DNA of 29,167 nucleotides from positions 1-29,167 of the IMG/VR virus record IMGVR_UViG_3300037572_000230; one strand, 5' to 3'. This DNA comes from a virus. A program made the translations under genes and the position numbers. Below, one piece after another: positions 1 to 29,167 of the stretch (positions within the stretch are counted from its first letter, which is position 1; the number at the start of each line of letters is the position of its first letter). A model generated the notes under the pieces. The model was given only the letters and a program-made list of their open reading frames with translations. It was not told the DNA's origin and made no database searches.

Positions 1-120
1 CCATTCTTCCCTCCCTTCTTTCCCCCGTTCTTCCCACCGTTCTTCCCTCCGTTCTTTCCCCCGTTCTTTCCCCCGTTCTTCCCACCCTTCTTCCCGCCTC
101 ACTTCCCGCCTCACTTCCCG
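1..120 (+). repeat. 12-bp tandem repeat, ten copies
   Basis: Ten consecutive 12-base units of the form ccN ttY ttY ccN fill 1-120. The last two units have cac in place of the first ttY. The array is strongly pyrimidine-biased on the + strand. Unit length is a multiple of three, so copy-number change would keep the reading frame of the protein it encodes. The array continues past the left edge of the window. Confidence 0.9.
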
Positions 121-138
121 CCAGCGTTCACGAAGTAG
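1..138 (+). CDS. C-terminal end of a Pro/Phe-repeat protein (partial)
   Basis: The frame starting at base 1 is open from the window edge to a TAG at 136-138. It encodes eight copies of Pro-Phe-Phe-Pro, two of Pro-His-Phe-Pro, and a Pro-Ala-Phe-Thr-Lys tail. Codon third positions vary among copies (cca, cct, ccc, ccg; ttc, ttt) while the residues stay constant, which suggests selection on the protein. The GGKN frame of the opposite strand is broken by two TGA codons. Another opposite-strand frame is open but low in complexity and has no good start, so the + reading is preferred. The N-terminus and function lie outside the window. It directly precedes the oxygenase operon on the same strand. 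A proline-rich tail could be a structural extension or a substrate of the hydroxylases that follow, which is inference. Confidence 0.55.
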   Translation, partial: PFFPPFFPPFFPPFFPPFFPPFFPPFFPPFFPPHFPPHFPPAFTK

Positions 139-145
139 GTACACT
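139..145 (+). promoter_or_regulatory. Leaderless-type -10 box (GTACACT) for the oxygenase operon
   Basis: TACACT at 140-145, preceded by G, ends exactly six bases before the GTG at 152, so a transcript starting the usual distance after a -10 box would begin at the start codon. The same heptamer pattern and spacing recurs at 8604 (-), 9691, 21463, 26385 and 29147. No convincing -35 box is visible 17 bases upstream. The only Shine-Dalgarno-like sequence (gaggg, 147-151) touches the start codon, too close to work well. Confidence 0.6.
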
Positions 146-151
146 TGAGGG

Positions 152-775
152 GTGGAAGCCTCTCTCGTAGAACCAGGTCATTTCGGAGCGTCGACTGACA
201 GCATCACCATCCTGGAGGACTTCGTTTCACCCCTGGACCTGGAGCACATGAGCGTGTTCCTGCCGCACATCTCCGAATGGGACAACCCGAGGGAAACCGA
301 GTACGACGAGAACGGTGTCTGCATCTACGACGCTTCGTACTGGTGGGACCGCATGTGCTCTGGGCCGATCATCCAGAGGATCAACCCCTTCGTGTATCAG
401 ATGATCGAGAAGTACATCGACAAGATGCAGCGCCACCTGGAGGCCAAGCACAACGTCACCCTCACCTGCCGGCCCCCGGTGCTCGTCCGTTGGCTCCCAG
501 GTTGTGAACAGTCGCCGCACGCCGATAAGCAACTCAACGACGGCAGCCCGAACCCGTTCCCGACCTACGACCTGAACTCGATCATCTACTGGAACGAGGA
601 CTTCACGGGCGGACAGTTCCATTACCCCGGCTACGACATCGAACTGCCCATCAAGAGCGGTTTAGCGGTCGCTCACCCTGGGGACGTTCACTATCTTCAT
701 GGCGTCAAGCCGGTGGAGACAGGTGTACGCTGGACGACACCGTCGTTCTACACGATCACTTCGTTGGGAGATTGA
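152..775 (+). CDS. Prolyl-4-hydroxylase-like 2OG-Fe(II) oxygenase
   Basis: This 207-residue protein is predicted to couple 2-oxoglutarate decarboxylation to hydroxylation of a peptide or other substrate in the cytoplasm. The double-stranded beta-helix signature is readable: His123-x-Asp125 (PHADKQ) as the first two iron ligands, a hydrophobic strand with a Gly-Gly turn near 153, distal His183 and 2OG-binding Arg193 (HGVKPVETGVRW). GTG at 152 is the only possible start, since an in-frame TGA lies at 146-148 and the next ATG falls well inside the fold. It is the first gene of a nine-gene operon, one base from the next gene. The family is well supported; the substrate cannot be read from the sequence. 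Confidence 0.88.
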   Translation: MEASLVEPGHFGASTDSITILEDFVSPLDLEHMSVFLPHISEWDNPRETEYDENGVCIYDASYWWDRMCSGPIIQRINPFVYQMIEKYIDKMQRHLEAKHNVTLTCRPPVLVRWLPGCEQSPHADKQLNDGSPNPFPTYDLNSIIYWNEDFTGGQFHYPGYDIELPIKSGLAVAHPGDVHYLHGVKPVETGVRWTTPSFYTITSLGD

Positions 776-776
776 A

Positions 777-1478
777 ATGGATGTTGCCGGCCACCTGGGA
801 AACAAGTTCTCGGGGATCATGCTGTACAAGAACGTGTGGCCCGAGGACTCCAACTTCGTCGAGCGCCTGGAAGCAGCCATCGGGGGCTCTGACAACGAGT
901 GGTTCCAGTGGCAGTCGGCACGGGTTGGGGACCACGAAGAGATGCTCGACTACCGCGACTGTTCAGACTTCAAGGTCGCAGAGTCGATGCTTGAGACTGT
1001 CCCAGCCGAGTTTGAGGACATTGTCCCCCTCTACCAAGAGGTCATGGAAGGGGTACGGGAGTGCGTCAAGCACTATTCGGGTCTTTACAACCTGACCCTG
1101 GATTACGAGGAAGCCACCAACTTCGTCAAGTACGAGGTGGACCAGCATTTCGCTATCCACCCTGACCACGGGTTCTCATACTCGTGTGTCGTGTCAGCGA
1201 TCGGGTACCTGAACGGCGGGTATGAGGGCGGTCAGTATCGGATGCCCTACCAGGACTTCGACTTCACTCCAGAAGCCGGCGATGTCATTATTCACCCGTC
1301 GACGTTCATCTACGCCCACGCCTCCTTGCCGATTATCGAGGGCACGAAGTATTCTGCTGTCACGATGTATGACTACAACGACCGCAATCATCTAAACCAC
1401 CAGGCCCAGGCCGATCCGTATGCCCAGGCGCAGGCCATTGGTGAAACGGTTGGCCAGGTAACCACCATCAGCGACTGA
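777..1478 (+). CDS. Prolyl-4-hydroxylase-like 2OG-Fe(II) oxygenase
   Basis: From ATG 777 the protein has 233 residues. The frame is open further upstream to 699, but 777 has a Shine-Dalgarno sequence (gggag, 766-770) and starts just after the previous stop. Iron ligands are His128-x-Asp130 (IHPDHG) and His181. The 2OG carboxylate contact appears to be Lys191 (IIEGTKYSAV), as in classical prolyl 4-hydroxylases, whereas the other four P4H-like proteins here have Arg. A Gly-Gly-x5-GG strand turn (147-152) is typical. The C-terminal 40 residues are Gln/Ala-rich and poorly conserved in character. The protein is divergent from its neighbours, so this looks like a separate lineage rather than a recent duplicate. 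Substrate unknown. Confidence 0.85.
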   Translation: MDVAGHLGNKFSGIMLYKNVWPEDSNFVERLEAAIGGSDNEWFQWQSARVGDHEEMLDYRDCSDFKVAESMLETVPAEFEDIVPLYQEVMEGVRECVKHYSGLYNLTLDYEEATNFVKYEVDQHFAIHPDHGFSYSCVVSAIGYLNGGYEGGQYRMPYQDFDFTPEAGDVIIHPSTFIYAHASLPIIEGTKYSAVTMYDYNDRNHLNHQAQADPYAQAQAIGETVGQVTTISD

Positions 1479-2725
1479 TGAACCGTTCGTGGTATCCGGC
1501 GGTCAGGGAGGGGTATGACTTTGACGCCATCATGGAGACGCTTCCTGAGTGGAACAGCGACTACCAGGATGTTGGGTTAGTCGCTTTCAAGGGGGCCGAC
1601 TTGACGAGTGCCCAACTCGTTGAGGTGTTCAAGGGGGTCGGAGAACTCAATGGGTTTGGCCACTCAGGGTCTGCTGACCATACGTCCAAAGAGTTGCCCG
1701 ACTTCTCCACGGCGAAAGGCCACGGTGACTGGTCGGAAGGCGCCCAGTTGTATTACGACACGCATCACAACACGATGGGCGCCAACGCGCACACCGGCCA
1801 TTCGCCGGTTGATGCCACGACTCCAATAGCCATCCAGTTCCACTTGGAGAACAGCCACCGTGTCTGGCCGCAACTAGCGGCAGGGTGGACGATGCCTTTC
1901 AAGACCTGCCCCCCGCAAGAGGGGCGAACAGGGTTTCTCGACTGCCAGACGATCTTCAAGCAGTTCCCGACGGCTATCCAGGAGACTCTCCTGACGTTGC
2001 CGACCATCATCGAATACCCAAGTGCCGAGGAGGCTGTGCTGGAGGAGGGCAGCAACGACCTTTTGCCCTCCGTAGTGTTCACGGCTTTGATGAGAGAGTC
2101 CTGCACAGAGTTGGGCGACTGGGCATTCGATGGCAACGGTTACACCTGCGAAGTCCGCTCTGCGGCGTTACCGCACCCCGTCACTGGCGTCCCTGTCCTT
2201 CGCACTATGCCGTTTTCGGTACGCCAGGGGGCTCTCCACGAAGAGGACGAAGCCGAGTGGGCTGAGGCTCGCGTGTGGATCAGAAGGGCCTTCGACATGG
2301 AGTCACACACCCACGTGGAGGGCGGTGTCGAAACGACCTATGTCGGCCATCAAAACTGCCTGGTCTGTGGGTGGGATCGGGACCACCGTAGGGACGTTGA
2401 GGAAAACTTTGGGAATCTACAGAACCTTGTTTGGTGGGAGTGGGACACAACAGACTTCCTCATGGCCGACCTGTTCAGAATGGCCCACGGCGTATCAGCG
2501 TTCCCTGGGGGGACACGGACGTTGCGTGGCATCTTCGGCTACGACTTGGCTGTCGATTGGGACAACTTCTCAATATCTGCCCCGTCTATTGCATCCCCCA
2601 ACGAGGAGTATCCGTTGCCTGTGAAGGGGAAGGGTGCTGTCTTTGAGAACAACGACCCTACGCTCGCCGAAGACCTCCGGGGTCCAGCGCCCACAGGCAA
2701 CCTGGCATTTGAGTATGGCTCGTGA
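1478..2725 (+). CDS. TauD/clavaminate-synthase-like 2OG oxygenase
   Basis: This 415-residue protein is larger than typical TauD (about 280). Iron ligands read as His122-x-Glu124 (FHLENSH), the HxE variant known from clavaminate synthase, and His337 (MAHG). Arg347 and Arg350 follow at +10 and +13, where TauD has 2OG-binding arginines at about +11 and +15. The TauD hallmark HPVTG is present at 233-237. Extra length lies in the region 255-330, which includes Cys-x-x-Cys at 294-297. The start ATG overlaps the previous stop as TGATG without a Shine-Dalgarno sequence, so translation is probably coupled. TauD-fold enzymes act on small molecules such as sulfonates, amino acids or carnitine precursors. 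The substrate here cannot be assigned. Confidence 0.82.
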   Translation: MNRSWYPAVREGYDFDAIMETLPEWNSDYQDVGLVAFKGADLTSAQLVEVFKGVGELNGFGHSGSADHTSKELPDFSTAKGHGDWSEGAQLYYDTHHNTMGANAHTGHSPVDATTPIAIQFHLENSHRVWPQLAAGWTMPFKTCPPQEGRTGFLDCQTIFKQFPTAIQETLLTLPTIIEYPSAEEAVLEEGSNDLLPSVVFTALMRESCTELGDWAFDGNGYTCEVRSAALPHPVTGVPVLRTMPFSVRQGALHEEDEAEWAEARVWIRRAFDMESHTHVEGGVETTYVGHQNCLVCGWDRDHRRDVEENFGNLQNLVWWEWDTTDFLMADLFRMAHGVSAFPGGTRTLRGIFGYDLAVDWDNFSISAPSIASPNEEYPLPVKGKGAVFENNDPTLAEDLRGPAPTGNLAFEYGS

Positions 2726-3438
2726 AGGTGACTCTCACTAAGAGCCATCAGAACCCGCCCGAGATCAGGCAGTGCCGTCCTCGCCGCGACTGGATGGATG
2801 GCACTTATCGAAAGCACGCCTACAAGTGCCTGCCGATGACAGCAGCGAACACTTACGGGTGGGAACTGGTGTTACCCCAGGAAGTGAAAGTCATCTGGGA
2901 CGGCGGTAACACTGTCCCCAGGGTTCTGTCAGGGGAGAAGATCACCTGGGATACTGACGGCCACGAGTATGAACGTGACGTTGTTGTCCAGTCGATTATC
3001 GGGATGGTGTCGTTTGCCACTGGGTGGGCGATAAATCCACCCGAGGGGTATTCCGTGTGGTTGTCGGGCGCCCCGAACCATTACATCAAGCATGCTCATC
3101 CGCTGACGGCGATGATGCCCGGTTGGTGGCCTGATGAGCCCAACATGAACTGGATTATCGACACTCCGAACGTGGAGATCACCTTCCCCGAGGGGATGCC
3201 GTTCATGTTCTTCCAGATCATCCCTGACCATGCTCTGGAGGATGTCAGGTTCCAGACGCGTGGCATGTGGGAAGAGGCCGCTTTGATGGAGCAGAGGTCC
3301 AACTACGGGAATGCTAAGGCCAAGAAGATGATTGACGAGCCGTGGACGTGGATGGGTGGTATCCGCACCGGCCTGGACGAGAAGGGCGAGCAGATAGGCC
3401 CCAAGCATGACGGTCACCCGGTGCTCGATGTCCCCTGA
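2722..3438 (+). CDS. DUF6065-like protein
   Basis: This 238-residue protein resembles the DUF6065 family as I recall it: an early PMTAANTYGWEL stretch (about 39-50), a central block ending in GYSVWLSGAPN, and a Trp-rich segment around MNWIIDTPNVEITFPEGMPF, ending with a Phe-Phe-Gln-Ile-Ile-Pro motif. The fold is probably an all-beta, cupin-like shape, but no metal-binding triad is obvious to me. The GTG start overlaps the previous stop by four bases (GTGA), a strong coupling arrangement. Its place inside a run of oxygenases suggests it serves the same pathway, for example substrate binding or delivery. That is inference from position only. Confidence 0.65.
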   Translation: MKVTLTKSHQNPPEIRQCRPRRDWMDGTYRKHAYKCLPMTAANTYGWELVLPQEVKVIWDGGNTVPRVLSGEKITWDTDGHEYERDVVVQSIIGMVSFATGWAINPPEGYSVWLSGAPNHYIKHAHPLTAMMPGWWPDEPNMNWIIDTPNVEITFPEGMPFMFFQIIPDHALEDVRFQTRGMWEEAALMEQRSNYGNAKAKKMIDEPWTWMGGIRTGLDEKGEQIGPKHDGHPVLDVP

Positions 3439-3631
3439 GTGGACTTTGTTGGCCGCCGTGACAGCCTTTTACGCTTTCCAGGAGGGGCCGTGTTACAGCG
3501 TCCGCCAGCCTCGGGTCGGCTTGTATTACGAGCAGTTCTTTAGGAACGGAATAGCATGGGACATCAGTGCCCCGTTCAACCGGTCTAGGGGACCGATGAG
3601 CCAGGATTGGACAATCCATGAAGATCATTGA
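3428..3631 (+). CDS. Small unknown protein in the oxygenase operon
   Basis: From ATG 3428 it encodes 67 residues. The frame is open from 3407, but that would lengthen the overlap with the DUF6065-like gene. It overlaps the next gene by 14 bases. The sequence is aromatic-rich with a central GPCYSVRQPRVGLYYEQFF stretch and no signal peptide or membrane helix that I can see. No family is recognised. Evidence that it is real: it fills the only gap in an otherwise gapless operon, and the reading frame there does not belong to a neighbour. Confidence 0.55.
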   Translation: MSPEWTLLAAVTAFYAFQEGPCYSVRQPRVGLYYEQFFRNGIAWDISAPFNRSRGPMSQDWTIHEDH

Positions 3632-4592
3632 ACTCGACGACACGCTGGAACAGGTCAAAGCCGACCCAGAGCACTATCGGGAACTGTTCTTCGAGAACAA
3701 GGTGCTGGTATTCAAGAACCTGGGCCCAGGTGCTCTGGCTTCTTTCTCAAAGGCGATCACGGGGTACGCCCCGTCCACAATGGGGCAGGGTGCCAATGTG
3801 GGCAGCGGTCACAGCCAGTTCCTCGGCGGGCATTCCCATTACCAAACAGGTGAAGACCACAAGGTCCGTTTCGAGCAGTTCTGGACTGGGGACGGGACTG
3901 GCGGCGAAGAGCCAGACAACGAGCCTCGGGTGTACACCGCTCAAACCGAAGAAGGCGAGTTCTACGAGATGGAACCAGTGCGTTCCACGTTCATGTTCTG
4001 GCATTTGGAGGACGCCTACAAGGAGTTCCCACCCACGGCCATCGTCATGTCGTTCGCCACGTTTACAGCCCATCCGGGCACGGGGGGCTCCGGGTTTGTT
4101 GACATGGCAGAGGCTTACGAAGCGATGAGGCCAGAGTGGCAACACGGCCTACGTGAAGCCACTAAGGCGGCGGTTCAGGTCCCATTCATGCCTGATGGTG
4201 TTGTCCAATACCCTCATAAGATCGTTAGCCGGCATTGGCACACCGGCGAGTCATTTCTGCCGCTCCAGGGGCATTGGCGGGACTGCGAGGAACTGCCGTA
4301 CAGCATCGACATCGACACCTGTGATGGGCTAACCGAAGAGGACCTGCTCGACATCAACGAATGGGTGTACCAGTTCCAGGTCAGCCCCGAGAACCAGCAC
4401 TGGGTCGATCACGAAGAGGGTGATCTCGTCATGTACGACGGCCAGTCGCTGTCTTACGCCATCGGCGCCGGCTTCTCCCACGGGGAACGTGTGTTCGATC
4501 GGGTGTCGTATCATGAAGGGGAACCGTCTGTGCGGTTACCACCGAGGCATTCTTCTTATACCGTTCCCGAGGGGCACGTTTACCATGGCTGA
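3618..4592 (+). CDS. TauD-like 2OG oxygenase with altered distal ligand
   Basis: This 324-residue protein aligns by eye with TauD over the first ligand pair, His129-x-Glu131 in FWHLEDAYKEFPP, and over the GGSGFVDMAEAYEAM stretch (156-170), which matches the TauD 'GG..lw....AYeaL' segment. In the C-terminal block GDLVMYDGQSLSY, the position of the third iron ligand is Tyr280 rather than His, while Arg291 and Arg295 sit at +11 and +15, the TauD spacing for 2OG binding. His288 lies eight residues on and might substitute. The protein may therefore bind iron differently, act with altered chemistry, or be inactive. It starts 14 bases inside the previous gene and ends 8 bases inside the next. Confidence 0.8.
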   Translation: MKIIELDDTLEQVKADPEHYRELFFENKVLVFKNLGPGALASFSKAITGYAPSTMGQGANVGSGHSQFLGGHSHYQTGEDHKVRFEQFWTGDGTGGEEPDNEPRVYTAQTEEGEFYEMEPVRSTFMFWHLEDAYKEFPPTAIVMSFATFTAHPGTGGSGFVDMAEAYEAMRPEWQHGLREATKAAVQVPFMPDGVVQYPHKIVSRHWHTGESFLPLQGHWRDCEELPYSIDIDTCDGLTEEDLLDINEWVYQFQVSPENQHWVDHEEGDLVMYDGQSLSYAIGAGFSHGERVFDRVSYHEGEPSVRLPPRHSSYTVPEGHVYHG

Positions 4593-5475
4593 CATCGAAC
4601 ATCTCCCGATGGGGCTGGCCATCATCAGGGACGCCATGGAAATACCTGATTGGCTCCATGGAGAAATCCTCGAAAGAAGCCAACGAGAGTTCGACATCCA
4701 ATACCAGGTTGCTGACGATGGGACCGTTTACCAGCGAGGGAACGACAACCCGAACTCGAATGAGTTCCGCTCGTTGGAACACCAATCAACGGTTCCGACA
4801 CGCTTCCAGCCACATGACGAACGGGTCGAATCGTCGGGGAGGTGGAAGGAGTTTTGGCGGGAAGCATGCGATGCCCAATACCAGGGTCTTCTCACCTACT
4901 GCGAGGAGTACACCATGCTGCTGTCGCAGATTTGGTGGTCCAACAGGGGCCACGTCCTTTGCTACGGCAGGGGTGGCTTCCTGGGCGGACACCACGACAA
5001 CGACATCGGGTACTCCTACGAAACGAGAGACGATGTCATTGGGTTTGCGGAAGCGGCGACCAGGAATGTCGTTTCGACAACACTCCATCTGTGCGATACC
5101 GACGGCGGGAATCTTGTCTTTCCGTATGTCGGTGAAGAGATCGAAACGAAGGCAGGGGATTTACTGATCTTCCCCGCCAACTACATCGGTGCCCATTGGG
5201 TGACAACGATCAAATCGGGGCACAGGATGTCGTATCTCACCTGGTATGGGCAGGGGTCTTCTCTCGGGTTGAACGCTGGTACTGACAAGCCCCATGTCAT
5301 CCACAACGAGGACCGTCTGGACGCCAACCAGTTCGTCTGGTGTGAATCACCCGTTGAAGACTTCATGGAGCACTCTGGGTGGTCCCATGAACAGATGAAA
5401 GCGGCCTTCCCGTCGTTCGACTCACGAGGGACGCCAGAGTTTTGGCAAGGCCCCACTGACGACAACCCGTACTAA
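4585..5475 (+). CDS. Prolyl-4-hydroxylase-like 2OG-Fe(II) oxygenase
   Basis: ATG 4585 gives 296 residues and has a Shine-Dalgarno sequence (gagggg, 4569-4574). The open frame reaches back to 4420 but that part overlaps the upstream gene and is out-of-frame shadow. Ligands: His136-x-Asp138 (LGGHHDND), His204 (IGAHWV), with Arg214 for 2OG (SGHRMSYLTWYGQG). The C-terminal 75 residues after the fold form a tail rich in Trp and acidic residues, not seen in the smaller paralogs. It shares with the next two genes the pattern ATRNVVS, FP-x-NYigaH and RysYL, and so belongs to a tandem paralog trio. Substrate unknown; a peptide is likely for this subfamily. Confidence 0.87.
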   Translation: MADIEHLPMGLAIIRDAMEIPDWLHGEILERSQREFDIQYQVADDGTVYQRGNDNPNSNEFRSLEHQSTVPTRFQPHDERVESSGRWKEFWREACDAQYQGLLTYCEEYTMLLSQIWWSNRGHVLCYGRGGFLGGHHDNDIGYSYETRDDVIGFAEAATRNVVSTTLHLCDTDGGNLVFPYVGEEIETKAGDLLIFPANYIGAHWVTTIKSGHRMSYLTWYGQGSSLGLNAGTDKPHVIHNEDRLDANQFVWCESPVEDFMEHSGWSHEQMKAAFPSFDSRGTPEFWQGPTDDNPY

Positions 5476-6269
5476 TGAAGAACCTGGGGAGCGGGGTAGT
5501 CCTCTTCGAGGACAGATTCACGCTTGACTGGGGGTGGATGCGTGCATTCTGCAAAGAGACGCTCGCCAGCGAACGCGACGACATGTACACGCCAGGTGTT
5601 GACCACATCACTGGCGTAGACGGCTACATCAACAAGTCCGGCTACTTCTTCGGTGAGGACGAGGTCGATGTGATGCCGTGGCGGGGTTCTGCCGTCCACC
5701 AGGACACCAGGCAGGACGTTATCGACGCCCTAACCCTCATCGAGGAAGCCCGCGACGCCTGCTTTGCCGAATACTGCGACCTCTTCCCCCTGGTCCTCAA
5801 GTGTGTTTGGTGGAAGATCAAGTCCCACATTGTCGCCTACCCCCCTGGTTCCTTCCTGGGGATGCACTCAGACATCAGCACTGACTACAAGTACGGCCGG
5901 CCCGAGCCGATAGACCAGTTGGCGACCAGGAACGTCGTTTCCGTCGTCGCCTACCTCAACGACGGTGTCGATACCGAGGATGAACTCGACGGTACGAACT
6001 TCACTGATGGCCACCACAACTTCGCTTATCTGGACATCTCTTACAAGCCGAAGAAGGGCGACATCCTGTTCTTCCCGTCGAACTACATGGCCGCCCACGA
6101 GGTCCAGCCTGTTGGCGCTGGGATGCGGTACACCTACTTAGGGTGGTATTGCCAGGGGACCCCGAATAGTGCTGTTAGGGAGAACGTCGTTGACCCTGCT
6201 ATCAACCCTGAACTAGCGGAGTGGGCGACGAACGTCTACATCCAGGAGGGGCCTGGCAGTGGAGGTTGA
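5475..6269 (+). CDS. Prolyl-4-hydroxylase-like 2OG-Fe(II) oxygenase
   Basis: This 264-residue member of the paralog trio has iron ligands His131-x-Asp133 (LGMHSDIS) and His208 (AAHEVQPV), with Arg218 (GMRYTYLGWYCQG) for 2OG. A Lys-Lys-Gly-Asp-Ile strand (193-197) precedes the FFPSNYMAAH strand typical of P4H folds. ATG 5475 overlaps the preceding stop as TAATG, so translation is probably by re-initiation. A His-His pair at 180-181 lies in an insert between the core strands. Like its neighbours it has no export signal and should act inside the infected cell. Confidence 0.87.
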   Translation: MKNLGSGVVLFEDRFTLDWGWMRAFCKETLASERDDMYTPGVDHITGVDGYINKSGYFFGEDEVDVMPWRGSAVHQDTRQDVIDALTLIEEARDACFAEYCDLFPLVLKCVWWKIKSHIVAYPPGSFLGMHSDISTDYKYGRPEPIDQLATRNVVSVVAYLNDGVDTEDELDGTNFTDGHHNFAYLDISYKPKKGDILFFPSNYMAAHEVQPVGAGMRYTYLGWYCQGTPNSAVRENVVDPAINPELAEWATNVYIQEGPGSGG

Positions 6270-7011
6270 GGAGTGCGGAGGGGGTGTTGTCGCCTTCCAC
6301 AACGTCGTGGACATTGACAGGGAGTTCCTGGCGGGCTGGATAGCGAAGCGCAGGGAGACAGAGCCGCCACAGTTCACCGACAACGGAGACGGCACCTACA
6401 CAAACCTCGGTGGGTACACCATCGACGCCGACCAGGCGCTGAGTCAACCCGGCCGGCTGGTCCAGATTTGGGATGACGACCCCGAGTTCGCTCAAACCCT
6501 CAGCGATGCGCTTTTGGAATGCGTAAAGGGTTACATGTACATTTACCCGGCGGCCAGGCAGGCCGTGTGGGCACGGATGCCGGCTCACGTGGTCACCTAC
6601 ACGGAGGGGCAGAGCATCGGTGAGCACACCGACACCAGCGTCGAGGTCTCAGATGTCAAATACTGGGAAGGGGAGATACCCAAAGCGACGATCTCCAGCC
6701 TCAATGTCATCAGCGGGTCTCTGCTTCTAAACGACGACTTTGAGGGAGGCGAAATGCGATTCAGGCACGCCGCCAAGCAGCCCTTGATGAAGGCTGGGAG
6801 CGCGGTCTTGTATCCGTCTAACTACATTGGGATGCACGAAGTAAGGCCGGTAACGAAGGGGGAGAGGTATTCCTATCTCCAGTTCGTTGGCACAGGCCCG
6901 CTGACACCCAGCGAGATCGAAACCTACAAGCAGTGGGATCGTGAGGGCAAAAGCGTGTGGCTTCCCCCTGACATCCTCTACGAAAGAACTCCTAGGCGTC
7001 CTTACGGATGA
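6259..7011 (+). CDS. Prolyl-4-hydroxylase-like 2OG-Fe(II) oxygenase
   Basis: This 250-residue protein, third of the paralog trio and last gene of the operon, starts at GTG 6259 with a strong Shine-Dalgarno sequence (aggagggg, 6244-6251). Ligands: His123-x-Asp125 (GEHTDTS), His193 (GMHEVRPV) and Arg203 (GERYSYLQFV). A Gly-Gly turn (163-164, FEGGEMRF) lies between. It overlaps the previous gene by 11 bases, and its 3' end overlaps the convergent methyltransferase-like gene by 20 bases, so no terminator fits between the two opposing units. Confidence 0.87.
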   Translation: MEVEECGGGVVAFHNVVDIDREFLAGWIAKRRETEPPQFTDNGDGTYTNLGGYTIDADQALSQPGRLVQIWDDDPEFAQTLSDALLECVKGYMYIYPAARQAVWARMPAHVVTYTEGQSIGEHTDTSVEVSDVKYWEGEIPKATISSLNVISGSLLLNDDFEGGEMRFRHAAKQPLMKAGSAVLYPSNYIGMHEVRPVTKGERYSYLQFVGTGPLTPSEIETYKQWDREGKSVWLPPDILYERTPRRPYG

Positions 7012-7753
7012 TCGTGAACCCTAGGTCGATTGGTATGTGGAATACGTTGTATCCACTTTTGTTCAGAATGTGCTTCTGAATCCTGACGTAATGATGCAGG
7101 GAGTAGAACCGTTCCGTGTACACCTTGCGGTAACCCGAAGTGTTCATTATCAGCATTGTCCCATCTGGGGCCATGGCGTCGAGGTAAGCGTCAACGAACT
7201 TCATCGTTGGTGACATCAGATTGCCTATGTTCGTTTCGACAAAATCGTATTCACCAGAGTGGTCGCCCGACAAGATGTCCTGGCTGTCCACCACAGCGTA
7301 AGAGGGGCCCCGCTCCTGGATGGTGGCATCACCCTTTACGAATCGCTCAAAGACGGCGAACTCTAGGTTGTTGACGTAGGTGATTTCCTTAGACGAGTCA
7401 GTCAGGTAATCAATGAACCATTCGCCCGCGTCCGTGTAGGTCCAAAGGGCTGTCGACCAGGTCGCTGTGGACAACAGCATCCTACGCATGAGAGCGTGGC
7501 TCCAAAGCCATGCTGCCCACTCGGGGTGGGGGTTATCGTAGGTGTCCCACAATTCAAGATAGGGGTCTATCCCGATAGCGATTGCCCGTCGGTCCGGGTT
7601 GAAAGTATCCAGCAGGGCCTTCGTTTGGCTTGTGAAATCCTGCTTTCGGGCGTTGCTGTGAAAGTCGATGTCCTGGTGCGTGACCTGAGACAGGTTGACA
7701 GCCGCTAGGTCCTTCTTGAACATCTCGGTGATGGAATAGTGCATTGTTGCCAT
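6992..7753 (-). CDS. Methyltransferase-like protein, motif I not evident
   Basis: From ATG 7753 the protein has 253 residues; the frame is open to 7789 but the ATG overlaps the previous stop as TAATG. The C-terminal half looks like a class I SAM-dependent methyltransferase: GEYDFVETNIGNL, then FVDAYLDAMAPDGTMLIMNTSG (a 'd.yl..m.pgG.l.i' strand-turn), and a terminal NVFHIPIDLGFTIIRK beta hairpin. The usual glycine-rich SAM-binding motif I is not evident: the candidate strand reads AIAIGIDPYLELW. It could be a divergent methyltransferase or a related Rossmann-fold protein. It is the last gene of the leftward block. The target is unknown. Confidence 0.45.
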   Translation of the reverse strand: MATMHYSITEMFKKDLAAVNLSQVTHQDIDFHSNARKQDFTSQTKALLDTFNPDRRAIAIGIDPYLELWDTYDNPHPEWAAWLWSHALMRRMLLSTATWSTALWTYTDAGEWFIDYLTDSSKEITYVNNLEFAVFERFVKGDATIQERGPSYAVVDSQDILSGDHSGEYDFVETNIGNLMSPTMKFVDAYLDAMAPDGTMLIMNTSGYRKVYTERFYSLHHYVRIQKHILNKSGYNVFHIPIDLGFTIIRKDA

Positions 7754-8085
7754 TACAGGGCCTGGAATCCTTTCGCAGCGTTTCGCCAATACCAGGCTCG
7801 CCGCACGTGCTCATCGAGTTGCCGTGATTCAATGACCATGAACTCGTCGGCGGCGGGGCGATATCGCCGTTTCTCATCTGACCAATGCGCTCGTTCATCC
7901 ATCGGGATGTACATGTGCATGGCCCGTGACGCGGCGATGATCTCGTCGATGGTGGTCGTATCGACGTTGGGGGCCATGCCGAGGATGTTCATGGTGGTAG
8001 CGATCTCTACCTCAGCGAACGCCAGGTCCTGTGCTGGGTCGTAGATGTAGCCAGTGGCGCTTGAGGAGCGTTTAGACATCTTCAT
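7753..8085 (-). CDS. Unknown small protein
   Basis: This 110-residue protein begins inside the end of its upstream neighbour (14-base overlap) and ends one base into the next gene. It starts basic (MKMSKRSS) and ends with a helical Trp-rich stretch (RRAWYWRNAAKGF). No signal peptide, membrane helix or known motif is visible. The coupled arrangement in a five-gene leftward block is the main support. I do not recognise the family. Confidence 0.7.
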   Translation of the reverse strand: MKMSKRSSSATGYIYDPAQDLAFAEVEIATTMNILGMAPNVDTTTIDEIIAASRAMHMYIPMDERAHWSDEKRRYRPAADEFMVIESRQLDEHVRRAWYWRNAAKGFQAL

Positions 8086-8389
8086 AGTCCCTGTTGAAAG
8101 GTGTGTCCGATGGGATCATGGCTACGCCGGTGCCTCGAATCCCCTCGTTGAAGTTCAGGCAGAAGTTCGCTGCCCGATCGTCGACGTATTCGTGGATCAT
8201 AAGATCGGGGTTCCAAACAAGGAGTCCCTGGTCGCGGGTTGTGTCGTCCCAGGGACGTGGTCCGACGCGGTTAGTGGGGTCCGATTCGTCCACTGTGCAA
8301 CCGTCGGCCATGGCCCGTGCGTACATCTTGGGATCAGCATTCTGACCCCCGGTGCGCCCATCGGCTGACCCGTCGTTCACGCCAGGCAT
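8072..8389 (-). CDS. Unknown small protein
   Basis: This 105-residue acidic protein is rich in Asp, Gly and Pro in its first third (GVNDGSADGRTGGQNADP), suggesting a flexible N-terminus before a more structured second half (GLLVWNPDLMIHEYVDDRAANF). A weak ribosome binding site (aagg) precedes ATG 8389. It starts two bases after the stop of the upstream gene. No family recognised. Confidence 0.65.
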   Translation of the reverse strand: MPGVNDGSADGRTGGQNADPKMYARAMADGCTVDESDPTNRVGPRPWDDTTRDQGLLVWNPDLMIHEYVDDRAANFCLNFNEGIRGTGVAMIPSDTPFNRDYEDV

Positions 8390-8391
8390 GG

Positions 8392-8604
8392 TTACGCCTT
8401 CAACGCAGTTAGAACAACTACCTGCTTCTTGAGACAGTCGTGGGCGTTGTACTCGTCGTGGCCAGCGGCGACTGGGATTACCCAGGAGCCGCTGACATCT
8501 GTGAGGTCTACCCCAAGCATGAGAGACAGTGAGTAGGTCGAATACTCTAGGTACTCAATCGCCCGAGCCTCTGCTTCGGTGGCCTGTGCGGCAGAAAGAG
8601 CCAT
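8392..8604 (-). CDS. Unknown small protein
   Basis: This 70-residue protein has an Ala/Glu-rich helical N-terminus (MALSAAQATEAEARAIEYLEY) and a Cys in a hydrophobic C-terminal strand. There is no Shine-Dalgarno sequence; instead a TAGAGT box ends six bases before the ATG, the leaderless pattern seen elsewhere in the window. Its own promoter would let it and the three downstream genes be expressed apart from the first gene of the block. No family recognised. Confidence 0.65.
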   Translation of the reverse strand: MALSAAQATEAEARAIEYLEYSTYSLSLMLGVDLTDVSGSWVIPVAAGHDEYNAHDCLKKQVVVLTALKA

Positions 8605-8610
8605 GAACTG

Positions 8611-8617
8611 ACTCTAC
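8611..8617 (-). promoter_or_regulatory. Leaderless-type -10 box (GTAGAGT) on the minus strand
   Basis: Read leftwards, GTAGAGT occupies 8617-8611 and is followed by six bases and ATG 8604-8602. The G is the last base of the TAG stop of the preceding gene. The hexamer is identical to that before the SNF2 helicase at 26385, and both starts share the form GTAGAGT-N4-TC-ATG. Confidence 0.6.
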
Positions 8618-8853
8618 TATGCGGGTAGGGCGTTGTACGCAGCGGTCGCCGAGTTGAGCCTGACTTGAGCATTTACGAGGTGGGTAAGACCTGTTCGCTC
8701 GCTGTCGGCGGGCGCGGTGTACGGGTTTGCCAAATCGTCGGGGTCAAGACCCTCGGTCCAGCAGAGGTCCCAGAGTTCTTCCTCCAGGCCCCCGATAGCC
8801 CGTAGCAGGATCGACCGCTTCGTGGCGTTAGTCATTGTGACGGTGAAGTCCAT
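8617..8853 (-). CDS. Unknown small protein
   Basis: This 78-residue protein is the first gene of the leftward block. ATG 8853 has a Shine-Dalgarno-like ggag about ten bases upstream. The sequence is mostly helical in character (ATKRSILLRAIGGLEEELWDL, then LTHLVNAQVRLNSATAAYNAL), compatible with a small helical hairpin or coiled coil. No family recognised. The divergent 175-bp intergenic region to its right probably holds its promoter. Confidence 0.6.
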   Translation of the reverse strand: MDFTVTMTNATKRSILLRAIGGLEEELWDLCWTEGLDPDDLANPYTAPADSERTGLTHLVNAQVRLNSATAAYNALPA

Positions 8854-8935
8854 TGCTATGTCACTCCATTGGGTAAAGGGTGGGTACCTGGCTCCAGCGT
8901 ACCGAAGGGCCTAGCGACACCGTGTGAGGGGCCCC

Positions 8936-9010
8936 GTATAGGCCGCGAATACCCTCTCTCACCCCTTACATGGGATGGGGGAGACTGGGTAAGACGAACC
9001 AGGCCTATAC
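8936..9010. promoter_or_regulatory. Divergent control region with 9-bp inverted repeat
   Basis: The 175 bases between the leftward block and the tail module (8854-9028) hold no gene. GTATAGGCC at 8936-8944 and its exact reverse complement GGCCTATAC at 9002-9010 face each other, 57 bases apart. Each arm carries TATAC oriented toward the gene it would serve, so the arms could be the -10 regions of two divergent promoters, or the two halves of an operator. A GGGGCCCC palindrome (about 8928-8935) abuts the left arm. No convincing -35 box is visible on either side. Confidence 0.45.
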
Positions 9011-9028
9011 CCGCTAAGGAGATTTCCG

Positions 9029-9613
9029 ATGCCTGTAGCAAGTAGTGTAATCACCTTCGATGTCAAGGACTGCAAGGTCTATCAGATGCTGACCGACCCT
9101 GCGTCGGCGGCGATGACCTTCACAAGCCCCGGCATCGACGTACCCGGTATCCAGGAAGTATCTCTGGAGCCGAACTTCATCACCGCAGAGTTGAAGGGTG
9201 ACGGCGGTTCCGTGCTTGCCAAGAAGGGCAAGATCGACCGTCTCAACTTCTCCTGCACATACAGCGAACTTTCGCTGGACGTTCTGGAAGTCCTCCTGGG
9301 CCAGGACAACACTGGAGCAGGTTCTTCCGGTACCTACACACAGACCATGGGGTTGGACGACACGTCGCTGCCGTACTTCATGATCGCCGTCCTCATGGAC
9401 GACCTCCAGCACTCGGCTGGCGACACTCCGGCCACGGTTGTTCTGACACTCCAGAAGTGCCAGTTGACCGGCGGTTCACTGCTTGGCGGTTCGACAGACT
9501 CGTTCAGCAGCCCGACGTTCACCGCTGAGGCGATTCTGCCCTACGGCTACGCCACGGCCAGCATCGTTCGCATGGGCGACATCGAAATCGCCGAAACTGC
9601 GGCAACTCTCTAA
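9029..9613 (+). CDS. Major tail (tube) protein
   Basis: This 194-residue protein has a clear Shine-Dalgarno sequence (aaggag, 9016-9021). Its beta-rich sequence, small size, and Thr/Ser/Gly-rich strands (SVITFDVKDCKVYQML; VVLTLQKCQLTGGSLLGG; FTAEAILPYGYATASI) fit a siphovirus tail tube subunit. Position is the strongest evidence: it directly precedes a frameshifting chaperone pair and the tape measure gene, the conserved order in long-tailed phages. Hexameric rings of this protein should form the tube around the tape measure. It probably has its own strong promoter upstream and is followed by a strong hairpin. Confidence 0.8.
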   Translation: MPVASSVITFDVKDCKVYQMLTDPASAAMTFTSPGIDVPGIQEVSLEPNFITAELKGDGGSVLAKKGKIDRLNFSCTYSELSLDVLEVLLGQDNTGAGSSGTYTQTMGLDDTSLPYFMIAVLMDDLQHSAGDTPATVVLTLQKCQLTGGSLLGGSTDSFSSPTFTAEAILPYGYATASIVRMGDIEIAETAATL

Positions 9614-9634
9614 GCACAACACCTAGCGGGTAGC

Positions 9635-9666
9635 GAGGGACGGCGGCTGTGAAGTCGCCGTCCCTC
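9635..9666 (+). terminator. GC-rich hairpin after the tail tube gene
   Basis: gagggacggcg (9635-9645) pairs perfectly with cgccgtccctc (9656-9666), an 11-bp stem with a ten-base loop that can close further by a G-T and a C-G pair. It lies 22 bases after the tube gene stop. There is no T-run after it, so it may be a partial terminator or an mRNA-stabilising stem that lets the highly needed tube protein be made in excess of downstream genes. Confidence 0.6.
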
Positions 9667-9677
9667 CGCGCGTAGGT

Positions 9678-9684
9678 GTACGCT
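9678..9684 (+). promoter_or_regulatory. Leaderless-type -10 box (GTACGCT)
   Basis: TACGCT at 9679-9684, preceded by G, ends six bases before ATG 9691. No Shine-Dalgarno sequence is present between the hairpin and the ATG. This fits a fresh leaderless transcript starting just after the hairpin and covering the rest of the tail module. Confidence 0.55.
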
Positions 9685-9690
9685 TCCCGC

Positions 9691-10263
9691 ATGGATTACA
9701 CACCAGCGGTGCTACGGAACAAGGGTGTCCCTGTTCGGATTGCCAGACTCGAAGGCGAAAAGGGTTCATTCGCACAGGTCCGCGACTCCGAGGGGAACGT
9801 CGAGAGCGAAGAGTTCTTCGTAAGGTTCACCCACAACACGATCGCTGACATTGAGGAACTATGGGAGGGCCTGCCTGATTGGCAGGATGCGATGGCTAAT
9901 AAGCCAATCTCCACCTTGCGCCGCACCTTTGCCCTGCTGATGGGCAGGGGGGTGGAAGAGGCTGGTTTGTCCCTTCTTGAGGGGGAGTTGGGGACTTACA
10001 ACAACGCTATTGGGACGGCTTGGGCGTTGGCCAACGGCGTGGACCCTACCGTGGCGAGCAGGCTGCTCGCACAAGCGCAAGTGGCGACGGAGTCGCAGAT
10101 CACGATGCTGAACGAGGAACTCAAGACGACCCTGGCGGAAGCCGAAGAGGAACAGAAACAGATGAAAGGTACCGGTACCCCTGGCAAGAAGCCATCAGCG
10201 CCTGGTGCCAAACGCACCAAAGATTCCAAGACTTCTGGGAAGCCAGCCCCGGTCAAGTCATAG
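9691..10263 (+). CDS. Tail assembly chaperone, short form (gpG-like)
   Basis: ATG 9691 gives 190 residues; a GTG at 9676 in frame is less likely because the leaderless box overlaps it. The protein has a structured N-terminal part (LEGEKGSFAQVRDSEG; FTHNTIADIEELWEGL), a helical middle, and a Lys/Gly/Pro-rich unstructured end. Its position between tube and tape measure genes, and the open overlapping -1 frame at its end, identify it as the shorter of the two tail assembly chaperones that coat the tape measure during tail building. They are not expected in the finished virion. Confidence 0.75.
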   Translation: MDYTPAVLRNKGVPVRIARLEGEKGSFAQVRDSEGNVESEEFFVRFTHNTIADIEELWEGLPDWQDAMANKPISTLRRTFALLMGRGVEEAGLSLLEGELGTYNNAIGTAWALANGVDPTVASRLLAQAQVATESQITMLNEELKTTLAEAEEEQKQMKGTGTPGKKPSAPGAKRTKDSKTSGKPAPVKS

Positions 10264-10421
10264 CAGCGGTTTCTGTGAAGGACCGCGGGAAGAAGAAGGC
10301 CAGGAAAACGAGCGATCTGGCGGCGTTCGTCGCGTCTGCTAGGGGACGTGTGCCTACGTCCGAGGTCCAGGAATCCCGCCACGACTTCGCTAGTCAACGA
10401 CCAGCAGACTCGACGGGTTGA
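9691..10421 (+). CDS. Tail assembly chaperone, frameshifted long form (gpG-T-like)
   Basis: An open frame in -1 relation to the short chaperone runs through its 3' end to a TGA at 10419-10421. Its sequence (YPWQEAISAWCQTHQRFQDFW) looks like folded protein, unlike the low-complexity short-form tail it overlaps, and there is no ribosome binding site for independent initiation. A -1 slip at ACC-CCT-GGC (10177-10185) would let the proline tRNA move from CCT to CCC and continue with TGG, giving a fusion of about 243 residues. Lambda and most siphoviruses use this device to make a small fraction of long form. The exact slip site is inferred. Confidence 0.6.
10177..10184 (+). other. Candidate -1 frameshift site (ACCCCTGG)
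   Basis: In the short-form frame the codons are ACC CCT GGC. One base back they become CCC TGG, so a single proline tRNA can re-pair with CCC. No canonical X-XXY-YYZ heptamer is found in the overlap. A short TGGC/GCCA stem (10182-10185 with 10191-10194) lies at the site. Other slip points between about 10140 and 10260 cannot be excluded. Confidence 0.4.
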
Positions 10422-10453
10422 GCCTGCTGCCTCCATGGGGGAGAATGGTGTAA

Positions 10454-13400
10454 ATGGCTGGTATCCCGCTTCCACCCCTCGTACAGAGGATTATCCTAGA
10501 CCCCTCGGGGCTCGCGGCAGGTTCAGCCGCGGCCTCGCGGGCGGTAGCCCCGGTTGGCAAAGCCGCGACGAAGGCCGCCAAGGCCGTTACGACCATGAGT
10601 ACGAGCATGAACACTTTGTCGTTCCGTGCTCAGACGACAGGTCGGCTGCTCTTTAGGAACATCGGTCTGCCCCTGCTGGCTATTGGTGGTTTAGCCCTCA
10701 AGACGTTCACGACCTTTGAGAGGTCGATGGTCAAGATCGAAGCGTTGGTGGGTATTAGCGCCGGCGCGGTCGAAAACTTCACTGAGAAGGTGAAAGAGGT
10801 CGCTCGTGCGACCGGTCGTGGCCCTCAGGAACTCGCAGACGCCATGTTCTTCGTTACATCCGCTGGTTTGCGTGGCGCTGCCGCCCTAGAGGTTATGGAG
10901 GCATCGGCGAAGGGTGCCGCTATCGGCCTGGGGGAAACCTCCGTTGTGGCCGATGCCGCCACCTCGGCCGTCAACGCTTACGGCTCAGAGAACCTCAACG
11001 GCGCTGCCGCCGTGGACATTCTCACCGCGGCCGTTAGGGAAGGCAAGGTCGAAGCCACCAGATTGACGCCCGCCATCGGCAAGGCGATTCCAGTGGCCTC
11101 AGCCATGGGCATCCAGTTCCATGAGGTGGCAGCCGCTATCGCCGCCATGACCCGTACCGGTACCGACGCCAGGACATCGGCCATCCAGTTGCGCCAGATC
11201 ATGCAGTCCATCCTGGACCCGTCACGCCAAACAACCACAGCGTTGAAGCAGATGGGTGTCGCCGAGGGTGAACTCGCCGACATAGCCCGCAGGAAGGGCC
11301 TCCTGGTCGTTCTTACGAAACTGCGGGACCTTTCCAAGGACAACGCCGAAGCATTCGCTGACGTGTTCCCCAACGTGCGTGCTCTCGCTGGCGCTATGGA
11401 CATCACCGGTGAGAACTTGCAGGAGAACACCCAGATTTTCGCTGAACTGGCTAACGCCGCCGGTGATACCGACCTGGCCCTCCAGGCCGTCCAGGACACT
11501 GTCTCTCACAGGATGCTTCTCGCCGTAGCCGACTTGAAGGTTTCCTTCACCGAACTTGGTCAAGCGATGGTCCCGCTGGTTGACATCGTGACAAAGACCA
11601 TCAAGGCCGTTGCCAAGATTTTCGAGTGGGTTGCCACCCACGCCGTGGTGCTCAAGTTGGTAATGGGTATCGCCTTGTTGACAGCAGCAATGGGGTTGAG
11701 CCTCATAGTGGCTGGGCGTCTGGCCCAGGCGTTTATCTTCCTCCAAGCCGCCATGGTGAAGACCACAATCGCCAGCGCTGGTCTTGGTGTGGCCTTGAGG
11801 GGCCTCCTGATTACTAGCGGTGTCGGCATCGCCATCCTGGCTCTCGGAGCGGCCCTGGCCTTCTTGACAGGTGGCTTCTGGGGCTTCGGCAACGAGGCCA
11901 AAACGGCGGCCCACTCGGCGCGGAACTTGCGTGACGAGTTGCGTGATGTGCGTATCGCCGGCGAGGAAGTAATCAACCCGATCAAGGACATCACTGGTGC
12001 GTTGAAGGAGTTTGTCGACACCTCAGAATCAGCCCGTTTCGCCTCCCGGTTCATAACCGAGTTCCAGCAGGGCATTGACGACGCCCTGGACATCTCCCAG
12101 ACGGCTGGTGCTTTCCAGTCCGAAGAAGCGCTTATGACGTACTTCTTCGGCCGCGGTGACACCCCAGCGGTGAGGGCGGCCTTGAAGGAACTGGTTCGCA
12201 ACATGGTTAGCGATATTGGGCCGATAATCGACGCTGAGGGGAACAGGTTGAAGGTTGACCCCTTCATGCGGCTCTTTGGCGGGACCACTGCCGATGGTGG
12301 AGTCGTGAATGAGGAGCAACTCAGCGCTTTCCTTGCTGGGGACGAGGTCGTGGAGAACGTCATCGCCGCAGCGAAACTCAAGGGGCGCGTGGCGGCGGAC
12401 CATCTGGTTATGGAACGAGAGGCCCTGAGAGAGGCTTACGCAGACGCCATTAGCGGCAACATGGACGATGTCGTTTTCACCTCGGAGACACTCCTCAGCA
12501 AACAATCCGGCGCCGACCCCTGGGTGAGAAGTCTCGGACAGTTCCTCGACAGCGGGTTCTTCGACCCAGCGGTCCTTGAGGAGTTGATTTCGGGGAAGCG
12601 GGACGACTGGGTAGAGCAAATCGGCATAGCCCTCCAAGCAGAGGCTCTGGACATGGGCAGCGTCCTTGATGTCGATTTCTTTGATGTCCAATGGGGCCCT
12701 GCGGGAGGCCCAGAAACGGTCCTTGACGAGGTGTTGAGCGGTGTGGTCGGTGCCTCCGAAGCGATTGGACCGTTCGCTGACGATATGGCCCAGGCCCTGA
12801 GAAGCGGTCAAGTGGGCGACTTTGTCTCACTATGGCACGGGTTCGCAGCCGGTATCACCGAAGCGTCTATGGCAGCGCAGGGGGCTGGCGCCTCCTTAGA
12901 GGTTGCTGAACGCGACTTGAACAACGTGTTCGTGGTCTTGAAAGAGCATCTCAAAGAGAGTTTCACCGACATCCCCGACGAGGTCTGGGAAGGCGCTGAG
13001 ACTTTCGGGCAACTGATGTCCGCCATCGATACAGCCGCCACGGTGAGGGTTGGGGGCCAGAGCAACAACGCAATAGCGCACTTTGAGGACATCTCCGCTG
13101 CCTACTCCTTGGCTATCGGCAACATCACGCACCAAAACGCCAGGCTCGGCATTTCCATGTCTGCCTCCGGTGTCGAAACAGCGGCGATGCAGGTCATCAT
13201 GGATGAGTGGCTGAGCACCACGCTTGCGGACAGCGAGTTGGTAGCGGGCGTCGGCACCATCGAGAGTGCTTTTGCGGAACTGGAAACCAGGTTCTCGTCG
13301 GCGGATAAGGCGGCGAAGCAACTCAACAGGCGTTTCGATGATCTGATCGGCCGCAGCATGGGGGTTGGTGAAGCCCAGGATGAACTCAACACGGGCTTGG

Positions 13401-15049
13401 TCGAGATGACCGAAGCGTTCCATGAGAACGGTGTGGGTATGGATTCCCAGACGGAGATCGGGAAGAAGAACAGGGAGATGCTCCGTCAGAACATCGAGGC
13501 TTCCATCGAGTGGGGGGAGGCGATCATTCGGGCTGGCGGCGACTCTGAGGAAGCGGCCTCGCAGGTCGAAGCGGCACTCGGGGCAATGCTGGGTAACGCT
13601 TTGGCCCAAGATATGGACCCTGAGGAATTGAAGAAGTTCTTCGAGGCTGAGGGGTTGACCTCCGAGAACATTGCGCTTCTGTTCGCAGACGATGACGACG
13701 AGATTCCAGCGGCGATGCAGGACGTTCTCGACGGCATCATAAACACGTCGGAGATGCACGATTGGACAAAGGGCCTGGCCTCAGGTTTGGGCGACGATGT
13801 TGCTATTGGGTTCATTGGCGGCATGCAGGGGGCGACCCCTGCGGTTATTGCCGCGGCCCGCAAAATGATCCAAGAGTCCCACGAAGCCATGAGGGACAAG
13901 GCCCAAACCGATTCGCCATCCAAGTTGTTCTGGATGGTGGGCGTAGACATCGGCCAGGGTGCAGCAGATGGCATTGAGTCCAAGTCCCACTTGTTCCACT
14001 TCCAGGGTAGGAATATCGTCCAGCAGGTAATAGACGGTGTGCTTTCCGAAGTCCCCAAGTTCGAGAGCGTAATGAAGGACTTTGTTGATGCCGCCATGAG
14101 CGCGGCCCGGCGTCGGATGGACACTGTCGGCGGGGCTATCAGCGCTGTTCTCGACTTGGAAGAGGCTAAGGCCGCCTTAGCGGAGGCCACGCTGCGACAC
14201 GGTGGCACGGGTGTTGATACCGCCTTTGAGCGGTTGACTGGCTCCAAACTGGACAGGAACCTGGCCTCCGCGGAGCGTGCTCTCCGCCTCGGCCAGGGCA
14301 ACATGGAGGACCTCCAACTTGCTGTCTTTGAGGCCGAGTTCGCTATTTCGGAGTTCGACCGCAGGGCCGAGTTGGGGGCGGAGGTCACAAGAGCCCAGTT
14401 GGGCACTATGGACGCTGGGGCGACTGTGGTAGAGACCCAAACCGAGTTGCGGATCGAGGGCGAGGCGGCCGTCGAGACATTCGAGGCCATGGGGGCTGCC
14501 GTCGGTCTCACCAATGAGAATCTGACTTCCTTGGCGGGGCTAAGAGCCGACGATGGTGGCCTGTGGTCGCAGATGACCTCGCCAGAGTTCCAGGCGGCTG
14601 TAGCGGCGATCGCCCAGGACATGAAAGATTTCGTCACCGCCGCCGAGATGGCTGACGGGCTACCTATCCCGGTCCTCCAGATGGGTGACATAGACACGTC
14701 TGGGGGCAACTTTGGTGCACCAGGTATCTCCCCGTCGATGTTGGCCTCCTTGTCCGAACCAGTCGCTGGCGCCTTTATCCCTGGGTCGGGGCCCGGCCAG
14801 GGCCATCCGATGGCCTCCGCCGCCAACTTCCAGAGTGGGTCTATCCAAAACCAGGCGAACATCACGATCATTGCCTACCCAGGGGCTACCCCAGACAAGC
14901 AAATCGGGCAATCTATCGGGAATGTAATCAAGGACAATGTGGAGAAGGGCTTCCTCGACGGGTGGCTGATAAACGCGTTCAATCTCCAGGACACTCCCTC
15001 CGTTCCCTCCCTACCCATTCACGCCTCCCCTTATGGCGGACCCTCCTAA
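10454..15049 (+). CDS. Tail tape measure protein
   Basis: At 1531 residues this is the second longest gene in the window. The N-terminal 350 residues match the phage tail tape measure family in style: FERSMVKIEALVG, ARATGRGPQELADAMFFVTSAG, and the Ala-rich repeats VASAMGIQFHEVAAAIAAM and TSAIQLRQIM. A hydrophobic block at about 396-475 contains several potential membrane-spanning helices, typical of the part that reaches the host membrane. Most of the rest is helical. A second family-like block (AIGFIGGMQGATPAVIAAARKMI, then DSPSKLFWMVGVDIGQGAADGIES) is at about 1115-1175. The start has a purine-rich Shine-Dalgarno sequence (ggggga). It sets tail length and may help DNA entry. Confidence 0.93.
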   Translation: MAGIPLPPLVQRIILDPSGLAAGSAAASRAVAPVGKAATKAAKAVTTMSTSMNTLSFRAQTTGRLLFRNIGLPLLAIGGLALKTFTTFERSMVKIEALVGISAGAVENFTEKVKEVARATGRGPQELADAMFFVTSAGLRGAAALEVMEASAKGAAIGLGETSVVADAATSAVNAYGSENLNGAAAVDILTAAVREGKVEATRLTPAIGKAIPVASAMGIQFHEVAAAIAAMTRTGTDARTSAIQLRQIMQSILDPSRQTTTALKQMGVAEGELADIARRKGLLVVLTKLRDLSKDNAEAFADVFPNVRALAGAMDITGENLQENTQIFAELANAAGDTDLALQAVQDTVSHRMLLAVADLKVSFTELGQAMVPLVDIVTKTIKAVAKIFEWVATHAVVLKLVMGIALLTAAMGLSLIVAGRLAQAFIFLQAAMVKTTIASAGLGVALRGLLITSGVGIAILALGAALAFLTGGFWGFGNEAKTAAHSARNLRDELRDVRIAGEEVINPIKDITGALKEFVDTSESARFASRFITEFQQGIDDALDISQTAGAFQSEEALMTYFFGRGDTPAVRAALKELVRNMVSDIGPIIDAEGNRLKVDPFMRLFGGTTADGGVVNEEQLSAFLAGDEVVENVIAAAKLKGRVAADHLVMEREALREAYADAISGNMDDVVFTSETLLSKQSGADPWVRSLGQFLDSGFFDPAVLEELISGKRDDWVEQIGIALQAEALDMGSVLDVDFFDVQWGPAGGPETVLDEVLSGVVGASEAIGPFADDMAQALRSGQVGDFVSLWHGFAAGITEASMAAQGAGASLEVAERDLNNVFVVLKEHLKESFTDIPDEVWEGAETFGQLMSAIDTAATVRVGGQSNNAIAHFEDISAAYSLAIGNITHQNARLGISMSASGVETAAMQVIMDEWLSTTLADSELVAGVGTIESAFAELETRFSSADKAAKQLNRRFDDLIGRSMGVGEAQDELNTGLVEMTEAFHENGVGMDSQTEIGKKNREMLRQNIEASIEWGEAIIRAGGDSEEAASQVEAALGAMLGNALAQDMDPEELKKFFEAEGLTSENIALLFADDDDEIPAAMQDVLDGIINTSEMHDWTKGLASGLGDDVAIGFIGGMQGATPAVIAAARKMIQESHEAMRDKAQTDSPSKLFWMVGVDIGQGAADGIESKSHLFHFQGRNIVQQVIDGVLSEVPKFESVMKDFVDAAMSAARRRMDTVGGAISAVLDLEEAKAALAEATLRHGGTGVDTAFERLTGSKLDRNLASAERALRLGQGNMEDLQLAVFEAEFAISEFDRRAELGAEVTRAQLGTMDAGATVVETQTELRIEGEAAVETFEAMGAAVGLTNENLTSLAGLRADDGGLWSQMTSPEFQAAVAAIAQDMKDFVTAAEMADGLPIPVLQMGDIDTSGGNFGAPGISPSMLASLSEPVAGAFIPGSGPGQGHPMASAANFQSGSIQNQANITIIAYPGATPDKQIGQSIGNVIKDNVEKGFLDGWLINAFNLQDTPSVPSLPIHASPYGGPS

Positions 15050-15058
15050 GGAGTCCTC

Positions 15059-15910
15059 ATGGCAACAGTAGAGACTTATTCGATCTTTTCGGCGACACAG
15101 CCAACAGCGCTGTTGCTTGATGGCCAGGCGTTCACCCTCACCGCAGTCACGCAAAACACGCCTGTTATGCGAGGCGAGAATGTGATCCCAGCAATGGACC
15201 ACGGTCTTCGGTGGCGTGAGAAGCGTATGGGTGGCCGGCAGGAAACATGGGAGATGTGGGTGTCTGGCGAATACAACTCGGCTGGGGCCCCGCTTACGGC
15301 ACTTGGCGCCAGGGAGGCGCAGTTCAACGCCAACTGGGAAACCCTGATGGGTGCGCTCACAACCACTAAGAAGGCGGATGGTTTCGACGCCCCGTTGAAG
15401 GTTATGAGGACGATGAAGTTCACGCCGGCTAGCCCTACGACCGTGTACAGGTTGAACTACGGCGAAGTCAACGGGCCGATCTCCACAGGGGATCACGGCA
15501 CGTGGAATCACACACAGTTCTCCGTGCCGATTCTGTATGTCGATCCTCGCTGGTATTTGTGCAACTCGTCTGGGGTCAAAATCGCCGCAACACCGATCAC
15601 CGGTGTCACCGATCCTGGTGGGACGGCTCTAATGACCGACATGGTGATAACCCTGACCACTGTTGGTGCCGATAGGACCATCACGAACGCCACGACGGGG
15701 AGCACACTGACGTTCTCCGGCACCAACAGTGGGACTATCGTGATCGACACAAAGAACTACACGGTGACAGACGGCGGGAGCAACGCCATCGGTTCTTTGA
15801 CCCGTTCAGGGTCGTCAACGACCGACTGGTTTCAGTTGCTTCCAGGTGTTTCTAACGCCATCTCTTCCAACTCGGCGTTTTCGATTGCGTATACTAAAGC
15901 GTATATCTGA
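15059..15910 (+). CDS. Distal tail (Dit-like) protein
   Basis: This 283-residue protein starts at ATG 15059 with Shine-Dalgarno aaggag that begins inside the tape measure stop. The first 170 residues are beta-rich, with GENVIPAMDHGLRWREKRMGG and WETLMGAL, and the C-terminal part ends in a jelly-roll-like stretch finishing WFQLLPGVSNAISSNSAF, a phrase common at the end of distal tail proteins. It is expected to form the hexameric ring joining the tube to the hub and fibre. The insert about 180-255 is rich in Thr and Gly and may be an added carbohydrate-binding-like domain. Its stop overlaps the next start (TGATG). Confidence 0.7.
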   Translation: MATVETYSIFSATQPTALLLDGQAFTLTAVTQNTPVMRGENVIPAMDHGLRWREKRMGGRQETWEMWVSGEYNSAGAPLTALGAREAQFNANWETLMGALTTTKKADGFDAPLKVMRTMKFTPASPTTVYRLNYGEVNGPISTGDHGTWNHTQFSVPILYVDPRWYLCNSSGVKIAATPITGVTDPGGTALMTDMVITLTTVGADRTITNATTGSTLTFSGTNSGTIVIDTKNYTVTDGGSNAIGSLTRSGSSTTDWFQLLPGVSNAISSNSAFSIAYTKAYI

Positions 15911-18900
15911 TGCCAGATGTCGCCCCGTGGGACATTTGGGTTGTCAACGCCACCACGCTGGCGAAGGTCGCCTACGTCTCAAACTGGAATGACTGCACAT
16001 TCGGGGATCAGGTCAACGACCCTGGTCACGGCGCAGTCAACCTCGATTATGACGAGCCCTGGCTAACCACCTTCTACAACGACAACAGCGAGTTCCCCTG
16101 GGAAGGGAACTACGCCGTTCAGATTTACCGCAGTGGGTCTCTGGTTTTCACGTTCCTGATCGAAGAGGCCGAAATCGAGTACGCGGGGCCACGCCGACGC
16201 GCCGTTATGGGTGGTCGCGGGTTGGCTGCTTGCCTGGAATGGGCGATTGTCATTCCCGAGAAGTACGACGATGGCCTTGTTGTAAGTGGCAACCTTGACC
16301 CTGACGCCCTTGTTGAGGTTATGGGCAGAGGGTTCGGAGCCACCCACAACGTGCAGGCCGACCTGGAAACGCAGGCTGGGGACACGATGCCCAGGCACGG
16401 CACCATGGGCGACCCAGAGTCGTATCACGGGCCGAAGTACAAGGCTTACGGCGGTGGGGCGTTCGTCCACCTATTCAATGAAGCAAACACCGGCCTGCCG
16501 GCCACAACGGCCCTGTGGTTGGACACCGATTCGACGCCAGGCGGCACCCGTGGTGTCGAAGCCTGGACGACTGTCACCCTGGCGACCCTCGTTGGTGGGG
16601 GTGGTGCCGGCGACCGTAACGGCGACGCCGTTGATTGGCCTCTGAGCCTGTCATCGAACCTGTCCGAGCGGTACGACTCGAACGGCACGAGCACAGCCAA
16701 CGAATGGAGTTACACGAGTACCTACACCGCCGATGACGTTCAGTGGCTGTTCGATTTACAGACAGGGCAGAACTACTTCCAGGTGCTCAACGAGTGTGTC
16801 GCCAAGACGGCCAACTCGCAGTGGAGGGTCGCCCCCAACGGCGAGATTTCGATAGCGAAACTTCTCGGCTCTGACCTGTCAGCCACCGTGATGCTCACCG
16901 TCCCGCAGGCAGTTCGTTCTGCTAACTCGCTTCGCCGCACCGACCTGCGGACCTCCATGTTCATCTCCAACGATTTCGTCTTCGAGAGGGCAAACGACAC
17001 AACCGCTGAGGCTACGTATGGCCGGCGGGAAGGGTTCGTCAAGTACGACAACACCCATGGCCAGTCGAACATCGACGCAGCCAATCAGGCTCTGAACGAG
17101 GTCAAGGATGTCCTCGATGAGTTCACGTTTCAGTACGTCGAAACGGACACCACGGAGGCGTGGACTGACTTCGGCATTTCTGACACGGTCAAGATCGAGT
17201 ACGAACCTGGCGTCTTCTCATCCCGCCAGGTTGTCGGGCTCTCAGCAAATGTCAGCCCAGAAGAGTTCGCTGTTGAGATAACGATCGGCGAGGTCGTCGA
17301 CAACGTCATTGCCCGCTTGAGGAAGGTGGAGGAAACCGAGCAGTATTCCCCGCAGATCACCCAGGCGAACGCCTATTCGAGTGGCAAGCCAATGGCGCCG
17401 CTCAACATTGTCGCCGTCGCTGGGCAGGAGGGCGGGGACCGGTTCGCGACGGTCACCTTTGACCAGCCGAAGGGCTGGGAGAACGAAATGCTGCTGTATG
17501 AAGCCGTGGTCAATCCGGTCGACGCTCCCACGAAGACGTACCGGCGGACCACGTCAGTCAATCGCCGCAGCACCCAACAGGAAGTCGTCATTCACGGCTT
17601 ACCGTCAGGGCCTGAGGGCAAGGAGTACGAGGTTAGCGCCCGGTCGGTTACCAAGACGCAACTCACAAGCGACTACCACGTAGGGGACGACTTCACTGTC
17701 GCTGCGTCCAGTCTCGACGACGTGACAGGCGAATCCGATGCGCCTGATGAGGTGTCTGGCATCTCATTGTTCCCGATGTTGAACGCGATCCTGGTCAAGT
17801 TCAGCGATCTGAACGGTGGGAACGATCATGCGATGGTCGGGAACCGTGGGCGCTACGAAATCCAAATCTCGAACAACGAATCAGGGGGCACCAACGGGAG
17901 TTTCAGCGAAACCAGCGGCAACGAGTGGACTCAAACCTTCGGCCTCCAGGAGTCCGGTTGGGATGAAGACGACGCTCAGACCTTCGTCGTCCCCAGCGGA
18001 GACGGGTTCATCTGCGCTGGGTTGAAGTCGGAATCACCCGCGAGAAGGCACTTTGTCAGGGTCAGGGCGGTCAACTGGGACAACACGCCGCAGGACGACT
18101 GGTCTGTGGGTTCAGGGGAGTATTCCGAATGGGTGGACCTGGACCTCGATGACCAGTCGCAACTCGGGGTGATAATCGGCAAAGAGGGCATCTACGCAAC
18201 CCACATCAAGGCTGGGACTATCGACACCACGCGTATCGACACCGGCACGCTGACAGCGTCTAACGCTGACATAGGCCAGATTTTCACCTCTGCGATCAGG
18301 ATGCCGCAGCCTGCCACCGCCGAGGATGCCGGCGAGTTGAACGACGGCACAACCGGCAACGAGATGACGTTCAACATCGACCATGACGGCAACATTTGGT
18401 GGGGGAACTACGCCGACATTGACGATGCTAAGGCGGGTACGAACGCCGACACAGCCAACGGCACTGACGCTGCAACCTCTTGGATTGACAATACGGGCGA
18501 TGTCCAGTTCATAGGCAGGATTTCCACTGGTGCGGGGTCCGCAACCGACATCTTTGCGAACGGGAACGCTGGCGAGCCCCGCATGGTCATCGGTGACAAC
18601 ACCACCGACCTTGGTTTCGGGGGTAGCAGCGGGGGGTACGGGTACCTGTTGGGCTTCACCGCTAACTCCCTTGAGGCCATTCCCGGTCACACCGTTTTCA
18701 CAGAGGAAAGGTGGATCGACGGGGACACCTCCTCCGCTTGGACGGGTGCCGCCTACTTGGTGGCTCCTCGTTTCCATAGTGGGTTCAAGTACGCGGGGGT
18801 CAGACTTCGTGATCCATCGGGTGCTAGTGGTGACGGCGAGGCGATTTTGGTCCACCCGAAGGACATGGACTACATGGGTCTCATCATGGGGGCGAGGCCC

Positions 18901-21447
18901 GAAGCCACCGGCACCGCCTACGCCGAGGTAACGGGTGTCGTTACCGCTCCCGGCGGGTTCAAGATCACAAGCCACGCCATCGCTACCGGTACGCCCGGTG
19001 GGCTGACATTGGATTCCGGCACTCCGGCTACTGGTGATGACGACACCGGTGCGGCCAGGGTCAAGTTGTGGAACGACGGTGGTGACCTCATGTGGGGCGA
19101 CACCAACGTCGGTGGTGGCAGTGGCGACATCACTGCGGTGACCACGGCCGCGACCTCCGGCTTGGCGGGCGGGGTACTTACAGGGGCCGCTGATTTGAGT
19201 CTCGATTTCAACGGTTTGGATACTGGGACTTCTGTGGTGGCAGGGGGCCTTGCTTCCGACTATGTGGCCTTCTACGACTCCTCAACCAGTTCTCACAAGA
19301 AGGTCCGATTTGCCAACATCGCCCATTCGTGGTTCAAGGCGGATGGGTTGGCCGACATGGGTTCAAGTAACACGGCCACATCCGATTTGTTGATGGTTTA
19401 TGACGACAGTGCGAGTCTCGCCAAGAAGGTCGATCTCGCTGAAATCATCGCTTTGAGCCCACAGGGCACCGTTACAGCGGTCGACGTGGTCGCCGATCGC
19501 GGCTTGTACCTGTCGGGGGCATCCAGCCCAACCCCGTCTATTGGGCTGAGTCTGTTGACTGCTTTGGATGAGATCACCCCGGTCGTTGGCGATTGGGTGG
19601 CGATTCACGACAACTCCCTTGGCTACGCGAAGCGGGTGACGATCCAGGACATAAACGACCTGGGCCCACAGGGCGACATCGAGACTGTAACGGCAGGCTT
19701 CACGAGCGGCATGTCAGTCACCAGCGGCACAGGCCCCATCCCAGACATCTCTCTGAATCTGGGGAAACTGGGAGAAGTGCTAACCCCGACGTTGGGCGAC
19801 AAGGTCGGCATTTACGACACCTCCCTCGCCACTACGGGGTACTGCACGATTCAGGACATCAACGATCTGGGTCCGCAGGGCACAGGCGACGGTGACCTCA
19901 CCGCCGTAACAGTCAGTATCACGAGTGGCCTCTCCGTCACTAGCGGCACTGGCCCTATCCCAGACCTCTCTCTAAACCTGGGGAAACTGACATACGCAAC
20001 CCCGGTGGTCGGTGACAAGGTCGGCATTTACGACAACAGCGCCGCCGTTACGCGGTATTGCACGATTCAGAACATCCTCGACCTGGCCGCTGCTGGGGAT
20101 GGTGATGTCACTGGCATCTTGACTGGCGCCACTTCCGGCCTTTATACCGTTTCTAGCGGCGGGCCAATCCCTGACATCAGGCTTGATTTGTCACGGCTGA
20201 CTGCTGGAAGCCTGCACTGGGGCGACTACATAGCCATGCACGATGTCTCCGCTAGCGGGACTTACAGGACCACCGCGCAGGATATTGCCGACATCGCCAT
20301 TACCACGCACCTGACGAATGGTGGGATTTGGCAGACGGGCGCTAACGGCACAATCGGAATCAGTTTCAGCAACATGCTCGCCTACCCGACGCCGACGACG
20401 ACCGATCTTCTGATGTTCTACGACTCGTCGACCGCAGGCGTCTCGTACCAGACCATCTGGTCAATCCTCGCCCTAGCCCCACAGACCACAGCCTTCACAA
20501 ATGGTGGGCTTTATACGAGCACTACTTCGTCCGCGTCCGGCACAATGAAAATCAGTTTTGGCAATATGACGTTATCGACAGCGTCAGCAGCCGATCTTCT
20601 GTGCTTCCAAATCGGCTCCTCTAACGTCGTTGGGTACAACTCCGTCGCGAACGTGCTCAACCTGGTGGGGGGCGCAACTACCCCGGTTACGCATGACTTC
20701 TATTTGAGTGGTAGCCGCATCATTCAAGCCACTGGGAACCTCTACATGCGTAGTGGCTCGGGTGCCAACTATGGGGCTGTCGCATGGTCAAATGGCGTGA
20801 CAAGCCTTTATTACGCGACTGGTACTCAGTTGCAGACTGGCACCAGCGGCGTTTCGATCCACGGCGTCAATCTCTGGCCCTCCACCCACAACACCCAGAA
20901 TCTTGGGTTGTCGGGGAACTGGTGGAAGTATTCGTACCACTACAAGATGGACGCTTCGGTGTTGCCCAGTTGGTCTGGTACCGGTTGGTACATGTGGATA
21001 AACGACGCCGATCAGGTGATGAGAGCGACATCATCGGAGCGTGTCAAGACGGGCGTCACCACGATTTCGCCAACGGACGCCTTGGCTCGAATCAAGGGTC
21101 TCCGGCCTGTTGAGTTCACACCCACGAACAACCCGAGTGATCTGGTAATCGACGACCTGTGGCAGTATGAGCGTTTCAAGGGCTTCATCGCAGAAGAGGT
21201 GGCGGTGGTAGACCACGATTACGGCGTGTGGAACTGGTGGAAGTCGGATGACCCTGAGAGCGAGGGCTACGACAAGACGCTGCCTAGCCTCTGTTCGATC
21301 CAAGACGAGTGGACCGAAGAAGAGGTCACCGCCTACTACGATCTTGACAAAGCGAACCCTGTCATGTTCGATGTCCACGCCATTTTGGCCGACTCTGTCG
21401 CTGCCATTCAGGCGCTAGAGGCCCGCATCGCGGTCCTGGAAAGTTAG
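15910..21447 (+). CDS. Tail hub/fibre with tandem repeats and S74 self-cleaving domain
   Basis: This 1845-residue protein combines several parts. Residues 1-480 resemble siphovirus tail-tip proteins (WDIWVVNATTLAKVAYV start). Two beta domains of fibronectin-III character follow at about 496-590 and 610-748. A fibre linker (THIKAGTIDTTRIDTGTLTASNADIG, about 762-787) comes next, then eight repeats at about 1074-1590. The C-terminal 138 residues are a peptidase S74 intramolecular chaperone: SSERVK with Ser1708 and Lys1713 as the likely Ser-Lys dyad, LRPVEFTP, GFIAEEVAVVD, and a final coiled coil (IQALEARIAVLES). The domain should trimerise the fibre and then cut itself off near Ser1708. The protein is the probable host-recognition device. 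Confidence 0.85.
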   Translation: MPDVAPWDIWVVNATTLAKVAYVSNWNDCTFGDQVNDPGHGAVNLDYDEPWLTTFYNDNSEFPWEGNYAVQIYRSGSLVFTFLIEEAEIEYAGPRRRAVMGGRGLAACLEWAIVIPEKYDDGLVVSGNLDPDALVEVMGRGFGATHNVQADLETQAGDTMPRHGTMGDPESYHGPKYKAYGGGAFVHLFNEANTGLPATTALWLDTDSTPGGTRGVEAWTTVTLATLVGGGGAGDRNGDAVDWPLSLSSNLSERYDSNGTSTANEWSYTSTYTADDVQWLFDLQTGQNYFQVLNECVAKTANSQWRVAPNGEISIAKLLGSDLSATVMLTVPQAVRSANSLRRTDLRTSMFISNDFVFERANDTTAEATYGRREGFVKYDNTHGQSNIDAANQALNEVKDVLDEFTFQYVETDTTEAWTDFGISDTVKIEYEPGVFSSRQVVGLSANVSPEEFAVEITIGEVVDNVIARLRKVEETEQYSPQITQANAYSSGKPMAPLNIVAVAGQEGGDRFATVTFDQPKGWENEMLLYEAVVNPVDAPTKTYRRTTSVNRRSTQQEVVIHGLPSGPEGKEYEVSARSVTKTQLTSDYHVGDDFTVAASSLDDVTGESDAPDEVSGISLFPMLNAILVKFSDLNGGNDHAMVGNRGRYEIQISNNESGGTNGSFSETSGNEWTQTFGLQESGWDEDDAQTFVVPSGDGFICAGLKSESPARRHFVRVRAVNWDNTPQDDWSVGSGEYSEWVDLDLDDQSQLGVIIGKEGIYATHIKAGTIDTTRIDTGTLTASNADIGQIFTSAIRMPQPATAEDAGELNDGTTGNEMTFNIDHDGNIWWGNYADIDDAKAGTNADTANGTDAATSWIDNTGDVQFIGRISTGAGSATDIFANGNAGEPRMVIGDNTTDLGFGGSSGGYGYLLGFTANSLEAIPGHTVFTEERWIDGDTSSAWTGAAYLVAPRFHSGFKYAGVRLRDPSGASGDGEAILVHPKDMDYMGLIMGARPEATGTAYAEVTGVVTAPGGFKITSHAIATGTPGGLTLDSGTPATGDDDTGAARVKLWNDGGDLMWGDTNVGGGSGDITAVTTAATSGLAGGVLTGAADLSLDFNGLDTGTSVVAGGLASDYVAFYDSSTSSHKKVRFANIAHSWFKADGLADMGSSNTATSDLLMVYDDSASLAKKVDLAEIIALSPQGTVTAVDVVADRGLYLSGASSPTPSIGLSLLTALDEITPVVGDWVAIHDNSLGYAKRVTIQDINDLGPQGDIETVTAGFTSGMSVTSGTGPIPDISLNLGKLGEVLTPTLGDKVGIYDTSLATTGYCTIQDINDLGPQGTGDGDLTAVTVSITSGLSVTSGTGPIPDLSLNLGKLTYATPVVGDKVGIYDNSAAVTRYCTIQNILDLAAAGDGDVTGILTGATSGLYTVSSGGPIPDIRLDLSRLTAGSLHWGDYIAMHDVSASGTYRTTAQDIADIAITTHLTNGGIWQTGANGTIGISFSNMLAYPTPTTTDLLMFYDSSTAGVSYQTIWSILALAPQTTAFTNGGLYTSTTSSASGTMKISFGNMTLSTASAADLLCFQIGSSNVVGYNSVANVLNLVGGATTPVTHDFYLSGSRIIQATGNLYMRSGSGANYGAVAWSNGVTSLYYATGTQLQTGTSGVSIHGVNLWPSTHNTQNLGLSGNWWKYSYHYKMDASVLPSWSGTGWYMWINDADQVMRATSSERVKTGVTTISPTDALARIKGLRPVEFTPTNNPSDLVIDDLWQYERFKGFIAEEVAVVDHDYGVWNWWKSDDPESEGYDKTLPSLCSIQDEWTEEEVTAYYDLDKANPVMFDVHAILADSVAAIQALEARIAVLES
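19129..20680 (+). repeat. Diverged tandem repeat array in the fibre gene
   Basis: Eight copies of a 60-72-residue unit are recognisable by the core D-x-(V/L)-x-x-(Y/H)-D-x-S followed about 13 residues later by a hydrophobic-x-x-I element. Cores start at 19258, 19384, 19591, 19798, 20014, 20224, 20404 and 20593, giving spacings of 126, 207, 207, 216, 210, 180 and 189 bases. Copies four and five are the closest pair, sharing DKVGIYD and a TSGTGPIPD block. The first interval is short, consistent with an internal deletion. Confidence 0.85.
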
Positions 21448-21449
21448 GA

Positions 21450-21456
21450 GTAGGAT
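21450..21456 (+). promoter_or_regulatory. Possible leaderless-type -10 box (GTAGGAT)
   Basis: TAGGAT at 21451-21456, preceded by G, ends six bases before ATG 21463, matching the other leaderless starts. The stretch also holds aggag and agga that could act as Shine-Dalgarno sequences, so this case is ambiguous. Confidence 0.35.
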
Positions 21457-21462
21457 AAGACA

Positions 21463-21660
21463 ATGGCTCACTTGGCATTAGCAGCAACCATCCCTGACGG
21501 GCAACTTGAAGCGTTCGACGTTTACCTCGGTAACTCGAACGCGTCTGAGGCCGACAGGCTCACAGCGGTCGGCACTTGGCTCCAGAGGATGGTGGACGAG
21601 GAACTCTGGAACATGGCCAGGCAAGCCGCTTTGGCGGCGGTTGCTGATCCCACGGCGTAG
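21463..21660 (+). CDS. Unknown small protein after the fibre gene
   Basis: This 65-residue protein reads as a helical, Ala-rich sequence (FDVYLGNSNASEADRLTAVGTWLQRMVDEELWNMARQ) with no signal or membrane helix. It starts 15 bases after the fibre stop. Its size and place just downstream of the tail genes are common for small conserved phage proteins of unknown role. No family recognised. Confidence 0.65.
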   Translation: MAHLALAATIPDGQLEAFDVYLGNSNASEADRLTAVGTWLQRMVDEELWNMARQAALAAVADPTA

Positions 21661-21663
21661 ACT
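21657..21663 (+). promoter_or_regulatory. Leaderless-type -10 box (GTAGACT)
   Basis: TAGACT at 21658-21663 overlaps the TAG stop of the previous gene and ends seven bases before ATG 21671, one base more than the other sites. No Shine-Dalgarno sequence precedes this ATG (ctcccctcc). Confidence 0.45.
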
Positions 21664-21670
21664 CCCCTCC

Positions 21671-21838
21671 ATGCCAGACCCAGAAATCGACGTTCAGAAC
21701 GTCATCAACCGACTCACCAATCAGATCGCTCAGATGACAGCCGAGATCGCTGTCAAGGATGCCCTGATCGAGGCCTGGAAAGCCCAGGCTGACGCCCAGG
21801 ACAGCGTCGTCGCTGAACCGGTGCCCGCCGAAGACTAA
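21671..21838 (+). CDS. Small coiled-coil protein
   Basis: ATG 21671 gives 55 residues; the frame is open upstream to 21506 but that part overlaps the previous gene in another frame. The sequence has a heptad pattern (VQNVINRLTNQIAQMTAEIAVKDALIEAWKAQ) that predicts one coiled coil, followed by an acidic tail. Such small proteins often assemble with other phage proteins, but the partner cannot be named. Confidence 0.6.
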   Translation: MPDPEIDVQNVINRLTNQIAQMTAEIAVKDALIEAWKAQADAQDSVVAEPVPAED

Positions 21839-21843
21839 GACTG

Positions 21844-22092
21844 ATGCCATCGACCGCGTACCGGTATCGACTCGGGTGCGCGGTCCCTCTCCTTGAGACG
21901 GCGCAGGACCTCGCTCTGGGGATTCGGCTGTTTGATAAAGACGCCCATGTCCACATCAAGGAGTCCGGTGAGGACGACTTCTGGGACATCGTGGCCCTGT
22001 TCAACCTGGGTGGCGGGAAGGCGGCGTTCGGGGTGCTGTCTCTGCTGTTCGCGAACGCTGTTGAGCAGGCGGGCGGTCGGGAACTCTCCTAG
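21844..22092 (+). CDS. Unknown small protein
   Basis: This 82-residue protein starts five bases after the coiled-coil gene without a clear ribosome binding site. It contains AVPLLETAQDLALGIRLFDKDAHVHI and a Gly/Ala-rich segment (GGGKAAFGVLSLLFANAVEQAGG). The latter is hydrophobic but flanked by charge and too short to call a membrane helix with confidence. No family recognised. Confidence 0.55.
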   Translation: MPSTAYRYRLGCAVPLLETAQDLALGIRLFDKDAHVHIKESGEDDFWDIVALFNLGGGKAAFGVLSLLFANAVEQAGGRELS

Positions 22093-22095
22093 GTG

Positions 22096-22124
22096 TTGTG
22101 TCTACTGCCAAGCGGCGGTATAGT
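22096..22124 (+). promoter_or_regulatory. Sigma-70-type promoter for the DNA-metabolism genes
   Basis: TTGTGT (22096-22101) and TATAGT (22119-22124) are 17 bases apart; the -10 box matches the TATAAT consensus at five of six positions. Transcription would start near 22131, leaving a leader of about 28 bases that holds the Shine-Dalgarno taggagg before ATG 22159. It lies in the 66-base gap that separates the tail-side genes from the replication genes. Confidence 0.6.
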
Positions 22125-22158
22125 TCCCCTACACGATCCCCAGTAGGAGGAGCAAGAC

Positions 22159-22863
22159 ATGGCGCAGATTGCCGAAGACTACGTATCACCTTCCGTCCGT
22201 TGGGGGGTCCTCAAGCAGGACTACCCCGAAGCGATCGCCGAGTTTTCCGAGATGACGGGAGTCGAACTTGGCATCCCCGAGAAGTTCGGGGGCTCCGACA
22301 ACTACTGCGTCGCGCAGATTCTCCTGCGCCCCACAGACGAGTTGCCCATCGTCGGGTACAAGCCGTTCTCCGACGCCAAGTCCAACAAGAACGACCACCC
22401 GTCCGACGCGTGGAACATCTTGTGCACCAAGGCCCTGGGGCGCGCTCTCAAGAGGGCCGGTTACGCCGACACTGCTGGGGAGATGAAACTCATCGTCCAG
22501 TACAAGCGGCGGAACGCCGAACACGACGCGATTCGTGGTGGCGGTTCACCCGACGCCGACCACGAACACGTTGTCGAGGGGCTCACCGAGAAGGTGGGGG
22601 TCCCTGAGTTCGCCGTCCACATCGAGAACGACGAGGTTGTTTACTCCGACGATTGGGAGAGCGACGAGGCGATGGCCAAGGCCCACGTCGAACTCAAGGA
22701 GATGGTCAACAATCTGCCTCTTGGCTATGCGGACTCGGCCCGTGAGGCCCACCAGAAACTCAATGGCCGGCAGTGGCCGATCATGAAGGTCAGCCAATAC
22801 AACTCCGTCTTCAACACCGTCACGAATCTCCACGCTGAGGCCATAGCGGAGATGAGTGAATGA
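22159..22863 (+). CDS. Possible ssDNA-annealing or recombination protein
   Basis: This 234-residue protein has a strong Shine-Dalgarno sequence (aggagg). The first 120 residues look like a compact alpha/beta domain ending in a conserved-looking helix, CTKALGRALKRAGYAD (about 89-104). That helix recalls the 'T.AlkRA...G' helix of Rad52/ERF-type annealing proteins. An acidic linker and a helical C-terminal region (MAKAHVELKEMVNNLPLGYADSAREAHQKL) follow. It is the first gene of the replication/recombination block and is coupled to a HIRAN protein gene (ATGA overlap), which fits a role at DNA ends. The family assignment is tentative. Confidence 0.4.
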   Translation: MAQIAEDYVSPSVRWGVLKQDYPEAIAEFSEMTGVELGIPEKFGGSDNYCVAQILLRPTDELPIVGYKPFSDAKSNKNDHPSDAWNILCTKALGRALKRAGYADTAGEMKLIVQYKRRNAEHDAIRGGGSPDADHEHVVEGLTEKVGVPEFAVHIENDEVVYSDDWESDEAMAKAHVELKEMVNNLPLGYADSAREAHQKLNGRQWPIMKVSQYNSVFNTVTNLHAEAIAEMSE

Positions 22864-23204
22864 AGTCCCCGTTTGAGGTCCCGGTTGCCGGCGTGACGTT
22901 CCGCCCTGGTTACCCGAAGAACCTTTGGGACATCGCCGGTGCCATGGTCGAAGTGTTTGGCAAGACGCCGAGGGTCATAGCGACTCTCGTCAGGGAGCCT
23001 GAGAACGAACACGACCCGAACGCCATCAAGGTGCTCGTCGCCGCCGAGCATGTCGGTTACATCCCGTCACGCGAGGCTGGCGGGCTGGCCCCCCTAATGG
23101 ACGCTGGCGAACGGTGGTGTGGTCTGGTAGACCGTCTTGTCGTTTCACCCGAGAACCCAGAACAACCTGGGCTGAGAGTAAAGGTGGTCAAGGATGAATC
23201 TTGA
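22860..23204 (+). CDS. Stand-alone HIRAN domain protein
   Basis: The 114-residue protein is almost entirely one HIRAN domain: VAGVTFRPGYP at the start, REPENEHDPNAIKV (about 46-59) and HVGYIPSREAGGLAPLMDAGE (about 64-84), all diagnostic. In HLTF, HIRAN binds the 3' end of single-stranded DNA and helps reverse stalled forks; in bacteria and phages it occurs alone or fused to nucleases and helicases. Here it is a free subunit, overlapping the previous gene by four bases and the next by eleven. A SNF2 helicase in the same block could be its partner, which is inference. Confidence 0.85.
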   Translation: MKSPFEVPVAGVTFRPGYPKNLWDIAGAMVEVFGKTPRVIATLVREPENEHDPNAIKVLVAAEHVGYIPSREAGGLAPLMDAGERWCGLVDRLVVSPENPEQPGLRVKVVKDES

Positions 23205-23781
23205 CGAACGGATAGCCGAGATTGACGCGATGGCAGGGGAACTCCGCAGGTCGCTCGACATGGCGATCGCCGAGGCCAAGGAGAACGCCGAGGACGCCGT
23301 CTATGGCCCCGAGGACACCCTCCAGGGCACTGCGAACTCGATGGTGGACCTCTTGGAGGTCATCAAGGCCCACAAGTCGGTGATGCGCGACGTGGACAAC
23401 GAAGCGAATCCGACGCTGGTGTCGATCATGGACAACCTGGGGACCCGCAAGTTCGAGAGGGGTGGGCTCCTTGTTGAGAAGAAGCAGTCGTCCTACCGCT
23501 CCAACTGGCAGAACAACGTCCTTGTCCGGTCAGTGGTGAATACCGCCATGGACGAGATTGCCGACCGTGAGTACGTCGATCAGGAGACTGGGGAACCGAT
23601 CAGCGAGCGCGCCATTCTGGCCCCGTGGATCGAAGCCATCGTGGAGCGTCTGCTGGAGTGTGCTGCGTTCCGTGACTGGCGTGTCACCGCCTTGCGTGCC
23701 CGTGTCCCTGGGCTCGATCCAGACAACTTTTGTGACGTGAAGCGTTCCACTAAGGCGACGATTTCCAGGGTCAAGAACTGA
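23194..23781 (+). CDS. Unknown protein in the replication block
   Basis: This 195-residue protein starts with an acidic helical region (LDERIAEIDAMAGELRRSLDMAIAEAKENAED), likely a coiled coil. A conserved-looking core follows with a Trp/Asn motif (SSYRSNWQNNVLVRSVV) and a C-terminal half containing Cys and Trp (LLECAAFRDWRVTALRARVPGLDPDNFCD). No catalytic motif is evident. It overlaps its upstream neighbour by 11 bases and its downstream neighbour by one (TGATG). I do not recognise it; position suggests a replication or recombination accessory role. Confidence 0.75.
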   Translation: MNLDERIAEIDAMAGELRRSLDMAIAEAKENAEDAVYGPEDTLQGTANSMVDLLEVIKAHKSVMRDVDNEANPTLVSIMDNLGTRKFERGGLLVEKKQSSYRSNWQNNVLVRSVVNTAMDEIADREYVDQETGEPISERAILAPWIEAIVERLLECAAFRDWRVTALRARVPGLDPDNFCDVKRSTKATISRVKN

Positions 23782-24533
23782 TGGCGATTGAAGTCATGGT
23801 CTGGGTTCTGGAGCAGGACAGGAACATCACGACAAACGAGAAGTTCGTTCTCCTGGGGATCGCCAATCACAGCCGGCCAGATGGCACGAACGCGTTTCCT
23901 TCGTTAGACACCCTCGCTCGGTACACGCTGCTATCTCGTTCGACGGTACAAAGGTGCATCAAGGAGTTGTTGAGTAAGGGTTTCCTGACCTACGAACCAG
24001 GCGGGGGCAGAAAGTCAAACACATACATAGTGACAATGAACTATGCCAAAGTCACCCGTTTAGAGGTTCTTGAGGGGGGTCAGAGTGACACCCCTACAGG
24101 GTCAGGCTCTGACCCGGCAGCAGAGTCAAGCCTTGAACTGGCAGCAGGGTCAGGCTCTGACCAAGGAACCGTAATAGAACCGTTATCTACCGAAATAGAA
24201 CCTCGCGCAAAGAAACGCGACGAGGTCTGGGACGCGATCATGGAAGCATGTGGAGTCAATACTGCGACGATCAACTCCAACGAGCGCGGTCGCTACAACA
24301 AGGCCGTGAAACTACTCAAGGAGTCCGGTGCCACCGGCGCCCAGATTCACACGCGGGTGCAGGTGTATCGCCGCAAGTTCAAGGGCGCCTCTGTCACCCC
24401 GGTGGCCATCGCCAACCACTGGTCTGAGTTGGACCCGGCGACAGTGAAGGTCGAAGATGTAGTTTCAGCCCCAAAGGGTTGGGATGCAATTAGGCAAGCG
24501 AGGGAGGCCCGCGATGGGCAACATCAGACTTGA
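23781..24533 (+). CDS. Replication initiator with N-terminal helix-turn-helix
   Basis: In this 250-residue protein, residues 1-90 read as a winged helix-turn-helix of the HTH_36 type: NEKFVLLGIANHS, then FPSLDTLARYTLLSRSTVQRCIKELLSKGFLTYEPGGGRKSNTY. This is the arrangement in phage replication initiators and DnaD-like proteins. Residues about 97-130 are a low-complexity linker built of 8-residue repeats (GSGSDPAA, ESSLELAA, GSGSDQGT), whose DNA contains four inverted-repeat iterons. The C-terminal 100 residues (RDEVWDAIMEACG onward) probably form a second helical domain for helicase or loader contact. The design parallels lambda O, whose gene also carries the origin. Confidence 0.7.
   Translation: MAIEVMVWVLEQDRNITTNEKFVLLGIANHSRPDGTNAFPSLDTLARYTLLSRSTVQRCIKELLSKGFLTYEPGGGRKSNTYIVTMNYAKVTRLEVLEGGQSDTPTGSGSDPAAESSLELAAGSGSDQGTVIEPLSTEIEPRAKKRDEVWDAIMEACGVNTATINSNERGRYNKAVKLLKESGATGAQIHTRVQVYRRKFKGASVTPVAIANHWSELDPATVKVEDVVSAPKGWDAIRQAREARDGQHQT
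24078..24162. repeat. Four 24-bp iterons, probable origin of replication
   Basis: Four palindromic units lie at even spacing, with centres at about 24084, 24107, 24131 and 24155. Two are near-perfect: GGGTCAG-GCT-CTGACCC at 24099-24115 and the same at 24147-24162 less one base. The first (ggtcagagtgac) and third (tcaagccttga) are diverged. The array lies in the linker of the initiator gene and encodes its 8-residue repeats. AT-richer sequence follows at 24165-24200 (gtaatagaaccgttatctac), a possible melting region. Confidence 0.6.
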
Positions 24534-24642
24534 CCAAGATGACCAACCGACCCGTGAGGAACTATTGAAGATTCGCGGCAAGGACTTCAAGCCAGTCCCG
24601 ATGAAGGTGAGACGCGCAGAACCGAAAGGATCGAAGCGGTGA
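24514..24642 (+). CDS. 42-residue basic unknown protein
   Basis: ATG 24514 has a strong Shine-Dalgarno sequence (agggagg, 24501-24507). The ORF overlaps the end of the initiator gene by 20 bases and the next start by four (GTGA). The peptide begins MGNIRLDQDDQPTREELLKI and ends in a Lys/Arg-rich stretch (KVRRAEPKGSKR), compatible with nucleic-acid contact. It is short, but the ribosome binding site and tight coupling on both sides support it. Confidence 0.6.
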   Translation: MGNIRLDQDDQPTREELLKIRGKDFKPVPMKVRRAEPKGSKR

Positions 24643-25112
24643 ACACGTTGGACACGGCAGCGATGGTTCAACGGTTCCAGGAGCGCGCTGCGGGAGTACG
24701 CAAACGGAACATGCCGCCGATCGCTGGCGCTGAACGTAAGGCGTTTGTCCAGCAGGCTGAGATGGACTATCTGGATTTCGCGCTTATCGGCGACTCTGTA
24801 ATCAGTTTGGATGCTGGGATTCTGACGGTCGACCTTCGACCCGCTATCTGCGACGCCGCTATTCGTGGCATGGCACCTCTGGAACGGGAAACGCAGGTCG
24901 CCATGGAAAACATCTCCAAGTCTGAGCATCGCACCTACGACAACGTCATGAACGCTCAGCGGGAGCAGCGGGCTGATCGGGCACGCGAGGCACTCATAGA
25001 GGATGAAGATAGGCCGTCAATGCTCAAGGTGGTAAAGACCACCGAAATCATCAAAAGGCGTATTGGGCTAAGCGGCCCCAACCCCAACTTCGTTTACGGA
25101 GGAGAAGCCTAA
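24639..25112 (+). CDS. Unknown protein in the replication block
   Basis: This 157-residue protein starts at GTG 24639, overlapping the previous stop, with aaagga upstream. The N-terminal third is helical and basic (MVQRFQERAAGVRKRNMPP). The middle has a beta hairpin (SVISLDAGILTVDLRPAI), and the C-terminal half is highly charged and helical (SEHRTYDNVMNAQREQRADRAREALIEDED). No catalytic motif is visible. It is placed between the initiator and a possible helicase loader. Confidence 0.7.
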   Translation: MNTLDTAAMVQRFQERAAGVRKRNMPPIAGAERKAFVQQAEMDYLDFALIGDSVISLDAGILTVDLRPAICDAAIRGMAPLERETQVAMENISKSEHRTYDNVMNAQREQRADRAREALIEDEDRPSMLKVVKTTEIIKRRIGLSGPNPNFVYGGEA

Positions 25113-25127
25113 CAATGGGTATTTGGC

Positions 25128-25442
25128 ATGACTCCCGACCACGCTGACTACGTGTTGGCGAAACTCAGCGTGGTGTTTCCCAGCAAGCCCGTGTCTGTTG
25201 AAGAGGTCAGGTTCTGGGTGGAGAAACTCGAATCGTTCGAGTTCGACCATGCCATGTTGGCTGTCGGGAAGATCAGCGACACCTGCAAGTGGTGGCCTTC
25301 CTGGGCTGAGTTCAAGGAGGTCCTCTTGGCCGTTCGCCCGCGTGTCGTCTATGAGTTGGAACGCCCTGAGGGCAAGCCCGCCACGAAGGAAGAGGCCAGG
25401 GCTTACATGGCTGAGATCAGGGAGACACTGGCCCATGGTTGA
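25128..25442 (+). CDS. Possible replicative helicase loader
   Basis: This 104-residue protein has an all-helical N-terminal region whose pattern (YVLAKLSVVFPSK, VEEVRFWVEKLESFEFDHAMLAV, WWPSWAEFKEVLLAV) resembles small phage loader/inhibitor proteins of the SPP1 G39P type: 'Y...L...P..l..A...l......P.laef'. It sits downstream of the initiator, where such loaders occur. The start has no good ribosome binding site; ggaggag lies 24 bases upstream and fits better an 11-codon ORF at 25115-25147. The match is by pattern only. Confidence 0.45.
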   Translation: MTPDHADYVLAKLSVVFPSKPVSVEEVRFWVEKLESFEFDHAMLAVGKISDTCKWWPSWAEFKEVLLAVRPRVVYELERPEGKPATKEEARAYMAEIRETLAHG

Positions 25443-25575
25443 GAACTGCCCTTATTGCCTGGGGACGGGTTGGGCCCCATCAGACGACACAGCCAACCGC
25501 AAGACGGAGTGCGGCTTCTGCGACAAGGGCAAGTGGCACGTGCCACCCTGGGGCACCCCCAGGAAAGGGGTATAA
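25435..25575 (+). CDS. Small zinc-ribbon protein
   Basis: From ATG 25435 it encodes 46 residues with two Cys-x-x-Cys knuckles: ENCPYCLGTGWAP (Cys5, Cys8) and TECGFCDKGKW (Cys26, Cys29), separated by 17 residues. The CxxCxGxG-like first knuckle recalls DnaJ-type zinc fingers. It overlaps the end of the previous gene by eight bases and precedes the RusA-like gene. Such mini-zinc ribbons are frequent in phage replication clusters. The ligand set is complete for one zinc ion; partner unknown. Confidence 0.65.
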   Translation: MVENCPYCLGTGWAPSDDTANRKTECGFCDKGKWHVPPWGTPRKGV

Positions 25576-25584
25576 GGTGTCTAT

Positions 25585-25959
25585 GTGGCCAAGCATTGGA
25601 CGCTCGTTATCGAGGGACCGTTATTCACGCTCAACAGTGAACGGGGCATGCACTATCACAAGAGGGCGAAACTCACTAAGACGTGGAGGGAGGCGGCGTT
25701 CGAGGCCGCCCTGGCCGCAGGGGTCCCAAAGATGAAGACAATCGACATCCTGTGTATTCCCCATCGGAAGAATCGACGCAACATGGCCGACACGGGTGGG
25801 CACTTCCCGGTGGCGAAGGCGTGTATTGACGGGCTGGTTGACGCTGGGGTTATCCCTGACGATGGACCCAACTTTGTCAAGTCGCTAGAGTTCAGGTCGC
25901 CAGTAGTGGATGGTGGGGAAGACAGGGTGATGTTGTACATCACGGAGCGTTCCAGGTGA
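25585..25959 (+). CDS. RusA-like Holliday junction resolvase
   Basis: This 124-residue protein is close to RusA (about 120). The active-site region is recognisable: NMADTGGHFPVAKACIDGL (Asp69, Asp82) followed by VDAGVIPDDGPNF (Asp92, Asp93), the family's 'D.dN..K...DaL...gvi.DD' signature. The usual Asp-Asn after the first Asp is replaced by Gly-Gly. N-terminal SERGMHYHKRAKLTKTWRE carries the basic DNA-binding residues. GTG 25585 is used with aagg upstream. It cuts branched DNA formed in recombination or before packaging, and fits with the HIRAN and SNF2 genes nearby. Confidence 0.8.
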   Translation: MAKHWTLVIEGPLFTLNSERGMHYHKRAKLTKTWREAAFEAALAAGVPKMKTIDILCIPHRKNRRNMADTGGHFPVAKACIDGLVDAGVIPDDGPNFVKSLEFRSPVVDGGEDRVMLYITERSR

Positions 25960-26255
25960 GTGTCGAACGTCTGCTCCAGGTTGCTCTCGAATCCGAAGAC
26001 CCGTTGGAAAGAGCGCGCATTCTCAACAACGAGGTCCTGCCGGCCGTTGCTGATCTTCGCCAGTCGATCATCAAAGAGCGCGCCCTGTCGGTCAAAGAGG
26101 CATGCGATTTCGGCAACGGTGGCGATGGGTTTACCTACTCTGAGGTAGCGAACGCCATGACCGTTTCCAAACCCCTAGTGCAGCAGATGGTTGCTTTAGC
26201 CAGGGAGATACACACCCTTAGGATGGTGTCATCCACCAATGGGAGCATCCGGTAG
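25956..26255 (+). CDS. Small helix-turn-helix-like protein
   Basis: This 99-residue protein starts at GTG 25956 overlapping the resolvase stop (GTGA). The N-terminal half is helical and acidic (ERLLQVALESEDPLERARILNNEVLPAVADLRQSI). The C-terminal half has a helix-turn-helix-like stretch (FTYSEVANAMTVSKPLVQQMVALARE), 'yseVA..m.VSk..V.q.v', typical of small regulators. It may bind DNA, possibly as a late/early switch. Target sites cannot be named. Confidence 0.65.
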   Translation: MSVERLLQVALESEDPLERARILNNEVLPAVADLRQSIIKERALSVKEACDFGNGGDGFTYSEVANAMTVSKPLVQQMVALAREIHTLRMVSSTNGSIR

Positions 26256-26348
26256 ATGTGGGAGTGGGTCGGCTATGGCGGGCTGTTTGCGGGCGCTGTG
26301 CTGGCCCTGGTCCTCTACATGATGATGGTCATTGACCGCAAGGATTGA
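26256..26348 (+). CDS. 30-residue single-pass membrane peptide
   Basis: Starting at the base after the previous stop (TAGATG), the ORF encodes MWEWVGYG followed by a hydrophobic stretch of about 18 residues (GLFAGAVLALVLYMMMVI) and a charged end (DRKD). This is one predicted membrane helix with acidic/aromatic N- and charged C-terminus. No Shine-Dalgarno sequence is needed if translation is coupled. Tiny membrane proteins of this kind occur in many phages; whether it aids lysis, exclusion or membrane anchoring is unknown. Confidence 0.55.
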   Translation: MWEWVGYGGLFAGAVLALVLYMMMVIDRKD

Positions 26349-26349
26349 G

Positions 26350-26378
26350 TTGTAGGTCGGGTCACCTGCCGGTAGAGT
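26350..26378 (+). promoter_or_regulatory. Leaderless promoter of the SNF2 helicase gene
   Basis: TTGTAG (26350-26355), a 17-base spacer, and TAGAGT (26373-26378) preceded by G. The box ends six bases before ATG 26385. The last 27 bases up to the ATG are very similar to those before the gene at 29147, sharing GTCA-N-CTGCCGGTAG and then TGT-R-G-Y-CATG. No Shine-Dalgarno sequence is present. Confidence 0.65.
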
Positions 26379-26384
26379 GTGGTC

Positions 26385-28613
26385 ATGACTGACACACTGA
26401 CTCAAGACACAACCAAGGAAGCCATCTGGATGGCCGTCGTTGCCCTCTCGTCGAACTGCGACGGGGCCAGGGAACAGGACGGTGTCGGGTTCAACGGAAC
26501 GGACGCCCCATTTGGGAATCGCGCCGCCGAAATGGCGTCCTCCCAGTGGTCTGACGCTCTCACCTACGAGGCGTACACCATGCTCGCCAAGTACGGCAAA
26601 CAGTTGGAGGACTACGGCTACGTCTATGCCGAACTCCCTGTCCCGAAGAAGGTCCTAGGCGACGGCCGCGACGACGCCCGTCAGGCCGAGCGCAAGCGCA
26701 AGTCAGCCGACTCCCGTGTGATCGACAAGATCGTCGATGGACATTTCGTCATCACCTCCACCTATGACACCGCGCTGGTTGCCCAGTTGCGGAAGATCAC
26801 CGGCGCCCACTGGGTGCCCGACGCGCAGAAGTGGTTCGCCCCCGTCGAGCAGGGTGCCAAGGTCCGCACGTTCGTCGAGACCAACGGCTTCCGCACCAGC
26901 CCCGAGGTCCAGGCGCAACTCGACAAGTTCGAGGTCGTCTCGGCTGAGGAACTGACCAGGGTCAAGCGGGACCTCCGCTTCGAGGGCGGCACGTTCGTTA
27001 TGGACTTCGACTACGACCCCTACCTCGTTGAGGCCGTCAAGGACCTTGCTGGTCGACGGTGGGACACGAAGCGCAAGGTGTGGACCCTGCCCGCCGTGAT
27101 GGCTCAGTCGGTGGTTGCCCTCGCTGTGAACTTTGACTTCGACTTTGACCCGACGATCCAGGCGCAGGCCATCGAGATGAACTCCCAGGCCGAACGCCGC
27201 GCTGTTGCTTCTGAGGCCGACACGTCAACCCTCCACATCCCAGGGATGGGCGACAAGCACCCCCTGACCGGTGAGAAGTTGGCCCTGCACCCGTTCCAGG
27301 TGGCAGGCGTCGCTTACGCCGTCGACACGAAGCGCTGTTTCATCGCCGACGAAATGGGCCTAGGCAAATCAGTCCAGTCATTGGCCTCAGTCCAACACGA
27401 AAATGCGTACCCCTTGCTGATCGTGTGCCCTGCCACGTTGAAGCACAACTGGGAGCGCGAGGTCCGCATGTGGCTCCCAGGCAAGACCGTTCACATCGTC
27501 GACAACAAGGTCGGTGTGAAGAACTCAGATGTGGTGATTATCAACTACGACATCCTTGACAAGCAGAAGGAAGCCCTCAACGCTGTCGGCTTCCAGTCGC
27601 TGGTGTTCGATGAGAGCCACTACGCCAAGAACGCCGCCGCGAAGCGCACGAAGGCCCTCAAGGAGATCGCTGAGGGCATCCCGGTCATGGTGCTGGCCCT
27701 CACCGGCACCCCCGTCCTGAACCGCCCCGTCGAGTTGGTTTCACAGTTGGAGATTCTCGGACGGATCGAAGATTTCGGTGGCCCGTGGAACTTCAAGAAG
27801 CGCTACTGCAACGCCCAGAGGAACGGCTACGGCTGGGACTTCAATGGCGCCTCCAACACCGAAGAGTTGAACGCTCTCCTGCGGCGCACCTGCTACGTGC
27901 GTCGCCAGAAGGAGGACGTGATGAAGGAACTGCCACCCAAGGCCAAGTACACCATCGAGACCGACCTCTCGACGGCGAAGGCCAAGGAGTACAGGGCGAT
28001 GGAGTCGGACACGATCGTGTGGCTCGCAGAAGAGGGTCGCAACTCTGAGTACGCCGACGCTTTGGCGAAGATCATGATTCTCAAGCGTCTCGCCGGCGAA
28101 GGCAAGATTGACGCGGCGATGGAATGGATCGACACGTTCCTCGACAGCACCAGTCGCAAGTTGGTCGTGTTCGCCCACCACAAGGCCGTCGTGAATGCCC
28201 TGGCCGACAAGTACGGCGGGATGAGGGTCGCTGGCGCCGATTCGATGAAGGCCCGCCAGGAAGTGATCGACAAGTTCCAGAGCGACGACGACGCCCGTGT
28301 GATCGTCCTGAACATGAAGGCTGGAGGTGTCGGCATCACGCTTACGGCCGCATCCGACGTTCTGTTCGTTGAGCAGGGCTGGACCCCCGCTGAGCATGAC
28401 CAGGCCACTGATCGCTGTCACCGAATCGGACAGGACGCCTCGGTGGTGTCGTCGTGGTATCTGCTGGCTGACGGTACGATCGACGACGACATCTTCGAGT
28501 TGATCGAAGCCAAGAGGATCGTGGTGGATGCTGTGACTGATGGTGAAGACGATCTGGCCGTGTCGGTGATGAACGGCCTCATCGACAAGTTGGTGAAGCG
28601 GGCCAATGACTGA
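26385..28613 (+). CDS. SNF2-family helicase, SMARCAL1-like
   Basis: From ATG 26385 it has 743 residues; the GTG at 26379 is less likely because of the leaderless box. The two-lobed SNF2 motor is complete: Walker A DEMGLGKS (322-329), DESH (409-412), ALTGTP, and motif VI DQATDRCHRIGQ (672-683). Before the motor lie two copies of a short HARP-like module, at about 120-155 (ITGAHWVPDAQKWFAPV) and 202-238 (LAGRRWDTKRKVWTLPA), each ending in a W-x(4-6)-K-x-W pattern. In SMARCAL1 such modules direct annealing of single strands and fork remodelling. It is presumably a DNA translocase acting at phage replication forks. Confidence 0.92.
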   Translation: MTDTLTQDTTKEAIWMAVVALSSNCDGAREQDGVGFNGTDAPFGNRAAEMASSQWSDALTYEAYTMLAKYGKQLEDYGYVYAELPVPKKVLGDGRDDARQAERKRKSADSRVIDKIVDGHFVITSTYDTALVAQLRKITGAHWVPDAQKWFAPVEQGAKVRTFVETNGFRTSPEVQAQLDKFEVVSAEELTRVKRDLRFEGGTFVMDFDYDPYLVEAVKDLAGRRWDTKRKVWTLPAVMAQSVVALAVNFDFDFDPTIQAQAIEMNSQAERRAVASEADTSTLHIPGMGDKHPLTGEKLALHPFQVAGVAYAVDTKRCFIADEMGLGKSVQSLASVQHENAYPLLIVCPATLKHNWEREVRMWLPGKTVHIVDNKVGVKNSDVVIINYDILDKQKEALNAVGFQSLVFDESHYAKNAAAKRTKALKEIAEGIPVMVLALTGTPVLNRPVELVSQLEILGRIEDFGGPWNFKKRYCNAQRNGYGWDFNGASNTEELNALLRRTCYVRRQKEDVMKELPPKAKYTIETDLSTAKAKEYRAMESDTIVWLAEEGRNSEYADALAKIMILKRLAGEGKIDAAMEWIDTFLDSTSRKLVVFAHHKAVVNALADKYGGMRVAGADSMKARQEVIDKFQSDDDARVIVLNMKAGGVGITLTAASDVLFVEQGWTPAEHDQATDRCHRIGQDASVVSSWYLLADGTIDDDIFELIEAKRIVVDAVTDGEDDLAVSVMNGLIDKLVKRAND

Positions 28614-29094
28614 CATTCCGAAGTGGCAACTAGCCATCACCGAACGACAGCACCAGGTCAACGAAGAGGCTGCCGGTCTGAGCATCATGCTGGAGAACAC
28701 CGACGACCACTGGGCAGCGACCATGGCCATGGCCAGGGCGCAGTTCGGTGACGGGAACGAGGACGCGGCCCTGACGGCCTCCATGGCCCATCACGTGGCT
28801 GTGTCGATGCTGGCTTCACTGTCGATGCAACTCAACAAGCGCATCCGGGTTTTCTATGGCTGGGAGATGATGGACGAGTCGTCGGTCATCACCGTCGGCG
28901 ACGAAGGCTTCGTGGCGCTGCATGGGGTGCTCCTGGACGACTCCAGGGACGCCGGCCTGGTCCTAATCACCGAGAAGCATCTGGACGAGCCTGAGACGTT
29001 CCCGCCGACGGTCCTCAGGTACTGCTCGATTTACAAGGCCGAGATCATCATGGAGCCTTGCGAATGGGAGGGGATGACGACGTGTCGGCCATAA
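28606..29094 (+). CDS. Unknown protein downstream of the SNF2 helicase
   Basis: This 162-residue protein starts eight bases inside the helicase gene. The first half is helical, with a Met/Ala-rich run (HWAATMAMARAQFGDGNEDAALTASMAHHVAVSMLASLSMQLNKRI). The second half looks like beta strands (FYGWEMMDESSVITVGDEGFVALHGVLL; GLVLITEKHLDEP). It ends with Cys-containing strands (YCSIYKAEIIMEPCEWEGMTTC). No family recognised. Co-translation suggests a function linked to the helicase. Confidence 0.7.
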   Translation: MTDIPKWQLAITERQHQVNEEAAGLSIMLENTDDHWAATMAMARAQFGDGNEDAALTASMAHHVAVSMLASLSMQLNKRIRVFYGWEMMDESSVITVGDEGFVALHGVLLDDSRDAGLVLITEKHLDEPETFPPTVLRYCSIYKAEIIMEPCEWEGMTTCRP

Positions 29095-29133
29095 ATCCCC
29101 CAGTTTTGGGTCAGTTTGTAATGTCAACTGCCG

Positions 29134-29140
29134 GTAGGCT
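29134..29140 (+). promoter_or_regulatory. Leaderless-type -10 box (GTAGGCT)
   Basis: TAGGCT at 29135-29140 follows CTGCCG-G and ends six bases before ATG 29147, repeating the arrangement at 26373. A weak -35 candidate is somewhere in tcagtttgtaatg. No Shine-Dalgarno sequence is present. Confidence 0.6.
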
Positions 29141-29146
29141 GTAGCC

Positions 29147-29167
29147 ATGTCCAGACATCTAGACAAA
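29147..29167 (+). CDS. Start of a further gene (partial)
   Basis: ATG 29147 opens a frame of seven codons (MSRHLDK) that runs off the window. It is called mainly because of the leaderless promoter motif in front of it, nearly identical to that of the SNF2 gene. Nothing can be said about the product. Confidence 0.5.

Follow-up and report, generated by a model that had tools for sequence, protein, structure and literature searches.

The operon at positions 152 to 7011 of the DNA studied here encodes, at a probability of about 0.76, the enzymes of a phage module for hydroxylating a repeat protein of the virion. The DNA comprises 29,167 nucleotides (positions 1 to 29,167 of IMG/VR record IMGVR_UViG_3300037572_000230), and this whole stretch is referred to as the window. 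The reading is built on observed gene content, active sites, the fold of the enzyme ox2, the presence of the repeat protein, and the linkage of repeat and enzymes across divergent phages.

Results

Organization of the oxygenase operon

Nine genes follow one another on the plus strand, each overlapping its neighbor or separated from it by a 1-base gap: seven 2OG-Fe(II) oxygenases, five of them P4H-like and two TauD-like, a DUF6065 protein, and a small ORF (Table 1). An earlier sequence-only reading had described such a nine-gene operon with almost no spacing, and profile searches bear it out. PF13640 or PHROG 61 matches the five P4H-like enzymes and PF02668 the two TauD-like ones, which places all seven in the superfamily, and the intervening protein that had been called DUF6065-like matches PF19541. 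The ox1 match to PF13640 falls under the curated cut-off, and those of ox2, ox5, ox6, and ox7 lie over it. It had also been claimed correctly that the metal- and 2OG-binding residues are intact in six of the seven, the exception being ox4T. The suggestion that seven successive oxygenases are unusual does not apply inside the module, where the median is seven per locus (range 0–12 in 72 loci where 8 kb or more follow the repeat).

An assembly artefact was rejected, because other contigs (L002–L007) have the same or a similar gene order. L002 is a separate contig with the same order and 99.5–100% protein identity, L003 is another with 91–99% identity across the operon, and L004–L007 are relatives of similar order in which some genes were gained or lost. 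The small ORF matches no family among the Pfam and PHROG profiles and, among the first eleven relatives, is present in L002 and L003 only. Directly past ox7 lies a convergent gene, m1, whose profile weakly matches a tRNA methyltransferase (E 0.004); it is possibly SAM-methyltransferase-like.

Table 1. Features of the operon and its flanks
Feature	Position	Strand	Length (aa)	Match or observation	Active site and conservation
3' end of the gene preceding ox1, (FFPP)n...PPHFPPAFTK, stop	1..138	+		Open in frame 1, TAG 136-138	
ox1, P4H-like	152..775	+	207	PHROG 61 E 6e-11; PF13640 E 2e-3	H123/D125/H183/R193; each in ≥95% (40 homologues)
ox2, P4H-like	777..1478	+	233	PF13640 E 2.6e-6	H128/D130/H181/K191; invariant (alignment of 33 sequences)
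ox3T, TauD-like	1478..2725	+	415	PF02668 E 3.5e-10	H122/E124/H337/R347; intact (alignment)
DUF6065 protein	2722..3438	+	238	PF19541 E 1e-35	
Small ORF	3428..3631	+	67	Pfam/PHROG profile searches: no match	
ox4T, TauD-like	3618..4592	+	324	PF02668 E 3.6e-13	H129/E131 kept; Y280 in place of distal metal-binding His
ox5, P4H-like	4585..5475	+	296	PF13640 E 7e-9	H136/D138/H204/R214; kept in 23/23 homologues
ox6, P4H-like	5475..6269	+	264	PF13640 E 9e-12	H131/D133/H208/R218; each in ≥95% (40 homologues)
ox7, P4H-like	6259..7011	+	250	PF13640 E 4e-9	H123/D125/H193/R203; each in ≥93% (29 homologues)
m1	6992..7789	-		Family found in 18 loci	

A proline-rich repeat protein is encoded upstream

The window begins within a gene that precedes ox1 and contains only its last 138 bases, which encode the C-terminal end of a repeat protein. 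The repeat has a period of 12 (TRF), and 15 of the 19 base differences among its 10 units are at codon position 3. Complete homologues are found upstream of ox1 in L004–L009 and L011. In the complete relatives, the (PP[F/Y/H/W]F)n tail comes after a PASTA or Fn3 domain, and the gene adjoins tail-fiber genes; in L005, an Mtd_N fiber lies upstream. The Fn3 or PASTA domain ahead of the repeat and the Mtd_N fiber suggest that the product is part of the virion. A collagen-like Gly-X-Y repeat was not what the enzymes are linked to, as the PP[F/Y/H/W]F motif has no glycine. Among 84,980 bacterial genomes, the repeat was matched six times: four matches are on phage-like contigs, and two show no phage or oxygenase signs.

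The sequence-only reading had proposed a dedicated modification pathway and had overlooked this protein. The evidence supports such a pathway, and the (PP[F/Y/H/W]F)n protein emerges as the most likely target of the enzymes.

Repeat and enzymes are linked in both directions

In the forward direction, 120 contig stretches were found by a PPFF-repeat DNA pattern alone. Ninety of them have P4H-profile genes locally (340 genes in total), 58 have at least three, and 67 have DUF6065. The nearest P4H gene is downstream of the repeat in 88 of the 90, at a median distance of 624 b. Controls drawn with random patterns gave 0/120 and 0/39; the first differed in GC (57% versus 39%), and a second, GC-matched control was then run. 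Eighteen of the 30 stretches that lack a local match have PF13640 over the cut-off elsewhere in the contig. In total, P4H-like enzymes accompany the repeat in 108/120 contigs, compared with 0/39 among whole contigs matched for GC (Fisher p 7e-27), where the controls are unmatched for habitat and host and many positives are related to each other. The other 12 contigs, mostly short fragments, have no PF13640 gene over the cut-off, and two of these 12, of 37–38 kb, have no PF13640 gene at all.

In the reverse direction, 80 loci were fetched by the ox2 profile alone. The repeat is present in 66 of them, always upstream and on the same strand, and in 0/159 controls (p 2e-45). When at least 5 kb of upstream sequence is available, the count is 35/38, and the remaining three carry a short version, PPYFPPSF or PPYFPPNF. 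In loci fetched with DUF6065, too, ox1 is preceded by a PPxF gene, whole or as its 3' end. The gene-neighborhood comparison in viral contigs that had been proposed earlier shows the oxygenases recurring downstream of the PPxF repeat gene.

The repeat protein and the oxygenases might be mere neighbors in a variable fiber locus common to many aquatic phages, with the enzymes acting on another virion protein, host EF-Tu, or host surface molecules. Both indeed sit between neck/fiber and tail genes, a typical spot for accessory genes; cultured cyanophages carry similar enzymes beside fibers without PPFF repeats; and the closest structure to ox2 is a P4H bound to EF-Tu. However, repeat and enzymes stay linked across two deep DUF6065 clades, whichever of the two is used for the search, despite changes in gene content and in the N-terminal domains of the repeat protein, and a shared fiber locus alone leaves unexplained why nearly all loci found with ox2 have the proline repeat. 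We therefore consider mere proximity unlikely, although it is the strongest of the alternatives.

The cyanophage comparison can be made more specific. Oxygenases of T4-like cyanophages, such as S-SCSM1 (PHROG 61), belong to the same superfamily, occur in multiple copies, and adjoin tail-fiber genes; the genome of S-SCSM1, a cultured phage, is reported to have 24 of them (PMC9602691). When ox6 and an ox2-family relative were searched against cultured phages, mainly cyanophage enzymes were retrieved, at about 24–38% identity. No PPFF repeat was seen in the three cyanophage oxygenase regions examined, and tblastn with two divergent DUF6065 queries gave no match in 50,697 phage records, so that no cultured phage with the complete module was found by these queries.

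The number of enzymes was not correlated with the length of the repeat (rho 0.17) or with its residue variety (rho 0.10). The presence of up to 12 oxygenases for a repeat built from only two or three residue types also counts against it as the target.

ox2 resembles prolyl hydroxylases that act on proteins

All five P4H-like enzymes have the HxD...H triad and the Arg or Lys for 2OG, kept in 93–100% of homologues; ox7 is a paralogue of ox5 and ox6. The core enzyme of the module is ox2, the only one of the five that was modeled (AlphaFold2 pLDDT 87.5). The model is a double-stranded beta-helix, and its top Foldseek matches in the PDB are prolyl hydroxylases. Profile and model both match the Pseudomonas putida P4H with EF-Tu, the PBCV-1 collagen prolyl hydroxylase, PHD2-HIF, and an algal P4H with (Ser-Pro)5. 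By its model, ox2 is closest to prolyl hydroxylases that act on proteins, and prolyl hydroxylase activity is predicted.

The best structural match, the P. putida enzyme (PDB 4iw3), is a bacterial peptidyl prolyl hydroxylase whose target, EF-Tu, is a host translation factor and not a repeat substrate. The second best, PBCV-1 vCPH (PDB 5c5t), is a virus-encoded P4H fold, but there a single algal-virus enzyme is paired with collagen-like repeats, whereas here several phage enzymes accompany a glycine-free PPxF repeat. Lysine is the 2OG anchor in collagen-type and algal prolyl 4-hydroxylases. C-P4H and Cr-P4H-1 share this anchor and the fold with the ox2 family, and their substrates, collagen and Hyp-rich cell-wall proteins, are proline-rich repeats, as is PPxF. 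The phage system differs from them in repeat motif, setting, the DUF6065 partner, and the many paralogues.

The TauD-like enzymes diverge in their active sites. That of ox3T is intact, whereas homologues of ox4T in L004, L005, and L007 are further degenerate, with N/D/T/L at the four active-site columns, and ox4T probably belongs to a pseudoenzyme lineage. TauD enzymes, considered as candidates for acting on histidines of the repeat, appeared to be associated with that residue (Fisher p 3e-6 on raw loci), but the association is not significant once related phages are collapsed by clustering at 55% (p 0.27); nearly all loci with both fall in one part of the DUF6065 tree.

The DUF6065 protein has a dUTPase-like fold

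The AlphaFold2 model of the DUF6065 protein (pLDDT 87.7) has a dUTPase-like fold. Foldseek matches it to dUTPases with E 7e-5 and probability 1.0, and among the matches listed the TM-score by target reaches 0.72, with rmsd 4–11. The fold led us to reject a further oxygenase or a cupin. Across 26 diverse homologues no Asp or Glu is invariant or nearly so, the motif 3 catalytic Asp of dUTPases included. The dUTPase fold lies outside what repeat hydroxylation would have predicted.

Phages use TET/JBP-type 2OG oxygenases on DNA. Together with the dUTPase fold, this raises the idea that the oxygenases hydroxylate bases or nucleotides to evade host nucleases and that DUF6065, a relative of dUTPases, handles nucleotides. 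We regard this as very improbable: none of the seven oxygenases matches TET/JBP in Pfam at E up to 1, the nearest solved structures to ox2 are protein hydroxylases, the catalytic acid is unconserved in DUF6065, no DNA-modification gene is present among the scanned window genes, and the idea does not account for the repeat protein that accompanies the enzymes. Since those nearest structures are protein hydroxylases, the nucleoside mass spectrometry proposed earlier looks less promising than peptide mass spectrometry.

Discussion

For hydroxylation of the repeat protein, we infer the substrate, the residues, the order of events, presence in the virion and the effect there, and the role of DUF6065 as follows. 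The repeat protein would be made in the host cell, and the P4H-like enzymes ox1, ox2, and ox5–7 would then bind its repeats and add hydroxyls, most likely on prolines. The paralogues may each have their own positions, or one may act where a second has already left its modification, and the TauD-like enzyme might target some other residue. DUF6065 might serve as a scaffold or adaptor with no catalytic role. The hydroxylated tail would then be assembled into the particle, where it could alter stiffness, solubility, or adhesion.

Some clusters contain tailoring genes that consume hydroxyls, namely a carbamoyltransferase (L080) and sulfotransferase-like genes, and in such relatives the hydroxyls could be a handle for further decoration. 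A more tentative extension, to which we give somewhat less than even odds, is a widespread phage system with as many as twelve 2OG oxygenases, DUF6065 proteins, and at times sulfotransferase-like, carbamoyltransferase, or methyltransferase-like genes, which would load a (PP[F/Y/H/W]F)n virion tail with dense and variable modifications and so yield a hypermodified fiber. Its chemistry would be comparable to that of hydroxyproline-rich plant cell-wall proteins or mussel adhesive proteins, and the modification pattern would vary from phage to phage and could control how they attach.

Aquatic phages often carry 2OG-Fe(II) oxygenases as accessory genes, and the roles listed for them in the papers examined are untested. 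In the published view they are auxiliary metabolic or DNA-repair genes, those of cyanophages being treated as metabolic (PMC3037559, PMC4164917, PMC9602691). On that proposal the enzymes would deplete 2-oxoglutarate or divert the nitrogen or energy metabolism of the host. It is highly unlikely here, as it needs no linked repeat protein, no set of up to 12 diverse paralogues, and no protein-hydroxylase-like folds, and the operon sits in the structural region. The pairing with the PPxF repeat recurs in many uncultured phage contigs, and linkage to one type of repeat protein gives phage 2OG oxygenases a testable job, one that would assign them to virion maturation instead of host metabolism. Mass spectrometry of peptides from PPxF tails and enzyme assays on synthetic PPFF peptides offer a cheap and concrete test. 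The module would also supply a family of small enzymes for hydroxylated repeat polymers.

Literature searches for DUF6065, phage hydroxyproline, and FFPPFF returned nothing on this system, with thin coverage of subscription journals. The FFPPFF string did occur in text on the Amanita MSDIN peptides, which are ribosomal cyclic peptides of fungi, and the likeness is probably coincidental. As to the host, the tape measure protein matches a Pontimonas phage at 37% over 20% of its length and the SNF2 helicase matches Arthrobacter phages at 36%, weak hints of an actinobacterium.

Gene Content of the Operon

The operon at 152–7011 consists of nine plus-strand genes whose ends abut or overlap. The sequence-only reading had counted five P4H-like and two TauD-like 2OG-Fe(II) oxygenases with six of the seven active sites intact, and both counts held: the P4H class was recovered by Pfam and PHROGs and the TauD class by Pfam, and every enzyme except ox4T has the full set of metal- and 2OG-binding residues, which homologues also conserve. 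In ox4T, the distal His is replaced by Tyr280. Because its homologues in three related viral contigs (L004, L005, and L007) have lost further active-site residues, ox4T looks, from its sequence, like a pseudoenzyme lineage alongside an active TauD. The conservation of a degenerate TauD-like protein beside the active one suggests an active/pseudoenzyme pair.

The operon is followed on its 3' side by five small minus-strand genes, a tail module encoding a tape measure protein (PF10145), an SPP1-type Dit, and a 1,845-residue protein with a Peptidase_S74 domain, and then replication-type genes, including an SNF2 helicase. The phage is of the siphovirus type, and the window, an IMG/VR virus record of 29,167 bases, is probably a fragment of a longer virus genome. 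A stand-alone HIRAN-domain protein is encoded in the replication region (22860–23204), and a short 24-base tandem repeat is present at 24097–24162 within an HTH protein gene (23781–24533).

Coordinates of genes in the window and in related viral contigs (L handles)
Gene	Sequence	Position	Strand	Class or domains
ox1	window	152–775	+	P4H-like
ox2	window	777–1478	+	P4H-like
ox3T	window	1478–2725	+	TauD
DUF6065 gene	window	2722–3438	+	
67-residue ORF	window	3428–3631	+	
ox4T	window	3618–4592	+	TauD
ox5	window	4585–5475	+	P4H-like
ox6	window	5475–6269	+	P4H-like
ox7	window	6259–7011	+	P4H-like
ox4T homologue	L004	3813–4865		
ox4T homologue	L005	11787–12839		
ox4T homologue	L007	11781–12833		
Complete repeat gene	L005	8189–8632		PASTA, (PP[F/Y/H/W]F)n
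Complete repeat gene	L009	6709–7203		PASTA, (PP[F/Y/H/W]F)n
Complete repeat gene	L011	1977–3011		Fn3 domains, (PP[F/Y/H/W]F)n
~254-residue family	L075	2835–3602		
Carbamoyltransferase	L080	3985–5430		Carbam_trans_N and _C
Sulfotransferase-like	L054	3164–3931		
Sulfotransferase-like	L059	28–795		
Sulfotransferase-like	L086	2429–3169		

Repeat Protein Upstream of ox1

The operon's coordinates stood as first read, but bases 1–138, which encode the end of a repeat protein, fell outside them and were missed. Frame 1 reads PFFPPFFP...PPHFPPHFPPAFTK-stop. Of the 19 base differences between the ten repeat units, 15 lie at codon position 3 and the others change Phe to His, a pattern that suggests selection on the protein. 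Three related contigs (L002, L003, and L010) also start at position 1 within the repeat of 12-base period, and the break in the PPxF tail is therefore probably an assembly stop; in other contigs, the repeat gene may be missing or truncated in the same way. Complete genes in relatives encode N-terminal domains followed by the repeat, many longer tails ending in PPxFK, and variants such as PPPF and PPSF retain the PPxF frame. In L005, a 958-residue protein with an Mtd_N fibre domain is encoded immediately 5' of the repeat gene.

Linkage of Repeat and Oxygenases

A DNA pattern for PFFPPFFPP, free of any enzyme information, matched at least 120 viral contig stretches, which were scored with P4H-like and DUF6065 profiles built from the first relatives. 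P4H-like genes were found in 90 of the 120 listed stretches (340 genes; at least three in 58 stretches), and DUF6065 in 67. The nearest P4H-like gene was downstream of the repeat in 88 of the 90 and on the same strand in 77, at a median distance of 624 bases. As controls, 120 random 14-mer stretches and 39 GC-matched (38%) stretches contained no P4H-like genes. In whole contigs, PF13640 scored above cut-off in 18 of the 30 lacking a local match and in none of the 39 controls (one sub-threshold match). This gives 108 of 120 listed contigs against 0 of 39, where 108 is approximate, summing home-made and Pfam profile tallies, and the p-value (Fisher, 7e-27) is descriptive, since the samples of both tests include related phages.

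In the reverse direction, the ox2-family profile alone retrieved at least 600 stretches from the same collection (593 confirmed). Among the best 80 loci, 66 contained the PPxF repeat, always upstream and on the same strand, compared with 0 of 159 control loci. With at least 5 kb upstream, the proportion was 35 of 38, and the other three had a short PPYFPPSF or PPYFPPNF in an ORF just 5' of ox2. In loci retrieved via DUF6065, ox1 is likewise preceded by a repeat-protein gene, complete or represented by its 3' end. Where 8 kb or more of downstream sequence is available (72 loci), the median number of oxygenases is seven (range 0–12), and 65 of these loci contain DUF6065. This two-way linkage extends over two deep DUF6065 clades.

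Putative Substrate

Among known structures, the ox2 profile matched bacterial P4H structures (3itq, E 6e-7), as well as procollagen lysyl hydroxylase LH3, PKHD hydroxylases, and prolyl 3-hydroxylase. The AlphaFold2 model of ox2 (pLDDT 87.5), which shows a predicted protein-hydroxylase fold, most closely resembles P. putida P4H bound to EF-Tu and is also close to PBCV-1 collagen prolyl hydroxylase, HIF-peptide complexes of PHD2, and an algal P4H bound to a (Ser-Pro)5 peptide. When ox1 and ox6 were searched as single sequences, their matches to prolyl hydroxylases were only weak (E 0.06–0.08). None of these matches pointed to a nucleic-acid oxygenase.

We consider it likely, with a probability of about 0.76, that the PPxF repeat is the substrate of the operon oxygenases. 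Prolines would be the main hydroxylation target, the paralogues may share out positions or steps, and the product would be a modified virion fibre. This reading does not explain why so simple a repeat is paired with so many enzymes, nor the role of DUF6065 or the target of the TauD pair. An apparent association of TauD with histidine is confounded by phylogeny.

DUF6065 and Other Partner Genes

DUF6065 has a dUTPase-like fold (pLDDT 87.7; Foldseek E 7e-5) and a mostly invariant N-terminal motif, R-x-W-M-x-x-T-x-x-x-H-A-Y-x-C. DUF6065 proteins share no conserved acidic residue and, judged by this feature, are not functional dUTPases. A second, unnamed family of ~254 residues, present in 46 loci, is distantly homologous to DUF6065 (hhalign 97.3%) and therefore probably shares the dUTPase fold.

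Additional genes in some clusters encode a GSHPx-like protein, an SDR, or a 4HBT thioesterase, and one oxygenase/PPxF cluster includes a carbamoyltransferase. A sulfotransferase-like family with IPRTSG and RDPVEHY motifs was found in nine loci, and its L054 member is flanked immediately on both sides by P4H-like genes; the family profile matches HS6ST over one stretch (E 5e-8) and another sulfotransferase at E 0.008. Since carbamoyl and sulfo transfer require acceptors such as hydroxyls, these genes are compatible with hydroxylated side chains without proving them.

Cultured Phages and Bacterial Contigs

Phage 2OG oxygenase genes have been assigned metabolic, nitrogen, or DNA-repair functions (PMC3037559, PMC4164917, PMC9602691, PMC9599517, PMC11561400), and one of these papers notes that no study had specifically addressed what they do in viruses. 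Two DUF6065 queries found no match among cultured phage records. In cyanophages, related oxygenases likewise adjoin fibre genes. S-SCSM1 (MK867354.2, 207796–228257; L292) has two tail-fibre genes flanked by seven 2OG oxygenase genes, in groups of four and then three, and its "short tail fiber," which contains RQPRNFR-like Pro/aromatic repeats, represents a cultured-phage candidate for such a substrate. Related enzymes surround the long tail fibre of S-SSM7, and one lies near a collagen-repeat protein in ACG-2014f. Phage-like contigs with the PPxF repeat are also found in MAGs labelled Verrucomicrobiales, Gammaproteobacteria, and Chitinophagaceae (L295, L297, L299, and L300), and these are probably mis-binned phage contigs.
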